Origin: Sporosarcina pasteurii
GTDB taxonomy: Bacteria > Bacillota > Bacilli > Bacillales_A > Planococcaceae
Reading direction: 5' to 3'
Assembly: GCF_041295575.1 (NCBI RefSeq)
Contig: NZ_CP160452.1
Span: forward strand, 1,798,001 to 1,862,000
Length of the DNA stretch: 64,000 nt
Numbering within the stretch: position 1 is the first letter of the stretch; every line of letters begins with the position of its first letter. The notes under the pieces were generated by a model that saw only the letters and a list, made by a program, of their open reading frames with translations, was not told the origin of the DNA and did not search any database. Shown here in pieces: positions 1 through 64,000 of the stretch. Position numbers and translations under genes: made by a program.

Positions 1-255
1 AATCTGCCCGGGGTGTTCTTTATAATAATCCCATGAAAAAATGACGTAATAGATACGCGCACTTATGATTGAAATTGGAACCGCCCAAACAAGTAAATCT
101 GTTAGAAAGTCTGAATGCATACCGCGTTTCACCATTTCTTTCTGAACAACGACAAATGCCAGGACGATACCAAGTGCAATTATAATCCCGTACCAACGAA
201 TTTCGAGCGCACCAAGCGAAAATGCGACGGGATTTATCGAGAGCAGACTCACCAT
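1..255 (-). CDS. lgt: Prolipoprotein diacylglyceryl transferase, N-terminal part (cut by window edge)
   Basis: Lgt is the membrane enzyme that transfers diacylglycerol from phosphatidylglycerol to the lipobox cysteine of prelipoproteins. Only the first 85 codons lie in the window; the frame is still open at base 1. Translation from the ATG at 253-255 gives MVSLLSINPVAFSLGALEIR, followed by WYGIIIALGI and later ARIYYVIFSWDYY, which match the conserved start and first membrane segments of Lgt. A purine-rich site (GGAAGAGAGAGG) precedes the ATG. The gene starts 49 bases after the ccsA stop on the same strand, so it may be co-transcribed with resB-ccsA. An lgt gene directly behind ccsA is not the B. 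subtilis arrangement, where resD follows. Several lipoproteins encoded in this window would be substrates. Confidence 0.9.
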   Translation of the reverse strand, partial: MVSLLSINPVAFSLGALEIRWYGIIIALGIVLAFVVVQKEMVKRGMHSDFLTDLLVWAVPISIISARIYYVIFSWDYYKEHPGQI

Positions 256-304
256 ATATCAACCTCTCTCTTCCTTCTAATTGTCTTTCCTAAAGCTTGT
301 CTTG

Positions 305-1495
305 TCATGCATACGAATGCAACCCTGCAATAATCAAGTTAACCGCAATGAGGTTAAACATGATGATGATAAACCCTATGACCGCAAGCCATGCTGATTT
401 ATTACCTTCCCATCCACGGGAGAGTCGTAGGTGAAGATAGGCTGCATAGAATAGCCATGTAATAAGCGCCCATACCTCTTTCGGATCCCATCCCCAAAAC
501 CTGGACCATGCTTCATGTGCCCAAATCATCGCAAAAATAAGCGCACCAAGTGTGAATACTGGAAAACCGATTAAGACTGAACGGTATCCGATTTCGTCCA
601 TGACTTGGGAATTTGCCTTTTTCGCTAATGGCTGGAACAACGTTGCGACTGGACGGCGCAAAATCAGTCTAAGTAACAAATAAAGAACAATTCCTGTTGC
701 AACTGACCAGACAAGCGTCGTTAATGTCTTTCCATTGACGATTGCCGGCATTTCAACAAGTGGTGTCATTTTATCTGGTGTAAGCGATTCGTACTCATTC
801 ATACCGAATAACGGGGGATAATTATATACAATTTGAGCCTGTTGTTCATTTTTATTAATATAAGTAAATTTTGCTTCATATCCGATAAGGGCAAATGTCG
901 AAGAAGACAGGATGAAACCGACAAAAAGAACAACTGTGAATATAACTGATTCCAACCAAAAGCGCTGTTTCGACTTTTTCGTTAGGTCAACATTTTTTAA
1001 CAGTAACACTAGGCCTGCAACCGCACTGATTGCAAGAATTGCTTCTCCAATCGCAGCAGTAATGACGTGAACCGTCAACCAGTAACTTTGTAATGCCGGG
1101 ATAAGCGGTGAAAGTTCCCTTGGAAACATGCTTGCATAGCCTATGATAATGACTGCTAGTGGCAAGGCAAACAAGCCTAGCGACGGTGTTCTGTAGAGGA
1201 AATACAATAAGATGAATGCGCCTACTATCATCATTCCAAATGCAGTCGTAAACTCAAACATATTACTAACCGGTGCTTGTCCATGTCCGGTAGCTATCCA
1301 ACGTAAAACAAAGTATCCCAAATGCGCTATAAATCCAATGATTGTAATTACAATCGCTATCTTTCCCCAACGGTTATTTTGATAGGTGGCTTCCGAATTT
1401 GACCCCCTTACCGCCCCACCAAAAAACATCGTTGCAATAAGATAAGCGATAAAAGAGACAAGAAGCAAATTAGCACTTAAAGATGCAAGTTCCAT
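305..1495 (-). CDS. ccsA: Cytochrome c biogenesis protein CcsA/ResC
   Basis: CcsA (ResC in B. subtilis) pairs with ResB in the system II haem export and ligation complex that attaches haem to CxxCH apocytochromes outside the membrane. The 396-residue protein is strongly hydrophobic with about eight membrane segments. It carries the tryptophan-rich WWD-type haem motif [13 protein letters not shown] (around 330-342) and histidines in the flanking helices (for example in WAHEAW). The start ATG overlaps the resB stop (TAATG), which indicates translational coupling. Length and motif fit the family well. Downstream comes lgt, not resD/resE. Confidence 0.95.
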
Positions 1496-3141
1496 TATGA
1501 GTTGTCCCCTTTCGCTGCATTCGAATTTGATTCAGCATCCTGCCTATCTTCGTAAAGTGGCAAGCTTGCATAATCTTTCACTTTATCAAGCTCCTTTTTC
1601 AAGCTAAACCAGTTTTTATTTGTGTGTCCGGCGAGGACTATTTCATCGCCTTCACCTTTTTGAATCCATATTCTTCTATGGTTCCAATAGGATCCTTGAG
1701 CGACTCCGATCATGAAAATAATTCCTCCAAGAAGCAAAATATACAATGTCTTGTCCTTCCGGATGACAAGGCCAGTAACATCACGTGTTTCGGCACTTAG
1801 AAACGTTGCTTTGTAATCATTTTTTTCAGTCTCAACGGTTTCACGTATTGCAACAAAACTCATTTCACCATCTGGCTTTTCCGGTGTTACCATCTTGAAG
1901 ATAAATGCAGGATTGTTCGGTAGCGGTGACTTTGTTTTCGGTTTACCATCTTCAAAACCATCGTAATCTGGATAAAAATCTTTCAATTCCACATATGTAC
2001 CTTCACCAAGTTGATAGACTGTCTCTGGATTGATAAGGTCAACTGTGAATTCTCCAAGAGAAGCATCAGATGCTTTTTCAATTAATTGGAAAGTCATTGA
2101 TTTAAGTTCACCGAGACGATAATCCATTTGAAAAACGCTGAATCCGTCAAAGTTAAGAGGTTTATTGACAACGATTGAATAATCTTTGACTAATTCTAAT
2201 TCGGACTGTCCTGGTAGTTCGCCTTCTGCATCTTTATATAACGTAACATCTGATTGGTAATTACTCACGATTGTTCCCACGCGGTCAATTGCCTGACTGA
2301 ACACCGCATCATTTTCCTTTGAATAAGTATCCAGAATGAACTCATTGTTCTTTAAATAGTATCCCGGCGCACCTGGGATAGCACGCGTCTCTCCTTCACG
2401 AAGCCACAGTGCTTCATCCACGTAAAATCCTGGAATGCCTCGCAGAAGAACGGCGAAGAGAAAAATAATTAATCCTGTATGATTAACATATGGACCCCAT
2501 CTTGAAAATCGTCCTTTTTCTGCTAAAATTGCCCCGTCTTCCGTCTTCACCTTGTAACGTAGTGCTTTTAGCTTTTCTTCTGCTTTAGCCATTGACATAT
2601 CTGAATCTTCAACAGTGCCTAGCCCGTAAATCCGTTGTCTTCTCATAAATGAGACGTGACGTTTCGTCCGTTGTTTTTTCAATGATTTGTATAAAGGAAC
2701 AACCCTATCAACGCTGGCGATGATAATGGAAATACCAAGCATTCCTATTAGCGTAATAAACCACCAGCTATTGTACATATCATAAAATCCTAGCTTGTAA
2801 TATAGTGTTCCTGCAATACCATAATGCTTCTCGTAATAAGCAAAAATATCTGCCTCAGTAGTTGCCGGAACAAATAGTTTTTGCGGAAAAAGTGTTCCAA
2901 TTGCTGAAGTCGCAAGAACCGCAATAATAATCGCTACACCTATTTTAACGCTTGAAAAGAAATTCCAAATTTTATCGATAACCGTTCTTTTATAGGTTTG
3001 CGATCTTCTTGCCGAACCTTCGTATCTCATATCGATAAGCTTACTTTTTTTCGCTTCTTCTGTTTGAGGTCTTCCGCAACGTTCACAAAGTACTGTGCCA
3101 AATGGGTTGTCGTGGCCGCATTGGCATGTAATTTTGCTCAT
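1495..3141 (-). CDS. resB: Cytochrome c biogenesis protein ResB
   Basis: ResB is the large partner of CcsA in system II cytochrome c maturation. The N-terminus has a zinc-ribbon-like CxC...CxxC group (C6, C8, C19, C22), as in Bacillus ResB. Membrane segments follow near residues 65-85 and 125-145, another near 200, then a long extracytoplasmic domain and a last membrane helix near 470. The frame is open six codons further up to a TTG, but those codons contain the AAGGAG ribosome site, so the ATG at 3139-3141 (9 bases after AAGGAG) is chosen, giving 548 residues. ccsA follows with a one-base overlap. resA is not upstream; it lies 5 kb away on the other strand. Confidence 0.95.
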
Positions 3142-3311
3142 TTTTATTGACTCCTTCAACTTTTTCGTAAAGAGTATCTAGTCGTACACAGAACTCCATT
3201 ATTCTCCTGAGATTAATGGTACAGAACAATTATGCAGTATTAGTGCAAAGCGTTAGACAAGTGTGTGAACGACTTTAAGAGGCCGGCATATGTAAGTTCA
3301 TTTAGATCCAT

Positions 3312-3341
3312 AAAAAAAGTCCGTACAATGCGACGGACTTT
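3312..3341 (-). terminator. Rho-independent terminator behind ccdA
   Basis: On the minus strand AAAGTCCG and CGGACTTT form an 8-bp stem with a 10-base loop, followed by a T run. It ends the kinase-to-ccdA transcript and separates it from resB-ccsA, which must therefore have its own promoter in 3142-3311. Confidence 0.85.
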
Positions 3342-3394
3342 AAATGTGAAACTAATATTTTATTGAATGCACTCTTTAGGACATAATTTTGAAC

Positions 3395-4105
3395 CTAGAA
3401 CCCCATAAATCCGCCAAAGAATGGACTAATCCAAGTAATTATTAATCTTAACCCATCGAAGAACAGGAGAATACCCAGACCAATCATTAGATAGCCTCCA
3501 AACTTTGTTATTTTACGGTTATGTTTTTGAATCCATTTAACACGGCTAATGAAAATTGAGAGGATGAAAAATGGAATTGCGAACCCTAAAACGTAGGCAA
3601 GCATATACCATACCCCCGCCCCCGGATTTTGTGCGGCCATCATAAAAACTGCTCCTGTGATTGGCCCTGTACAAGGTGTCCAACCTGCTGCAAACGCAAG
3701 CCCGATAAGGAATGTACCGAAATAGCCCGTGGGACGGTTCTTAAACTGTAATTTTCTCTCTTTCATTAGAAATTCAGGCGTAAAGAAACCCAAAATCATC
3801 AGACCAAAAACAACAATGAAAATAGCGCCTACTTGACGTAGAAGATCTTGGTATTGATAAAAAAATGTACCAACAAGTGACGAACTATACCCAAGAAAAA
3901 TAAAGATAACTGAAAAACCAATTAAGAAAACAAGGGTATGTATCATTCCGCTTTTCCTAATTTTTCTTTTATCCGAATTAATTTCATCAAGTGACATTCC
4001 CGTTATGTAAGATATAAAGGCTGGGTATAACGGCAGTGTGCATGGGGATATGAAGTTTAAAAAACCAGCACCAAAGGCAAGAAACAAATTCAAATCTGCA
4101 AACAT
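3395..4105 (-). CDS. ccdA: Cytochrome c biogenesis thiol transporter CcdA
   Basis: CcdA is a DsbD-family membrane protein that passes reducing equivalents from cytoplasmic thioredoxin to extracytoplasmic thioredoxin-like proteins such as ResA. The 236-residue product has six predicted membrane segments and both redox cysteines in their family motifs, ISPCTLPLYP (C22) and GWTPCTGP (C145). Sequence and length match B. subtilis CcdA closely, including the FGGF end. The start ATG has GAGAGGAG 11 bases upstream. It is the last gene of a minus-strand cassette with a kinase, regulator, propeller lipoprotein and a second DsbD-like protein, and a terminator follows. This is probably the CcdA that serves ResA/ResBC, now under two-component control (inference). 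Confidence 0.95.
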   Translation of the reverse strand: MFADLNLFLAFGAGFLNFISPCTLPLYPAFISYITGMSLDEINSDKRKIRKSGMIHTLVFLIGFSVIFIFLGYSSSLVGTFFYQYQDLLRQVGAIFIVVFGLMILGFFTPEFLMKERKLQFKNRPTGYFGTFLIGLAFAAGWTPCTGPITGAVFMMAAQNPGAGVWYMLAYVLGFAIPFFILSIFISRVKWIQKHNRKITKFGGYLMIGLGILLFFDGLRLIITWISPFFGGFMGF

Positions 4106-4159
4106 TTATTGTAAATCTCCTCTCCCCAATATCCCAACAATTAATTTCACTCTTTTAAT

Positions 4160-4894
4160 TCAAATTCCCCAATAAGTGATGGTATCAACAATCCCTATAA
4201 AGATAAGAATAATACCTGCCAAACGTTGTACGATTCTACCAGTCTTCATACTTCTCTTCATAACAAGTCGTTTCGCATCAAAGAGCCATATTAATAAAAA
4301 TAGGACAATGAGTGGAAGTGATGTTCCCATCCCAAAAACAGCTGGCAATACAAAGCCATATGAAGTCGTTACTACCATCGGCATTAGCCAGATAAAGAAA
4401 AGTACAAACATTGTTGGACAAAAAGCTAGAGAAAAACTTGCGCCCAACATAAATGAACCTAATTTTCCATTCTGTAAGCGCATCGGAATACGCATCGTTA
4501 ATTTTTGCAGGAATTTCAGCTTCAGAATTCCAATCAAAACAAGTCCTGTAATGATTATAAGTGGGCCAATCACTTTACGTAGTAATGGAAAGTAGGCTGT
4601 TAGCGAAGTTTCGAATGATTCTCCAAAAAACCAAACGAATAGTCCAAGTGAACTAAACACCACTACTTTACCAAGCATAAAAGCGAAGATTTCATCCATA
4701 TTATCTTTCATCTGAATTGTACGGTTTCCATATAAAGTAATTGCACTCATATTTCCTGTAAGCTGGCAAGGAGCAACTGCACCAATCAAGCCCAAAAGAA
4801 GTGCAACCACAAGTGGATATTGTTCAAATGAATTTATAAGAAGGGTTACAGGTTCAGTTATTGTTTGACTGATTTTTGACATAAATCCATACAT
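4160..4894 (-). CDS. CcdA/DsbD-like (UreH/TauE-type) membrane protein
   Basis: A 244-residue polytopic membrane protein of the DsbD/CcdA superfamily, of the type often labelled 'sulfite exporter TauE/SafE' or 'urease accessory UreH domain'. It has about six membrane segments and two intramembrane cysteines in CcdA-like positions: GAVAPCQLTGN (C43) and LAFCPTMFVLFF (C159). The cysteine pair suggests disulfide exchange or soft-metal handling across the membrane, but the substrate is unknown. The ATG at 4892-4894 lies 15 bases after the stop of the propeller lipoprotein gene, with a weak GGTGAT site; a second ATG four codons on is possible. ccdA follows. It is not an identical duplicate of CcdA, as the motifs and loops differ clearly. 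Confidence 0.75.
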   Translation of the reverse strand: MYGFMSKISQTITEPVTLLINSFEQYPLVVALLLGLIGAVAPCQLTGNMSAITLYGNRTIQMKDNMDEIFAFMLGKVVVFSSLGLFVWFFGESFETSLTAYFPLLRKVIGPLIIITGLVLIGILKLKFLQKLTMRIPMRLQNGKLGSFMLGASFSLAFCPTMFVLFFIWLMPMVVTTSYGFVLPAVFGMGTSLPLIVLFLLIWLFDAKRLVMKRSMKTGRIVQRLAGIILIFIGIVDTITYWGI

Positions 4895-4909
4895 TTGGTC
4901 ATCACCATC

Positions 4910-5830
4910 TTATTTCTTCAACTCGCTGTTTTCTGCAAGTACCTTCCAATTAGCCCCTTCATCTTTTGTTAAATAAATATCATTGTTAAACGTAGCGATG
5001 ACAATCTCTTTCTCATTTTCCGGATTAACCGCAATCATAACAATTGGGCTCACTTTTTCATTTGGAAGTTTAATTTTCATTTCTTGATTGTTCTCAAATG
5101 TAAACAACTTGAGTTCTGTCGTTTCATTTTCATAGCTAGAATAGTACATTCCATTTTCAGTTACAGTTACAGAAAGCACCATTTCATCATCATTCAAAAG
5201 TTCAAAGTTCTCTCCATAGTCCCTCGAAATAAATAGGCCGTCTTTGCTTCCAATGGCAATCAGCTCTTCTTGTGATGGATGAGCAGCCAGATTTGAAATG
5301 AATTCCGAGTTGAAATTATTCATAGAAGCCTCATGCCAAGTGGTTCCTTCATCTAAAGTATAATGTAGGCCACCAGCCAATTCTTTTGTTGGCATTTCAT
5401 TTAGTACATAGATAGCGTTCGAATCATAGCCCGCCGCGAGATAATGAAAATCAATTTCTCCATAGAACACTAGTTTTTCAAAACTAGCACCCCGATCTGT
5501 ACTTTTAACAAGACCCAGCGGATTTTTATAGTCAGATCCTTGTTCAGGATGCCCGCTAGTGAAAAAACCTTCACGTACAGCTTGGAAACCCATATAATCA
5601 TGCTTTTCACTATTTGCTTCTTTCCAACCTGCTTCACCATATTCGTAAAGTCCATGATGAGTAGAAAGTACAAATTCCGGTCCTCCGTTTATATATCCCA
5701 AGCCATGTATGTGTTCAAATTTACTGTTTTTTACTTTTTCGAACGCATACGGTTTATTATCTTTACTACAAGCCGACAGAATGACGAGCAAAACTAACAA
5801 TCCAGCAACAAATTTCGTTATTTTCATCAT
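4910..5830 (-). CDS. Beta-propeller lipoprotein (BNR / F510_1955 type)
   Basis: Predicted 306-residue lipoprotein with a lipobox at VILSAC (C21). The rest is made of repeats of the BNR/sortilin kind, with Asp-box-like segments such as STDRGASFEK, LDEGTTWHE, SRDYGENFE and TKDEGANWK, which fold as beta-propeller blades. Histidine-rich turns (FEHIHGLGY, LSTHHGLY) occur in the first blade. It resembles the family named 'F510_1955 glycosylhydrolase', but I see no catalytic signature and make no enzymatic claim. The upstream frame is open to 5851; ATGATG at 5825-5830 is chosen because AAGGAG lies 7 bases before it. The response regulator gene ends 12 bases upstream. It may present a ligand, or bind metal, at the outer membrane face for the CcdA-like protein (inference). 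Confidence 0.7.
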   Translation of the reverse strand: MMKITKFVAGLLVLLVILSACSKDNKPYAFEKVKNSKFEHIHGLGYINGGPEFVLSTHHGLYEYGEAGWKEANSEKHDYMGFQAVREGFFTSGHPEQGSDYKNPLGLVKSTDRGASFEKLVFYGEIDFHYLAAGYDSNAIYVLNEMPTKELAGGLHYTLDEGTTWHEASMNNFNSEFISNLAAHPSQEELIAIGSKDGLFISRDYGENFELLNDDEMVLSVTVTENGMYYSSYENETTELKLFTFENNQEMKIKLPNEKVSPIVMIAVNPENEKEIVIATFNNDIYLTKDEGANWKVLAENSELKK

Positions 5831-5841
5831 AATATTTCTCC

Positions 5842-6519
5842 TTAGCCCCATTTATATCCGATTCCCCATACTGTTTTTAAAAATTCATCAATAGGAAATC
5901 CAGCCGTTTTTAATTTATCTCTCAAATTCCGAATATGCGAGTCCACAGTTCTGATGTCTGTATAGGTGTTATAGTCCCATGCAGCATTTAATAACTGTTC
6001 TCGTGTATAAGTCTTTGTTGGCCGAGAAAGTAGAGCTTCAATAATATAAAATTCTTTTAGTGTTAGTGGTACTTTCAATTCTCTAAAATGTAATGAATAT
6101 GTTTCTTTATCTAGCTTAAAGTCACCATGCATAACCATTTCTGTCTTTTCCTCTTCATCAGGGAAACGACGTAACATTGCATTTACCCTTGCCAACAACT
6201 CTCGCTCATCAAAAGGTTTCGTAATGTAATCATCAGCACCACTATCTAGCCCTTTCACTAGGTCAAGCTTGTCACTTCTCGCTGTTAACATAATGACTGG
6301 GACATCGGAAAACTCACGGATTTTTTCACATACTTCCCAACCATCCATTTCGGGCATCATAATATCTAAAAGCACAAGACTAACATTCTCATTCTTTAAT
6401 GTATCCAACGCTTCTTTCCCGTTTGTTTCTTTAATACATCTGAAACCATGGGGAATTAGAAATAGCTCGATGAGGTCTAGCATCCTTTGCTCATCGTCAA
6501 TGAGTAAGACTGTTCTCAT
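5842..6519 (-). CDS. OmpR/PhoB-family response regulator
   Basis: A 225-residue regulator with an N-terminal receiver domain (acidic pair D8/D9, phospho-acceptor D52 in LLDIMMPEMDG, switch T79, K101 in ITKPF). A C-terminal winged helix (about 125-225) ends TVWGIGYKWG, typical of OmpR-type DNA-binding domains. The frame is open further upstream into the kinase gene, but the kinase TGA is followed directly by GAGAGGAGG, and the ATG 12 bases after that site begins MRTVLLIDDEQ, the canonical receiver start. It pairs with the kinase gene upstream and probably controls the cassette. It is not clearly ResD: the recognition region and N-terminus differ from B. subtilis ResD. Confidence 0.9.
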   Translation of the reverse strand: MRTVLLIDDEQRMLDLIELFLIPHGFRCIKETNGKEALDTLKNENVSLVLLDIMMPEMDGWEVCEKIREFSDVPVIMLTARSDKLDLVKGLDSGADDYITKPFDERELLARVNAMLRRFPDEEEKTEMVMHGDFKLDKETYSLHFRELKVPLTLKEFYIIEALLSRPTKTYTREQLLNAAWDYNTYTDIRTVDSHIRNLRDKLKTAGFPIDEFLKTVWGIGYKWG

Positions 6520-6538
6520 GTAGGCTGGTAACCTCCTC

Positions 6539-7900
6539 TCAAATAAAAATGGTAAACGTGCTTCCATTTCCCAAGTTGCTTTCCACTTCAATACTCCCGT
6601 CGTGTGCTTCTACTAATTCTTTTACGATAGCTAAACCAATGCCAGATCCCCCGGATGTACGCGAGCGTGACTTTTCTACCCGATAAAGTTTTTCAAAAAT
6701 GAACTCTATTTCTCTAGTTGGGATACCAATCCCAAAATCCTGAACGGAAATAGCTGTTTTCTCTCCTTTATTAAGAATCTTTATTGTCACAACCGATTCC
6801 TCTACTGAATATTTCAAAGCATTATCAAGTAAATTCAATATGATTTGTTCCAATCTCAATGGATCTGCATAAATTTTGATTTCATCATCACAAATTAATT
6901 CCAATCTAAGTTTCTTCAGTTTAAAAGAAGGTCCAACGAGCCTAAGGATTTCCTCTAAGAATGGTCGAGCCATAAAATATTCCTTTGAAACGGTGAATGT
7001 ATTTTCATCCATTTTCGCCAAATCCAATAAGTTTTTAACAAGTTCTTTCATCCGCTCTGACTCTTCCGCAATAATTGCAAGATAATGCTTACGATCCTTC
7101 TCATCTACTCCAGGTCTCATAGCCACTTTCGAATAGCCAATAAGGTATGTCAACGGCGTACCTAATTCATGTGCAATCGAAGCTAAGAACTCGTTTCGTT
7201 CCGTTTTTAATCTCTCCAAATCGTTCGATAGCTTTTGAATAGAACCTGACAATTCACCAAGTTCGTCATTTCCAATGAATGGAAGGCTCACATTGAAATC
7301 TCCTTCACTCAATTTCTCTGTTGCTTCCTTCATCCGGATTAATGGACGCGTAAGGAATTTAGATAGTGCCACGTAAATAATAAATAATGCAACGATACTT
7401 GTCACACCTGCCAAACCAAAATACATGTTCAACTTCCCAACTAACTGTTCGATCGGCCTAGTACTTTGAAACATGATGATATAACCTGAATGTCCCGAAT
7501 CTACTTTATATGGATGTCCGCTAATGATATATGGAAGCCCTTCCCAATCTGACGCTAAAATTGTGTCGGACTCAAGATTGTTAGCTGTTCCTTTTGGAAT
7601 ATATTTTTCAACGCTTTCTATATTTTCAACTGAACTTTGGATAATATTTCCTTGTTTGTCTGTAATAATGACTTCCCGCTCTTCGTCTTTTTCCATCAAC
7701 ACAATGTGTTTCATCGTTGTATCTGAATAATATTCGATAAGAACATCCCGATGATTTGAACCGGTTGCCAATAATCTCGAGAACTCTTCGTCAATCCTCG
7801 CATGTACGATATTGTGATGGAGATATGAAATAAGGGAAATCTCCATGATGAGTACAGCAATGAAAAAGTAAGATGTTAGCTTAGTAGAGATTCTGTTCAC
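6539..7900 (-). CDS. HAMP-containing sensor histidine kinase
   Basis: Membrane sensor kinase of 453 residues. A first membrane helix (8-28) is followed by an extracytoplasmic domain of about 130 residues, a second helix (160-180), a HAMP linker (180-235), a HisKA domain with the phospho-accepting H244 in SIAHELGTPLTYL, and a HATPase_c domain with N-box NLLDNALKYS and G-box DFGIGIP. The open frame extends 34 codons upstream to a TTG. The GTG at 7898-7900 is preferred because AGAGGGG lies 11 bases upstream and the resulting N-terminus is a normal signal anchor. It is followed by its regulator with the Shine-Dalgarno site touching its stop. The signal is unknown; position next to resA and ccdA suggests redox, oxygen or metal sensing. 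Confidence 0.88.
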   Translation of the reverse strand: MNRISTKLTSYFFIAVLIMEISLISYLHHNIVHARIDEEFSRLLATGSNHRDVLIEYYSDTTMKHIVLMEKDEEREVIITDKQGNIIQSSVENIESVEKYIPKGTANNLESDTILASDWEGLPYIISGHPYKVDSGHSGYIIMFQSTRPIEQLVGKLNMYFGLAGVTSIVALFIIYVALSKFLTRPLIRMKEATEKLSEGDFNVSLPFIGNDELGELSGSIQKLSNDLERLKTERNEFLASIAHELGTPLTYLIGYSKVAMRPGVDEKDRKHYLAIIAEESERMKELVKNLLDLAKMDENTFTVSKEYFMARPFLEEILRLVGPSFKLKKLRLELICDDEIKIYADPLRLEQIILNLLDNALKYSVEESVVTIKILNKGEKTAISVQDFGIGIPTREIEFIFEKLYRVEKSRSRTSGGSGIGLAIVKELVEAHDGSIEVESNLGNGSTFTIFI

Positions 7901-8072
7901 TTGAACATTCGCCCCTCTCTTGAATTTTAGTATAAAGAACAAATATGAATTAATTATGCAGAAAGAGTTGAGTAAGATAAAAAGAAACGACACCTTCCAC
8001 AATTATGACGGATTCGTGACTGCATAATTTTTTGATAATTTTTTAGTAGTATAAACGTAAATAAAGATAGTC

Positions 8073-8093
8073 CAGGGATACCTTCGTATCCTG
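8073..8093 (+). promoter_or_regulatory. Stem-loop in the resA upstream region
   Basis: CAGGGATAC and GTATCCTG pair as an 8-bp stem with one bulged G and a 4-base loop, 28 bases before the resA start. There is no T run, so it is not a simple terminator. It may be an operator half-site pair or a 5' UTR hairpin; function unknown. Confidence 0.35.
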
Positions 8094-8120
8094 CATGTTC
8101 TTGAAGGGAGTAAGCGTAAG

Positions 8121-8657
8121 TTGAATAATAAAAGGAAGGGCCGCTTCATTATGCGGTTAGTTGTCTTGCTGTTACTGACAAGTGCTATAATATTTACAAT
8201 ATACAACAGCGTAACAAAAGAAAAGCATGGAATATTACAGGTTGGAGATAATGCTCCAGATTTCGCGTTGGTGGATTTAGATGGTGAAAGTCATCGCCTC
8301 TCCGATTATAGGGGTCAGGGCGTCTTCTTAAACTTTTGGGGGACTTGGTGTGCGCCGTGTAAAAGGGAAATGCCTGCGATGGGAAGGCAATACACAGTTT
8401 ACAAAGATAAAGGCGTCCAAATATTAGCTGTTAATATCGCAGAGTCCGACCTAAAAGTTCGAAGATTTGCCGAACAATATGGAATGAACTTCCCCACCCT
8501 CATTGACAAAAATAAAGGTGTAATGCAGGCATATAACATTAAACCACTGCCCACCACTCTTCTTATTGATCCAGAAGGCAAAATTATTAAGATAATAACT
8601 GGGGAAATGTCAGAAGAAGATATTCAAGGATACATGGAGCAAATAATGCCCGGTTGA
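8121..8657 (+). CDS. resA: Thiol-disulfide oxidoreductase ResA
   Basis: ResA is a membrane-anchored thioredoxin-like protein that reduces the CxxCH cysteines of apocytochrome c before haem ligation. The 178-residue protein has a basic N-terminus, one membrane anchor (about 11-28) and a thioredoxin fold with the active site WGTWCAPCKREMP (C77, C80) and the cis-proline loop KPLPTTLL. It aligns along its length with B. subtilis ResA. The start is a TTG with AAGGGAG 11 bases upstream; the basic residues before the anchor favour it over the ATG ten codons on. It is transcribed divergently from the sensor kinase and is split from resB/ccsA, unlike the B. subtilis resABC operon. A terminator follows. 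Confidence 0.93.
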   Translation: MNNKRKGRFIMRLVVLLLLTSAIIFTIYNSVTKEKHGILQVGDNAPDFALVDLDGESHRLSDYRGQGVFLNFWGTWCAPCKREMPAMGRQYTVYKDKGVQILAVNIAESDLKVRRFAEQYGMNFPTLIDKNKGVMQAYNIKPLPTTLLIDPEGKIIKIITGEMSEEDIQGYMEQIMPG

Positions 8658-8660
8658 AAT

Positions 8661-8696
8661 AAAGAGCGGTATACCGTTGTGGTTTCCCGCTCTTTT
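8661..8696 (+). terminator. Terminator behind resA
   Basis: AAAGAGCGG pairs with CCGCTCTTT, followed by TTTTTC, 3 bases after the resA stop. Confidence 0.85.
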
Positions 8697-9003
8697 TCAA
8701 TGTAAATATTAGTCTATAAGCGTGAATATCATTCACCTTTTTAAAAAATGAAGGTGTAATGACTTTCACCTGAGAAATGGTGACTAAAAATACCTATTTA
8801 AGATAACAAAAATTGAAGTATTGTCAAATCATATAGGTTGATTTTAATTTAGGCTTTTGATATTAAACAATCGCGCCCGATTACGGAAGATGAATGGCAA
8901 GACTTGCCTAACCCGTTCTTATAGTTACTTGACTATTATAATTGCAAGGCTGTATTGGTAACGTTTGTAAACGCCTAAAAAATATTGCAACTTTAAATGC
9001 CCT
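8697..9003. other. Intergenic region with hairpins and a repeat fragment
   Basis: No convincing gene. It holds two overlapping small inverted repeats around 8730-8772 (CACCTT/AAGGTG and AGGTG/CACCT) and a copy of the GCGCCC repeat family at about 8851-8895. Confidence 0.5.
8851..8895. repeat. GCGCCC-family short repeat, copy A (partial)
   Basis: Contains AACAATCGCGCCCGATTACG, matching the right half of the fuller copies at 9651-9702 and 10229-10281. The left half (TAATTTAGGCTTTTGATATT) is diverged. Confidence 0.5.
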
Positions 9004-9585
9004 TTACTTTTTTATAACTTCTATATTGCGTACCTGACTGTTTGGTTTATCGTTATCAAAAAAGAATTGAACAATGATTCCATTTTTCTTATCTCTGTAC
9101 TCAATTCCTACACCATACATCTCCACAAATTTTAGGTATCTATAAGATTCACCATAATTATGAACAACATCAGCAAATGTACTATTCAAATTTATTCCTT
9201 TCATTGTAGATATCGATGTATCTATAGGCTCAGTAACCAGGGTTAACTCCTTAACTATATCTTTTTCAACTCGCATTAATATTTTAGGATTTCGCTTCAA
9301 AGCAAGATAAATCACATTATTTTCTATTTGGGATGTATCGTCCTTATCGATCAAGGAGCCAACCTGTATTTGGTCTAAACCCTCACCTAATAATTCAGTA
9401 CTCTTTTGGAGTAACACTGGAAATTTGAATACTAATACAATAACTATCGAAAAACTAAAGACAGAAATAATAAAGGCCTTCCATTTCCTAAACACTATGA
9501 CAACAACAAACAAGATCAGCAAGAGCAAAGCAATTATCACAGTAAGTCCTATTGCTTCCACCTTCTTTTTAACATCATATTTCAT
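9004..9585 (-). CDS. Hypothetical two-helix membrane protein
   Basis: I do not recognise this 193-residue protein. Two hydrophobic segments (about 12-32 and 36-58) are followed by a soluble C-terminal domain of about 130 residues, rich in beta-prone stretches (IIVQFFFDNDK, VRNIEVIKK). It lies in the AT-rich accessory segment among other small secreted or membrane proteins. The start ATG has GAAAGG directly adjacent, which is poor spacing, so the exact start is uncertain. The product looks like a real protein (long open frame, hydrophobic pattern), but no function can be assigned. Confidence 0.6.
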   Translation of the reverse strand: MKYDVKKKVEAIGLTVIIALLLLILFVVVIVFRKWKAFIISVFSFSIVIVLVFKFPVLLQKSTELLGEGLDQIQVGSLIDKDDTSQIENNVIYLALKRNPKILMRVEKDIVKELTLVTEPIDTSISTMKGINLNSTFADVVHNYGESYRYLKFVEMYGVGIEYRDKKNGIIVQFFFDNDKPNSQVRNIEVIKK

Positions 9586-9650
9586 CCTTTCAAAGTCATT
9601 TTTAAATTAGGACGAAATTAAATCTATTAAGGTAACATGTCTACAACAAA

Positions 9651-9702
9651 ATGGTCCTATTACTGAATAAGCGCTAATCCTAATTAAAGAATTGCGCCCG
9701 TT
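9651..9702. repeat. GCGCCC-family short repeat, copy B
   Basis: About 52 bp sharing CCTATTACTGAATA, GCGCTAATCCT, and GAATTGCGCCCG in the same order as the copy at 10229-10281. GCGC(T)AAT and ATTGCGC form an imperfect inverted repeat, so the unit can fold into a hairpin. Confidence 0.7.
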
Positions 9703-9717
9703 AGCTGAAGTTCCCCG

Positions 9718-10113
9718 TTAGTATTTCTCGATTTTTATTGTTATATTTTCTTCGCTAATTGTTACGTTTTCTGCTTCAGATACTTTCTTTATAGAATCCT
9801 CAACTATTTGTTGGATCATCGTATCATCAACTTTTACATTCTTTGGGAAACCTACTGATACAGACATTTCTTTAATATTACCACCTAATGTTATTGCTAT
9901 TGATTCACTATCAATTTCTGTTCGTTCTGTAATAGCTACTATTATTTCATTTTGTAATTCTGTTAATAATTCAGCATCTCCCTGATCACCAACTACTACT
10001 TCCTGCTCGCTATCGGTCAATACTAATTCTGATGCTTCTTCTTTCTCTCCATTACACCCAACTAACAAGATTGAACAAAATATAATTCCTGAAATTACAG
10101 CTTTTTTTATCAC
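9718..10113 (-). CDS. Putative lipoprotein, unknown function
   Basis: A 131-residue protein with a signal peptide and lipobox ILLVGC (C20), an acidic linker, and a C-terminal domain with alternating helix and strand (IVEDSIKKVSEAE, VTISEENITIKIEKY). The start is a GTG at 10111-10113 with AAAGGGG 9 bases upstream. It would be lipidated by Lgt. I do not recognise the family. It sits between two GCGCCC repeats and is followed downstream by the 9004-9585 membrane protein gene on the same strand, 132 bases away. Confidence 0.65.
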   Translation of the reverse strand: MIKKAVISGIIFCSILLVGCNGEKEEASELVLTDSEQEVVVGDQGDAELLTELQNEIIVAITERTEIDSESIAITLGGNIKEMSVSVGFPKNVKVDDTMIQQIVEDSIKKVSEAENVTISEENITIKIEKY

Positions 10114-10228
10114 TTCTAAATTCCCCTTTCAAAAATCAATTGCACATTCCACAACAATTTTCCATACGTGAATTTGACGGTACGTATTGGTAAAAGTTCC
10201 AGATTAAACAATAACCTTATTTCACTAA

Positions 10229-10281
10229 ATGTCCCTATTACTGAATAGGCGCTAATCCTTATTAGAGAATTGCGCCCGATT
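10229..10281. repeat. GCGCCC-family short repeat, copy C
   Basis: The clearest copy: CCTATTACTGAATAGGCGCT, then AATCCTTATTAGAGAATTGC and GCCCGATT. GGCGC-(T)AAT pairs with ATTGCGCC. There is no T run on either side, so it is not a terminator. Confidence 0.7.
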
Positions 10282-10287
10282 GTTGCA

Positions 10288-10404
10288 CTATTCCTGTTTT
10301 AAATCATTATCTTTTTCCTTATCTTCTCCAAATAAAAACCCAAGTCCAATAAGAAAAGTGAGTGAATTAACAATTAGTAATAAAACTGATAAAAACTTCC
10401 TCAC
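10288..10404 (-). CDS. Small membrane protein, 38 residues
   Basis: A short reading frame starts at a GTG (10402-10404), 12 bases after a strong AAGGAGG site. It reads MRKFLSVLLLIVNSLTFLIG, LGFLFGEDKEKDNDLKQE, then TAG. One hydrophobic helix (about 3-25) is followed by a short charged cytoplasmic tail, the usual build of a single-pass small membrane protein. It lies 39 bases downstream of the AraC-type regulator on the same strand, so it may be co-transcribed with it. No homologue is recalled; the good ribosome site and composition argue for a real gene. Confidence 0.5.
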   Translation of the reverse strand: MRKFLSVLLLIVNSLTFLIGLGFLFGEDKEKDNDLKQE

Positions 10405-10442
10405 GGCTAATTAATTCCTCCTTTTTCCGAACCGGTTTTCCA

Positions 10443-11345
10443 TCACCTGGCAGTAGTATTATCTTCAAAATTTAAATTTACAGGTTCATTAGATAAACCT
10501 TCTGTGGGGCTTTGTTCTGTCACTGGGACACTATCGTCTACAACTTCAAAACCAAGTTTGTCCATCCAAATTTGACCAGATCCATTTAACAACACACCAA
10601 ATGCTATTACTTCACTTTTTATTGGTATATCCAATACAACACTGAAATGATTCCATTCGTTTGTTCCTTTGATTGGACGATTCATCATATTATCAAAGGC
10701 AAGGACTTCACCAGAAGAATGATCGACACGCATCCACAAACCGGCACTTTCTTTAATATCTGTACTCTTCACAAATGCGGAAAATCGAACTCGTTCTCCC
10801 CGATATTTATCTGACTTAATTTGTTGCATCAATGTCGCAAAACTTCTTGCTTTTTCATCCTTTGATTTCAAATATGCCGAGTAATTACCACTATGTACAA
10901 CACTGTTGTCTAAACCAGTTTCATAATCAAATGGCGATTCCCCCGTCATAATCCAACCGTTAGGTGCGTTATCCTTTGTACTCAAAATTAACTCTCCTTT
11001 GCTAACTAATTTTCTAAGCAGTTTCCGATAATCTCCTGGTGTCATGTCGTAAACTTTCTTAAAGGCTCTTGTAAAAGATTCCTGCGAATTAAATTGATAG
11101 GTTATAGCTATGTCAATCACTCTTTGATCCGTAGTAATTAACTCTCTCGCACTTTGGGTCATTCGCCGTTCTCTTATATATTCAGCAATTGATTTTCCAA
11201 TAATCTTTTGGAAAATACGTTGAAAATGAAATCTCGAATAACCAACATGTTCAGCCAAAAGGTTGATCTGCAATTCATCAGTCAGATGTTGTTCAATAAA
11301 ATTTAATGATCTTTGAATAGCATTTTCATGGTATTTATAAGACAT
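10443..11345 (-). CDS. AraC-family regulator with carbohydrate-binding-like C-terminal domain
   Basis: Transcription factor of 300 residues. The AraC-type double helix-turn-helix is at the N-terminus (about 8-108; VGYSRFHFQRIFQKIIG and FNSQESFTRAFKKVYDMTPGDYR). The C-terminal domain (about 125-270) has a jelly-roll pattern seen in carbohydrate-binding modules: NGWIMTGESPFDYE, HSGNYSAYLKS, RGERVRFSAFVKS, GLWMRVDHSSG, FDNMMNRPIKGTNEWNHFSV and a final beta strand. It may sense a sugar or a cell-wall or antibiotic compound (inference). The start ATG follows AGAGGTGA. Neighbouring small genes could be its targets, but nothing in the sequence proves this. Confidence 0.8.
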   Translation of the reverse strand: MSYKYHENAIQRSLNFIEQHLTDELQINLLAEHVGYSRFHFQRIFQKIIGKSIAEYIRERRMTQSARELITTDQRVIDIAITYQFNSQESFTRAFKKVYDMTPGDYRKLLRKLVSKGELILSTKDNAPNGWIMTGESPFDYETGLDNSVVHSGNYSAYLKSKDEKARSFATLMQQIKSDKYRGERVRFSAFVKSTDIKESAGLWMRVDHSSGEVLAFDNMMNRPIKGTNEWNHFSVVLDIPIKSEVIAFGVLLNGSGQIWMDKLGFEVVDDSVPVTEQSPTEGLSNEPVNLNFEDNTTAR

Positions 11346-11424
11346 TTGGTCACCTCTTAACCTTACAAACCCAGTATAACTAAGTATTTTTCAGGTAACT
11401 TGATTTTTTGTGCTAATGTTATAA

Positions 11425-11455
11425 AGGCGCAAACCTAAAGTTAAGATTTGCGCCT
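11425..11455. repeat. Perfect 9-bp inverted repeat of the GCGC family
   Basis: AGGCGCAAA and TTTGCGCCT flank a 13-base loop, upstream of the AraC-type gene. It resembles the hairpin core of the GCGCCC repeats. No T run follows on the plus strand; a short TTTAT follows on the minus strand. Confidence 0.55.
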
Positions 11456-11480
11456 ACCTCTACAATCTGGCCCGATAATG

Positions 11481-11520
11481 AAAAAACAGGGCGCCTTGTT
11501 TTTCCGTTAAAGCGCCCGTT
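11481..11520 (-). terminator. Terminator behind the 11.5-11.9 kb lipoprotein gene
   Basis: On the minus strand GGGCGC(TTT) pairs with (AAG)GCGCCC, followed by TGTTTTTT, 13 bases after the gene's stop. It appears to be a GCGCCC-family hairpin that has acquired a T run. Confidence 0.75.
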
Positions 11521-11532
11521 TGTTTGAAATAT

Positions 11533-11916
11533 TTAGCGTATATCTAATGAGAATGAGATTATGTCAAAACCGCCGCGTTCTCCATTGATATATACTTCAA
11601 TAGTATCAATATCTTTATCTGTTGTTAGGTGATATACATTTTGTTTTTTTGTGCCTGTGTCGGAGTTAGATACATCAAATTGAATCACCACTATGTTACC
11701 TTTTACATTATAATGAAAATCCGCATCCCCCTCTGATTGAAGAGTGATATAGTAACTATTTTTGTTTTCTTCTTTTAGCTGCAATTGAACATTTGGCTGT
11801 GTAGAATCCTGTACAAATTTCGGTATATCCTCAACCGCTGTTAGGTCGGTTACTGTTGAGGAGCATGCAGCCAAAACTGAAATAAGCATCAACATAACAA
11901 CAATAATTTTCTTCAT
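11533..11916 (-). CDS. Putative lipoprotein, unknown function
   Basis: A 127-residue protein with a signal peptide and lipobox SVLAAC (C18). The mature part is small and beta-rich (NVQLQLKEENKNSYYITLQS, FHYNVKGNIVVIQFDVS, TIEVYINGERGGFDIISFSL), suggesting an Ig-like or lipocalin-like fold. AGGAGG lies 8 bases before the ATG. A terminator follows, so it is a single-gene unit. Family not recognised. Confidence 0.7.
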   Translation of the reverse strand: MKKIIVVMLMLISVLAACSSTVTDLTAVEDIPKFVQDSTQPNVQLQLKEENKNSYYITLQSEGDADFHYNVKGNIVVIQFDVSNSDTGTKKQNVYHLTTDKDIDTIEVYINGERGGFDIISFSLDIR

Positions 11917-11947
11917 CTTTACATCCTCCTGTGTCTACGGCTAAAGG

Positions 11948-12004
11948 CTCCTATTGCAGAATGGACGCAAATTGCTCTCTACGCAATCGCGCCTTATAAT
12001 TGAA
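11948..12004. repeat. GCGCCC-family short repeat, copy E
   Basis: Has CTCCTATTGCAGAATGGACG, then CAAATTGCTC and GCAATCGCGCCTT in the same order as the other copies. Sequence is more diverged. Confidence 0.5.
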
Positions 12005-12032
12005 TAACTAAAATATGATTTCAATTATAAAA

Positions 12033-12197
12033 TCAATTTTGTTGAAGAGATTTAGAACACTCTGTTCTTCCCCATTCCTCTACTGTCTCATATGCTTTTT
12101 CAGGGGTATATCCTTTTCCTTCAGCCCCATTTATGTAGGAATGCTTGTAAAAAGTGTAGGCTAAAGAAACATATTGATTATTTAACCATATACTAGC
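12033..12197 (-). pseudogene. C-terminal remnant of an unidentified gene
   Basis: The minus strand is open from an upstream TAA to a TGA at 12033-12035 and reads like protein: IWLNNQYVSLAYTFYKHSY, INGAEGKGYTPEKAYETVEE, WGRTECSKSLQQN. There is no ATG, GTG or TTG with a ribosome site in this stretch, and its 5' side runs into the promoter region of the ferritin-like gene. It is probably the 3' end of a gene truncated by rearrangement. Family not recognised. Confidence 0.4.
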
Positions 12198-12224
12198 TTA
12201 GATATTGGATTGGAGGAGATTTTT

Positions 12225-12935
12225 TTGACTTCTAATATGCAAAATGGTTTTGGTACCAGTCCTATGGGTATGGGACTGGGGATGAATTTAACTAGTGACG
12301 CACATCTAATGGAAGACGTTTCAAAAGCAATTATTTTAGAAGTTCATGCTTATAATTTTTATCAAAGATTAATTCAATTAACTACCAATGAACAGTTCAG
12401 ACAGATTATTTTAAGAATACAGCACGATGAAATGAGGCATTATCATTGGTTTACAATGATTTTAAGTATGATGGGTGGACAACAACCACAAATTCCTCCT
12501 GGGGAATTACCAAGAGATTTTAAAGAAGGTGTACAAAAAGCAATTCAAAATGAATTAGAAGCTTCTTCTTTTTATCAGGATATTTCGTCAAGAGCAACAA
12601 CTCATCATGTTCAAATGCACTTCATGCATGCCTCGCATGATGAACAACGACATGCGGCTTGGTTGCAAAATATATTGATGATGGACAATATGAATATGAA
12701 TCATTCGAGTTCAAGAGAAGTTCCCAAAGGTTTAAAAATAGCTGAAAATCCCGCTTTTCAGGTAGGAAGTAAGGCTATTATACTTGCTGACCATAAGCCT
12801 AATATGAAGGGTGCTGAAGCTACAATTGTAGGTGCTTATGATACAACCGTGTATATGGTAGATTATATTTCTACTGCAGGAGAAAAAGTTAAAAATCATA
12901 AGTGGTTAGTAGAAAGTGAACTATCACCAGAATAA
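12225..12935 (+). CDS. Ferritin-like domain / DUF1541 (YdhK-type) fusion protein
   Basis: The 236-residue product joins two domains. The N-terminal half (about 25-155) is a ferritin-like four-helix bundle with diiron-type residues: EVHAYNFYQRL, HDEMRHYHW, NELEASSFYQ and HDEQRHAAW. The C-terminal half (about 170-232) matches DUF1541/YdhK: VGSKAIILADHKPNMKGAEA, TIVGAYDTTVYMVDY and VKNHKWLVESEL. It may bind or oxidise a metal, but activity is not known. The frame is open to a TTG at 12210 that lies inside the ribosome site; the TTG at 12225, 6 bases after GGAGGAG, is taken as the start (ATG at 12237 is an alternative). There is no signal peptide, so it is cytoplasmic, whereas YdhK itself is a lipoprotein. 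Confidence 0.8.
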   Translation: MTSNMQNGFGTSPMGMGLGMNLTSDAHLMEDVSKAIILEVHAYNFYQRLIQLTTNEQFRQIILRIQHDEMRHYHWFTMILSMMGGQQPQIPPGELPRDFKEGVQKAIQNELEASSFYQDISSRATTHHVQMHFMHASHDEQRHAAWLQNILMMDNMNMNHSSSREVPKGLKIAENPAFQVGSKAIILADHKPNMKGAEATIVGAYDTTVYMVDYISTAGEKVKNHKWLVESELSPE

Positions 12936-12974
12936 TTCGGTAATATTCTACTGATTGCGTAGAAGGCTTAATAA

Positions 12975-13169
12975 TTGATAAAAACCCTTCTCAAAAACTC
13001 TATTTTTGTCGTAGCGTTAAATTGTACTTTTGAAATCATTCTTCTGACGAACATGAAAAAGCAAGGTACTTTGGTCACTTATACAATAATAAATGTTATA
13101 ATTGTTTTACTGGTTAGAATGATTTCCGGTGAGAACTGTCTTCAACAATCGGGCCATATAGTGGAGTAA
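12975..13169 (+). CDS. Doubtful small hydrophobic ORF
   Basis: Sixty-four codons from a TTG that has AGAAGG 8 bases upstream. Two hydrophobic stretches (about 5-25 and 34-50) resemble a small membrane protein, but the C-terminal codons fall into a GCGCCC-repeat-like segment (CAACAATCGGGCC at 13144-13156), and no homologue is recalled. It lies 39 bases behind the ferritin-like gene. Kept as a weak candidate only. Confidence 0.25.
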   Translation: MIKTLLKNSIFVVALNCTFEIILLTNMKKQGTLVTYTIINVIIVLLVRMISGENCLQQSGHIVE

Positions 13170-13194
13170 CTCCATCTCGAAATGATTAAGAATA

Positions 13195-13226
13195 AAGAGT
13201 GCGATAATGACTATTTTCGCACTCTT
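13195..13226. terminator. Bidirectional terminator between the ferritin-like and AAA ATPase genes
   Basis: AAGAGTGCGA and TCGCACTCTT form a perfect 10-bp stem with a 12-base loop. A moderate T run follows on the minus strand (TTTATTCTT). It ends the ATPase transcript, whose stop is 22 bases away, and can stop plus-strand transcription too. Confidence 0.75.
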
Positions 13227-13247
13227 AATATAGCAACCCAAAAATTA

Positions 13248-15782
13248 TTATTTTGGTCTGTTTTTCTTAATAAATGCCTCACAGTCGTCAAGATATTTTT
13301 TCAACACTTCTGGCTCAGGTGTTTCTTCACCTAATCCAGAGGCCCTATCATGGACCCAGTTAGAAGATTCCGCCATCCCCTTTTCAATTTCCGTATAAAG
13401 CTCCGTAGTAAAAGGTGCCTTTTTCAATCTTTGAGTGTGTATAGCAGGGCTAAATCTCTGAACAGAGTCGTTAAATAGAATCTCTTCAATACATCTCTCC
13501 CAGGTCTCTCTTAATTGTTCGCACCAAAATTTAGCCCCTTCTTCATATTCTTTTATACTTCCAGGCTGATCTGGTGTGATCTTGTTGTAATTAGATGTAA
13601 GTTTTTGTAACTTATTTTTCAAATGAGCTATTCTGCTTCTCACAGGCATACCTATCCATGGTATAGAATCTTCAACTATACCAGTTGTTGTTTGAATTTT
13701 CCTTATAGTTGTGGTTAGATGTTCTATCCCCTGTTCTTCACATTTGTTTTGAAGAGCCAATAAGAATGTTAGATCATGCGTAAGGATTACTACCTGTTTT
13801 TGATGAGCTTCTTCTATTAATCGATTAGCAATAACTTCTCTTCGTTTATAATCTAAAGAAGAGACTGGATCATCAAATATTATACAAATGTTATTGTTAT
13901 GTATAGATGTTTCCGCTAAAAAGTTTGCTATAGCTATGGATCTTTGCTCACCTTCGCTCAATATATCCGAGGGCCTCTTTCCTTTGACTGTTAACTTATT
14001 TAAAGTAGCTCCTTTACTTCCCCTTTGTTTAATTTCTGCCGAAAATTCTGCTTTCAGTTTTTTACACTCTTCATTAAATACCTTTACATATTCACCCGTT
14101 ACATATTTTGAAAATAATTGATTTTGAATAAGAGTTATTGGGCGGGTCATGATTTTACAATTTTTAGCTAATTCAAGCCATTTACTATCCAACACAAACT
14201 TTTCGATATCTGATAATAACTTCTCGGCTTTTAGTTTATCAAAATATTCATTTTCCACTGCCTGAAGTTTTTCAATCTCATCTTGTATACTTTCAGAGTT
14301 CAATTCTAATATTTTTGTGGAAATATATTTGATTGCTGAATCTATTTTTTCTAAATTGAATTCATACGTATTGATGCAGTCATCCCATTCACAGGATTCA
14401 AGTGATTGCACTAGTTTTTGGCGTAAGTTCTTAAATCCGGTTTCCCCATCAACAAGATTTTCGTAAAGTTTAGGTTGATATTCTTTAAGCCACTCATCTA
14501 GTTTGGACTCCTTAGTAAAAATAGTACATTCTATGCTAGAGAAATCTTTTTTTATTTTTTCGATTTCACTTTCCTTAGTAATAAGATTCGTTTCTGCATC
14601 ACTTTTTAAGTACTTCCAATACTTTTCGACCAACATAATTCCATCTATATTCTGCTTACAAAAAATGCAATAATCAATTTTTCGTTCGACGGTTTGATAA
14701 TAGTTTTGAGCAGCCCTAATGAATTGTTTCCATTCCGGAGAACCCAAATTATATATATTATCATTTTTAAATTGAGAAAGTCCTTCCTCTGAAGAAATAA
14801 GTTTATATTCGTTTCTTTTTTCAATCAATAATTTAGTATTCGATAATCTCAATGAACTAAATTTATGATTAAGCATAATAATAGTATCTTTGCATTTCTC
14901 TAGATTAGATATTAATTGATTGTACTCACCTTTCTTAACATCTATATTCATTGATTGTAACTCGGCTTTACGCACTGTATTCTGTTCATTTGTCGTTATA
15001 TCTTCTTTGGAAACTTTAATAATCTCTTTAAATTGGTCAATATCTGACCTACTACCAAGGTTAGATACTGCTTGCTTTATAGAAGTTTCCTTATCAAAAG
15101 ACTTGATAAAATCATTTCGTAAATTTTTTGTGGAAATTTCCTCTTCAAATTTACTATTGATTTTTTCAATGTATAATAGAAAGTCGTCAAAAAACTTAAA
15201 TTCAGTTGGTGAAAATGATAATTCAGTTTCCTTTGTTAAATCATGTATAGCACTATAGGAATCGAACACCGTAATTCTCTTGTTATAAGCATGCCCTTTA
15301 TCGTCTGGGTATTTTAGTTCCTCTATATCCCCACTTTCATTCTCAAAAACAATTTTCGTTTTAGGCATTTCAGTAGTGTCACTGTATAGATTCGGCATTA
15401 TATTTTTATCGCCTCTGGAGATAAATATGTTGTTTAACAACCTAGTATAACTTGATTTTCCACTTCCATTTTTCCCATAAACCAGAGTGACTTTATCACC
15501 TATCGGCAAATTCTCCCCATTTCTTATTGCATTTACTCCATGTACACTTGCCAAGCCCTTCCATCTTATATTTGGTATATTGCTGGCAGTTTTGTTAACG
15601 GAAAAATTCAGCTCTTCTTTTTCAAATTCTCCAGTACATAATTTATTTTCCCTTTTAAAGATCTGAAAAATTTCGTCCAATCGTTGATCAGTAATTCGAT
15701 CGTTGCTTAATATCTTTTTTGCTATTACCTTTTGCCAATAAGGCTGTTTTTTTACCCATTCAATAATATCATTAGTTATCAC
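13248..15782 (-). CDS. PrrC/RloC-type AAA ATPase (AAA_13), probable phage-defence protein
   Basis: An 844-residue ABC/SMC-like ATPase. Walker A GKNGSGKS is at 103-110, a long coiled-coil middle part contains a C-x2-C (C372, C375 in YCIFCKQNI, as in zinc-hook RloC-like proteins), ABC signature LSEGEQRS is at 608-615, Walker B ICIIFDDP at 632-639 and the H-loop LTHD near 667. This layout is that of Pfam AAA_13, which includes the anticodon nucleases PrrC and RloC. The C-terminal domain has RETWE (758-762) and NWVHD (808-812), reminiscent of the nuclease Arg/Glu/His set, but I cannot confirm nuclease activity. The start is a GTG 5 bases after GAGGGG. It stands alone, low in GC, near a serine recombinase, which suggests a mobile defence gene. 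Confidence 0.85.
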   Translation of the reverse strand: MITNDIIEWVKKQPYWQKVIAKKILSNDRITDQRLDEIFQIFKRENKLCTGEFEKEELNFSVNKTASNIPNIRWKGLASVHGVNAIRNGENLPIGDKVTLVYGKNGSGKSSYTRLLNNIFISRGDKNIMPNLYSDTTEMPKTKIVFENESGDIEELKYPDDKGHAYNKRITVFDSYSAIHDLTKETELSFSPTEFKFFDDFLLYIEKINSKFEEEISTKNLRNDFIKSFDKETSIKQAVSNLGSRSDIDQFKEIIKVSKEDITTNEQNTVRKAELQSMNIDVKKGEYNQLISNLEKCKDTIIMLNHKFSSLRLSNTKLLIEKRNEYKLISSEEGLSQFKNDNIYNLGSPEWKQFIRAAQNYYQTVERKIDYCIFCKQNIDGIMLVEKYWKYLKSDAETNLITKESEIEKIKKDFSSIECTIFTKESKLDEWLKEYQPKLYENLVDGETGFKNLRQKLVQSLESCEWDDCINTYEFNLEKIDSAIKYISTKILELNSESIQDEIEKLQAVENEYFDKLKAEKLLSDIEKFVLDSKWLELAKNCKIMTRPITLIQNQLFSKYVTGEYVKVFNEECKKLKAEFSAEIKQRGSKGATLNKLTVKGKRPSDILSEGEQRSIAIANFLAETSIHNNNICIIFDDPVSSLDYKRREVIANRLIEEAHQKQVVILTHDLTFLLALQNKCEEQGIEHLTTTIRKIQTTTGIVEDSIPWIGMPVRSRIAHLKNKLQKLTSNYNKITPDQPGSIKEYEEGAKFWCEQLRETWERCIEEILFNDSVQRFSPAIHTQRLKKAPFTTELYTEIEKGMAESSNWVHDRASGLGEETPEPEVLKKYLDDCEAFIKKNRPK

Positions 15783-15864
15783 TTTCGCCCCTCACTCTCA
15801 ATTTTCAGTATGAAAATTCCACTTTATTTTATTTTTAAATAGCCATATTCTTTATAAAACAATT

Positions 15865-16080
15865 CTAATCGTCCTCATAAATGGAATAACTAAAATCAAT
15901 ATAATCTCCAAGCTCTTCGCCTTCCCCCTGATTCATCCCCCAACCATAGCGCTGATAATCCGTTCCTCCATCAATAAATATCGCGCCGCACTTACATCTC
16001 TTAAAATCATGGCTATGTGTTGATTCAATGACATCGTCGCACTTTTTGCAGCGAACCTTGTTTATCAATACTCTTTTCAT
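15865..16080 (-). CDS. Small zinc-ribbon-like protein (DUF7695-type)
   Basis: A 71-residue cytoplasmic protein with two cysteine pairs, VRCKKCDD (C11, C14) and KRCKCGAI (C29, C31), and the sequence INKVRCKKC, VIESTHSHDF and FIDGGTDYQRYG. This matches a small conserved family seen in phage and accessory regions, whose function is unknown. The cysteines would bind zinc. The gene has GAGGGGGTGG before its ATG and lies upstream of the AAA ATPase on the same strand (82-base gap). A helper role for the ATPase is possible but unproven. Confidence 0.7.
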   Translation of the reverse strand: MKRVLINKVRCKKCDDVIESTHSHDFKRCKCGAIFIDGGTDYQRYGWGMNQGEGEELGDYIDFSYSIYEDD

Positions 16081-16488
16081 AAGACCACCCCCTCTTCATT
16101 GTACCATTTCCGAGCATTGAATTTTCACGCGATTCAAAACTAATATTATTTTAATACTGTAGGGTCTAGACGTAGCGCAATCATTTTTAGTAATACTAGA
16201 AAGCATTGTGTATTCCGCTTTTAAAATATGGCTTGATTTCTCTCCATACATTGTTAAGGGTTGGAGTGCTTAACACTAATTCTGTGGCAGTTGCTATGTT
16301 AACGGTAGATCCGATACTCTCTACCATTTTAACGATTGAAATTACATGCCTCATATTCAGGATGAAAGGAAAAACTTTAATTTTATATGATTTTGCTATT
16401 AGAATATCCAAAATTACAAAGTATTATATTTCAGCTAGATCAAAAGCCGGCTGAAATATCTAGCCACCAATATTAATGGAGGCTAACA
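16081..16488. other. Noncoding region upstream of the recombinase pair
   Basis: About 400 bases between divergent genes, carrying their promoters. Frames are open on both strands at 16196-16454, but neither has a ribosome site or a recognisable product. The notable element is the inverted repeat at 16426-16459. One end of the mobile element could also lie here. Confidence 0.4.
16426..16459 (+). promoter_or_regulatory. Inverted repeat before the recombinase operon (possible operator)
   Basis: ATATTTCAGC and GCTGAAATAT are a perfect 10-bp inverted repeat with 14 bases between, 30 bases before the start codon of the small coupled gene. Position suits a repressor site; it could also be part of a recombination site. 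Confidence 0.4.
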
Positions 16489-16638
16489 ATGAACATTGAA
16501 CGTGTTTATACAAATGAAAGTAAATTAGAAGAAATTATAATTGATCTAATCGATAGTCAAATTGACCAAATAGTGAAAAACCTATATGCTAAAGATAACA
16601 CCACTACATCTCATGATGAAAGTAGTGATCAATCATGA
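16489..16638 (+). CDS. Small protein coupled to the recombinase, 49 residues
   Basis: Starts at an ATG with TGGAGG 6 bases upstream and reads MNIERVYTNESKLEEIIIDL, IDSQIDQIVKNLYAKDNTTT, SHDESSDQS. Its TGA overlaps the recombinase ATG in ATGA, so the two are translationally coupled. It is acidic and helical. Small genes of this kind are common directly before serine recombinase genes in Gram-positive mobile elements; an accessory or directionality role is inference. Confidence 0.65.
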   Translation: MNIERVYTNESKLEEIIIDLIDSQIDQIVKNLYAKDNTTTSHDESSDQS

Positions 16639-18191
16639 GATTAGCATTAGCCAATGATTCATATACAAAAACTGGACAGTATGAGAACAATGATACCCAT
16701 AGGCACAAGTCATTAAAAGCTGCCATTCTAGTTCGTGTATCCACTAGTAGAGAGGAGCAAAAATCCTCTCTTGAAAACCAAAGAAAATTATTCACACAAG
16801 TGTGCGCGGAGAATGGATGGGAAATATATGAATTTTATCAAGAGGTTGAATCGGGAACACGATCTAATCGAAAAGGACTTGATCAACTGATTAACGATGC
16901 CAAAGAACAAAAGTTCGATTTGATTTTGGCGAAGGAGTTGTCTCGCCTTGCGCGAAATGTCCCTCTTGCTTATCAATTGAAAGAGATTTTAACCAAGCAT
17001 AAGATTCACCTAAAAACGCTTGATGGTGCAATTGATACTTTGAATGGGGACTTAGATAAGTTCGGTTTATATGCGTGGATTTATGAGCAAGAATCACAAA
17101 AAACCAGCAATAGGATTAAACATACCTATCGAACTAAAGCAAAAGAAGGTCAATTCAACGGTTCTATACCGCCTCTTGGGTATTATGTCAAAGATAAAAA
17201 GCTATTTATTAAAGATGATTTTACCCCTGATATTGTTAGACGAATATTTCGGGAATATCTTGAGGGTAAGGGCTTTGATGCCGTTGCCAGAGGGTTGTAT
17301 AACGAAGGAATACCTACACCTGCACAAATTAGTAACAAATCTAATGCAAGTGATAAGTGGCACGGCTCTACAGTAAGGGGGATTTTAACAAATCCTCATT
17401 ACGTTGGAGCCTTGGTTCAATGTCGTGACACAAGACCATCAGTGACAGATTCTAGACAACTTGTTCCATCTTCAGAGTTTGTCATCGTAAAAGAGACACA
17501 CGACGCCATCATTTCTCTTGAGACATTTAATGCTGTCCAAGACCTAATTATTTCCAGGAAACGAATTAGACCACAACAAAATATTAATTTATTCACGAAT
17601 ATAGCCTTCTGTGTTGATTGTGGTAGAGGACTACACTTTAAGAAGAACAGAAAAGGCTATGTGTGTGGTAATTATAATAAGCATGGAAGTAAGGCCTGTT
17701 CAGAGCATTTTATAAAGGAAAAAGAACTTGAAAAAATAATACTTGAAGATATTAGAGGCATAGCAAACAAACTGAATTTAAAAGATGTAAAAGATTCTAT
17801 TGCTAGGAAAGTAAGAAAAGTAAGTAATAGTACAAAAACGCGCTTAGTTAAAGTTGAAAAAGACATCGCTGATTTAAATAGTGATAAAGTGCGACTTACT
17901 AAACTTCTAGCCCAATCCAATATAACAATAGAAGATTATCGCTTAACGATTGATAGTATTGATCAGCAATTAAATACGCTGCTTTCTGAAAAGTACGAGT
18001 TAAAAAAATCCAACTCCAAGTCTGAGGATACAACGCCAGCTGATATCGCACAAGTAAAAAAGATGCTAAATCATTTCCTTCAATTCAATGAACTGACAAG
18101 AGAAATGTTAAACCGCCTTGTAGATCGAATCGAAATTAAAGAAGACGGATCCCCTAAAATCTTTTATCGATTTTCAAATGAGTTGCGTTAA
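16635..18191 (+). CDS. Large serine recombinase
   Basis: Site-specific integrase/resolvase of 518 residues. The N-terminal resolvase domain carries the catalytic serine in ILVRVSTSREEQ (S36) and the arginines of KELSRLARNVP. The recombinase domain (about 175-300; GSIPPLGYYV, WHGSTVRGILTNPHYVG) is followed by a zinc ribbon (C326, C329, C344, C355) and a coiled coil (about 405-460). The start overlaps the small gene's stop (ATGA). It ends 56 bases from the 3' end of rlmCD, with a shared terminator between. Large serine integrases usually lie at one end of their element, so the element probably extends leftward over the AAA ATPase. The right junction may be at rlmCD. Confidence 0.92.
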   Translation: MRLALANDSYTKTGQYENNDTHRHKSLKAAILVRVSTSREEQKSSLENQRKLFTQVCAENGWEIYEFYQEVESGTRSNRKGLDQLINDAKEQKFDLILAKELSRLARNVPLAYQLKEILTKHKIHLKTLDGAIDTLNGDLDKFGLYAWIYEQESQKTSNRIKHTYRTKAKEGQFNGSIPPLGYYVKDKKLFIKDDFTPDIVRRIFREYLEGKGFDAVARGLYNEGIPTPAQISNKSNASDKWHGSTVRGILTNPHYVGALVQCRDTRPSVTDSRQLVPSSEFVIVKETHDAIISLETFNAVQDLIISRKRIRPQQNINLFTNIAFCVDCGRGLHFKKNRKGYVCGNYNKHGSKACSEHFIKEKELEKIILEDIRGIANKLNLKDVKDSIARKVRKVSNSTKTRLVKVEKDIADLNSDKVRLTKLLAQSNITIEDYRLTIDSIDQQLNTLLSEKYELKKSNSKSEDTTPADIAQVKKMLNHFLQFNELTREMLNRLVDRIEIKEDGSPKIFYRFSNELR

Positions 18192-18203
18192 CTATGTAAT
18201 TAG

Positions 18204-18240
18204 AAAAGCTCGCCTTCAAAAAATCAAACGACGAGCTTTT
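18204..18240. terminator. Shared terminator between the recombinase and rlmCD
   Basis: AAAAGCTCG and CGAGCTTTT form a perfect 9-bp stem with a 19-base loop between two convergent genes. A short T run follows on the plus side (TTTTCTATTT). Confidence 0.75.
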
Positions 18241-18247
18241 CTATTTA

Positions 18248-19621
18248 CTATATTTTTTTTAGCAACGCACAGCACTCGACATGATAAGTCTGCGGAAACA
18301 TATCTACCGGTTGGACTTTCTTCAACTCATAGCCAAACTCTTTTAAATGCACAATATCTTCCGCAAATGTTTCCGGATTACAAGACACATAAACGATGCG
18401 TTCTGGTTGTGCACGTCCGATTCGACGCATCACCTTTCCGCCCGCTCCTGAGCGTGGTGGGTCTAATAGTAATAATTCAGGATTGCCAAATTCCTGCAGC
18501 ACTTCGTCAATTCCGTGCCGCGCGTCTTTTGCTAAAAAGCTCGTATTGTCAACGTTATTATCACTTGCATTTCTTTTTGCTGATGCGATAGATGCTTCCA
18601 CAAGCTCAATACCTGCCAGCTCTTTTACACGGCTCGCAAAAGGCAGTGAGAACGTACCGACACCACAAAATAGATCAATCATATATTCTGTTTCTTTCGG
18701 CTCGCCCATTTCAATCGCTAGTTCTATTAACTGCTCAGCTTGTACAGGATTTGGTTGGAAAAACGTATCGAACCATAGGCGGAATTGATAGCCCATAATT
18801 TCATCGTAAATAAAATCTCTTCCGTGTAGCAGATGCGTTTCTTCCGCCTGCGAACGATCCGCTAAATCACGGTTTTCCAGCCATAATAAGCTTTTTACAT
18901 TCGGGAATTTCGTTTCGATTCTAGATACGAGATCTTGAATGCCTGCCACTTCATCAGGCCCTGCCGTCGCAAAAATCGCCAGCATAATTTCGCCTGTTAC
19001 AAATGATTGCCTTACCATCACGAATCGAAGTAATCCTTCAACCGTTTCTTTATTATACCCCGTTAACTCATGCGCTTTTACCCAATCCGCCACCTCAAGT
19101 ACAGCCTCTTTCATTTCTGGCTTCATGATGTAACAAGTTTCTAGCGGAATGACATTTAAATAATTACCTTTCTCATGTAAACCAAGTGAACCATCTGGCG
19201 CAAAAGTAAACTCCATTTTATTACGGTACGTCCAAGGATTTTCCATGCCAATCGTCTCTTCTACTAGCGCAGCATCGAAACCTTCTTTTTCTAAATACCC
19301 TTTTACCGCAGTCGTTTTCTGACGCAATTGTCCCTCATAAGAAAGATGTTGCCACGAACAACCGCCACATTTTTCAAAATGCGGACAACGTGCTTCGACG
19401 CGATCCGGGTGCGTCTGAACAAATTGGTCAACACTTGTTTGCCATTTTCTACGTATCGCATGCTCAACCGTTACTTCTACTTCTTCACCCGGAATCGCAT
19501 AAGGAATCATCAAATGCAATCGACTCTCGTTCCCCCGTTTCGTTTTCCGCATCGTCACTGATTCGCCGACCCCGCGATTATCAAAATGGTCAACTTTTAC
19601 TTTAAAACGCTTCCCTATCAT
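18248..19621 (-). CDS. rlmCD: 23S rRNA (uracil-C5)-methyltransferase RlmCD/RumA family
   Basis: Makes 5-methyluridine in 23S rRNA using S-adenosylmethionine. The 457-residue protein has an N-terminal TRAM domain, an iron-sulfur cluster set C-x5-C-x2-C (C79, C85, C88 in CPHFEKCGGC, plus C163), the SAM-binding motif LFCGVGTFSLP, LDPPRSG, and the catalytic cysteine in YVSCNPETFAEDI (C414). B. subtilis has one RlmCD for both U747 and U1939; paralogues exist, so the exact target is inferred. GAAGGGTG precedes the ATG. The 3' end borders the serine recombinase and could be its integration target. The C-terminus HVECCALLKKI looks complete. Confidence 0.92.
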   Translation of the reverse strand: MIGKRFKVKVDHFDNRGVGESVTMRKTKRGNESRLHLMIPYAIPGEEVEVTVEHAIRRKWQTSVDQFVQTHPDRVEARCPHFEKCGGCSWQHLSYEGQLRQKTTAVKGYLEKEGFDAALVEETIGMENPWTYRNKMEFTFAPDGSLGLHEKGNYLNVIPLETCYIMKPEMKEAVLEVADWVKAHELTGYNKETVEGLLRFVMVRQSFVTGEIMLAIFATAGPDEVAGIQDLVSRIETKFPNVKSLLWLENRDLADRSQAEETHLLHGRDFIYDEIMGYQFRLWFDTFFQPNPVQAEQLIELAIEMGEPKETEYMIDLFCGVGTFSLPFASRVKELAGIELVEASIASAKRNASDNNVDNTSFLAKDARHGIDEVLQEFGNPELLLLDPPRSGAGGKVMRRIGRAQPERIVYVSCNPETFAEDIVHLKEFGYELKKVQPVDMFPQTYHVECCALLKKI

Positions 19622-19804
19622 CTATAAAACACCCTTCTATCTATCTTCAACAGTTCATAAATCGTTCATCGCAGAAATGAATCCAATAATATTCATTTTA
19701 CACGAAGGAACAGATCTGAACAACGGTGATTGCTTACTATGAAAAGTACCCCTAAATTAAATAGAACGATACATACAAAAACGTTTCAGAAATCTCATTT
19801 TCTT

Positions 19805-20524
19805 TTAAACTAATTTCATATAATGCTCAACAAATTCGGGATAGTCTTTTAAGTCTTTTTTGCCTTTTTCACTAATTGCATAGACGCCTCTTTCTATTCT
19901 TTCGAACCATTCGTCGTAGTTTCTAATGAGTATTCGCGATGTTTTATCTCCAGTACCAATTTCTCGTAGCACTTTAGCCGATAAAGGACCATGATGGATC
20001 AAACAACAAGCGATGTGGATGCAAGTCTCTTTATAAGCAGTCATGATTTTCATTTGGCTGCTTCCGCCTATATTAAAATCCCCAGTCCTGCCTTCAATCT
20101 CTGCTAATAAACGAGTCCTTCGTTTCTTACTAAGTTGCATACTTTTCACTCTATCAAATGAAACCGGATGATGGATTACTTGCAACTGTTCCTTGTTTTT
20201 TTGAAATGAAATCACGATTAACCCGACCTCTAATCTCCTCATCAAATAACAAATATCTCGCCACTTTTGTGAACGAAAACTATAGGTAGGTCTGGGAATG
20301 GCGACATATACCTGATCCGACAATCGTTGCCTTTTCGTCGCTTGCATGACTAAGTCTAAATTTAACCGCAGTTTTAATTCTATGATAATCAATTCGTCAT
20401 CTTTCACGACCACTACGTCACAATCATGAACCTCCCCGTAAACATCATATCCTTGTTCAGTAAAGTAATTTTTAACGGGATCATACAAATCAACTTCATA
20501 TAATTTTTTATCTTTGCCTTTCAT
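19805..20524 (-). CDS. DUF2161 PD-(D/E)XK-type putative phosphodiesterase
   Basis: A 239-residue protein of the DUF2161 family. The N-terminal part has a restriction-endonuclease-like core: DVVVVKDDELIIIELKLRL holds the D...ExK residues, and a KRQRLSDQVYVAIP strand follows. The C-terminal part (about 175-235; GPLSAKVLREIGTG, YAISEKGKKDL) resembles a winged-helix domain. A nuclease or phosphodiesterase role is predicted for the family but not established. The frame runs ten codons further up; the ATG at 20522-20524 is chosen because TGGGGGTT lies upstream of it inside that extension. Single-gene unit, neighbours unrelated. Confidence 0.8.
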   Translation of the reverse strand: MKGKDKKLYEVDLYDPVKNYFTEQGYDVYGEVHDCDVVVVKDDELIIIELKLRLNLDLVMQATKRQRLSDQVYVAIPRPTYSFRSQKWRDICYLMRRLEVGLIVISFQKNKEQLQVIHHPVSFDRVKSMQLSKKRRTRLLAEIEGRTGDFNIGGSSQMKIMTAYKETCIHIACCLIHHGPLSAKVLREIGTGDKTSRILIRNYDEWFERIERGVYAISEKGKKDLKDYPEFVEHYMKLV

Positions 20525-20633
20525 TTGAATCAACCCCCATTGATAGTATCTCAAACACTTTCAGTTAAGCACAATTTTCTCCTTTTATCTTTTTAACATC
20601 CAAATGCTTACGGTAAGTACAAATTTGAAACGA

Positions 20634-20667
20634 AAAAAGTCCAATTCATAAGCGAATCGGACTTTTT
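20634..20667 (-). terminator. Terminator behind ypvA
   Basis: On the minus strand AAAAAGTCCGATTC pairs with GAATTGGACTTTTT (one G-U pair) over a 6-base loop, ending in a T run. It lies 21 bases after the ypvA stop. Confidence 0.85.
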
Positions 20668-20687
20668 CGTGTGTAATTTAATTTTTC

Positions 20688-22589
20688 CTATATTAGTTTC
20701 ACAGGAGATACTTGCTCAAGCTTCTCTAACATCTTCTCTTCTGTTTCGTTTACTAATACATGAATTTCCCCTGCGTCCTCTGACGTTCGGATCAGTCGGC
20801 CGATTCCTTGACGGTATCTTAACAGCATAAACGGTAGGTCAACTTCTTGGAACGCATCCTCCGCATGATTTCGTTTCGCTTCAAATAGCGGGTCAGCAGG
20901 CGGATATGGTAAGTCATAAATGATGACACGTGTTAGTGCATCTTTTGGAATATCCAACCCTTCCCATAAATTAAATGAGCATAACACTTTCAATTGTTTA
21001 TTTTGAAAATCTCGAACGATGGATGATAACTCTCGCTCACCTTCAAAGCCGATATCGCCTTGTACTTCAGCCGATAGTTCCTTTTTAAATTGAAGCATCG
21101 CTGTTTCAGACTTGAATAAAATAAGCGTCTGTTCTTCTTCACGTAATAATGCTTCAACTTGCTCGACTTTTTGTTCGTTAGGCGTTTTATGTGCATAGAT
21201 TTTCATAACATTTTCATAATCGAAAGGAGATTCGACTGAGAAAGATAAATATTTTTCAATGCCTAATCCTTCTGCAATATAAGTAAAGTCTTTTTGCAAT
21301 GACAATGTTGCAGATGAGAAGACAATTGGCATATTCGAAGAGAATAAGCTTTCTTTTAAAATGTCCGTTACAAGTCTTGGCATAATGACAAGCGACATTT
21401 CTTCTTCCGTATCTTGGAGCCAATCAACTGCATCTTGCCCTGAAATGAATAACTCCATCGAGTAGATGTATTGTTCCAGGTATTCTTCAACCATTTTCAA
21501 TTCGTATTCTGGAATAATATATAGCTCGCCTTCAAAGACAAACTCTTCAAGAAGCGCCGTTGAAATATTCACAGCAAGACGTCCTACTTCAAATAGTTCA
21601 GGTACCTTTTCAATTGCTTTTCGTTCATTCATCGTTTCTTCAGCATGTTCGTGTAATAATGCGAAAAACGAGGCATGGACGTCAATCAGTTGCTCCATGA
21701 GTTGCAGTGATTGTTCACGTACCCCATCCACCATTACACGTTCTAGTAAATTGAGCAAAGTATGGTCTTGAACTTCATAGGTCAAAGCGCGTTGTGCAGC
21801 ATATTCTAATAAATGTCCTTCATCGAAAATTACCATCGATGCTTCAGGCAGTAACGGTAATTGTCCTTGTCGCTCTCTAGACGCTTTCGTCCAAATATGC
21901 TCCATATAAAAGTCGTGTGAACAAATAATAATCTCAGGAGCCGCTCTATAATGATTACGGTGCAAGGTTTGACCGCAACGGTTTCTCAAATCGCAAGCTT
22001 CACATTGTTGAATCGGATGGTAATTAATCGTCTTCCACTGTGCATCACTTAATTCAGGATAGTCAGAACGCTGGCCGTACGGATGAACAGATTGTAAGGA
22101 ACCGGACCCATAAACAAAGTCTGGTAAACTATCTTCTACATCTTCTATATATGTTTCCGCCATCCTATTAGAAGCATCATCTAGACGTTTTAAACATAAA
22201 TACTGGTCTCTCGCTTTTGCAAGACGAACGTCAATATTCAAGTTAAGCGCTTTGCTCATTTTATAAATATCGCCATCTTCTTTTACGAGCTGTTCAATAA
22301 GGGTTTCATCCGCACAGGAAATAATCGCCGGCTTACCGGTATAACGCGCATAAGCGATTGCAGGTAATAAATACGCTATCGTTTTCCCAGTCCCAACTCC
22401 AGCCTCTGCAAATAATACTTTTTTCTCTTTTAACGCTTGCTCAATTTGAAATGCCATGAAAATTTGTTCATCACGACACTCATACCCTTTTTCGGTTAAA
22501 TCGTCATATAACGTATCGCCAATCCAGTCATTTAATGAATCATAAAACGATTTCTCTCTCGATAAAGGGAATGGTAACTTTCTTTTCAT
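20688..22589 (-). CDS. ypvA: XPD/DinG-family ATP-dependent DNA helicase YpvA
   Basis: Superfamily 2 helicase of 633 residues. Walker A is AGVGTGKT (63-70), the DEAH-like box is IFDEGHLLE, and four cysteines (C132, C196, C199, C205; last three in CEACDLRNRC) form the iron-sulfur site of the XPD/DinG group. Motif VI is YRQGIGRLIRTS. It would unwind 5'-tailed or structured DNA during repair; the exact role in Bacillales is unclear. The start ATG (22587-22589) has AAGGAG 8 bases upstream. It lacks the N-terminal exonuclease domain of the larger DinG at 37-40 kb. It sits next to rlmL, as in B. subtilis. Confidence 0.88.
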   Translation of the reverse strand: MKRKLPFPLSREKSFYDSLNDWIGDTLYDDLTEKGYECRDEQIFMAFQIEQALKEKKVLFAEAGVGTGKTIAYLLPAIAYARYTGKPAIISCADETLIEQLVKEDGDIYKMSKALNLNIDVRLAKARDQYLCLKRLDDASNRMAETYIEDVEDSLPDFVYGSGSLQSVHPYGQRSDYPELSDAQWKTINYHPIQQCEACDLRNRCGQTLHRNHYRAAPEIIICSHDFYMEHIWTKASRERQGQLPLLPEASMVIFDEGHLLEYAAQRALTYEVQDHTLLNLLERVMVDGVREQSLQLMEQLIDVHASFFALLHEHAEETMNERKAIEKVPELFEVGRLAVNISTALLEEFVFEGELYIIPEYELKMVEEYLEQYIYSMELFISGQDAVDWLQDTEEEMSLVIMPRLVTDILKESLFSSNMPIVFSSATLSLQKDFTYIAEGLGIEKYLSFSVESPFDYENVMKIYAHKTPNEQKVEQVEALLREEEQTLILFKSETAMLQFKKELSAEVQGDIGFEGERELSSIVRDFQNKQLKVLCSFNLWEGLDIPKDALTRVIIYDLPYPPADPLFEAKRNHAEDAFQEVDLPFMLLRYRQGIGRLIRTSEDAGEIHVLVNETEEKMLEKLEQVSPVKLI

Positions 22590-22618
22590 ACAGCGAACTC
22601 CTTCCAAACTATACATAC

Positions 22619-22651
22619 AAAAGGAAGAGAGATGCAGCTCTCTTCCCTTTT
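22619..22651 (-). terminator. Terminator behind rlmL
   Basis: AAAAGG(A)AGAGAG pairs with CTCTCTTCCCTTTT with one bulge around a 6-base loop; the T run is on the minus strand after the stem. Confidence 0.75.
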
Positions 22652-22686
22652 GCCAACCTATTTTTTAATACACTTTTTACTATATG

Positions 22687-23814
22687 CTAAACACGCTTGC
22701 CCCAAAACTGATAATAATCTGTTCGGATAAAGCCGTTAAATAGTTTTCTCTTTCTTGTCGCTTTTTTACCGTAAAGCTCTTCGAAATTTTCCAAAGGAGA
22801 AATCATATAAACAGACCAAGACGGATGGTTTTCCATGACCTTTCCAAGCGCTCGTGTAATGTCTTCAGCCTCTGCAATCTCTCCTAGTCTTTCTCCATAA
22901 GGAGGGTTTCCAACCATGACACCATTTACACCTTCGATTGAAAGATCCTTCAAATCTTGTTGTTTCCATTGAATCAAATCTGCGAATCCTGCTTCAATGG
23001 CATTTTCTTCAGCTACTTTGACCATACGACCATCTACATCTGACCCTGTTATCATGAGAGGTTGGTCATATTTTGCCAAGTCTTCCGCTTCTTCACGCAC
23101 GCGGTCCCATACAGTTTGTCCCATCCATGGCCATTCTTCACTTAGAAAGTCTCGATTCGTTCCAGGTGCGATGTTTTGACCAATCATCGCTGCTTCAATT
23201 GGAATCGTTCCTGAACCACATAGCGGGTCCATAAAAGGACGGTCTGGATTCCAGCGCGTTAACGTGACAAGTGCTGCTGCAAGCGTTTCTTTAATCGGTG
23301 CATCCCCTTGTCCAACTCGGTAGCCACGTCTATGCAACCCAGTTCCACTCGTATCAATCGTTAAGGTAACTTTATCTTTTAAAATCGATACTTCCAGTTT
23401 AAATAACGGACCTGATTCGGATAAAAACCCACTTCTTTTATAAGCACGATTTAACCGTTCAACAATCGCTTTTTTAACAATTGCTTGACAATCTGGCACA
23501 CTGTATAAAGTAGATTTTACAGATTTACCCGCTACTGGAAAAGCAGCATCTACTGGTAAAAACTTTTCCCAAGCAAGTGCCTTCGTCTGTTCAAATAAAT
23601 CATCAAATGTTTTCGCATGAAATTCTCCGACAATAATTCTGACTCGATCAGCGACGCGCAGCCACATATTAGTTCTTGCAATGGCAGTCTCGTCTCCTTG
23701 AAAATACACCTTTCCATTTTCCGTCCTTGTCTCATATCCGAGCGCTTTCACTTCATCAGCGACTAGCGCTTCTACGCCCATAGCTGATGTGGCAACTAAA
23801 TTAAATTTACTCAT
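22687..23814 (-). CDS. rlmL: THUMP-domain RNA methyltransferase (RlmL/YpsC family)
   Basis: Class I methyltransferase acting on 23S rRNA guanine (RlmL-type m2G) by family. The 375-residue protein has an N-terminal THUMP domain (about 45-155), the SAM-binding segment MDPLCGSGTIPIEAA (near 190-205) and the N6/N2-amino catalytic motif GNPPYGER (near 300). The upstream frame continues 13 codons; the ATG at 23812-23814 with GGGAG 9 bases before it gives the canonical start MSKFNLVATSAMGVE. It lies between ypvA and rnpB/gpsB as in B. subtilis (ypsC). Confidence 0.9.
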   Translation of the reverse strand: MSKFNLVATSAMGVEALVADEVKALGYETRTENGKVYFQGDETAIARTNMWLRVADRVRIIVGEFHAKTFDDLFEQTKALAWEKFLPVDAAFPVAGKSVKSTLYSVPDCQAIVKKAIVERLNRAYKRSGFLSESGPLFKLEVSILKDKVTLTIDTSGTGLHRRGYRVGQGDAPIKETLAAALVTLTRWNPDRPFMDPLCGSGTIPIEAAMIGQNIAPGTNRDFLSEEWPWMGQTVWDRVREEAEDLAKYDQPLMITGSDVDGRMVKVAEENAIEAGFADLIQWKQQDLKDLSIEGVNGVMVGNPPYGERLGEIAEAEDITRALGKVMENHPSWSVYMISPLENFEELYGKKATRKRKLFNGFIRTDYYQFWGKRV

Positions 23815-23947
23815 ATATTCCAACTCCCGTTCTATTCTATATGCAATGTTCATTTAATTATTTTATGTATAAAGTAACACTTACTTATCATGGACCTAAA
23901 CCAATAAAGTATCCAAAATCATTCACTGTTCGTATTGTTCATTGCCA

Positions 23948-23978
23948 AAATAAAAGCTCTCCATTAACAGGAGAGCTT
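23948..23978 (-). terminator. Terminator of rnpB
   Basis: AAGCTCTCC and GGAGAGCTT form a perfect 9-bp stem with a 7-base loop, followed on the minus strand by TTATTTT. Confidence 0.85.
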
Positions 23979-23994
23979 CAACTTTAATTGAATA

Positions 23995-24406
23995 TACCAT
24001 AGGAAATTCGATAAGCCATGTTTTGTTCCCGTGTACTCAAACGGCGAATGCCTCGTACTAGGGTGGTAATCATCTATCTACAGGAATGTTTTCCTGTCCC
24101 TTCGTCCGTTCATTTCCTTTCGAAGAGTGCCCCTACCATAGTTTGGGTTTCTCACTTATGGGGTTTACCGCGTTCCACCTGATTCGTTTCCGAAGCAGCT
24201 ACGTTTCTGTGGCACTGTTCAGGGAACCTAGCCCATATTAAGCAAGCTTAACTTAGGACGTATTCCCGCCGTCATCGCATATTTGCGATGCCCCAGCTTA
24301 TTTTTTTGCTGAGCATAAACACTACGGTCATCTCAGATCCGTGTGAGCATGGACTTTCCTCTACAAAGACAAGCTTTGCAGCGATTACCTAAATTTGCGC
24401 TACGGT
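23995..24406 (-). ncRNA. rnpB: RNase P RNA, bacterial type B
   Basis: The catalytic RNA of RNase P, which trims the 5' leader of tRNA precursors. On the minus strand the conserved blocks of Bacillus type B RNA appear in order: GGTAATCGCTGC, GTAGAGGAAAGTCCATGCTC, GCCACAGA, GGTGGAACGCGGTAAACCCC, GAGAAACCCAAA, GGTAGGGG, TGTAGATAGATGATT, ACGAGGC and GGAACAAAACATGGCTTA. The length of about 410 nt fits the type. A consensus sigma-A promoter lies just upstream and a terminator just downstream, so both ends are well bounded (within about 3-5 bases). Type B RNA is diagnostic of the Bacillales. Confidence 0.97.
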
Positions 24407-24412
24407 TTTTTT

Positions 24413-24441
24413 ATTATACAATACTCGACACTTTTTTTCAA
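24413..24441 (-). promoter_or_regulatory. Sigma-A promoter of rnpB
   Basis: TTGAAA (24436-24441), 17-base spacer, TATAAT (24413-24418) on the minus strand; transcription would begin near 24406. Confidence 0.9.
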
Positions 24442-24460
24442 TCATCTTGAGGAAAAAGGA

Positions 24461-24751
24461 TTATTCACTTAATTTATCGCCAAAAACATGTTTTTCCAGA
24501 TTGGAAATTCGCTTTAAAATATCGAAATTGGTTGAACCTGTATTCGCCGTTGCAGGACGCCTATTCGCTTTTTCAACTTGGCTTTTCATTTGTTCGATTT
24601 CTTTTTCTAACGTCTCAATTTTTTTAGTAAAAGTTTGGTAATCTTGAATAATGTCGTCAAGAAAAAGATCAACTTCTTCTTGGTTATAGCCACGTAAACC
24701 CGATTTAAACTCTTTTTCGAGTATCGTTTTCGTGTCCAGTTTTATTTCCAT
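24461..24751 (-). CDS. gpsB: Cell division regulator GpsB
   Basis: DivIVA-like coiled-coil protein that shuttles PBP1 (PonA) between sidewall and septum. The 96-residue product has the DivIVA-type N-terminal domain ([32 protein letters not shown]), a coiled coil (about 35-65) and a short C-terminal trimerisation segment ([17 protein letters not shown]). The frame extends seven codons upstream; ATG at 24749-24751 has GAAGGG 9 bases before it and gives the usual start. Its client ponA is 5 kb away in the same window. Confidence 0.95.
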
Positions 24752-24832
24752 AAAAAATCGCCCTTCCATCATTGGTAAACTTATGCGATATTATAGCATA
24801 ATCTAACCTATTTTGTCCTTTTTAAACAGCGG

Positions 24833-24948
24833 AGTCAATTTCATAATTACCTAAAACCGCTAAGCTGATACAATATATAGTTGAAAACGGTTTAACTCAA
24901 CTATATATCGTATCTGCGCAGCGAATAGATTGGATTATGAAATTGACT
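24833..24948 (-). repeat. Nested perfect inverted-repeat element behind mrfB
   Basis: Outer arms AGTCAATTTCATAAT (24833-24847) and ATTATGAAATTGACT (24934-24948) are perfect 15-bp inverted repeats. Inside, 24867-24884 and 24897-24914 are a second pair of 18 bases around a 12-base loop. The single mismatch in this pair is A-C on the plus strand but a G-U pair in RNA made from the minus strand. It begins 7 bases after the mrfB stop. No T run follows, so it is not an ordinary terminator. It could be a miniature transposable element or a structured 3' UTR. Confidence 0.75.
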
Positions 24949-24955
24949 AAGCAAC

Positions 24956-26233
24956 TCAGTCTGCTTTTGTCGTTTTCTGCGCTTCCCCGGGAAATATTTT
25001 TCTTATTAACCTCATTTCCCGCTTTAGGAAATCTCTTTCTGCTCGAGTACGAAATCGTTTTGTCAGTTCTGAATCCTTATCAATAAAACTCATCGCATTT
25101 CTTGTTACTTCTAATGCCGCAGCTAAATTTTTCAATTTATGCTCCTGTAACTTCGCCACTTCCTCTAACGCAATGATTCTTTCTCTCCCGCCTAACTGTT
25201 TTGCTGCAATATTGAACGATTGTACAGCTTTATCGTATGCTTCATTCCTTTTTAAAATGAACCCATAATGATAATGCGACATCGCATGGTCTGAACCGTA
25301 TTTTTCAATGACCTCTTTAAAGAAGTACGCGCTATCGTCATAATGTTTCAAATCAGCAAACCATTTGCCGATATTTGTATGTGTAATTGCCGTTTCGGGA
25401 ATTGTTGTCTCCAAGATTAGATTCGTCGCACGAATATAAAGTGTTACAAGGGAAAGGATATCCCATTCATTATGTTTAAGCACTTTCATTAATGTTTCTG
25501 CCTGCCCACTTTTCACCGCATCTTGATAAATAATCGGGGCTAAATGGCCCGGGATATCTCCTTCGCGGTAAAAGTGCAGCTGTTTTTCTTCTATGGACGT
25601 AAGTTTAAATGTATCTAACTCAGCTTTCCATACACGTCTTGCCCCGTGAAGTAAATCAATTTGATGATGGGTTAACAGCTTCGGGAGCTTTTGGCGATTC
25701 ATCGTCCATCTAGTTTCTACTTGAGGTAAATCAAAACTTTTTCCGTTATACGTAATAAGCGTCATTTCCTCTTTCCATAACTTTGAGGCATATAAAAAAG
25801 CCGCTTCATGATCAGGTCCTGGTAGAACGTATTGGGTCATCCGAAATCCATTCTCCACTTGCTCCATGAATCCAAGCAAAAAAATAAGCGTTCCCGCTCC
25901 CTTTAGCCCTGTTGTTTCTGTATCAAAAAAAACAAGCTTATTTGTGCCTTTTGGGGCTAACGGATGTTCACGATCAAAACGTTTCCACTTTTCTAGTGTT
26001 GACTGCAGATCACCTATTTTTTTATTTCCGTGGTAATAAGTTTCGTCATATTCCACAATCCGTTTATAAACAACCCCAAACTGATTCTCTTCCTTGATTA
26101 ATCCTGTCTTCAACCAATTCTTTTCGTAAGGTGGCGCAGGAGGAATTACCGGATCACGTTTTGTTTTCTTTGTTGGCTTTGGCTTTTTAGTGAGCATTTT
26201 TTTCATTGCCATTAACTTTTGTTCATAGGACAC
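24956..26233 (-). CDS. mrfB: Mitomycin repair exonuclease MrfB (YprB)
   Basis: DEDD-type 3'-5' exonuclease that works with helicase MrfA on mitomycin C adducts and crosslinks in B. subtilis. The 425-residue protein has a basic N-terminus, an RNase H-like exonuclease domain (about 98-270; first catalytic pair D104/E106 in FFDTETTGL, later YNGKSFDLP and NEWDILSL), and a C-terminal TPR-like part (about 285-400). The start is a GTG inside the end of mrfA (11-base overlap), with AGGGGG 8 bases upstream, so translation is coupled. A striking inverted repeat follows the stop. Confidence 0.88.
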   Translation of the reverse strand: MSYEQKLMAMKKMLTKKPKPTKKTKRDPVIPPAPPYEKNWLKTGLIKEENQFGVVYKRIVEYDETYYHGNKKIGDLQSTLEKWKRFDREHPLAPKGTNKLVFFDTETTGLKGAGTLIFLLGFMEQVENGFRMTQYVLPGPDHEAAFLYASKLWKEEMTLITYNGKSFDLPQVETRWTMNRQKLPKLLTHHQIDLLHGARRVWKAELDTFKLTSIEEKQLHFYREGDIPGHLAPIIYQDAVKSGQAETLMKVLKHNEWDILSLVTLYIRATNLILETTIPETAITHTNIGKWFADLKHYDDSAYFFKEVIEKYGSDHAMSHYHYGFILKRNEAYDKAVQSFNIAAKQLGGRERIIALEEVAKLQEHKLKNLAAALEVTRNAMSFIDKDSELTKRFRTRAERDFLKREMRLIRKIFPGEAQKTTKAD

Positions 26234-28496
26234 GCCTTTCGCCCCCTGTTACTGCATAAAGAAGTGAAATGACATCATTTTTTACGCTAATTTCACTTTC
26301 CTGCGCACCGATACAAACCGGACACCCGTGATCACATAGACAACTTTCTATATGCTCAGCTGCTTGTTCTAGTAATTCATACCAGCGTTTATAAATTTTT
26401 TCACTTAAGCCGATACCGCCTGGATAACTATCATAAATAAAAAAGGTCGGTTTTTTTGTATGCACAGCTTTAACTTGTGGCATTACATGAATATCCGATC
26501 GGTCACATCTTACAAATAATGGAATAAAAGATTGAATTGCATAAGCTGTTCCGGTCATCGCATCTGTTAACTTTGCTTCAGACCACCCTTCCGGAACATC
26601 AAAAGCATACCAGGTTCCTGTCGTATGTAATTCTACAGCAGGGAGCGATATAGGTCCTGACCCGATATTATCATGGGTGCCGAATCGAATTTTCTTGAAA
26701 ATCGTGGTCATCGCAAGAACTGCTAAATCACCGTAAGCAGTCGTATGCTGCTCGAACTGCGTCGATTCATCTTCATTCATTACTTTTACTTCTACTGCTA
26801 AATTTGCGTCAGTGAAGTAATCTACATCGACTTCCGTGACATATGCTTTCTTTTCTTCCCAATCTAATTCTTCTACTTGGTATTGAGTTCCTTGGTGAAT
26901 ATAAATGGCTTCTTCATGAAGTAAGGTAAGCGCGCTAAAGCGGTCCATTTCACCAATAACAGTTGTTTCTTTTGGTGTTGTTCTATCAATAATGACGACA
27001 TTTTCTTGCGCCGCAGAGCGAAGGCTTATATTGTTTGCAGGAAACTGGTCCGTCATCCAATGCCACTTCTCTGATGTTTGAATTAAAACCCCTTCACTTT
27101 CTAAGAATGCTAGTAATTGTTGCACTTCAAATTCCCCGTATGCCTCATCCATCGTAAATGGTAATTCAAATGAAGCGCATTTCAAATGGTCCATGAGGAT
27201 AAACATATTATCGGGATGAATTCTTGCTTCTTCTGGTGCTTGACCAAGAAGGTAATCAGGATGTTCGATAATATATTGATCGAGCGCGGTAGACTGAGCG
27301 ACATAAATAATTAAAGCTTCATCTTGTCTTCTCCCTGCCCGTCCTGCTTGTTGGAGTGCACTTGCAATATTTCCTGGATATCCCGTCATAATACAAGCTT
27401 GCAGCTGTCCGATATCGATGCCAAGTTCAAGTGCATTCGTACTGACAACCGTTTTAATGTTGCCTTCTCGTAAACCTTTTTCAATCTTTCTTCGTTCTGA
27501 AGGCAGATACCCGCCTCTATACCCCATTACGGTCTCGTCAAACAATTTTTTCTTCGTTAACTCTTTCATATACGTGACGAGCATTTCTACTCTGACGCGA
27601 CTTTTCGCAAAGACAATCGTTTGGACGCCTTCTCTGTAGAGCAATGAAGCAAGATCGCGAACTTCGAGCGCCGCGCTTCTACGAACACCAAATGTCGGAT
27701 GGATAATCGGTGGATTATAAAAGATGAAATGTTTTCTTCCAGCCGGTGCCCCGTTATTTGAAATTAAGCGCATCTCTGTATTCGTCAATGACTTGGCTAG
27801 TTCTGCGGGATTCGCGATGGTTGCTGACGTACAAATAAAGACAGGATCACTCCCGTAATAGTTACATATCCGCTTTAATCTGCGTAATACATGTGCCACA
27901 TGACTGCCGAAAACACCTTTATAGGTATGTAGTTCATCGACGACGATATACTTTAAATTTTCAAATAAAGATACCCATTTTGTATGATGTGGCAATATCC
28001 CAGAATGGAGCATATCTGGATTTGTTAATACGATATGCCCCGACTTTCTCACTTTCGTACGGAGTCCTGGTGCAGTGTCTCCATCATACGTATAGCTTAA
28101 AATGGTTTCTTCACTCGCTTCAATGAATCCATGCAAATCTGCTAACTGATCTTGTGCAAGAGCTTTTGTAGGAAAAAGATAAATCGCTCTCGAGGAGGAA
28201 TCTTCCAAAATACTTTGTAAAACCGGTAAATGATAACAAAGTGATTTTCCTGACGCTGTTGGGGTAACAGCAGTAATCGATTGTCCATTATAGGTTGCAT
28301 CGAATGCTTCGCGTTGATGACTGTAAAGCTGCTCAATTCCTTTAGTGGCTAAGGCTTTACGAATAGATCGATGTAATACATTTGGAAACTCGCTGTATGA
28401 AGCCGGCTTCTCCTCAATCGTTCTATGATGCATGACGTTTCTGGAAAAGTCCGGGTCCGTTCGCAATGTTTCTAACACTGTATGAATCGATGTCAT
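26223..28496 (-). CDS. mrfA: Mitomycin repair helicase MrfA (YprA)
   Basis: Hel308-like superfamily 2 helicase of 757 residues. Motif I TPTASGKS lies near 80-87, motif II VDELHTY, motif VI QQAGRAGRRQ. The C-terminal DUF1998 domain ends in a four-cysteine group (C719, C721, C725, C728 in CLCDHGCPVC). B. subtilis MrfA is a 3'-5' helicase in a nucleotide-excision pathway independent of UvrABC; this sequence has the full domain set. The ATG overlaps the yppE stop (ATGA), and mrfB overlaps its own 3' end. Confidence 0.93.
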   Translation of the reverse strand: MTSIHTVLETLRTDPDFSRNVMHHRTIEEKPASYSEFPNVLHRSIRKALATKGIEQLYSHQREAFDATYNGQSITAVTPTASGKSLCYHLPVLQSILEDSSSRAIYLFPTKALAQDQLADLHGFIEASEETILSYTYDGDTAPGLRTKVRKSGHIVLTNPDMLHSGILPHHTKWVSLFENLKYIVVDELHTYKGVFGSHVAHVLRRLKRICNYYGSDPVFICTSATIANPAELAKSLTNTEMRLISNNGAPAGRKHFIFYNPPIIHPTFGVRRSAALEVRDLASLLYREGVQTIVFAKSRVRVEMLVTYMKELTKKKLFDETVMGYRGGYLPSERRKIEKGLREGNIKTVVSTNALELGIDIGQLQACIMTGYPGNIASALQQAGRAGRRQDEALIIYVAQSTALDQYIIEHPDYLLGQAPEEARIHPDNMFILMDHLKCASFELPFTMDEAYGEFEVQQLLAFLESEGVLIQTSEKWHWMTDQFPANNISLRSAAQENVVIIDRTTPKETTVIGEMDRFSALTLLHEEAIYIHQGTQYQVEELDWEEKKAYVTEVDVDYFTDANLAVEVKVMNEDESTQFEQHTTAYGDLAVLAMTTIFKKIRFGTHDNIGSGPISLPAVELHTTGTWYAFDVPEGWSEAKLTDAMTGTAYAIQSFIPLFVRCDRSDIHVMPQVKAVHTKKPTFFIYDSYPGGIGLSEKIYKRWYELLEQAAEHIESCLCDHGCPVCIGAQESEISVKNDVISLLYAVTGGERRVL

Positions 28497-28858
28497 TTTC
28501 CTTCTCCTTCCCTTTCCAATGCATCAATAAAAGTTTTCAGCGTATATTCTGCAGACTGGATAGATTGCACAAATCGCTTCAATCCCGTTTTTTTGTAAAA
28601 AGATTGAACGATAAATTGTTTCATCCCATCAGTAAGTGTTTCAATTTGTACAGGATGGGTATATTTAGGCTTTGCTACTTTTATCCATTCGTAGGATTCT
28701 TCTGCCCATTCATCTAATAAAGCATGATATTTATCTGCATAAGGTTTTACTTCATTAAAAAAATCTGGTTCTCTATCTTGTTCTCTCATGTCTGTATGCC
28801 GTTGGCGACATTCTGCGCAGACAGCAAGTAGTATTTCACACTTTTCTATTAAACTCAT
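28493..28858 (-). CDS. yppE: DUF1798 protein YppE
   Basis: A 121-residue helical cytoplasmic protein of the DUF1798/YppE family (KCEILLAVCAECRQRH, YADKYHALLDEWAEESYEWI, FVQSIQSAEYTLKTFIDALE), structurally a four-helix bundle with no known function. ATG at 28856-28858 (AAAGGTG upstream) is preferred over a GTG one codon earlier. Its stop overlaps the mrfA start, placing it in the repair operon; a role in mitomycin repair is a guess from position only. Confidence 0.8.
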   Translation of the reverse strand: MSLIEKCEILLAVCAECRQRHTDMREQDREPDFFNEVKPYADKYHALLDEWAEESYEWIKVAKPKYTHPVQIETLTDGMKQFIVQSFYKKTGLKRFVQSIQSAEYTLKTFIDALEREGEGK

Positions 28859-29032
28859 CACACATCACCTTTCTGAGTCCTACTGTCATTTTAACAGATT
28901 CTAGGGTGGTTCACCAACAGTTAACGAACGTGCATTCCTCCAACTTTAAATTTTTCTTTATCATTTTGAAACTTTGTTGTTATTCGTCCGTCTTATGCTT
29001 ATGGTATGATTAGTAGATGTGAGGTGATGGAG

Positions 29033-29644
29033 ATGACGATACGTTATCCGAATGGGAAACGATATAGGCCAGTTAGAGCGGCGACGGAGCGTCAAATTGT
29101 GCACAATGATACGTATAGTAATCGAGGGAAAACCTTAGAGGATGAACTGAACGATTCCAATGAATACTATCTAAGTAGAAACATTGCTGTCATCCATAAA
29201 AAACCAATACCGATACAAGTAGTCAATGTAAATTATCCATCTCGCAGTGCGGCAGTAATTACCGAAGCTTATTATCGGACACCGTCAACAACAGATTATA
29301 ACGGCGTATGGAATGGAAAATATATTGACTTTGAGGCGAAAGAAACGAAAAGTAAAACCTCTTTTCCACTTCAAAATATACATGCTCATCAAGTGGAACA
29401 TATGAAACGTGTACAGGAACAACATGGCATTACATTTTTAATTATTCGTTTTTCATCACTAGATCGATACTTCATCGTTCCCTATGAAATGATGATGCAA
29501 AAGTGGACTAGAATGAAAGATGGCGGAAGAAAATCGATTCCACTCAAAGAGTTCGAACAAGAAGCCATTGAAATTAAAATCGGTTTAATGCCAACGATAG
29601 ACTATTTGAAAGGTATCACTACATTAATGAACAATGAAGAGTAA
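29033..29644 (+). CDS. recU: Holliday junction resolvase RecU
   Basis: RecU cleaves Holliday junctions and helps RecA and RuvAB in recombination. The 203-residue protein begins MTIRYPNGKRY and contains the resolvase core NRGKTLEDELN, YNGVWNGKYIDFEAKE (catalytic D, ExK) and SFPLQNIHAHQ. The frame is open upstream to 29006, but ATG at 29033 follows GAGGTGATGGAG and matches the family start. ponA follows 23 bases after its stop, the conserved recU-ponA operon of Bacillales. It is transcribed divergently from yppE-mrfA-mrfB. Confidence 0.95.
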   Translation: MTIRYPNGKRYRPVRAATERQIVHNDTYSNRGKTLEDELNDSNEYYLSRNIAVIHKKPIPIQVVNVNYPSRSAAVITEAYYRTPSTTDYNGVWNGKYIDFEAKETKSKTSFPLQNIHAHQVEHMKRVQEQHGITFLIIRFSSLDRYFIVPYEMMMQKWTRMKDGGRKSIPLKEFEQEAIEIKIGLMPTIDYLKGITTLMNNEE

Positions 29645-29667
29645 ATGATTGAAAGGCAGGAAACAAT

Positions 29668-32271
29668 ATGAGCGATCAAATAAATTCAAGAACAGAACGA
29701 CGAAGGGCTCAACAACAAAACAACAAAAATCAAAAACCCAGAAACAATAAAGGTCTAATTAAAAAAATCTTTTTAGCACTCGTTGCAATTGGGTTTATCG
29801 GACTGATTAGTGGTTTAGGTTTATTTGCATTTTACGCAAGTTCAGCACCTAAACTAGACGAAGAATTACTTCGAGATCCATTATCATCCGAAATTTTATA
29901 TGCGAATGGCGAACTGATGTATACAACCGGCTCAGAAAAACGGGAATATGTGAATTACGAAGATATCCCCAAATTAATGGAAGATGCTATTCTCGCAACT
30001 GAGGACGTACGTTTTTATAAGCACCATGGAATGGATTTTTACCGATTAGGCGGTGCAGTAATTGCAAACTTTAAAAGAGGATTCGGTTCAGAAGGCGCAA
30101 GTACGTTAACACAGCAGGTCATTAAAAACTCTTTTCTAACACATGATAAAACACTAAAAAGAAAAGCACAGGAAGCATGGCTGGCTTTTCAATTGGAAAG
30201 AAACTACGAAAAAGAAGAAATCTTTGAAATGTATTTCAATAAAATTTTAATGTCAGGTAACCAATACGGTTTTGGCACGGCTGCCGATTATTTTTACGGC
30301 AAAAAATTAGATGAACTAGAATTACATGAAGTTGCTATGCTAGCTGGACTTCCTCAAAGTCCAAATGGATATAACCCTTACAATAATCCTGAACGTGCAG
30401 AAAAACGAAGAAATATTGTTTTATCTTTAATGCATCAGCATAAAAAAATTACAAAAGAAGAAATGGAAGCAGCACAAGCAACCGATGTAACGTCTACCTT
30501 GCGTCCAGAAGAAGAAAGAGTTGCAAACAACTTTAAGTACCCTATCTTACTTGATGTTGTTCTGAATGAGTTGGAACAAGCTGGGTACGGTGACATTATT
30601 AATGATGGTGTACAAATTCATACGACATTCAATCCATCAGCGCAACGAATTGTTGAGGAAAGTATTAATAATCCAAGTATTTATGTCGACGATAAAATTC
30701 AATCAGGAATGACAGTACTGGATACACAAACAGGTGGGATTGTTGCAATTGGTTCGCGCGACTATTCATATGGTACAAACTTTGCCCGCCAAGAAAAACG
30801 GCAACTCGGCTCAACGATGAAACCGATTTTATCTTATGGACCGGCGATTGAATATTTAAATTGGTCAACTGGTCAGGTTGTTGTAGATGAGCCTTATAAG
30901 TATCCAAACGGAAAATCTCTAGGCAATGCTTATCCTGGTTTTAAAGGTCCCATGACAATACGCGAAGGACTTTATCAATCTAGTAACGTAACTGCAGTTA
31001 AAACATTCAAAGAAGTAGATAAAAATGACGCAATGAGCTTTGCAGCCAAGTTAGGTATCAAACTAGGAGATGCCCATGAAGCATCAGCACTTGGCGGAAC
31101 CACAGAGGAATTTTCAACAGTTGATCTTGCAGGCGCATATGCAGCATTCGGAAATAACGGTGTTTATACAAAACCGTATTCTATTAATAAAATTGTCATG
31201 CGTGACGGTAAAACAGAAAAAAACTTGAAACCTAAATCGGTTGTGGCGATGAAAGATTCCACCGCATATATGATAACGGATATGCTAAGGGATGTCTTTA
31301 CAAAACCAGGGGCAACAGGACAGAATGCAAATGTACCTGGTCTCGATATCGCAGGTAAAACAGGTACAACGAACGAAGCAAGAGATTCTTGGTTTGTAGG
31401 CTATTCTACACGCTATACAGTCGCTGCATGGGGCGGATATAAAGACCGAACACCGATGACTAGTTGGCAAGGACAAAGGATGATACCAAGAGATTTATTT
31501 AAAGGAGTTATGAAAGATATTTCAGCTAATATCGAAACACCACGTTTCCAAAAGCCATCTTCTGTAGAAGAAGTCGAAGTTGTGTACCTTTCTAACCCAT
31601 TAATGAAAGCAAGTCCAGCAATTCCTGCAAGTATGAAACGAACAGAATTATTCGTAAAAGGCTCTGTGCCACAAGAAGTAGCTAAACCAGAAGTTGTATT
31701 AAATGCACCGTCTAATTTAAGCGCTACATTCAATGAAGAAAATGAGTCCATCACGTTAACATGGGAACATGAAAGCCCTGATTCAGAACTGATTGAAGGC
31801 GATGTTGAATTTATAGTAAGTGCGAATATTGACGGCGGCGAAACAATAGAAGTGGCTAGAACAAAAGAATTTGCCTTAGCATTCACCGATGTCAATCGTG
31901 GGTCAACCTACACCTTTAGCGTTGTCGCTTCAGTCGGTGAACTGAAGAGTGATGCCATTTCTACGACGCTCAAAGTTGATGGTGAAGAGGAAGTAATTCC
32001 TGAAGAAGAGCCCGAAGAAGAACCTGAAACAAATCCTGATGAAGAGAATACACCACCTGAAGAAGATAACAATGGAAAGTCGCCAGGTGAAGATGGAAAT
32101 CAAGGGAATAACGGGAATAATGGCGACAATGGCAACAACGGAAATAATGGAAGTCAAGGAAATTCCGGAAATAATAATGAAGGAAACCGGGAAGATGAGG
32201 AGCAGGGCGCCGACACAGGCACTCCCCCGGATGATGAAATCAATGATGAGAACGAGGATGAACAACCTTAA
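29668..32271 (+). CDS. ponA: Class A penicillin-binding protein PBP1A/1B
   Basis: Bifunctional peptidoglycan synthase, membrane-anchored. The 867-residue protein has a basic cytoplasmic tail, membrane helix (about 33-57), glycosyltransferase domain with the catalytic Glu in ATEDVRFYKHHG (E112), and transpeptidase domain with STMK (S382), SSN (438-440) and KTGTT (564-568). A fibronectin type III-like domain (about 670-765) and a low-complexity tail rich in Glu/Pro then Asn/Gly follow; the repeated AATGG codons look like slippage-prone DNA. B. subtilis PonA has a similar tail. AGGA precedes the ATG. GpsB, encoded nearby, controls its position. Confidence 0.96.
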   Translation: MSDQINSRTERRRAQQQNNKNQKPRNNKGLIKKIFLALVAIGFIGLISGLGLFAFYASSAPKLDEELLRDPLSSEILYANGELMYTTGSEKREYVNYEDIPKLMEDAILATEDVRFYKHHGMDFYRLGGAVIANFKRGFGSEGASTLTQQVIKNSFLTHDKTLKRKAQEAWLAFQLERNYEKEEIFEMYFNKILMSGNQYGFGTAADYFYGKKLDELELHEVAMLAGLPQSPNGYNPYNNPERAEKRRNIVLSLMHQHKKITKEEMEAAQATDVTSTLRPEEERVANNFKYPILLDVVLNELEQAGYGDIINDGVQIHTTFNPSAQRIVEESINNPSIYVDDKIQSGMTVLDTQTGGIVAIGSRDYSYGTNFARQEKRQLGSTMKPILSYGPAIEYLNWSTGQVVVDEPYKYPNGKSLGNAYPGFKGPMTIREGLYQSSNVTAVKTFKEVDKNDAMSFAAKLGIKLGDAHEASALGGTTEEFSTVDLAGAYAAFGNNGVYTKPYSINKIVMRDGKTEKNLKPKSVVAMKDSTAYMITDMLRDVFTKPGATGQNANVPGLDIAGKTGTTNEARDSWFVGYSTRYTVAAWGGYKDRTPMTSWQGQRMIPRDLFKGVMKDISANIETPRFQKPSSVEEVEVVYLSNPLMKASPAIPASMKRTELFVKGSVPQEVAKPEVVLNAPSNLSATFNEENESITLTWEHESPDSELIEGDVEFIVSANIDGGETIEVARTKEFALAFTDVNRGSTYTFSVVASVGELKSDAISTTLKVDGEEEVIPEEEPEEEPETNPDEENTPPEEDNNGKSPGEDGNQGNNGNNGDNGNNGNNGSQGNSGNNNEGNREDEEQGADTGTPPDDEINDENEDEQP

Positions 32272-32292
32272 TTTAAAATAAGTATCCATTAA

Positions 32293-32325
32293 AAAAGCTG
32301 CAATCTATATGTGATTGCAGCTTTT
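32293..32325. terminator. Terminator between ponA and ypoC
   Basis: AAAAGCTGCAATC and GATTGCAGCTTTT form a perfect 13-bp stem with a 7-base loop between convergent genes; A and T runs on both sides make it work in both directions. Confidence 0.9.
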
Positions 32326-32352
32326 AATTTAAAATTATTCGTAAATGGTTGA

Positions 32353-32685
32353 TCAATGAGTCACGGATAGTCGAGCTGCTTTCTTTCTTGTTTCATCAAA
32401 TAAAGCAGATAATTGAACAAAGGCATACCGGCTATGTATTTGTTTTTTAATAAATTCAAGTCGCTCACTACCGTTTAACGGTAGTAAAATATACTCATTT
32501 TTTCCAGTCAGGTCATTTATTTCGGTTCCACCATACTCCAATAATTGGATATACTGTTGAATTGATTGTTCCATTTGCTCGATTTTTCCTGGATTGTTTT
32601 CCTCATACATTTGTTCAATTGCTTCTTTCACATTGTCCCACGGCTCAAAATAAGGTTTTAGTAAGTCTTTAGAAAAGCGATTCAT
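32353..32685 (-). CDS. ypoC: YpoC family protein
   Basis: A 110-residue helical cytoplasmic protein matching the YpoC family by length, composition and position after nth (PYFEPWDNVKEAIEQMY, LTGKNEYILLPLNGSERLEF). Function is not known. The ATG lies 4 bases after the nth stop, with AAGGAG directly adjacent to it, an unusually tight spacing; coupling to nth translation is likely. It is the last gene of dnaD-nth-ypoC. Confidence 0.8.
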   Translation of the reverse strand: MNRFSKDLLKPYFEPWDNVKEAIEQMYEENNPGKIEQMEQSIQQYIQLLEYGGTEINDLTGKNEYILLPLNGSERLEFIKKQIHSRYAFVQLSALFDETRKKAARLSVTH

Positions 32686-32689
32686 CTCC

Positions 32690-33340
32690 TTATGCCCTCG
32701 CCTTCATCCGTTTTTTTCCTTCTCTACAAATCGATAACAATGGACAAACGTCACAGCCAGGATTTTGCGCTTTACAATGATATCTTCCAAAGAAAATAAT
32801 TTGATGATGTGTGTCTGTCCAATTGTCTTTTGGTGTCCAACGCATTATTTTCTCTTCAACAGCTAGCGGTGAATCTTTCCAGCGATTCATCCCTAATCTT
32901 TTCGCTACCCTCTCGACATGTGTGTCAACAGCTAATGCCGGAATACCGAATGCATTGGAGACAACGACATTCGCTGTCTTCCTACCTACCCCTGGAAAAG
33001 TCATTAATAAATCCCGATCTGCAGGCACCTCTCCGCCGTATTCATCAATCAGCAATTGGCTAAGCGCTTGAATATTTTTAGATTTGTTGCGATATAATCC
33101 AATCGACCGGATATCGTTTTGTAATTCTTCAATTTCTACGGCTACGTAATCTTCCGGAGTTTTATATTTTTTAAACAACTCTGCGGTAACACGGTTCACG
33201 AGTACATCTGTACATTGTGCAGAAAGAAGCGTTGCAACTAATAATTCAAAAGCGTTATCATGGACTAATTCACAATGCGCATCAGGAAACATTTCCGCAA
33301 ATTGTTCAAGGCAAAATTCCCAGTTCTTCTTCGTTAACAT
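32690..33340 (-). CDS. nth: Endonuclease III (DNA glycosylase/AP lyase)
   Basis: Removes oxidised pyrimidines and cleaves the abasic site. The 216-residue protein has the helix-hairpin-helix TFPGVGRKTANVV with catalytic K121, the catalytic Asp D139 in AVDTHVERV, and the 4Fe-4S ligands C189, C196, C199, C205 in C-x6-C-x2-C-x5-C spacing. AGGGGG precedes the ATG. It sits between dnaD and ypoC as in B. subtilis. Confidence 0.96.
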   Translation of the reverse strand: MLTKKNWEFCLEQFAEMFPDAHCELVHDNAFELLVATLLSAQCTDVLVNRVTAELFKKYKTPEDYVAVEIEELQNDIRSIGLYRNKSKNIQALSQLLIDEYGGEVPADRDLLMTFPGVGRKTANVVVSNAFGIPALAVDTHVERVAKRLGMNRWKDSPLAVEEKIMRWTPKDNWTDTHHQIIFFGRYHCKAQNPGCDVCPLLSICREGKKRMKARA

Positions 33341-33349
33341 GTTATCCCC

Positions 33350-34060
33350 CTACTCTCGCTCTTCCAACCAATTATAAAAGGGTACTCTTTTCACCCTCAC
33401 AGTTTTCTCTTGTTCTGATGGTCGAACACCAGTCGTTCTGAATTTTTTAGCCTGACGTTCAACATCTGCCATTGATTTTACATTTTTCTTTTTCCACTCA
33501 AATAAAATACGGTCAATGTATCGAAGACTCACTTTTTGTGCAATTACAGCTTCCCTAAGTGCCGCCCGAATGATATCAGTAGAGTGTCCGTCTTCATCGA
33601 GCCACATCGAAATTGATTCTGTTTCCATTGGAGATAAAAAGCGTCCGAATTCTTGCTCAAATAACTTGAATAACTCGCCTTCCTCAATTTTATCTTCCTG
33701 TTCTTCCTCTTCTTCTTTCACAAGAATTTTCTTATCGGTTAAACGATTCCATAACGGCGAGAGTGAAAACACTTCATGTAGCACGCCTTGTTCATCGCGA
33801 CTTTGCACAATTTGAAGAAAACCGCGCTGCATTAGTCTTTGTAAAATAACCGTTACTTCATTTTCTGTTAAATGCATTCGATTTGCAAAGTCTTTAGGCG
33901 TCGGGAATAGGTTTCCTTCTGCTCGAAAAGCTGTCATTTGCATAATCAGCATCGCATCTAGGTCTTCAATTTGAAGCTGTTTATAATTGTGAAAAAAGAG
34001 CTGTGAAATATTGACACTTCCCTGTTCAATCCACAGATGGAGTCTTTCGTCTGGTTGCAT
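33350..34060 (-). CDS. dnaD: Replication initiation/restart protein DnaD
   Basis: Primosome component that remodels DNA at oriC and stalled forks with DnaB and DnaI. The 236-residue protein has an N-terminal winged-helix domain (about 15-100; MHLTENEVTVILQRLMQRGF), an acidic linker (EEEEEQEDKIEE) and the DnaD-like C-terminal domain (about 130-215; FEQEFGRFLSPMETESISMW, RYIDRILFEWKKKNVKS). The frame extends ten codons upstream; ATG at 34058-34060 has AAGGAG 7 bases upstream. The terminator behind asnS lies just before it, so dnaD has its own promoter or relies on readthrough. Confidence 0.94.
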   Translation of the reverse strand: MQPDERLHLWIEQGSVNISQLFFHNYKQLQIEDLDAMLIMQMTAFRAEGNLFPTPKDFANRMHLTENEVTVILQRLMQRGFLQIVQSRDEQGVLHEVFSLSPLWNRLTDKKILVKEEEEEQEDKIEEGELFKLFEQEFGRFLSPMETESISMWLDEDGHSTDIIRAALREAVIAQKVSLRYIDRILFEWKKKNVKSMADVERQAKKFRTTGVRPSEQEKTVRVKRVPFYNWLEERE

Positions 34061-34091
34061 AGCTATACTCCTTTTTATATAAATCGTCAAT

Positions 34092-34122
34092 AAAATCGGT
34101 GAAAAAAATTTCCACCGATTTT
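34092..34122 (-). terminator. Terminator behind asnS
   Basis: AAAATCGGTG and CACCGATTTT form a perfect 10-bp stem with an 11-base loop, 20 bases after the asnS stop. Confidence 0.85.
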
Positions 34123-34141
34123 ACAAGAGTTTCTATTTAAA

Positions 34142-35437
34142 TTATGGATACAATCTATTTAATAAACGTGGGAATGGGTTTGTTTCGCGAACGTGTTCTA
34201 CACCTGAAATCCAGGCAACTGTTCGTTCAAGTCCAAGCCCGAAGCCTGAGTGTGGGACTGCTCCGTATTTAGATAGATCAAGATACCATTTGTACGCCTC
34301 TTCATCTAGATTATGTTCTTTAATACGTTGTTTCATCAGCTCATAATCATAAATTCGTTCTGAACCGCCGATAATTTCGCCGTATCCTTCAGGTGCAATT
34401 AAATCTGCACATAATACGACATCATCTCGGTCTGGATGTGGCTGCATGTAGAATGGTTTAATGCCGATTGGATAATGTGTAATAAATACAGGCATATCAT
34501 AACTTTCTGCAATTGCAGTTTCATGAGGTGCACCGAAATCATCGCCCCACTGAATATCATCAAAACCTTTTTCATGTAAAAATTCAATTGCATCGTCATA
34601 TGAAATACGTGGGAATGGCGCTTGAATTTTTTCAAGTTTCGATACATCACGGCCAAGTCTCTCAAGTTCTAATGGACAGTTTTGAAGGACAGATTGAACG
34701 ATATGTGACACATATTGTTCTTGTACTTCTAAGCTTTCCGCGTGTTCAACAAAAGCCATTTCAGGCTCAATCATCCAAAACTCGATTAAGTGACGACGTG
34801 TGCTTGATTTCTCTGCACGGAAAGTGGGTCCAAATGAAAATACTTTTCCTAGTGCCATCGCCGCAGCTTCCATATACAACTGACCGGATTGTGATAAATA
34901 AGCTTTTTCATCAAAGTAATTTGTTTCAAATAAATCTGATGTACCTTCAGGTGAAGAACCTGTTAAAATTGGCGGGTCAACTTTGACGAAGCCATTCATA
35001 TGGAAAAACTCATATGTCGCGCGGATAATTTCATCGCGAACTTTCATAACTGCATGTTGCTTACGTGAACGTAACCAAAGATGACGATTGTCCATTAAAA
35101 ATTCTGTTCCATGGTTTTTTGGCGTAATTGGATAATCTACTGCTTCTTTAATGATTTTGACGTCGCTCACTTGTAATTCATAGCCAAATGATGATCTTTC
35201 ATCGACTACGACTTCTCCAGTGATATATAGTGAGGTTTCCTGTGAAATCCCTCTTGCTGTTTTGAAAATTTCTTCTCCTACTACTTCTTTTACAACGACG
35301 CCCTGTACGAAACCAGAACCGTCTCGTAATTGTAAAAATGCGATTTTACCGCTTGAACGTTTATTCGCAAGCCATGCGCCGATACGCACTGTTTCTCCGA
35401 CATGGTCTGCCATTTCATGAATCATAATTGTTTTCAT
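34142..35437 (-). CDS. asnS: Asparaginyl-tRNA synthetase
   Basis: Class IIb aminoacyl-tRNA synthetase charging tRNA-Asn. The 431-residue protein has an N-terminal OB-fold anticodon domain (about 15-100) and the class II core with motif 2 [20 protein letters not shown] and motif 3 [18 protein letters not shown] lies 5 bases before the ATG. It follows aspB by 33 bases, so aspartate aminotransferase and asparaginyl-tRNA synthetase are in one unit, as in B. subtilis. Length is normal. Confidence 0.96.
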
Positions 35438-35470
35438 AATAACCTCCGAAATTGATACTACTAGAACTTT

Positions 35471-36670
35471 TTACTCTTTCCAATTATCTTTAACAAATTG
35501 ATGGATGCGGCGAATTGCTTCTTCAATTAACTCAATAGATGTTGCGTAGGATAAACGAATTGTATTTGGTGCTCCGAAGCCTGAGCCCGGAATAATCGCA
35601 ACATTCGCTTCAGTTAATAGTGCTGCAGCAAAATCATCTACATTTGCAAAGCCCGTCTTCTCCAGTGCTTCAGTAACATCTGGTAACAAGTAAAACGCGC
35701 CTTGTGGTTTTAATACATGGAAACCTGGAATTTCTGCCAGCTGTGGATGAACTTTGTCTAATCTCGCTTCGAAATCTTTACGCATCTCTTCAACTGTATC
35801 TTGTGGTCCATTATACGCTTCAAGCGCAGCGTATTGTGCAGTTGTCGTTGGATTTGATGTTGAATGACTTGCAAGGTTCGTCATCGCTTTTACAATTTCA
35901 GCATCTCCAGCAACGTACCCAATTCTCCAACCTGTCATAGAATGCGATTTTGAGACACCGTTAATAATTAATGTACGTTTTTTCGCATCCTCAGATAATT
36001 GTGCAGGTGAAATATGTTCATTTCCATCGTAAATTAGTTTTTCATAAATTTCATCTGATACGATTAAAATATCTTTCTCTTTACACACTTGAACGATGCT
36101 TTCAAGTTCTTCTCTCGTATAGATCATTCCAGTTGGATTACCTGGTGAATTGATGATAATCGCTTTCGTTTTATCTGTCACAGCATTTTCAATTTGCTCT
36201 GCTGTTACTTTGAAATTCGCTGCTGTCGTTCCTTCGATATGTACGGGTACGCCACCTGCTAATTTCACTTGTTCAGGGTAGCTTACCCAATAAGGTGTTG
36301 GAATAATAACTTCATCGCCTGGGTTTAATGTCACTTGGAAAAGTGTATATAATACATGTTTTGCCCCAACGCCAATCATCACTTCACCACGCTCATATGT
36401 AAGCCCCTGGTCTCTTTCTAATTTGGCAATGACCGCATCTTTCAATTCGAGTAAACCACCAGAAGGCGTATATTTCGTTTTACCATCTTTCATTGAATCG
36501 ATTGCAGCAGACAATATATTCTCTGGTGTGTTAAAGTCAGGTTCACCCGCGCCAAGACCAATGACGTCAATTCCTGACTCTCTCATTTCCTTTGCTTTTG
36601 CCGTAATAGCTAAAGTTGTTGAAGGCGTTAAAGTATTTACTCTAGATGCTAAGCGATTGTTCAATTCCAT
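35471..36670 (-). CDS. aspB: Aspartate aminotransferase
   Basis: PLP-dependent class I aminotransferase interconverting aspartate and oxaloacetate. The 399-residue protein has the substrate and cofactor motifs GAGEPDFNTPENI, NSPGNPTGMIY, SDEIYEKLIY, the PLP-lysine segment SKSHSMTGWRIGY and the carboxylate-binding Arg near the C-terminus (IRLSYATS). Family Ib, as in B. subtilis AspB. AGGGGG lies upstream of the ATG. It is between tseB and asnS in one transcription unit. Confidence 0.93.
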   Translation of the reverse strand: MELNNRLASRVNTLTPSTTLAITAKAKEMRESGIDVIGLGAGEPDFNTPENILSAAIDSMKDGKTKYTPSGGLLELKDAVIAKLERDQGLTYERGEVMIGVGAKHVLYTLFQVTLNPGDEVIIPTPYWVSYPEQVKLAGGVPVHIEGTTAANFKVTAEQIENAVTDKTKAIIINSPGNPTGMIYTREELESIVQVCKEKDILIVSDEIYEKLIYDGNEHISPAQLSEDAKKRTLIINGVSKSHSMTGWRIGYVAGDAEIVKAMTNLASHSTSNPTTTAQYAALEAYNGPQDTVEEMRKDFEARLDKVHPQLAEIPGFHVLKPQGAFYLLPDVTEALEKTGFANVDDFAAALLTEANVAIIPGSGFGAPNTIRLSYATSIELIEEAIRRIHQFVKDNWKE

Positions 36671-36678
36671 CTCTCCCC

Positions 36679-37158
36679 CTATAAATTTAAAATTCTTTTA
36701 GTCCATTCTCCATCCTTAAAGAGAATGTATACATAATTCAATTTACCACTATCATTTTTAAAGGCAACTTCCCAAATCGGTTCGTTCTCCTCAATCCCTA
36801 ATTGGACATGTAAAACTTTATCTACCTGATGCTCTTTAAAAACTGTTTGGAGTGCTTGTTCTTTGGAGACGCCATCCGCTAGCTTAACTTCTTGAAAATT
36901 TTTTTCATCTTGTTCATTCACAAACACCGCGACTTTTTCACCATCTTGATTTACCCCGAATACAGTGACCATTGATTCTGTCCCATTATAGGGTTGGATG
37001 GCGTCAACTGTCATGATTTGCCCTGAACGGACGGCCGCTTCTGCCGCTGTATCTTTTACAGTAGCTATCGGTTTATTCGCATTGTAAAAAACAGTAATGA
37101 CAATAACCGTGACCAATGCGAATAGGAAGGCCGAAATAAATTTAACCCAATTTAACAT
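36679..37158 (-). CDS. ypmB: TseB/YpmB, cell-wall elongation-associated membrane protein
   Basis: A 159-residue bitopic membrane protein: one N-terminal helix (about 5-25) and two PepSY-like/DUF5590 extracellular domains (ALQTVFKEHQVDKVLHVQLG, WEVAFKNDSGKLNYVYILFK). In B. subtilis TseB (YpmB) interacts with PBP2A and affects cell elongation. It lies between dinG and aspB. The small ypmA gene found here in B. subtilis is absent: only 35 bases separate it from dinG. The ribosome site is weak. Confidence 0.85.
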   Translation of the reverse strand: MLNWVKFISAFLFALVTVIVITVFYNANKPIATVKDTAAEAAVRSGQIMTVDAIQPYNGTESMVTVFGVNQDGEKVAVFVNEQDEKNFQEVKLADGVSKEQALQTVFKEHQVDKVLHVQLGIEENEPIWEVAFKNDSGKLNYVYILFKDGEWTKRILNL

Positions 37159-37193
37159 GTTTACTCACGTCCCAGGAATCTTCTAACACTTTT

Positions 37194-39974
37194 TCACCTA
37201 CGTTTATTATAGCAATTTTCGAGTTCATACACCATTACTTCAAGCGGTACTTTTTTCACATGGACATTTGGCAAAGCATCAATAAAGTGTTTCCCGTATG
37301 ATTTTGCCTCAATTCTTCTATCCAAAATAATAAACGCACCTTTGTCAGACGATGAACGAATAAGCCTTCCAAACCCTTGGCGCATACGCATGACTGCTTC
37401 TGGCAACGCATACTCGGTAAAAGGATTTTTTCCTTCCGCTGTTAATTTCTCCGCATTTGCTTTAAAGATTGGATCTTCTGGTGAAGTGAAAGGCAACCGA
37501 ACAACAATAACTGCTGACAGTGCGTCTCCCGGAACGTCCACGCCTTCCCAGAAACTACTAGTTCCAAATAAAACGGACTGATTAAACTGATGAAATGATT
37601 TTAATAATTTCATCCGGCTGCCGCCCGAAATACCTTGTGCAAAGAGCGCATATTCTTCCAATTGTTCACTATCGATAATTAACTCATATGTTTTCTTCAT
37701 CATATCTCTTGACGTAAAGAGCACAAATAATCTTCCGCCGGTTGCCATTGTTGTCTGAATCACCGCATTCGCAACTTCTTCAATATAATCTGATTGAGAA
37801 ACTTGTTGAATATCAGGCATATTGTTCACAATATACATTTCTGCCCCATTGTAAAAATCCGTTGGTGCTTCAAATACTTCAAGCGGTACGGTTTCATCCA
37901 AACCTAATTGCGTTGGAATGTATCTCGTTCTTTGGCCTATCGCTAGCGTCCCAGATGTCCAGATAATCCCTGTTCGATTTACTTTTAAACGCTCGGTAAA
38001 CTTTTGAATGGTGGCTGAGCTATCAAGCGGATGTCGGATCGCCATTAAACTACTAGGTAAACTCCGTTGATCCCTTTCAATCCAAATGGCGTATTTTTGT
38101 GGGTCATGTTCTAAAAAGAGTTCAACCCATTCACCTGCTTTTATTTTAAGTTCTCTTACCCAGTAGGACCATTCTGCAATTAATGCACATTCGCTTTTCG
38201 TCATATTCGATGTATGAATGGCAAAGCGCCTTTCGATACTTTCAGCGAAATCAAGGTACTCGAACATAAGTGTAGATACTTTCTCATATTGCTTTCGCAT
38301 ATTTTGTAATTCGTTGAGTGCGAAAGTTTTTCGATGGCCTACTTGCTTTTTTATCGTTGATGGAACGAAATAGGCCAATTGATTCGCCACTTCATCAAAC
38401 ACAGTTGTAAACTGCTCAAATGAACTCATGATCGTCTCTATTTTCGGAATGGACACGCCTAATCTGTCGGCTAATGTCATGATTTCTGAAAGCAACTGTC
38501 CCTCAGCAGTAGAAGTAAGTTGCCCCATAATATATTTCCACGTTGTATAAGAAAACACAGTTTCACTAAGTCTTGCGGCAGTATGAACGAGTTGATGCGC
38601 TTCATCTACAACTAAACCAGCAATATTATCAAAAATCGGCTCCGTTCGATTGATATCTGACAGCAACATCGCATGATTTGTAATAATAAAATTTGAATTT
38701 TCGCACGCCTGCAAATGCTGCCTATAATAATCAACTTCACGCTCTTCATTTGACACGCTAACTGAACGATTTCTAATTCGATCGATAAATAATTGGCCTC
38801 CACCGGAAACGGTTAATTCACCTAAATCGCCGGTAGTCGTTTCTGTTAACCATACGAGGATTTGCATGATCGAAAATGTCTCATCGTAAGATTGATCTGT
38901 TAACGTATGCAACTCCTCGAACTTACCGAGAGAAATATAATGCTCTCTCCCTTTAAGCACAGTCGCTTTTAGTGTTATGTTCAGCATGTTAGAGATTTTT
39001 TCTAATTCACTTACGACAATTTTGTCGACTAAATAATTGGTGTATGTGCTTATAACGACGGGTTTGCCTTGTTCAATCGAACGAAATGCGGCTGGTAATA
39101 AATAAGCAATTGTTTTACCAATTCCTGTCGGTACCTCCGCTGCAACTTCTGATTTCTCCGTTAATGTTCGCCAAACGGTATCCATAAAGGCAAATTGGGA
39201 AGATCTCTTTTCAAAGTTTGGAAAAGCCTCTTTGAATAACTTTGTTTTCTGTACCTCTTGTGTGGGATAGGAAACATCCCCATATTGTATACTTGATGTT
39301 GGTGTTACAGGTTTAAAAGGTATCCCACGAAACTTCGAATATTGAATGCGTTGACGTTTGCCACGGACATTTTTTAATACGGTATAAAACAGACTCGCTA
39401 AATCGGATTTCAACTTAAACGACCTTTTATGAAGTAATTCCAATGTTTCTAACGGGAGCGTATGTAATTTTTCATAACATTGAAGTAGGAGCTCACTCGT
39501 CGCTTCTGCATCGTCATCTGCTCGATGTGCAGACGGCAGCTGAATACCTAGTTCTTCTGCAATGTCTTGCAGCCTATAACTAGCGAGCGACGGAAATACA
39601 ATTTTTGACAGTTCCACAGTGTCAATTTGATTCCCTGACCATTCACCTACTTGACAACGCTTAAATTCACTTTGTAAAAAAGGCAAATCGAATGCTGTAT
39701 TGTGCGCAACGAAAACTGTCCCTTCCAATAACTGCCTTACTTCCTCAGCAATTTCTTCAAAAGTAGGCGCGCCTTCAACATCCTCATCATTAATATTCGT
39801 TAATTCTCGAATAAATGGCGGGATTTTTTGGCAAGGATCTACAAAGCGCATATATCTTTGCTCAATTTTTCCGTTTTTTATAAGAACGATTGCGATTTGG
39901 ATAATTCGATCTCCCTTAGCAGAAGAATGCCCCGTTGTTTCTAAATCGACAACCGCATAAGTTTTTGTGTCCAT
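37194..39974 (-). CDS. dinG: DinG: 3'-5' exonuclease / helicase-type repair protein
   Basis: A 926-residue fusion of a DEDDh exonuclease (1-190; VVDLETTG with D9/E11, HNTAFDLPFL, HRADDDAEAT) and an XPD-like superfamily 2 domain (from about 240; Walker A VPTGIGKT, VVDEAHQLVH, motif VI MRQGFGRLIRSS). Unlike E. coli DinG and YpvA here, the helicase part lacks the four-cysteine iron-sulfur site. In Gram-positive homologues of this layout the helicase-like part mainly supports exonuclease activity. The ATG has AGGAAG about 11 bases upstream. Length agrees with the Bacillus family. Confidence 0.93.
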   Translation of the reverse strand: MDTKTYAVVDLETTGHSSAKGDRIIQIAIVLIKNGKIEQRYMRFVDPCQKIPPFIRELTNINDEDVEGAPTFEEIAEEVRQLLEGTVFVAHNTAFDLPFLQSEFKRCQVGEWSGNQIDTVELSKIVFPSLASYRLQDIAEELGIQLPSAHRADDDAEATSELLLQCYEKLHTLPLETLELLHKRSFKLKSDLASLFYTVLKNVRGKRQRIQYSKFRGIPFKPVTPTSSIQYGDVSYPTQEVQKTKLFKEAFPNFEKRSSQFAFMDTVWRTLTEKSEVAAEVPTGIGKTIAYLLPAAFRSIEQGKPVVISTYTNYLVDKIVVSELEKISNMLNITLKATVLKGREHYISLGKFEELHTLTDQSYDETFSIMQILVWLTETTTGDLGELTVSGGGQLFIDRIRNRSVSVSNEEREVDYYRQHLQACENSNFIITNHAMLLSDINRTEPIFDNIAGLVVDEAHQLVHTAARLSETVFSYTTWKYIMGQLTSTAEGQLLSEIMTLADRLGVSIPKIETIMSSFEQFTTVFDEVANQLAYFVPSTIKKQVGHRKTFALNELQNMRKQYEKVSTLMFEYLDFAESIERRFAIHTSNMTKSECALIAEWSYWVRELKIKAGEWVELFLEHDPQKYAIWIERDQRSLPSSLMAIRHPLDSSATIQKFTERLKVNRTGIIWTSGTLAIGQRTRYIPTQLGLDETVPLEVFEAPTDFYNGAEMYIVNNMPDIQQVSQSDYIEEVANAVIQTTMATGGRLFVLFTSRDMMKKTYELIIDSEQLEEYALFAQGISGGSRMKLLKSFHQFNQSVLFGTSSFWEGVDVPGDALSAVIVVRLPFTSPEDPIFKANAEKLTAEGKNPFTEYALPEAVMRMRQGFGRLIRSSSDKGAFIILDRRIEAKSYGKHFIDALPNVHVKKVPLEVMVYELENCYNKRR

Positions 39975-40054
39975 TCAATCATCAACTTCCTGTAATCAAT
40001 GCTAATCGAAATTATATCATATTGAAGTCGATAAATCGGTTATTTTAATCATTT

Positions 40055-40381
40055 GATTGAGTCAAGTTTTTGTGGGTGCTATTTTAAGCAGTAATTTTCT
40101 CTTCTGGAATAGATAGGTATTCCATTTTTAATAATGTCAAATAAAATATGTTGATTTCCGTTCCGAGCGGACGCGTTCGGTGGGGCGTGCGGTGAGCCAA
40201 TCGCAAAACGCAGATTGCGATCGGCCGTATTTCTGCGGTTTTTGCAGAAATTAAGGCATCCGATTAGATATTCATGCTCATAACGCTTCGCTTTTACTCG
40301 CAAAAGCCGTTCTTCGTTACAGCTTTCGCTACTCCCACCCGAGTCGCCGCTCTGCACTCCAATCAACAGAGATACCTAATA
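40055..40381. repeat. Composite repeat copy 1, left segment
   Basis: Nearly colinear with 52215-52510 in direct orientation (shared GATTGAGTCAAG at the left, AATCAACAGAG at the right). It contains a hairpin with an 8-bp stem and 7-base loop GGTTTTT (40229-40251), another with arms ATCGCAA/TTGCGAT, and a module with CGCAAAAGCCGTTCTTCGT. The frame that reads as protein here also appears in the second copy, which reflects the repeat rather than a gene. Confidence 0.85.
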
Positions 40382-40870
40382 TATAAATTTTTAAACGCAT
40401 ATAACTTTCATAGACTGTGTTTATAAATAACTTCGTTGATCTTCGCTAACTCAATATCCCTAGAAGCTGTTCGAGCAGATTGTCCTTCTACCGCTAGCTC
40501 CATTGCCTTCTCTTGAACTAGCGGACTTAATCCTTTAGCGACTTAAAATTGTAAATGTTGACCTAATAAACTTGAGCACTTTCAGCTTTCTAAATAAATC
40601 TGTTTTAATCTCTATCAATGTTAGTAATTTCGTATTACTTTTCATCATGTCGGTTCTCTCCTTTAGTGTTCGTGTGCAAACTTCACCGTGAAAGAAGAGA
40701 GCCCTTTATTCATGCCTTCAAATCCAAATTATTCAATGTGCATTCCTATTAATCGTAGTGGAAATCGGCGACTCCAGCGGGAACAGCGCGAGCTGAAAGC
40801 CCCGCAGGAGCGTAGCGACGAGGAGATTGAAGCCGTGCCCGCGGAAAGCGTCCGATTGGAACGGAGATTA
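40152..40870. repeat. Composite element 1 bounded by inverted 23-bp ends
   Basis: The left arm TGATTTCCGTTCCGAGCGGA+CGC (40152-40174) is an imperfect inverted copy of the right arm GCGTCCGATTGGAACGGAGA+TTA (40848-40870). The right segment (40591-40880) matches 52801-53305. Between the segments is a decayed reading frame. The right part carries the GC-rich block CCGCAGGAGCG, GAAGCCGTGCCCGCGGAA known to me as a common intergenic repeat in Bacillales. Confidence 0.7.
40408..40648 (-). pseudogene. Decayed transposase-like ORF in composite element 1
   Basis: An ATG after GGAGAG begins MMKSNTKLLTLIEIKTDLF and stops at 40535; a shifted frame then reads LVQEKAMELAVEGQSARTAS, RDIELAKINEVIYKHSL to a TGA at 40408. 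The second part resembles a helix-turn-helix of a transposase, but the match is from pattern only. Copy 2 at 52.8 kb starts with a related peptide. One frameshift at least. Confidence 0.35.
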
Positions 40871-40927
40871 ATTGTTCTATAGCTTATCACCAATAATCCT
40901 TTTACTCATACTAATCATTTCAAAACA

Positions 40928-40966
40928 AGAAAACCCGTAAAAGATGAGTTACATCTCATACGGGTG
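40928..40966 (-). terminator. Terminator of the pan operon
   Basis: On the minus strand ACCCGTA pairs with TACGGGT around an inner ATGAG/CTCAT stem, followed by TTTTC; 12 bases after the panD stop. Confidence 0.8.
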
Positions 40967-40977
40967 GGATTGAAATG

Positions 40978-41358
40978 CTAGATACGCATACTAGGGGCTT
41001 CTTTTATCATTTGTTGAATTTGGTTTTGCTCATCTAAAATCAACACAGTCGGTTCGTGACTTTCCGCCTCTTGTTCCATCACATAAACGTAGGACAGAAT
41101 AATCACAATGTCTCCTTTTTGAACGAGTCTAGCTGCTGCCCCGTTCACACAAATGACTCCGCTTCCCCGTTCACCTGCAATAATATACGTTTCAAAACGT
41201 GCACCGTTATGATTATTGACGACATGTACTTTTTCGTTCGGATACATATTTGCCGCTTCAAGTAGATCAGCATCAATTGTAATACTGCCGACATAATTCA
41301 AGTCTGCTTCCGTAACCGTTGCCCGGTGTAATTTACTATTCATCATCATTCTGAACAT
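40978..41358 (-). CDS. panD: Aspartate 1-decarboxylase
   Basis: Pyruvoyl enzyme making beta-alanine for pantothenate. The 126-residue proenzyme has the self-cleavage site YVGSITID (between G24 and S25), and [28 protein letters not shown] match the family. The start overlaps the panC stop by 13 bases. Last gene of panB-panC-panD, followed by a terminator. Confidence 0.95.
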
Positions 41359-42212
41359 GGCAATTCATCCTTTAATTTCACGATTACGTTATCTATTAAT
41401 CTAGCTTTCTCAAAATTCACTGCACAAGCTAAGATGGCTTCTTCTGAATCGGCAGTCAATGGTTGGAGCGATGGATAAGCGAGCAATGCTACATAGTCGA
41501 TAGCCCCTGAAGTTTTATTTTCAATCAACTGTGCCACTTCATGTTCGACGACACTTGCTTCTTTTCCTTGCTCTAATTGCTTTTTTCCAAGCTGCAACGC
41601 TTCGTACAGTACAGGTGCCTCCGAACGTTCTTTAGGTGAGAGTCGAACATTTCTGGAACTCTTTGCTAAGCCATCCTTTTCCCTCACAGTTGGCACACGT
41701 TCAATTGTCGTCCTAAAATTAAAGTCTTCGACAAATGTTTCTATGATTGCCAATTGCTGGGCATCTTTCATTCCGAAATAAGAACGGTCCGGGTCGACAA
41801 TATTAAATAATTTCAATATGACTTTCAAAACGCCATCAAAATGACCGGATCTTGATGCACCGCAAAGTACTTCTGCTTGTTTGCCTGGGAAAATTTGAAT
41901 ATCTCCTACCCTTGGATACATCTCGTCTTTATCTGGCATAAAAACAATATCAACACCAGCTTCTGCGGCTAATGCGGCATCTCGTTGTTCATTTCTCGGA
42001 TAAGTGGCATAATCTTCACCAGGACCGAATTGCGTTGGATTAACAAAAATACTCATCACTACAATCTCGTTCTCTTCCCTAGCTTTTTTAACAAGTGCTA
42101 AATGGCCCTCATGTAAAAAGCCCATCGTTGGCACAAACCCAACTGTTTGACGTTGTCGCACTTGTCGATTTAAAAGCTTTCGTAATTGTTCAATAGAATT
42201 AACGATTTTCAT
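41346..42212 (-). CDS. panC: Pantothenate synthetase
   Basis: Joins pantoate and beta-alanine with ATP. The 288-residue protein has the nucleotidyltransferase motifs [16 protein letters not shown] and [24 protein letters not shown], and the KMSKS-like region [10 protein letters not shown]. It sits 6 bases behind panB and overlaps panD by 13 bases, a compact operon with translational coupling. Confidence 0.96.
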
Positions 42213-42218
42213 ATTAAT

Positions 42219-43061
42219 TTATTCACCTTTTCCGCTGCCATACAAGGTCGTTAGTTCTTCTTCCTTCATTGTAAAACGATGTTCTTCCGCTGGGAATGAA
42301 CCGTTCTTTACCTCTTCTACGTAAGCAGTTAACCCATCGTGTATCGTTCTGCCCGCATCGGCAAACTTCTTTACAAATTTAGGGATATGGTGATTTCCAA
42401 ATTGAACTGTGTCATGGAATACAAGTACTTGACCATCTGTTTCCGCGCCTGCGCCAATGCCAATCACTGGTATCGTCAGCGCTTCAGATACTTTTTGTGC
42501 CAACTGATACGGAACACACTCAACAACAACCATACAAGCACCCGCTTGTTCTGCTGCCAGCGCATCGCTAATTAATTGTTCCGCGGCCTCAGCTGTTTTA
42601 CCTTGGACTTTATAACCGCCGAGTACACCTGCATGTTGCGGCAATAATCCTAAGTGTGCCACGACAGGAATCCCAGTATCTGTTAACATGCCAATTACGT
42701 GGATCACTTCTCCTGAACCTTCTAACTTTAATGCATTCGCACCGGTTTCTTGAAAAATTCGCACTGCGTCTTGCAATGTTCTGTCATAAGAACCGTGATA
42801 AGAACCAAATGGCATATCGACGACGATGAATGTGTCTTTTGCCCCTCTCCTTACAGCTTTACCGTGATGAATCATATCATTCATCGTTACCGGAACTGTT
42901 GAGTCATAGCCAAGTACAACCATTCCTAATGAATCGCCGACTAAAATTACATCAACCCCAGAATCTTCTGCGAATTTAGCTGTTGGGTAATCGTAAGCCG
43001 TTAGCATAACGATTTTTTCACCGTCTTTTTTCATGTTTAAAAAATTTGCTGTTGTTTTCAT
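42219..43061 (-). CDS. panB: 3-methyl-2-oxobutanoate hydroxymethyltransferase
   Basis: First committed enzyme of pantothenate synthesis (ketopantoate from 2-ketoisovalerate and methylene-THF). The 280-residue TIM-barrel protein has [64 protein letters not shown] and the [14 protein letters not shown] end motif. The frame runs nine codons further up; ATG at 43059-43061 with AGAGGAG 5 bases before it is chosen. Its 5' leader holds a terminator and a long structured RNA. Confidence 0.96.
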
Positions 43062-43121
43062 ATTTTCTCCTCTCCGGGAAAAAACCATGAGAAAAGCGCT
43101 AGGCGCCTGAAGCTAGACATA

Positions 43122-43281
43122 TAAAAAACCTTCTGTCTAAAAATGGACAGAAGGATTGCGTCATCACTTTAAAATGGTTTCCTCCGTCCCTGTCTTATTT
43201 TAAGATCAAGGCAGATCATGTTTGAACGAACTATTTAATTATCAATTTTTCTGTTGGTGCAGTTCGAATATGATACTGCCC
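43122..43281 (-). promoter_or_regulatory. Structured leader of panBCD with terminator (possible pan RNA motif)
   Basis: Reading the minus strand, GGCAG(T)ATCAT (43270-43280) pairs with ATGATCTGCC (43210-43219), and CGAAC with GTTCG (43262-43266 with 43227-43231), giving a long stem with an internal loop. Further on, CCTTCTGTC pairs with GACAGAAGG (43129-43154) before a T6 run, a good terminator. An upstream GGACGGAGG (near 43182-43190) can pair with CCTTCTGTCC, the terminator's 5' arm, and so act as an antiterminator. This fits attenuation of panB. The 'pan' motif (Rfam) is known upstream of panB in Firmicutes; identity is not confirmed here. Confidence 0.6.
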
Positions 43282-43290
43282 TACAAGTTC

Positions 43291-43299
43291 ACTATAGCA
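43291..43299 (-). promoter_or_regulatory. Likely extended -10 promoter of the pan operon
   Basis: TGCTATAGT on the minus strand is an extended -10 box about 10 bases before the structured leader; no good -35 is seen. Confidence 0.4.
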
Positions 43300-43323
43300 A
43301 ATCCTACTCAAAAAGTATACACA

Positions 43324-44307
43324 TTATTTCCTGAATTCAATATCCCCAGAATAAACCCCATAAATGGTTCCATCATCTAGCTTTAATTCGAGCATACCTT
43401 CCTCTGTAATTCCAATTGCTAGCCCTTCAACGGTTTGATTCACCATCGTTGCACGTATTCTGCGTCCTATTGTATTTGAATAACTTTCCCATAGTAACTT
43501 AATTGGACTAAATCCATGTGCTTCATATAGTTTTGTATATTCTTCTAAATACTTTAACGTAGTTGCAATGAGCTTTGCCCGATTGACAGATTGTCCAAGT
43601 TCTATTTTCAAGGAAGTAGCAATGGATGTTAATTCATCTGGAAATTCCTCGATGCTTTGATTCACATTAATGCCAATGCCTAGAATAATAGACTTTATTA
43701 AATCTGGGTCTGCTTGCAATTCCGTTAAAATGCCCGTTATTTTCTTTTGATTGATTAGCAAATCATTTGGCCATTTAATCTGCGCTGTTAAGCCTGTTAC
43801 TTCCTCAATCGCTCTTGTAATCGCTACAGCTGCTACTAAAGTCATTTGCGGAGCTTGTTGTGGGGTTAAATGTGGTCTTGTAATGACACTCATCCAAATG
43901 CCTTTATAAGCTTTTGAATCCCAAGGCCGCGCCATTCTTCCTTTTCCGGTTAGCTGCTCTTCAGCAACGACAACTGTCCCATCCTGTGCGCCTTCCTGTG
44001 CTAACTCATGCGCAATAAACTGCGTGGAATCACAAGATTCAAAATAACGAATCGTTCGCCCAAACGCTTCGGTTGTTAAATACTTCTTTATATTTGCTTC
44101 ATTTACCCTGTCAGGCGTTGAAATGAGATAATATCCTTTTTTACGGACAGTTCCAATTTCGTATCCTTCTTGTTCTAACTCTTTCACATATTTCCATATC
44201 GCAGTACGGGAAACGCCGAATTCATCGGCAAGATTCTGTCCAGAAACTGGTTCTCCGTCTGCGTCAAATAATCTTTTTAACAACTCACTTTTTGCTGTTG
44301 AAGTCAT
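43324..44307 (-). CDS. birA: Biotin-protein ligase / biotin operon repressor BirA
   Basis: Bifunctional: attaches biotin to carboxylase carrier proteins and represses biotin genes. The 327-residue protein has an N-terminal winged helix (about 1-65; SGQNLADEFGVSRTAIWKYV) and the ligase domain with the biotinyl-AMP loop variant TGKGRMARPWDS, IKWPNDLLINQKKITGIL and a C-terminal SH3-like cap. Its start lies inside cca (23-base overlap). The residue order in the loop (GKGRMAR) differs slightly from GRGRRGR but is within Bacillus variation. Confidence 0.94.
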   Translation of the reverse strand: MTSTAKSELLKRLFDADGEPVSGQNLADEFGVSRTAIWKYVKELEQEGYEIGTVRKKGYYLISTPDRVNEANIKKYLTTEAFGRTIRYFESCDSTQFIAHELAQEGAQDGTVVVAEEQLTGKGRMARPWDSKAYKGIWMSVITRPHLTPQQAPQMTLVAAVAITRAIEEVTGLTAQIKWPNDLLINQKKITGILTELQADPDLIKSIILGIGINVNQSIEEFPDELTSIATSLKIELGQSVNRAKLIATTLKYLEEYTKLYEAHGFSPIKLLWESYSNTIGRRIRATMVNQTVEGLAIGITEEGMLELKLDDGTIYGVYSGDIEFRK

Positions 44308-45475
44308 TCATAAACCATTCCCTTATTTTATTCGGATCATTTTCACATCGACCGTGCAAGACTGCAGCTTCAATTCTTTTCATCCATTCTCCAGTCCAAC
44401 GGCCACCTTTCACATCCGCCCATTTCAATAAATCTTTCCCATTCACTTGTAAATCTCTTGGCGACTGAATGGGGAGCTTATTTTTCTCTTCTTTAAACTG
44501 CGGAAAAGATGCGAAACTTCTATCCATAGCTCTGGCACGGTAAAACTTTTCAGCAGCTTCCAATACAGGTACGTCATATATATAAAGCTCATCTACCGTA
44601 AATGGACGCTCTTTTCGAATAGCGTATGCGGTCTCTACCTCAGCAATAAATCTTTTCTCTTCATTGGATAATTTATAAGCTTGGCTTAGTGCTGAAGCTG
44701 AATACCCTCCAGCAACGAGGAAAAATGCCCATCCTTCTTTAACTGAAGCGAACGGAAGTGCAGATTCTACCCCGAGCATTTTTTCTGGATATAATGGGAC
44801 CGCCTTATGAAGTCCGGTTTCTTTAAACAACTGAAATGCAGCCATGGGATTGGATCCTAAAAACAACTTGTCCATCTCCATTTTTATTCGTTCTACAGAA
44901 ACATTTTCTAGTCGTTCTGCTTGGTTACAAATTGCCTCGAATGTAGCAGATTCAAGGTTGAAATCTAATACAGCAGCAAAACGTAGCGCCCTCATCATAC
45001 GTAGTGCATCTTCATGGAATCGCTCTTCTGGCACACCAACTGCACGAATGATTTTATGTTTCAAGTCTTCTTGGCCGCCAAATAGATCAATTAATTTACC
45101 GTCTTTCGTCATGGCCAGTGCATTAAATGTAAAATCCCTACGCAGCAGATCTTCACGTAATGATTTTACGAATTGAACTTCATCGGGCCGCCTAGCGTCA
45201 GAATAGGTCCCTTCTGTTCGAAAAGTTGTTACTTCAATTGGTTCTTGATCCAGCACTACTAAAACAGTCCCATGTGCAATGCCTACATCTACCGTATTTG
45301 AAAAAATCTTCTTTACTTCATTCGGTTCTGCTGAGGTCGCAATGTCGATATCTGTTGCTCGTTTTCCGAGTATATAATCGCGCACCGCTCCCCCTACAAA
45401 TACAGCTTCATGCTCGTGTTGTTCAAGCTTTTCGAGTACAAGATAACTTGCCGGTGTCCCAAATGACTGAATCAT
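44285..45475 (-). CDS. cca: CCA-adding tRNA nucleotidyltransferase
   Basis: Class II enzyme adding or repairing the 3' CCA of tRNAs. The 396-residue protein has the head motif FVGGAVRDYILGKRATDIDI (GGxVRD and DxD metal site), RRDFTFNALAM, and the amino-acid template EDALRMMRALRFAA. The start overlaps the bshA stop (ATGA). birA overlaps its 3' end. Normal length. Confidence 0.95.
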   Translation of the reverse strand: MIQSFGTPASYLVLEKLEQHEHEAVFVGGAVRDYILGKRATDIDIATSAEPNEVKKIFSNTVDVGIAHGTVLVVLDQEPIEVTTFRTEGTYSDARRPDEVQFVKSLREDLLRRDFTFNALAMTKDGKLIDLFGGQEDLKHKIIRAVGVPEERFHEDALRMMRALRFAAVLDFNLESATFEAICNQAERLENVSVERIKMEMDKLFLGSNPMAAFQLFKETGLHKAVPLYPEKMLGVESALPFASVKEGWAFFLVAGGYSASALSQAYKLSNEEKRFIAEVETAYAIRKERPFTVDELYIYDVPVLEAAEKFYRARAMDRSFASFPQFKEEKNKLPIQSPRDLQVNGKDLLKWADVKGGRWTGEWMKRIEAAVLHGRCENDPNKIREWFMNDFNSKK

Positions 45476-46608
45476 ACTTTTCCTGCCACCTCATAGTATA
45501 GCTGTTCATATTGCTCCAAAATTTTAGCTGAACCAAATTTCTCCTCCACCGTTTGGAAGCCATTTTCAATAAAACGTTGCCTCAAGTCTTCATCTTGTAA
45601 CAATTGGACCGCTTTATTGGCCGCCTCTGAAATGTCACCAAGATTAACAAGAAAACCATTGACGCCATCCGTAATCACTTCAGGGATCCCATCAATATTA
45701 GTTGCAACCGAGGGAACGCCACAAGCAAGTGCTTCAAGTAGCACAAGGCCAAAAGCTTCTTTTTCCGATAAATGAAACATCATATCACTAATCGCTAGCA
45801 ATTCTGCCATATCATTTCTTTTTCCTGTAAACAGTACATGATTTTCTAAATTAAGTTCGCTTACTAATGCTCTAATTGAATCCATTTCAGGACCTTCTCC
45901 AATGAGAAGAAGTTTCGCATTGACTTTTTGTAAAATAAGTTGAAAGCTTTTTACAACATCTGGTATATTTTTCACTTTTCTAAAGTTAGAAATATGGATG
46001 AGCACCTTTTCATCTTCTTGTATGCCTAGTTCCTTTTTTAACGTTCCTGGTTCAATTGGACGATACGTTTCCTCATCGATAAAATTATAGATGGTACGAA
46101 TTTCTTTATCCGGGTTAATCAATTCAATTGTGTCTTGCTTTAACGAGTTGGACACGGCAGTGACAATAGTAGATTTATTGATGCCGTACTGGACTGTATT
46201 ACGAAGTCCTTCATCATGACCTAATACAGTCACGTCTGTCCCATGAAGGGTTGTGATCACACCGATATCTGATTCAGCCATATCTTTCCCAAGCGCTGCG
46301 GCTACAGCATGTGGCATTGCATAATGTACATGAAGCAAGTCAAGCTGCTCAGACTCAATCACTTGCGCAATCCGATTTGCAAGCGCAATATCATAAGGAG
46401 GATATTTAAAAACAGCATACCCTTCAAGTGTCACTTCATGAAAATGAACATTTTCATGACGCCCTAATAAACGAAAAGGTACGCTCGACGATATATAATG
46501 TAACTCATGACCTCTTTTGGCCATCATTAACCCTAATTCTGTTGCAACTACACCCGACCCACCTAATGAAGGGTAGCAGATGACACCTATTTTCAATTTT
46601 TCCAACAT
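45472..46608 (-). CDS. bshA: N-acetyl-alpha-D-glucosaminyl L-malate synthase BshA (bacillithiol)
   Basis: GT4 glycosyltransferase for the first step of bacillithiol synthesis. The 378-residue protein begins MLEKLKIGVICYPSLGGSGV, has SSSVPFRLL, HYAMPHAVAA, THGTDVTVLG and the GT4 donor motif EKEAFGLVLLEALACGVP, closely matching B. subtilis BshA. GTG two codons earlier overlaps the GAGGGTG ribosome site, so ATG at 46606-46608 is used. In B. subtilis mgsA and bshB1 lie between dapB and bshA; here they are missing and dapB is next, 33 bases away. Confidence 0.94.
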   Translation of the reverse strand: MLEKLKIGVICYPSLGGSGVVATELGLMMAKRGHELHYISSSVPFRLLGRHENVHFHEVTLEGYAVFKYPPYDIALANRIAQVIESEQLDLLHVHYAMPHAVAAALGKDMAESDIGVITTLHGTDVTVLGHDEGLRNTVQYGINKSTIVTAVSNSLKQDTIELINPDKEIRTIYNFIDEETYRPIEPGTLKKELGIQEDEKVLIHISNFRKVKNIPDVVKSFQLILQKVNAKLLLIGEGPEMDSIRALVSELNLENHVLFTGKRNDMAELLAISDMMFHLSEKEAFGLVLLEALACGVPSVATNIDGIPEVITDGVNGFLVNLGDISEAANKAVQLLQDEDLRQRFIENGFQTVEEKFGSAKILEQYEQLYYEVAGKV

Positions 46609-46640
46609 AACCACCCTCTTAATAAGTATTCTTACTATTG

Positions 46641-47441
46641 TTAGTCGAGTATATTCTCAAGTCCATAAACAAGATCTTTTCGTTCTAACACATTCCGTAT
46701 TGCCATCAAAATACCTGGCATAAAACAACTTCTATTAAATGAATCATGGCGCAATGTTAATAATTCTCCATCAGCACCTAACAATACTTCCTGATGTGCA
46801 AGGAGACCAGGTAATCGAATACTATGTATTTTCATACCTTCTATGTCTGCGCCTCTTGCACCTGCTAGATGTTCTTTCTCGTCTTCATGACCTTGAATAT
46901 GTGATTCCCTCACATTCATAATCATTTCAGCAGTTTTCATTGCTGTTCCAGACGGAGCATCTACTTTTTGATTATGATGTGATTCAATAATTTCAATATC
47001 TTCGAGATAGCGTGCAGCCATTGCTGAGAATTTCATCATTAAAACAGCACCAATTGAAAAGTTTGGCGCAATAATGCCACCAATTCCCTGTTCGTTTGCA
47101 AATTCCGTTAACTTTTCAATCTCTTCAAAACTTAAACCAGATGTACCCACTACTGGTCGAATCCCATTTTTTATCGCGTTATACATATTCTCATAAACAA
47201 CGTCAGGAGTTGTTAAGTCGAGTAAAACGTCAGGTTGTGTTTCCTTCACTAAACGATCGAACGAAGTAAAAATTGGAATTCCAATCTCAGTGTCATGCAC
47301 TTTATCTTCATGTAAAAATAATCCATCGTTTTTATAATCCAATGCGGCTACAATTTCCATATCTTCTATTTTTTGAATGGCTTCAATTGCGGCACTTCCC
47401 ATCCGGCCGCGAGCACCTGCAAGTACAATTTTTAGCGTCAT
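46641..47441 (-). CDS. dapB: 4-hydroxy-tetrahydrodipicolinate reductase
   Basis: NAD(P)H-dependent step of lysine/diaminopimelate synthesis, needed for cell wall. The 266-residue protein has the Rossmann motif VLAGARGRMGSAA, VGTSGLS, APNFSIGAVLMMKF and the catalytic EIIESHHNQKVDAPSGTA. The ATG at 47439-47441 has AGGAGG upstream and overlaps the ypjD TGA (ATGA); eight upstream in-frame codons overlap ypjD and are rejected. Confidence 0.95.
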   Translation of the reverse strand: MTLKIVLAGARGRMGSAAIEAIQKIEDMEIVAALDYKNDGLFLHEDKVHDTEIGIPIFTSFDRLVKETQPDVLLDLTTPDVVYENMYNAIKNGIRPVVGTSGLSFEEIEKLTEFANEQGIGGIIAPNFSIGAVLMMKFSAMAARYLEDIEIIESHHNQKVDAPSGTAMKTAEMIMNVRESHIQGHEDEKEHLAGARGADIEGMKIHSIRLPGLLAHQEVLLGADGELLTLRHDSFNRSCFMPGILMAIRNVLERKDLVYGLENILD

Positions 47442-47776
47442 TTTTCTTCCTCCTTTTTTGTCCAACGATCGGCATCACGCACTTTGTATTTCTGTAGTAC
47501 ATTCGTGAGCGCATTTTCCAAACTGATTCCTTCCCTGTTTGCAAAACAAACGAGAACAAATAATAAATCGCCCGTTTCTTCTTCAAGTGAACGTATCGCT
47601 TCTTCTTCTTTTTTCTTTTTCATCCCGTAGACGTGTTGGACTTCGCGGGATAATTCGCCTAATTCCTCAGTCAGTCTTGCAAGCAGTTCCATCGGAGGAA
47701 AATATCCTTCTTTAAAACTATTTATGTACAAATCAACTTCTTTTTGCAATTCTGATAATGTGCGTTCTGTTTCCAC
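47438..47776 (-). CDS. ypjD: MazG-like nucleotide pyrophosphohydrolase YpjD
   Basis: Small MazG-fold protein (112 residues) predicted to hydrolyse nucleotide triphosphates. It has the metal-binding helices RLTEELGELSREVQHVYG (EExxE-type) and EEETGDLLFVLVCFANREG (ExxD). The open frame extends to 47827, but AAGGAG lies just upstream of TTG/GTG codons at 47774-47779 and the family N-terminus fits there; GTG at 47776 is chosen, TTG at 47779 is an alternative. Coupled to dapB by ATGA. Confidence 0.85.
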   Translation of the reverse strand: METERTLSELQKEVDLYINSFKEGYFPPMELLARLTEELGELSREVQHVYGMKKKKEEEAIRSLEEETGDLLFVLVCFANREGISLENALTNVLQKYKVRDADRWTKKEEEK

Positions 47777-47948
47777 CAAACCCAACTCCTTCCTTCTAAT
47801 CGTATTAATTTCTATGTCGGTTGTCAAAGATATAAAAATGGATGACAGTAAGAATATTGTTAATTGTCAAAAGAGCGACTCCTTATATTAGAAGATGTCA
47901 CATGAAAAACACATCGTTCATAATTGACGGTGCCGCTATGATAAAACA

Positions 47949-47986
47949 AAAAGTAGAAGAAAATGATTGATACATTTTCTTCTACT
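47949..47986. terminator. Terminator behind the YugP-like peptidase gene
   Basis: AGTAGAAGAAAATG and CATTTTCTTCTACT form a perfect 14-bp stem with a 7-base loop; T runs follow on both strands. Confidence 0.9.
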
Positions 47987-48001
47987 CTTATTTTTTTACC
48001 C

Positions 48002-48667
48002 TTATTCCTCTCTATTAAAGAAAATTAACAGGAGTCGAACGAGTTCTAGTACTGCGACAGCTGCTGCTGCTACATAAGTCATCGCTGCAGCGTTTAATAC
48101 TTTTTTCGCATGGGACTCTTCTTCGTTCTGAATAACGCCAAGTGAGACAACTTGATCCATTGCTCGACTCGATGCGTTAAACTCTACAGGTAATGTGACA
48201 AGTTGAAATAAAACCCCGACAGCTAGTAATAAAATACCAATTCCTAGGAACGTGTTTGAGAAAAACAAACCAATCATAATGAATACCCAAGAAGCATTAG
48301 ATGTTAAATTTGCTGCTGGTACAAGGCTGTGGCGGAAACGTAAAAATGCATACGCTTCTTTGTCTTGAATTGCATGTCCTACTTCGTGAGCTGCTACAGC
48401 TGTTCCCGCAACGGACGCTTCACGATAATTATGCGGTGATAGCGCAACTGTTTTCGTCAAAGGATTGTAATGGTCACTTAAAAAACCATCCGACTCTACT
48501 ACTTTGACACCATGTAAATCGTTTTGATCCAAGATAAGTCGGGCAACTTCTGCCCCCGTCATACCAGACGTAGAACGGACTTTCGAATATTTTTTATACG
48601 TACCTTTAACTTTAAATTGGGCATACAATGGTAGTAGAATAATTAACCCTAAATATAGCCAATACAT
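48002..48667 (-). CDS. YugP-like membrane zinc metallopeptidase
   Basis: A 221-residue membrane protein with HEVGH (H94-H98, zinc site) after an N-terminal helix and with two or three C-terminal membrane helices (about 118-160 and 190-212), the layout of the YugP/neutral zinc metallopeptidase 2 family. Likely a membrane-associated protease; substrates unknown. It follows ypjA on the same strand and has its own strong terminator. At this site B. subtilis has ypjB/ypjC instead. Confidence 0.85.
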   Translation of the reverse strand: MYWLYLGLIILLPLYAQFKVKGTYKKYSKVRSTSGMTGAEVARLILDQNDLHGVKVVESDGFLSDHYNPLTKTVALSPHNYREASVAGTAVAAHEVGHAIQDKEAYAFLRFRHSLVPAANLTSNASWVFIMIGLFFSNTFLGIGILLLAVGVLFQLVTLPVEFNASSRAMDQVVSLGVIQNEEESHAKKVLNAAAMTYVAAAAVAVLELVRLLLIFFNREE

Positions 48668-48736
48668 CTTTAATCCCCCTTCTTTCTGTCTTTCCCTATT
48701 TTATATTGCAAGAGGGTGTTTCGCAACTTTTTACAA

Positions 48737-49333
48737 TTATGAAGGCTTTATTATGACTTTTTTCCAAACTAAATATGCAATCATAACACAAAATAGTGAT
48801 AGCCAAAAAGTGAAATAACCAATTTGATGTATGTATTTCATCAATTCTCCGTAAATCGGCATTTGACCAAACACATAATCGATGACATCGTTATGTAATG
48901 TCCAGACAGCCGCTAGGATAATATGTCCTATCGAAAATTGATAAAAAGGAATATAGAGCACAGCTTGAACTGCCATTGCAAAGTGTGAAATGACCAGCAT
49001 CCAACCAACCCAACCAATTGAACCGGTCTCAAGTAGCGTTAAAATATTCATTACCACTGCCCATAAACCATATTTCACCAACGTAATTAACGCCAACGCT
49101 TCCATCAACTTAAAGTTTCGATTCATAAGCCAACCGATAATCGCAAAACAGAAAAACAAACTAGCGGTCGGGCTATCGGGAACGAATAACCAAAATTTCG
49201 GTTCAGTAATGATTAGTTGCCATTTATACCAGTCATATCCATAAACAGTTCCTAGGATATTTACAAATAATAATATCCAAAGAAAAGATTTATGCGATAG
49301 TATGAGCCAAACTCTCATGATCAATGAATTCAT
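48737..49333 (-). CDS. ypjA: DUF1405 membrane protein YpjA
   Basis: A 198-residue protein with five or six membrane segments of the DUF1405 family (WILLFVNILGTVYGYDWYKW, FVPDSPTASLFFCFAIIGW, HFAMAVQAVLYIPFY, WTLHNDVIDYVFG). Function unknown; conserved next to the qcr operon in Bacillales. It lies 146 bases downstream of qcrC, behind the qcr terminator. Confidence 0.85.
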   Translation of the reverse strand: MNSLIMRVWLILSHKSFLWILLFVNILGTVYGYDWYKWQLIITEPKFWLFVPDSPTASLFFCFAIIGWLMNRNFKLMEALALITLVKYGLWAVVMNILTLLETGSIGWVGWMLVISHFAMAVQAVLYIPFYQFSIGHIILAAVWTLHNDVIDYVFGQMPIYGELMKYIHQIGYFTFWLSLFCVMIAYLVWKKVIIKPS

Positions 49334-49441
49334 TTGGCAACCCTCCTAGTCCATTTAATCTAAGTTCATCACCATGAACCTTAAATAATTACTTTATATA
49401 TAAATTTTACCAAAAAGCACTTAAACTAGACATATAAATAT

Positions 49442-49470
49442 AAAAAAGAGTCAGTTTCCTGACTCTTTTC
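49442..49470 (-). terminator. Terminator of the qcr operon
   Basis: AAAAGAGTCAG and CTGACTCTTTT form a perfect 11-bp stem with a 4-base loop, followed by a T run on the minus strand. Confidence 0.9.
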
Positions 49471-49478
49471 TTTTATTC

Positions 49479-50246
49479 TTATTCTAGTTCTGCTAGATAT
49501 TCAGATAAAACTCTTAGCTCCTCATCAGTACCTTCAAACGTGCCACCTGGCATTCCGCCTGATTCAGTACCATTGATTGCGATATCTTCAATTTCATCAG
49601 CTGTAAGTCCAGTTCCAGCGAGTGCAGGTCCTAAACCACCTTCAAAAGAGTTCCCGTGACAGCTAATACATGAAGATTCAGCGTAAATCTGATATCCTTC
49701 TGATTCCATATCAAACTCAACTTCTTCTACGATTGCACCTTGAATTTTCTGTGCTTCCCAGTCATGATTCGCAACAGATTCCCAAGTTAGATAAACAAGA
49801 GCAGCTACTGAAAGCAACATGAATGCCGTTGGAAGCGGTCTCTTAATTGGGCGACGTTCTTTACTTGTATCCATAAATGGAACGAGCATCAATGCACCAA
49901 TTGCGAGTCCAGGCATAATGATTGCCCCGACAATATTCCAAGGTCCAGAAGCAAATGAGTATTTTAATAGCTGATACATGGATAGAAAATACCAATCCGG
50001 AACTGGTGTATACATCGTATCAGTAGGATCCGCTTGTCGCTCAAGCGGTGCTGGATGCGCAAGAGTTAATACCAAATATCCAATTAAGAAAACAGCACCA
50101 ACCAACCATTCTTTCAATAAGAAGTTTGGATAGAAAGCTTCTGTTTTCCCAGGGTATTCCGAATAATCTTTCGGGACGTTAGGCATTTTATTGTTTGCCT
50201 TAACACGTGAATCACCGACAAATTTCATCCCTTTTCCGCGTTCCAT
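49479..50246 (-). CDS. qcrC: Menaquinol:cytochrome c reductase, cytochrome b/c subunit QcrC
   Basis: Fusion of the C-terminal part of cytochrome b (subunit IV, about 35-165, three membrane helices, PVPDWYFLSMYQLLKY) with a cytochrome c domain. One haem site C193-ISC-H197 with the distal Met in GGMPGG. The 255-residue protein matches B. subtilis QcrC from MERGKGMKFVGDSR onward. Haem is attached by the ResABC/CcdA system encoded at the left of this window. Last gene of qcrABC. Confidence 0.96.
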   Translation of the reverse strand: MERGKGMKFVGDSRVKANNKMPNVPKDYSEYPGKTEAFYPNFLLKEWLVGAVFLIGYLVLTLAHPAPLERQADPTDTMYTPVPDWYFLSMYQLLKYSFASGPWNIVGAIIMPGLAIGALMLVPFMDTSKERRPIKRPLPTAFMLLSVAALVYLTWESVANHDWEAQKIQGAIVEEVEFDMESEGYQIYAESSCISCHGNSFEGGLGPALAGTGLTADEIEDIAINGTESGGMPGGTFEGTDEELRVLSEYLAELE

Positions 50247-50290
50247 AATGTCCCCTCCTTTTTAAAATTCAATGGACGTAAGTACATATC

Positions 50291-50965
50291 TTATAGTGGT
50301 CCAGAAATTCCTTGTCTACGAATAAAGACAAAGTGTGCCCCAAGCAACCCAAGCAATGCGGCAGGTAGGAAGAAAACATGTATCGCAAAGAAGCGTGTTA
50401 ATGTTTGTGCACCAAGAATCTCAGAATCACCTGCAAGAAGAATCTTAATCTGTTCTCCAATAAATGGAACAGATGCTGCAATCTCAATTCCTACTTTCGT
50501 AGCGAACAATGCTTTCATATCCCATGGTAATAAATAACCTGTAAAGCCTAAGCCAAGCATCGTTACGAAAATAAGTACCCCAACAATCCAGTTTAGCTCA
50601 CGAGGCTTCTTGTAAGAACCTGTAAAAAATACACGTAAAGTATGTAGGAACATCATAACGATAACAAGTGAAGCTCCCCAGTGGTGCATTCCACGCACAA
50701 TTTCACCGAATGCTACTTCGTTTTGAAGATAGTAAACGGATTTCCAAGCATTTTCAATATCTGGCGTGTAGTACATCGTTAGGAACATACCAGATAAGAT
50801 TTGGATAACGGTTACAAAAAATGTTAGCCCTCCAAAACAATAGATAAATGCGGAAAAATGATGTGCAGGGTTTACGTGCTCAGGTACTTCATGGTCAGCG
50901 ATATCACGCCAAATTGGGGTGATATCCAACCGTTCGTCAACCCAATCATAAATTTTATTTAGCAC
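50291..50965 (-). CDS. qcrB: Menaquinol:cytochrome c reductase, cytochrome b subunit QcrB
   Basis: Cytochrome b6-type subunit with four membrane helices binding two haems b (histidines in MHHWGASLV, FLHTLRVF and FFAIHVFFLP) plus a covalent haem site in Bacillus. It is almost colinear with B. subtilis QcrB (DWVDERLDITP, HEVPEHVNPAHHFSAF, RRQGISGPL). The frame is open seven codons upstream; the GTG at 50963-50965 gives exactly 224 residues, the family length, and has AGGGGGT 9 bases upstream. Confidence 0.96.
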   Translation of the reverse strand: MLNKIYDWVDERLDITPIWRDIADHEVPEHVNPAHHFSAFIYCFGGLTFFVTVIQILSGMFLTMYYTPDIENAWKSVYYLQNEVAFGEIVRGMHHWGASLVIVMMFLHTLRVFFTGSYKKPRELNWIVGVLIFVTMLGLGFTGYLLPWDMKALFATKVGIEIAASVPFIGEQIKILLAGDSEILGAQTLTRFFAIHVFFLPAALLGLLGAHFVFIRRQGISGPL

Positions 50966-50988
50966 TTCGGTCGTACCCCCTAACATTT

Positions 50989-51495
50989 TTAAACTAATGT
51001 GTTCGGTCTTGTTCCACCTAAATAAAGATAGCCGTCTTTTTCCATCACCAAATACTCATCAAGTGGTCCAATTGGTGGTGTTCCTGGTACATGTTTACCA
51101 TTTTTCTCATAGCGTCCTGCGTGGCAAGGGCAAAAGAATTGGTCAGGATGATTTTTATCCCCACCCCAGTTTACCGTACAACCAAGGTGTTTACAGACTG
51201 GTGAAAGCGCTACTATTCTATCGCCGCTTTTATACACCCACGCTGAATAAGATTCATCCGATTTATACCACCCATCCTGACGGTCCACAATTGTGTAGTC
51301 AACTCGGACCGGTGTTTCCGTTAGCTCGTCAACTCTTTGAGGTGTTGCAGTAAAATCTCCTTCTCCTGATTTTTGCAAAACAGGATCAACTGCAAAACGT
51401 AGCATCGGCATAATCGTGCCTGAAGCCATAAAACCGCCTACGCCCATGATTGTGTAGCTAAGGAATTGACGCCTTGACACTCGATTCTTACTCAT
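50989..51495 (-). CDS. qcrA: Menaquinol:cytochrome c reductase, Rieske iron-sulfur subunit QcrA
   Basis: Rieske 2Fe-2S protein of 168 residues. It has a twin-arginine-type N-terminus (VSRRQFLSYTIMG), one membrane anchor, and the cluster ligands CKHLGC (C101, H103) and CPCH (C122, H125), with C106/C124 as the disulfide pair. First gene of qcrABC; a consensus promoter lies about 80-105 bases upstream. Confidence 0.96.
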   Translation of the reverse strand: MSKNRVSRRQFLSYTIMGVGGFMASGTIMPMLRFAVDPVLQKSGEGDFTATPQRVDELTETPVRVDYTIVDRQDGWYKSDESYSAWVYKSGDRIVALSPVCKHLGCTVNWGGDKNHPDQFFCPCHAGRYEKNGKHVPGTPPIGPLDEYLVMEKDGYLYLGGTRPNTLV

Positions 51496-51572
51496 GATTT
51501 CCCCTCCTCTTACTTAAAAGGTCAGTCCAACGGACATACTTTTTTGCAAAATGTAAATACTAGGACACTTCT

Positions 51573-51601
51573 ATAATATCCTAATTATAAAGGAAATTCA
51601 A
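51573..51601 (-). promoter_or_regulatory. Sigma-A promoter of qcrABC
   Basis: TTGAAT (51596-51601), 17-base spacer, TATTAT (51573-51578) on the minus strand, about 75 bases before the qcrA start. Confidence 0.7.
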
Positions 51602-51680
51602 TCTAACTCGCCATCATACTCATAGTTTGTGAACAAACGATGAACTTTCATCACATTAACCTAATGGTTGAATTTCTTAA

Positions 51681-52127
51681 TTATTCCGTCCACTTATTTG
51701 TTAATAAAGGTAAGACTTGCCGGAGTTGATCTTCAATGACCGTTTTTCTTAATTGCTGATCCATACTCTCTAACGGAATGGAAGGTAACCAAATCATCTC
51801 TCCTTCTATATCGACATCTGTCCAAGCTCTGTCCGTCGTCAAATAAAAAATATGCTTAAAGTCCATCAGCTGTAAATCTTTACTTAGCACGTTTCCCATT
51901 TCTTGTAGATTAGTAGATTGCGTGTATGTAAATGGTGGTAACACCATCATCCGCCCCCTAAATTGCGTTTCGATAAAGTTCGATAGATGCATTAAGAACT
52001 CCGTTGCAGATGAACTCCCTTTCAAAGCTTCTGGTACCGTTTCCAACTTCAATAAAGGTACAAGTAACGTGTCAATATAATCTTTTTGTTGAAAATATGT
52101 ATCCATGTCTTGACTATTCCAATTCAT
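51681..52127 (-). CDS. ypiF: DUF2487 protein YpiF
   Basis: A 148-residue soluble protein of the DUF2487/YpiF family, found upstream of qcrA in Bacillales; function unknown (MNWNSQDMDTYFQQKDYIDT, LLPPFTYT-like MVLPPFTYTQST, FKHIFYLTTDRAW). ATG at 52125-52127 with GGAGGG 8 bases before it is chosen over a TTG two codons upstream. The composite repeat lies just upstream, separating it from ypiB, its B. subtilis neighbour. Confidence 0.8.
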   Translation of the reverse strand: MNWNSQDMDTYFQQKDYIDTLLVPLLKLETVPEALKGSSSATEFLMHLSNFIETQFRGRMMVLPPFTYTQSTNLQEMGNVLSKDLQLMDFKHIFYLTTDRAWTDVDIEGEMIWLPSIPLESMDQQLRKTVIEDQLRQVLPLLTNKWTE

Positions 52128-52214
52128 TAGCAATTCCCTCCTAAGTAATTCAATTGCATTGTCATATTAATCTTATCAAACGAAACGATACTTAGCTATG
52201 CGGAACAATATTTA

Positions 52215-52510
52215 GATTGAGTCAAGCTTTTGTGGGTACTATTTTAAAGAAGAGATTTTCTCTTCTCGGATCTAAGTATTCCATTTTTAAAAACGCCAAA
52301 TAAACCATGTTGATTTCCGTTCCGAGCGGACGCGTTCCGAGGGGCGTGCGGTGAGCCAATCGCAAAACGTAGATTGCGATTTGCCGTATTTCTGCGGTTT
52401 TTGCAGAAATTAAGGCATCCTCTTGTATACCCATGCTCATAACGCTTCGCTTTTACTCGCAAAAAGCCGTTCTACGTAACGGCTTTCGCTCTGCACTCCA
52501 ATCAACAGAG
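52215..52510. repeat. Composite repeat copy 2, left segment
   Basis: Direct repeat of 40055-40381. It has the same ATTTCTGC/GCAGAAAT hairpin with GGTTTTT loop (52388-52410) and a CGCAAAAAGCCGTTCTACGT module that folds as AAGCCGTT/AACGGCTT. Copy 1 carries about 20 extra bases near its right end. Confidence 0.85.
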
Positions 52511-53297
52511 TTTCCTTTTACATAAGTTTTTATAAACGCAAATAACTTACATAACTTTGCTATCTGAAAATACCTGTAATTCTTTTAAAGCTCAATAAAC
52601 AGGATTTCCAGTTGCTTGGTGTAAGTAAGAAATGTTTTTTCTAATCGCCTCTCCAGCACTAGTTTTAATTTTTTCTCTGTAATATTTGGGTGTTTTACTT
52701 TCTACTCGGTTTTCAAGGTATTTGTCACGGTTAGGCTAAAACTTGATTTAGCTCTGTTTAGAGCTGGGTGAAAGCATCCGAATAAGTTAGTTGAAGCGCT
52801 CTAAATTAATCTGTTCCAATCCATTCCGATGTTGGTAATTTCTTGTTATATTTAATCATGTCGGTTCTCTCCTGTAGTGTTTGTGTGCAAACCTCACTAT
52901 ACAAAAAGAGGGCCCTATTTTTCATGTTTTTAAATCTAAATTATTCCATGTGCATACCAATTAATCGGAGTGGAAATCGGCGAGTGCTCTCAAACGCTGC
53001 GCTTTTTGGTCGCAAAAGCCGTTCTTCGTGACGGCTCTTCCAGCGGGAACAGCGCGAGCTAGCCGAACGGCGAAGTGTTCGGTTTGTATAATTTTTGTGG
53101 TCTTTACAAAAATTATACAGAAAGTTTTGCCCCGCAGGAGCGCAGCGACGAGGAGATTGAAGCCGTGCCCGCGGAAATAATAAATGCGGAAGGAGGCGAT
53201 TAGATGCGACAAGCATAAGACGAATTAACGGAGTGGCGATTTTTGCCACGCAGGTGCCTCCTGAGGCTGGATAAGCGTCCGATTGGAACGGAAATTA
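52311..53297. repeat. Composite element 2 bounded by inverted 23-bp ends, with three nested insertions
   Basis: The arms TGATTTCCGTTCCGAGCGGA+CGC (52311-52333) and GCGTCCGATTGGAACGGAAA+TTA (53275-53297) are inverted. Compared with element 1, the right segment has three extra blocks at about 52984-53037, 53061-53129 and 53177-53274. Block 1 repeats the CGCAAAAGCCGTTCTTCGT module; block 2 is a 14-bp hairpin with loop GGTCTTT (53085-53119); block 3 holds GTGGC/GCCAC with loop GATTTTT (53233-53249) inside AGGAGGC/GCCTCCT. Confidence 0.75.
52592..52859 (-). pseudogene. Decayed transposase-like ORF in composite element 2
   Basis: An ATG after GGAGAG reads MIKYNKKLPTSEWIGTD then stops; the start resembles that of element 1 (MMKSNTKLLTLIEIKTD). 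Further on another frame reads RDKYLENRVESKTPKYYREK, IKTSAGEAIRKNISYLHQAT, GNPVY to a stop at 52592. Multiple stops and frame changes; family uncertain. Confidence 0.35.
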
Positions 53298-53364
53298 ATT
53301 GTGTTATGGATTTTTATTTATCCTCCACAAACATTTTACTCATACCATCATTTATAATCAGACC

Positions 53365-53404
53365 ATAAAAAAACAATAACTCCATCTGTATGATGGAGTT
53401 ATTG
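53365..53404 (-). terminator. Terminator of the ypiA-ypiB unit
   Basis: AATAACTCCATC and GATGGAGTTATT form a perfect 12-bp stem with a 5-base loop; the ypiB stop codon lies inside the stem and a T7 run follows on the minus strand. Confidence 0.9.
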
Positions 53405-53953
53405 CCTTTTGTTCATTGTCGTATCATTCAACATCGCTGATAGTACGAGAAACCGCTCTTTATCGTTGGTATCGAGTGCTTCGTCAATTCCTTTTCTAAG
53501 CGTTTCCCTTGTCATATTTTCGATACTTTCTTCCACTAACTGTTGGGCGATTCTTTTATCCGTTTCGCTTACTTGCAAATAGGCAGGTAAAAAAGGGTTT
53601 TCCTCACGAACACTTGCATAATGCGGACAGGCATGATTATTTGGGAAATTAAGCTGGATATACATTTTTTCATTTTCGTAAAGTCGCAAGTCATGAAATG
53701 ATTTTTCGGCATCGGCTGTCATTAAATTTCCTTTGTAGAAGCGAAACGGTATGCTTTCTGATTTTGTCGTAGATATCACCATTGCTCGCGGGCAATAATG
53801 AGCTTCATCTGTAAAGTGCACATTCTCTAAAAGTTTCTCGTGACTAAGCAAATAATTCAAAATCCACACACATTCGCGTCGCTTTAACTTATAACGCTTA
53901 AGGAACCATTTAACAAAATCTTTCTTAGCGTCGACAGGTACCATAGCCTTCAT
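53399..53953 (-). CDS. ypiB: ReoY/YpiB family protein
   Basis: A 184-residue soluble protein of the YpiB/UPF0302 family, named ReoY in Listeria and Bacillus, where it helps control ClpCP-dependent degradation of MurA. It has the family regions DAKKDFVKWFLKRYKLKRRE, CVWILNYLLSHEKLLENVHF, CPRAMVIST and LQLN-like YIQLNFPN. The frame extends 18 codons upstream into ypiA; ATG at 53951-53953 with TTAGGAGG 6 bases before it is used. Follows ypiA by 10 bases. Confidence 0.88.
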   Translation of the reverse strand: MKAMVPVDAKKDFVKWFLKRYKLKRRECVWILNYLLSHEKLLENVHFTDEAHYCPRAMVISTTKSESIPFRFYKGNLMTADAEKSFHDLRLYENEKMYIQLNFPNNHACPHYASVREENPFLPAYLQVSETDKRIAQQLVEESIENMTRETLRKGIDEALDTNDKERFLVLSAMLNDTTMNKRQ

Positions 53954-53963
53954 GTTATACCTC

Positions 53964-55220
53964 CTAATCATTTTGCGATTCGAGAAAAGCTCTCCAATTT
54001 GGGTCATCTGGGAAAAGTTTTACGAGTTGGTCCGCTACTTTGATCGCTTCACTACGTCTGCCTTCCTCAACAAGAAAGCTGGCATAGGAAGCAAGAAATT
54101 CGTGTTCTTCTTTCATTCCACTATATGCCTTCTTAAACGACTCATATGCATTGTCATATAATTCTGTTCTTTCATAAGCATATGCTAAGAAAGCATGTAA
54201 AGTAGGGATATCTTCAATATATTCGTTAGCATCTGTTAATAGTTCTATTAATTCTTCATCACGTTCGGTTGTATGGTATAACGAAGCGAGCGTTACAAGC
54301 GCTTCGATATATTCCGGATCTAACACGAGTGCTTCTTTTAAATACGACTCCGCTTCTACAGTATAGCCAAGTTTTAATGCACATTTCCCAGCAGACAATT
54401 GCAACTCTTTATCAAATTCGTCTCTTACTATACCTGCTTTGAATAAATCATATGCTTTCTGGTCCTCACCTGCTAAGATTTGCGCCTGCCCCGCTAACAT
54501 ATAAGCAGAATAATAATCAGGGTCTTGGCCAATTAATTCATCGAGTAGTGGAATTGCTCTTTTTGGATTACCCACTTGATAATAGGCAAAAGCGGCTCCA
54601 AATAGGATATCAGGTGGAGATGTATCTTGTAACATCTCTTCATAATAAGGAATCGCTTCCTCATAAGCTCCACCAGCACTATACGTTTCAGCCAATCTTG
54701 AAGTGATACTTACATCACCGATTTCATTGACTTGTTCTTTAATTTCTAAATAATAGCGAGCCGCTTCAGCATATCTTCCTGATTCTAATAATAATTCGGC
54801 GTATGCAAATTTAATAATCGGTTCTTCTGGCAGTAGTTCATGCGCTTCTTTAATTTTATCGATTGCAGTTTCTGCAAGTCCAATCAACTGGTAATAATCA
54901 GCAAGGACCAATAAAGCTTGAACATATTCGTCATCATCTTTTTTAATGTCATTCAATAACAATAATGCTTCGTCTTCTTCGCCTAGTTCAATGAGCGTAT
55001 TGGCACGGTCGATCTTTAATTGTGCTTCGTCTGGTAAATGAACGAGTAAAGTTTCATATAGATCATTCGCCTCTTTCATAAACCCATATGCCGCTAATAT
55101 ACTTGCAACTTCATATATCAAATCAAGATCCGTCGTTGCCTTTAGTTGATTCAAATAGGCTTCTAACGCTTCCATATCACCTTCTTGAATAATTCTTTCG
55201 ATTTCTTGTAACTGTTCCAT
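53964..55220 (-). CDS. ypiA: TPR protein YpiA
   Basis: A 418-residue tetratricopeptide-repeat protein: about ten TPR units in series (IYEVASILAAYGFMKEANDL, YYLEIKEQVNEIGDVSITSR, AYDLFKAGIVRDEFDKELQL). In Listeria and Bacillus YpiA-type ReoY partners are conserved beside aroA; YpiA itself has been linked to the same cell-wall control network only weakly. It lies 53 bases downstream of aroA and directly before ypiB. Confidence 0.88.
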   Translation of the reverse strand: MEQLQEIERIIQEGDMEALEAYLNQLKATTDLDLIYEVASILAAYGFMKEANDLYETLLVHLPDEAQLKIDRANTLIELGEEDEALLLLNDIKKDDDEYVQALLVLADYYQLIGLAETAIDKIKEAHELLPEEPIIKFAYAELLLESGRYAEAARYYLEIKEQVNEIGDVSITSRLAETYSAGGAYEEAIPYYEEMLQDTSPPDILFGAAFAYYQVGNPKRAIPLLDELIGQDPDYYSAYMLAGQAQILAGEDQKAYDLFKAGIVRDEFDKELQLSAGKCALKLGYTVEAESYLKEALVLDPEYIEALVTLASLYHTTERDEELIELLTDANEYIEDIPTLHAFLAYAYERTELYDNAYESFKKAYSGMKEEHEFLASYASFLVEEGRRSEAIKVADQLVKLFPDDPNWRAFLESQND

Positions 55221-55273
55221 ATTTTCACCTGTTCTTTCCCAATGTATACATTTAAATCGTCACGCATTCGATT

Positions 55274-56575
55274 CTAGCTTTTTTGCGCAACGCTTTCCAG
55301 GTCTTCAAAAAATGATGGATAAGAAATATCTATACATGCAGGATTTTGAATCGTAATCGGTTCCGATGCGATTAACGATGCAATACCTGCCATCATTCCG
55401 AGCCTATGATCTCCATAAGAATCCATCGTACCACCTTTTAACGGTGTTGGTCCATGAATAATCATTCCATCAGGAGTCGCTTCAATATTCGCACCAATTT
55501 TCGTCAATTCATTCGTAACAGCGGCAATTCTGTCTGTTTCCTTCACGCGCAATTCAGCCGCGTCTTTAATAATTGTCGTACCTTCTGCTTGTGTCGCTAA
55601 TAAAGCAATGATTGGTAACTCGTCGATTAAACGTGGAATTAGGTCACCGCCAATTTCTATACCTTGTAAAGGTTGATGATGAATTACCAGCGTACCAACT
55701 GGTTCACCGTTTTCATTCGATTCATTTGAAATAGTCACCCCAACACCCATTGCTTTTACTACATCAATAATTCCTGTTCTCGTTGGATTTAAGCCGACAT
55801 TTGTGAGGGTTAATGAGCTTCCGGGTGTCATGCCGGCTGCCACTATAAAAAAGGCCGCTGAAGATATATCTCCAGGTACGTGAACGGTTTGCCCTTGAAG
55901 CTTTGGTCCCTTTCGTATGCTTGCCGTTCCATTTGATACGCGAACATCTGCACCAAAATAACGTAGCATCTGTTCAGTATGGTCCCGCGACACTGTTTCC
56001 TCTTGCACAGAAGTCGTACCTTCTGCTTGTAATCCCGCAAAAAGAATTGCAGATTTCACTTGTGCGCTCGCCACTGGGTTTTCGTAATCAATCGCCTTTA
56101 AAGATGTTCCAGTGATTTTTAATGGCAGTAAATCTGTACCAGATTCAGAGTGGATAGATGCGCCCATTTCTCTTAATGGATTGGTGACACGGTCCATTGG
56201 TCGACTTGACAATGATTCATCACCACTAATTACAGCTTCTACGTTAGAACTCGCAAGAATACCTAGCATAAGCCGTGCAGTTGTCCCTGAATTACCTGCA
56301 TATAATTCTTCAGAAGGAGTTGTCCAGTTCTGAACCCCAGGACTATGAATTTCTACAGTGTTTCCCTTATTGTCAATGTTTACACCTAATTGTTTAAAAT
56401 TCTCTATTGTCCGTAAACAATCTTCTCCATTAAGAAAACCGGTAATTGTCGTTTTTCCTTCGGCAATCGAACCAAGCATAACAGCTCGGTGAGAAATCGA
56501 TTTATCGCCAGGGACCTTCAACTCGCCTTGTACTGTATTGTTTTTAAAATGAATCGTTTGTAAATGCTTCATCAT
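55274..56575 (-). CDS. aroA: 3-phosphoshikimate 1-carboxyvinyltransferase (EPSP synthase)
   Basis: Sixth step of the shikimate pathway. The 433-residue protein has PGDKSISHRAVMLGSIAEG, GNSGTTARLMLG, SSRPM, the RVKETDRI-type AELRVKETDRIAAV and the C-terminal YGDHRLGM. Called aroE in B. subtilis. A GTG at 56581 overlaps the AGGAG site, so ATG at 56573-56575 (or the next codon) is the start. Seventh gene of the aro supraoperon here after hisC and tyrA. Confidence 0.95.
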   Translation of the reverse strand: MMKHLQTIHFKNNTVQGELKVPGDKSISHRAVMLGSIAEGKTTITGFLNGEDCLRTIENFKQLGVNIDNKGNTVEIHSPGVQNWTTPSEELYAGNSGTTARLMLGILASSNVEAVISGDESLSSRPMDRVTNPLREMGASIHSESGTDLLPLKITGTSLKAIDYENPVASAQVKSAILFAGLQAEGTTSVQEETVSRDHTEQMLRYFGADVRVSNGTASIRKGPKLQGQTVHVPGDISSAAFFIVAAGMTPGSSLTLTNVGLNPTRTGIIDVVKAMGVGVTISNESNENGEPVGTLVIHHQPLQGIEIGGDLIPRLIDELPIIALLATQAEGTTIIKDAAELRVKETDRIAAVTNELTKIGANIEATPDGMIIHGPTPLKGGTMDSYGDHRLGMMAGIASLIASEPITIQNPACIDISYPSFFEDLESVAQKS

Positions 56576-56622
56576 GATCACTCCTAATATGAAAACTAAT
56601 ACGGATTGTTGCTGAAAAACAG

Positions 56623-57720
56623 CTACACAATATGTGAGCTGTAGTCGGTTTCCTCAGATAATGCGAGTTGGGCTTTGTTCCGGTCAGCAATTGTTTGAAA
56701 GCTGATGACTAAAATGCCGAATACATCAGTTCTTGTTTCGACGATACGTATATTGGTAATACTAATCTGCTCGTCTGCGAGGATTTTTGTAATTTCGGAT
56801 ATAATCCCAGGATGGTCCGGGATATCCACATGCAAGTCATACGTTGTAAAGAGCGCACCTTTAGAGATTGGTAATTCATCTCGATAATTTTTAGCTTCAC
56901 TAAAAAAGTTCTGGATTTGTTCAGGATCATTTTCTAGGAGCATCTTTCGAATTCGCGCCATTTCATCTGTCCAACCATCCAACTGCTTTAGTAACTCGTC
57001 TTTATTTTGAATTGTAATATCTCGCCACATAACCGGATCAGCTGAAGCGATTCTCGTTAAGTCTCTAAATCCTCCTGCGGCTAATTCTCTTACAAAAGGT
57101 TGACTTTCTTGTTGTTCAGACAGTCTTCCTACAAGGGATGATGCGATTAGATGTGGAAAATGGCTTACGATTGCCGTCATTCGGTCATGTTCTTCTGCAT
57201 TCATCACGACGACTTTTCCTTTTGTAGGGACGAGCAATTCTTGTAGTTTTTGAATCTGTTCTTTTTTAACTTGTTCAGAGGGTGTTAATATATAATAGGC
57301 ATTTTCAAAAAGATACTCTCGTGCTGCAGAAACACCACTTTTATGGGAACCGGTCATAGGATGGCCGCCTATAAAAGTAATGCCATGTTCTTGGAGTGTA
57401 GTAGCTGCGTTCATGATCGGGCCTTTTGTGCTCCCTGTATCAGAAATAATGACATGATCTTTTAACTTCCATGCCGGTACTTCTTGTAGCAAACGCACTG
57501 TCGTATTCACTGGCGTCGCAAAGATGATGACGTCTGCTTCCTCACTCACTTTATGAATGGACGCGGCAATCGTATCTATAATCCCTCGGCGGTATGCTTC
57601 TTGCATCGTACCATACGAATTATCGAAGCCCGTTACATGTACATTTCGATTTCTTTTTAATGCCAGTCCTAACGAACCGCCAATTAAGCCGAGTCCAATT
57701 ATCGAAACGTTTATCTTCAT
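56623..57720 (-). CDS. tyrA: Prephenate dehydrogenase (with ACT domain)
   Basis: NAD-dependent oxidative decarboxylation of prephenate for tyrosine. The 365-residue protein has the Rossmann motif IGLGLIGGSLGLALK, DTGSTKGPI, GGHPMTGSHKSGV and a C-terminal ACT domain (about 295-365; LHVDIPDHPGIISEITKIL) for feedback by tyrosine. The ATG overlaps the hisC TGA (ATGA). Confidence 0.95.
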   Translation of the reverse strand: MKINVSIIGLGLIGGSLGLALKRNRNVHVTGFDNSYGTMQEAYRRGIIDTIAASIHKVSEEADVIIFATPVNTTVRLLQEVPAWKLKDHVIISDTGSTKGPIMNAATTLQEHGITFIGGHPMTGSHKSGVSAAREYLFENAYYILTPSEQVKKEQIQKLQELLVPTKGKVVVMNAEEHDRMTAIVSHFPHLIASSLVGRLSEQQESQPFVRELAAGGFRDLTRIASADPVMWRDITIQNKDELLKQLDGWTDEMARIRKMLLENDPEQIQNFFSEAKNYRDELPISKGALFTTYDLHVDIPDHPGIISEITKILADEQISITNIRIVETRTDVFGILVISFQTIADRNKAQLALSEETDYSSHIV

Positions 57721-58817
57721 TTTAAACTTCCCGCACCTTCTAATAAAGTATCAAAAGCTTTGAAAAAACCATCATTTTGCTCGGCAGTCCCGACCGTCAC
57801 TCGTATATATCCAGGTGTTCCAAGCGCATCTCCGCTTCTTACAATATATCCTTGTTTTAATAGCTCTTCGGTTGCTACTGTTGCACTCACGGGAACTTGG
57901 AGTAAAACGAAATTGGCTTGAGAGTCGAATATATGAAGTCCATGTTGTTCCGCGTATGCGTAGAAGCGTTCCATTTGCGCTCTATTTAACGTTCTACATT
58001 TTTCAATAAAGGCTTTATCAGCAAATGCTTTTTCTGCTAGCGCCAAGCTTAAACTTGTCACGTTGAATGGACTGCGTGTTGTATTTAAAGGCGTAATTAA
58101 GGATTGATCGCCAATTGCATAACCAACGCGTAAAGCAGCTAATCCATATGCTTTTGAAAACGTTCGTAAAATGAGTACATTTTTATATTTATGAATGAGT
58201 TCTACAGTATCTATGTAGTGTTCATCTACAACATATTCATAATACGCTTCGTCAAGCACGACAAGGATGCGTTCCGGTACTTGCTCCAGAAAAGCTGTTA
58301 ACTGATCTTGCTTAATTAAGTTTCCGGTTGGGTTATTCGGACTACATAACCAAATGACAGACGTATTATGATCGATTGCTTCCAGAAAGCCATCTAAATC
58401 ATGTTCGCCATCGATTAAAGGAATTTCTTTGACTTCTGCCCCTTCAATTAGCGCATGATGTTTATACTGAGGAAATGTTGGCGTTGCAACAATTGTATTC
58501 GTGCCCTCTCCTAAAAGTGCTCGTGCGATAATGACAATAATTTCATCAGAACCACTACCAAATAGTAATTGATTTTCATTAATCTCCAATTCAGAAGCGA
58601 TTGTCGTACGCAGTTTTCCTGCATACCCATCTGGATAAATTTCTAGATCAACCGCTTGCGGAGATAATTGTTCATTGACGACATCAGATGCGCCATAAGG
58701 ATTTTCGTTAGACGCCAATTTGATAATATCTTCCAAGCCATACATCGCTTTAACTTCTTCAATTGATTTGCCAGGTGTATAAGGGGACATTTCTTTCAAT
58801 ACTTTTCTCCAACGCAT
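57717..58817 (-). CDS. hisC: Histidinol-phosphate / aromatic aminotransferase
   Basis: PLP enzyme of class II, used for histidinol phosphate and, in Bacillus, also for tyrosine and phenylalanine synthesis. The 366-residue protein has IKLASNENPYG, GSGSDEIIVIIAR, NNPTGNLIK, LDEAYYEYV and the PLP lysine in RTFSKAYGLAALRVGYAIG. A TTG five codons upstream is the GGAGGAG site itself; ATG at 58815-58817 is the start. It follows aroH directly; the trp genes that separate them in B. subtilis are absent. Confidence 0.93.
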   Translation of the reverse strand: MRWRKVLKEMSPYTPGKSIEEVKAMYGLEDIIKLASNENPYGASDVVNEQLSPQAVDLEIYPDGYAGKLRTTIASELEINENQLLFGSGSDEIIVIIARALLGEGTNTIVATPTFPQYKHHALIEGAEVKEIPLIDGEHDLDGFLEAIDHNTSVIWLCSPNNPTGNLIKQDQLTAFLEQVPERILVVLDEAYYEYVVDEHYIDTVELIHKYKNVLILRTFSKAYGLAALRVGYAIGDQSLITPLNTTRSPFNVTSLSLALAEKAFADKAFIEKCRTLNRAQMERFYAYAEQHGLHIFDSQANFVLLQVPVSATVATEELLKQGYIVRSGDALGTPGYIRVTVGTAEQNDGFFKAFDTLLEGAGSLK

Positions 58818-58840
58818 AACGATCTCCTCCAATTGTTTGT

Positions 58841-59206
58841 TTATTTTTGTAAATCGGGTCTTAATTTCACTGCCTCATTTTGATATATATGAATGATGTT
58901 TTTTTGCGGGATTGTACAATTTGCATGTAGTAAAACACGTATACATAACGGCATTCCTCCCGGTACATTCATCTCATGTGTACACATCACAGGCACATAT
59001 TTCCACCCTTCAATGGAACGTACAGCTTTTGCTGGAAAAGCTGACTGAATATCTGCCGTTGTCGAAATTAATACAGAAACAATATCTTCTGGCAATACAT
59101 TGTTCGCCTGCGCCATTTCTTGAACAAGTGCCTCTGTCGCTTGTAAAACATCTTGTTCATCATCACTTTTAATCGTCGTTGCCCCGCGTAAACCCCTCAC
59201 TGTCAA
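58841..59206 (-). CDS. aroH: Chorismate mutase AroH
   Basis: Monofunctional trimeric chorismate mutase converting chorismate to prephenate. The 121-residue protein reads (M)LTVRGLRGATTI at the start and has the active-site residues of B. subtilis AroH (R in VRGLRGATT, FPAKAVR, CIRVLLH, LRPDL). The start is a TTG with GGAGGG 6 bases upstream; TTGA overlaps the aroB stop. The longer open frame to 59254 lies inside aroB and is rejected. Confidence 0.93.
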   Translation of the reverse strand: MTVRGLRGATTIKSDDEQDVLQATEALVQEMAQANNVLPEDIVSVLISTTADIQSAFPAKAVRSIEGWKYVPVMCTHEMNVPGGMPLCIRVLLHANCTIPQKNIIHIYQNEAVKLRPDLQK

Positions 59207-60303
59207 GACATTCCCTCCGTCCTTGTCGTTAGCTCCTGAAACGCTCGTAAACATTGTTCCCTTGTTACTTCTGTTACAAATGGTTGTCCAATCCCCTTAA
59301 GTAAAACGAAATTTAACTTTCCATGGGACATTTTTTTATCCTTTTGCATATAGTTCATAAATTCGTCAAAAGAGAAATCATGAATTGAATGAAGTGGATA
59401 TTCATGTTCATTTGCGAATTGAATTAACTGTTCTGTTAACGTTTTTGCCGTAAGCCCCATCATTTCACTCAACTGTAAGCTGTAAATCATTCCAATCATG
59501 ACAGATTCTCCGTGGCTCAATTTACCAAATCCACAGGCCGCTTCAACAGCATGACCGAATGTATGCCCAAAATTGAGAAATTTCCGGGTAGACTGCTCAA
59601 ATTCATCTTCTGCAACGATCTTTGCTTTCACTTGAATGCCTTTTAATAACTCTTCCGTTAACCATTTTTCAGATGGATTCGTAAATGATTTATTTGCGAG
59701 TAATTGCATCGTCCACTCTTCATTAGAAATAAAAGCATGCTTTAGTAATTCAGCAAGACCTGACCTGACTTCCTGAGACGGTAAGGAGGAGAATAATCCT
59801 GTTTGAAATAACACAGCAGATGGTTGATGAAATGCACCTACCATATTTTTCCCTTCAGGCATATTAATTGCAGTTTTCCCCCCTACTGCACTGTCATGGG
59901 CAAGGATCGTTGTCGGGCAATGGATGTAACGAATTCCCCTCATAAATGTTGCCGCGACATACCCAGCTAAATCTCCACAAGCCCCCCCGCCGTATGCAAT
60001 AATTAGCGACTGGCGGGTAAAACCTTGTTGTAATAAAAAAGATTGACAGTCAGCATAAGTGGCAATTGATTTACATGCTTCACCAGCTGGAATTGTTTTT
60101 ACGACTAATTTGTCTTTCACAATCGCTAAAGACTCTTCAAGTAACGGTAAATGAATCGCGGCTACTTTTTCATCTGCAATAATCGCAATTCGATCAGCAC
60201 TTGTGAGTAAGTCTTTATAAACAGTAGAAAAAAGTGCATACGTAGTAGGTCCAATTAGTACATCATATCGATGATTTGTCGTTTCAACTGTCAATTTCCC
60301 CAT
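59203..60303 (-). CDS. aroB: 3-dehydroquinate synthase
   Basis: Second step of the shikimate pathway; NAD- and zinc-dependent cyclisation of DAHP. The 366-residue protein has AYGGGACGDLAGYVAATFMR, PTTILAHDSAVGGKTAIN, the metal-binding GLAELLKHAFI and NFGHTFGHAVEA. It starts one base after the aroC stop and overlaps aroH by four bases. Confidence 0.96.
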   Translation of the reverse strand: MGKLTVETTNHRYDVLIGPTTYALFSTVYKDLLTSADRIAIIADEKVAAIHLPLLEESLAIVKDKLVVKTIPAGEACKSIATYADCQSFLLQQGFTRQSLIIAYGGGACGDLAGYVAATFMRGIRYIHCPTTILAHDSAVGGKTAINMPEGKNMVGAFHQPSAVLFQTGLFSSLPSQEVRSGLAELLKHAFISNEEWTMQLLANKSFTNPSEKWLTEELLKGIQVKAKIVAEDEFEQSTRKFLNFGHTFGHAVEAACGFGKLSHGESVMIGMIYSLQLSEMMGLTAKTLTEQLIQFANEHEYPLHSIHDFSFDEFMNYMQKDKKMSHGKLNFVLLKGIGQPFVTEVTREQCLRAFQELTTRTEGMS

Positions 60304-60304
60304 G

Positions 60305-61486
60305 TTAAAACTCCTTTACATACGCTCTGTACGCTTCAACTTCCTTTTGAATGCCATCTATCGTATCGGCTCGAAACTCCTCCATAATCGCTTGTGCGAG
60401 CGCTGTTGCAATTACGTGTTCAGCTACAACCGATGCCGCTGGAACTGCACAAGGATCTGAACGCTCAATCGTTGCAACAAATGGCTCTTTCGTGTCTATG
60501 TCAACACTTTCAAGCGGTTTATACAGAGTCGGAATTGGTTTCATGACACCTTTTACTTTGATTGGCATTCCCGTGGACATACCACCTTCTAAGCCACCAA
60601 GGCGATTCGTTTTTCGGTAGTAGCCTCTTTCTTCATCCCATGCAATCTCATCGTGCACTTCGCTTCCAGGTAATTGGGCCATTTCAAACCCAAGCCCAAT
60701 TTCCACCCCTTTGAATGCGTTAATACTCATCATTGCACTCGCTAACTTTGCGTCAAGTTTTCGGTCGAATTGTACATAACTGCCAATCCCAGGCGGGCAG
60801 CCTTCGATGATGACTTCTACAACACCGCCGATGGTATCGCCTCTTTCTTTTGCATCATCTATCGCTTGGACCATCTTCTTAGATGCCTCTGGATCTGCAC
60901 AGTAAACTGGGTCTTGTCCAATCACTGTTCGTAACTCTTCCATGCTTAAGTTTTCATAAGTAGATGAATCGATTTTGACACCACCAATATCATGAACATG
61001 CGCCACTGTTGTAATCCCAATTTCTTCTAAAAACTTTTTCGCAACGGCCCCTATTGCAACTCGCATCGTTGTTTCACGAGCCGATGAACGTTCTAGCACA
61101 TTACGTAAATCACGATGCCCATATTTCATACCGCCTACAAGATCAGCATGTCCTGGACGCGGACGTGAGATTTGACGTTTAATAGTTGCCGGATCCACAT
61201 CTTCACCTAATGGTTCAATCCCCATTATTTTTGTCCAATGTTTCCAGTCGTCGTTTACAACTGTTAATGTGACTGGAGACCCGAGTGTTTTCCCATGGCG
61301 AACACCTGAAGAAATGACGACTTCATCTGTTTCGATTTGCATGCGTCGACCTCGTCCGTGTCCACCTTGTCTTCTTGTCAGTTCTTTATTAATCATGTCT
61401 ACCGTTAAGTCCATTTGGGCAGGTAAACCTTCAATAATAGCTGTTAATTGAGGTCCGTGTGATTCTCCTGCTGTAAAAAATCTCAT
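60305..61486 (-). CDS. aroC: Chorismate synthase
   Basis: FMN-dependent last step to chorismate. The 393-residue protein has [69 protein letters not shown] and [16 protein letters not shown]. Called aroF in B. subtilis. ATG at 61484-61486 is preferred over the ATG two codons upstream, which leaves only one base after GAGGG. First gene of aroC-aroB-aroH-hisC-tyrA-aroA. Confidence 0.96.
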
Positions 61487-61658
61487 TCCCATTCCCTCAC
61501 TTTCTTGTATATCGCGCGTCCGTGATTTGCTCGTTTTATGCCTATCTCAATTTAGGCAACGCACTGCGCTTTTTTAATTCCTATTTCATAGCACTATACC
61601 AAATTGTTTGAGTTTCGACTATACTTATCTTTGAAAATATTCAAAAACAATATGTAAA

Positions 61659-62667
<1,009 letters not shown>

Positions 62668-62679
62668 TTAATTATAAGA

Positions 62680-62710
62680 AAAACAGCCGTGCGGAAACCG
62701 CTTGGCTGCT
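62680..62710 (-). terminator. Terminator of ndk
   Basis: AGCC(AA)GCGG and CCGC(AC)GGCT form a stem with an internal mismatch and a short loop; GTTTTTC follows on the minus strand. Confidence 0.65.
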
Positions 62711-62722
62711 TTATTCAATGAA

Positions 62723-63169
62723 TTAGATAATCCAAGTAGACATTGTTTTGTCGTATGATACAAGTTCTTCTTCTTTGAAGAAAAGACCAATTTCACGAAC
62801 TGCAGATTCTGGTGAGTCAGAACCGTGGATGATATTTTTCCCTACAGTTACTGCGTAGTCACCGCGAATTGTTCCTGGAGCTGATTCTGTTGGATTTGTT
62901 GCACCAACGAGTAGACGTGCTGTTGAAATAACATTTTCACCTTCCCAAACCATTGCAAAAACTGGTCCAGATGTGATGAAATCAACTAGTTCGCCGAAAA
63001 ATGGACGTTCTTTATGTTCTCCGTAATGTTGTTGTGCTAGTTCTTCTGTAACTTGCATTAGTTTCGCACCAACAAGTTGGAAACCTTTGTTTTCAAAACG
63101 GCTTACAATGTCGCCAATCAAGTTGCGCTGAACGCCGTCTGGTTTTACCATTAAAAATGTTCTTTCCAT
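62723..63169 (-). CDS. ndk: Nucleoside diphosphate kinase
   Basis: Balances NTP pools by phosphate transfer through a histidine. The 148-residue protein starts [20 protein letters not shown] and has the active site [24 protein letters not shown]-type site precedes the ATG. It lies between hepT and cheR with its own promoter and terminator. Confidence 0.97.
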
Positions 63170-63223
63170 TTAAAAACACTCCTCTAATTATGTGTACATT
63201 GACAGGGTGAAATCCCCTTGTAA

Positions 63224-63252
63224 ATCGTATCATCGGTTTATACTTCTTTCAA
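63224..63252 (-). promoter_or_regulatory. Sigma-A promoter of ndk
   Basis: TTGAAA (63247-63252), 17-base spacer, TACGAT (63224-63229) on the minus strand, about 55 bases before the ndk ATG. Confidence 0.6.
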
Positions 63253-63264
63253 GCATTTAGGTTA

Positions 63265-64000
63265 TTAATAATTACGCTTACCAATAAATTCAGCGATTTG
63301 AATAAAAGATTTCTTCGCTTTACCTTCTGGGAGTGCACGAATTTCATGTTTCGCTTTTTGTAAATATAAGTCACTCACCGCGGCAGCTTTTTCTATTGCC
63401 CCGGAACTGCGGACATACGCTAACATATCTTCTCTCGCTTGTTCAGTTAAGTTGCCACTGAAAGCTTGCTCCATATAGGGTTGAAATGCTGGATCATCTT
63501 TCAGATAAAATATTGGCAACGTTAAATGACCATTTAGTAAATCACTTCCAGCTGGCTTGCCAAGCTCTTCATCTGTCGAAGTGAGATCGAGAATATCATC
63601 AGTTATTTGAAACGACATCCCCGCGTAGTAACCAAATCGACTTAGCTTGTTTACTACAGCTGGTTCTGCGCCCGATACGAGAGCACCTAGCTCACAACTC
63701 GATGATAATAGTAAAGCAGTTTTACGCTTTATCCGGCGAAGATAATCGCGAACCGTTTGATTGACAACACGTTGATGTTCTATTTGTATAATTTCACCTT
63801 CACAAATCTCCAACATCGTTTTCGCAAGTAATTGGTGAACTGCAGCATTTTTAATATCCGCAATTGAAACAAGTGCTTGTGCAAATATATAGTCACCCGT
63901 GTACATCGCAATCCGGTTGTTCCATTTCGCTTTAACTGTTGGATGCCCTCTTCTCATATCTGAATTATCGATGACATCATCATGAACGAGGGAAGCCATA
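63265..64000 (-). CDS. hepT: Heptaprenyl diphosphate synthase component II (5' part beyond window)
   Basis: Trans-prenyltransferase catalytic subunit that makes the menaquinone side chain together with HepS. The 3' 245 codons are present; the N-terminus lies past base 64000. The visible part has the first aspartate-rich motif LVHDDVIDNSDMRRG, the KTALLLSSSCELGAL segment and the second motif FQITDDILDLT, then GKPAGSDLLNGHLTLPIFY. The methionine at the edge (MASLVHDD) is internal, not the start. Position before ndk matches B. subtilis hepT. Confidence 0.93.
   Translation of the reverse strand, partial: MASLVHDDVIDNSDMRRGHPTVKAKWNNRIAMYTGDYIFAQALVSIADIKNAAVHQLLAKTMLEICEGEIIQIEHQRVVNQTVRDYLRRIKRKTALLLSSSCELGALVSGAEPAVVNKLSRFGYYAGMSFQITDDILDLTSTDEELGKPAGSDLLNGHLTLPIFYLKDDPAFQPYMEQAFSGNLTEQAREDMLAYVRSSGAIEKAAAVSDLYLQKAKHEIRALPEGKAKKSFIQIAEFIGKRNY

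Follow-up and report, generated by a model that had tools for sequence, protein, structure and literature searches.

The window examined here, a 64,000-nt stretch of the Sporosarcina pasteurii genome, contains an intergenic repeat in a plain and in a much longer form, which raises the question of how the longer form came about. A sequence-only reading had proposed that small hairpin cassettes inserted into the repeat, and into one another, at three separate points. We find distinct modules, in both orientations, with near-constant borders and nested within one another, in a repeat whose fold is marked by covariation; they are present at some loci and absent at others that are shared with a close relative. 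This upholds much of the proposal, of which active insertion, suggested by sequence comparison, is the part that stays an interpretation. Taken as a whole, we think it rather probable, with clear reservations, that a structured scaffold received hairpin cassettes by insertion, spread as a passenger and through an enzyme acting in trans, and exchanged its interiors by recombination. The names of the modules (P, Q, R, B, S, T, K and V) were coined in this analysis; G000 is the genome of the window and G075 that of a close relative, with flanks mostly 88-95% identical.

Architecture of the composite copy

The composite element (52961-53299, plus strand, 339 nt) is a K-type scaffold that carries cassettes P, B and S. 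What belongs to the scaffold, all on the plus strand, is a 5′ arm (52961-52983), a segment between P and B (53037-53060), a segment between B and S (53130-53177) and a 3′ arm with the terminus (53275-53299), one of 65 termini in the genome. Cassette P, a 53-nt unit running GTGCTC...GACGGCT, lies on the minus strand (52984-53036) at scaffold site 1 (GGCGA^CTTCC). This insertion is the CGCAAAAGCCGTT module, and the earlier claim that the same module recurs in the left segments was borne out (91%). Cassette B (53061-53129, minus strand, right border approximate) is located at an inner loop of the scaffold and consists of a hairpin at 53063-53082, recognised by eye, and a longer one at 53085-53119 with a perfect 14-bp stem and the loop GGTCTTT at 53099-53105. 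Cassette S (53178-53274, plus strand) is a foldback between scaffold GGAAA and GCG; it is shortened, being internally shorter than S in loci L002 and L003, and its loop, read from the sequence, is GATTTTT at 53238-53244. The outer borders of the three insertions, 52984 and 53274, agree with those proposed from the comparison of the two copies. Five plain copies from elsewhere align to a 348-nt query around the window copy only near 1-29, 85-106, 175-223 and 319-348, and the gaps in these alignments correspond to the three insertions.

Further scaffold copies are found in the window. One, which provided a left segment of the sequence-only reading, has the opposite orientation (52309-52506, minus strand) and contains P-like, Q and R segments. 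The plain scaffold without cassettes, the "copy 1" of that reading, is at 40748-40872 on the plus strand, and beside it, in the opposite orientation, is a scaffold bearing P, Q and R (40150-40367, minus strand). Between the composite and its neighbour lies an insertion sequence carrying both scaffolds, of which the 5′ part is present in degenerate form (52520-52955, minus strand, limits approximate and drawn by eye). On the minus strand, two open frames that run across the repeat (52941-53249; 102 and 83 aa) are likely to be spurious.

A structured scaffold present across the family

The scaffold is a dispersed, structured intergenic repeat of about 125 nt with a long imperfect hairpin fold. 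Its own genome yielded at least 73 matches to the 348-nt query, with 40 of the 77 first-look candidates scored, and the count of 65 for the 3′ terminus (at most three mismatches) compares with 0 for a reversed control. Forty-one copies in this genome could be paired with a 5′ end, and range in length from 57 to 406 nt. Terminal inverted repeats are present (GTTGATT / AATCAAC) and form helix 1, in which 99.1% of cells are paired.

The fold was assessed on an alignment of 32 copies (18 of 56 T-type and 14 of 38 K-type), from which near-identical or overlong copies had been omitted. RNAalifold returned 38 pairs, 25 of them changed on both sides compared with 12.4 in shuffles (0/500 as high); this is the better measure, although kinship alone can lift sequences above shuffles without structure. 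Paired cells make up 96.9%, against 86.1% in shuffles (0/500 as high) and 31-43% when the structure is slid, a control that is too favourable because the structure was derived from the same sequences. Further pair types number 46 versus 40.3 in shuffles (3/500). The fold z-score is -3.92 as RNA and -3.76 as DNA, none of 100 shuffles being as good, and on the given strand G-T cells exceed A-C cells by 23 to 12.

A covariance model built from plain copies (R1), which favours the plain form and cannot gauge cassette frequency elsewhere, finds matches at E <= 1e-4 in 192 of the 200 genomes of the order, at most 17 candidates being scored per genome; these cover 17 of 17 genera, all of them in the scaffold's own family. 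Across the class, matches at E <= 1e-5 occur in 32 of 151 genomes and 16 of 81 genera, including eight other families. The window's scaffold copies have no match in Rfam 15 at gathering score, and at E up to 1 there is none either over the L001, L009, L013 and L023 scaffolds; the Rfam matches in these four loci fall outside the scaffold. The results point to an abundant structured repeat, found in nearly every genome surveyed in the order, that lacks an Rfam entry.

Cassettes and their insertion sites

Modules were counted over 182 distinct copies gathered from the collected loci. Minus P stands at site 1 in 18 of the 18 copies that carry it, followed in each case by (C/T)TTCC and preceded in 17 by GGCGA or a one-letter variant, with 0-4 extra letters. 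Plus P occurs in 47 of the 182 copies; in the 22 that fit the search strings it mostly follows GGGATTAGCGAA or falls within the apical scaffold. In two copies, however, plus P lies in a truncated 5′ arm (E051, E058), which counts against a clean insertion account, and P-QR copies resemble insertion combined with the loss of one scaffold arm. Up to seven P units stand in tandem in a single scaffold (L319, G075:C1:161000-161900, 216-727).

Of the 13 copies of S that lie inside a scaffold, 10 are flanked exactly by GGAAA and GCG; two of the others are one letter off (E098, E015) and one is left-truncated (E171). Together with the near-constant borders of P at site 1, this agrees with constant rather than random insert borders, a point on which the sequence-only reading had staked its proposal. 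The modules are not equal. All 27 P matches listed for the own genome fall in scaffolds (26 by their intervals and the one at 258741 by eye), so that no P outside a scaffold was found among the 27 matches scored, whereas S also stands alone, with 14 of its 25 matches outside the listed scaffold intervals, some of them tandem or short.

B and QR have one layout, two hairpins of which the longer has a 7-nt loop, with B reversed. The loops are alike (GGTCTTT in B and GATCTTT in Q; AAAAACC on the other strand), and the earlier observation of similar 7-base loops holds for this pair; the likeness is not clear for S, whose loop is a T-run that varies among copies. Restricted to perfect stems of 9 bp or more, and so passing over imperfect ones such as those of many Q, a search of the 182 copies gave 33 hairpins. 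Eleven of them have 7-nt loops: GGTCTTT five times, AAAGAAC twice, and GATCTTT, AAAAACC, AAAAAAC and CAAAGAA once each. A further hairpin, GGGAAAAAGGTAGTTCACTTTTTCCT, is seen in some copies (e.g. L256 1501-1760 and L302 237-679).

QR is also found in a second, unrelated host. At 2070217 and 2181648 in the own genome (81% each) it lies within matches to the Bacillaceae-1 RNA, which span 131 and 129 nt compared with a 67-nt model and score 38.7 (L077) and 37.8 bits (L078) over a cut-off of 35, versus 76.0 (L024) and 74.0 bits (L022) for uninterrupted copies. A third candidate site at 1217788 (L079) is alike by eye and has no Rfam match. The same cassette thus occurs in both the scaffold and the Bacillaceae-1 RNA. 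At the interrupted sites this RNA is itself, judged by eye, inside an S-type foldback; one uninterrupted copy directly follows an S half-match (L022) and another lies within an array with S (L024). These findings indicate two roles for Bacillaceae-1, as a guest of such repeats and as their host.

In the scaffold, site 1 of P and the site of S coincide with unpaired alignment columns (24-25 and 113-115, respectively), B is located at an inner loop, and where P/QR is apical it takes the place of a weak hairpin. V, a hairpin that replaces part of a stem, does not fit this pattern of loop insertion. Across 23 Sporosarcina loci there were 10 matches to P, 10 to QR and none to B or S (E 1e-3). In the 12 loci from other genera (11 matched by R1, plus Bhargavaea) the same threshold gave no P, QR, B or S, although these loci were picked as unbroken scaffold matches and are biased toward cassette-free copies. 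Such a natural series of nested copies may serve as a test bed for the rules by which hairpins insert into folded hosts.

Carriers, ends and candidate movers

Judged by shared flanks, the window's scaffold pairs are carried by decayed copies of an insertion sequence. Next to the L002 copy, and not on the window itself, a fragment of 66 aa matches UPF0236 (PF06782, 1.9e-10), the family of the ISLre2 transposase. This same insertion sequence is seen with no cassettes in its scaffold passengers (L018-L021), with P and B (L004), and with P, B and S (L001-L003). Its own ends look unlike those of the scaffold by eye. In two other genomes, G077 and G332 (L356-L375), scaffolds lie within larger near-identical repeats that resemble other mobile elements; with the scaffold inside a larger repeat, these copies were of no use in the search for target duplications.

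In the flanks of 27 free-standing G000 copies no target-site duplication was seen by eye. Letters outside the termini of these copies are partly conserved (G at 0.70 in position -9, T at 0.93 in position -3), so the true ends of the element are uncertain and may lie about 10 nt further out. Our searches found no dedicated transposase. A Y1 transposase is encoded in 51 of the 68 genomes of the genus; G000 has only two copies, both with stops, and it is absent from G010 and G011, which carry 11 and 6 termini. A Y1/RAYT enzyme as the mover is out of keeping with these three genomes, and we rejected it. The L013 element had no match in plasmids and phages at E 1e-5.

Insertion, deletion and exchange at shared loci

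To compare content between species, sequence tags were matched in G075 for 26 of 28 loci (all except 2359051 and 638767); with the pheS locus added, the shared set comprises 24 scaffold loci and three loci with S only. By module search of G075, the scaffold is present in both genomes at 13 of the 24, reduced to a remnant at two and absent at nine, the last verdict being weak at 431325, where alignment failed beyond the tag. At 277438 G075 retains the 3′ end, and loss of the scaffold there is likely. No clean whole-element empty site was found in G075, whose intergenic flanks differ too. Six of the 13 loci are, by eye, the same insertion (443749, 895503, 1900662, 2041571, 3142712 and 3235907). 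The other seven have different flanks or the opposite orientation and were omitted from the comparison of content (408582, 451662, 673885, 909219, 1938520, 2366678 and 2983449, three of them oppositely oriented). At these seven, one intergenic region holds unlike scaffold copies in the two species, which hints at insertion hot spots or local inversion.

Content differs at all six sites judged to be the same insertion. At 443749, S is missing from G075: the gap measures exactly 122 nt, and the element strand has the plain junction CGGAAAGCG. S is also missing in G075 at 3235907, and 3142712 holds two P in G000 versus one in G075 (a 65-nt gap). Outside this set, a 303-nt S array at 2968718 is missing in G075, which retains the start of the next unit; the three S-only loci have no S in G075 by module search, yet parts of S do align at 2741853. 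At other shared sites the whole interior differs. At 2041571, P-P-Q-R plus an S-like foldback in G000 stands opposite T in G075, and 1900662 has T versus P-Q-R with changed arms; the arms differ too in two cases in all, and recombination could be the cause. Two species alone do not polarise a change; the plain junctions are the consensus of the wider scaffold. With a plain scaffold throughout the family, and with S missing and the junction intact at two loci shared with G075, we prefer insertion to deletion as the account of P, B and S.

Among other explanations, the one that survives best, although we judge it unlikely, holds that the modules are domains, or expansion segments, of a functional structured RNA that have been gained and lost without transposition. 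The strong covariation and the excess of G-T over A-C cells would be expected of such an RNA, as would a tendency to run with co-directional neighbour genes, a weak bias (50 versus 27, p 0.012) in a count that takes some shared loci twice. By genome the figures are 15-16 versus 7 in G000, 18 versus 6 in G075 and 7 versus 5 in G005, and there is little or no bias outside G000 and G075 (3 versus 3 in G003, 6 versus 6 in the GTDB loci), which weakens the argument. One copy, L009 (G000:C1:927469-927835), whose scaffold bears P, Q, R and S, is located between a T-box leader match, at 87 bits compared with a cut-off of 93, and the start of what is presumably pheS; the counterpart locus in G075 has no element. 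Also against the reading as RNA domains are the many copies in differing intergenic places, their carriage inside insertion sequences, the variable content at every one of the six shared sites, and the occurrence of S alone.

A little less likely again is a mosaic produced by ectopic recombination or gene conversion among old element types, in which no cassette ever moved by itself. The wholesale exchange of interiors at 2041571 and 1900662 is what this would predict, but S and QR occur outside scaffolds, and homologous exchange would hardly place P at several points and in both orientations. Very improbable is a history of deletions from a longer ancestor, with long copies old and short ones derived: minimal copies of 42 nt, 57 nt and, at 895503, 68 nt and the truncated P-QR copies do resemble deletion products, but the plain 125-nt form is common to genera and families, its junctions are those found at the plain sites, and with a module-free form across the family such deletion is not the better account of P, B and S. 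The earlier preference for insertion over deletion hence stands for these three cassettes and needs to be widened elsewhere, as there are also deletions, and interiors swapped as a whole.

We return to the reading that we prefer, insertion of cassettes into a scaffold. The scaffold would be a non-coding, family-wide repeat that keeps its hairpin fold by compensatory change. P, QR/B and S would have entered it at a small number of fixed positions, for the most part unpaired loops, such that the fold survives, with QR and S acting as cassettes in their own right. We infer that cassettes may have transposed as a folded strand and that the loops may be chosen and not just tolerated. Copies would have spread as insertion-sequence passengers and probably also by means of a transposase acting in trans, and recombination between copies would have exchanged interiors; both the trans-acting enzyme and the recombination step are postulated. 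A more ambitious generalisation, to which we attach little probability, is that these are layered hairpin parasites: cassettes with conserved loops would move as folded single strands into the loops of larger repeats, including a catalogued RNA. The host fold would be left undisturbed, and compensatory change would rewrite the cassettes' own stems.

Relation to known repeats

Several classes of bacterial repeat bear comparison. MITEs such as bcr1, ERIC, Correia and RUP are also short, non-coding, dispersed foldback elements with inverted termini; the repeat described here differs in that no target duplication was seen by eye and no parent insertion sequence was identified. REP, BIME and REPIN sequences with RAYT likewise combine short palindromic units, but the own genome of our repeat is without a linked Y1 transposase. 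The double-hairpin elements of fungal mitochondria are small mobile hairpins and, as organelle elements, are unlike the repeat here.

The nearest kind is the BOX element of Streptococcus, in which, according to the accessible part of the published account, boxA and boxC surround a variable number of boxB units (PMC3049150). The likeness, judged on architecture, lies in fixed outer parts with an optional internal hairpin in variable number. In contrast to BOX, the present repeat has at least three cassette types, which occur at several points and in both orientations; one of them also lies in an unrelated host, and the host organisms are different ones. The same portion of that account has BOX, RUP and SPRITE inserting into one another, and proposes a link between BOX and ISSpn2 via terminal repeats (PMC3049150); no link to a parent insertion sequence was found for our scaffold. 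The sequence-only reading knew of no description of such a system. This may stand for the scaffold, which has no Rfam match, and has to be given up for composite, mutually inserting repeats as such, which are in print in that source.

No published description of the scaffold repeat was recognised from titles and the starts of abstracts, and literature searches with four terminus strings returned only papers that, by title, seem unrelated. Bhal-1 and Bhal-2 of B. halodurans are named, in the part of the source available, without a sequence to compare with the scaffold (PMC2267715). The Bacillaceae-1 RNA (RF01690), which is tabulated in the accessible part of PMC2864571, is a nested part of S-type foldbacks and a host of QR, and is not the scaffold. 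Other known structured RNAs elsewhere in the window, both on the minus strand, are a pan motif at 43180-43282 and an RNase P class B at 24007-24396.
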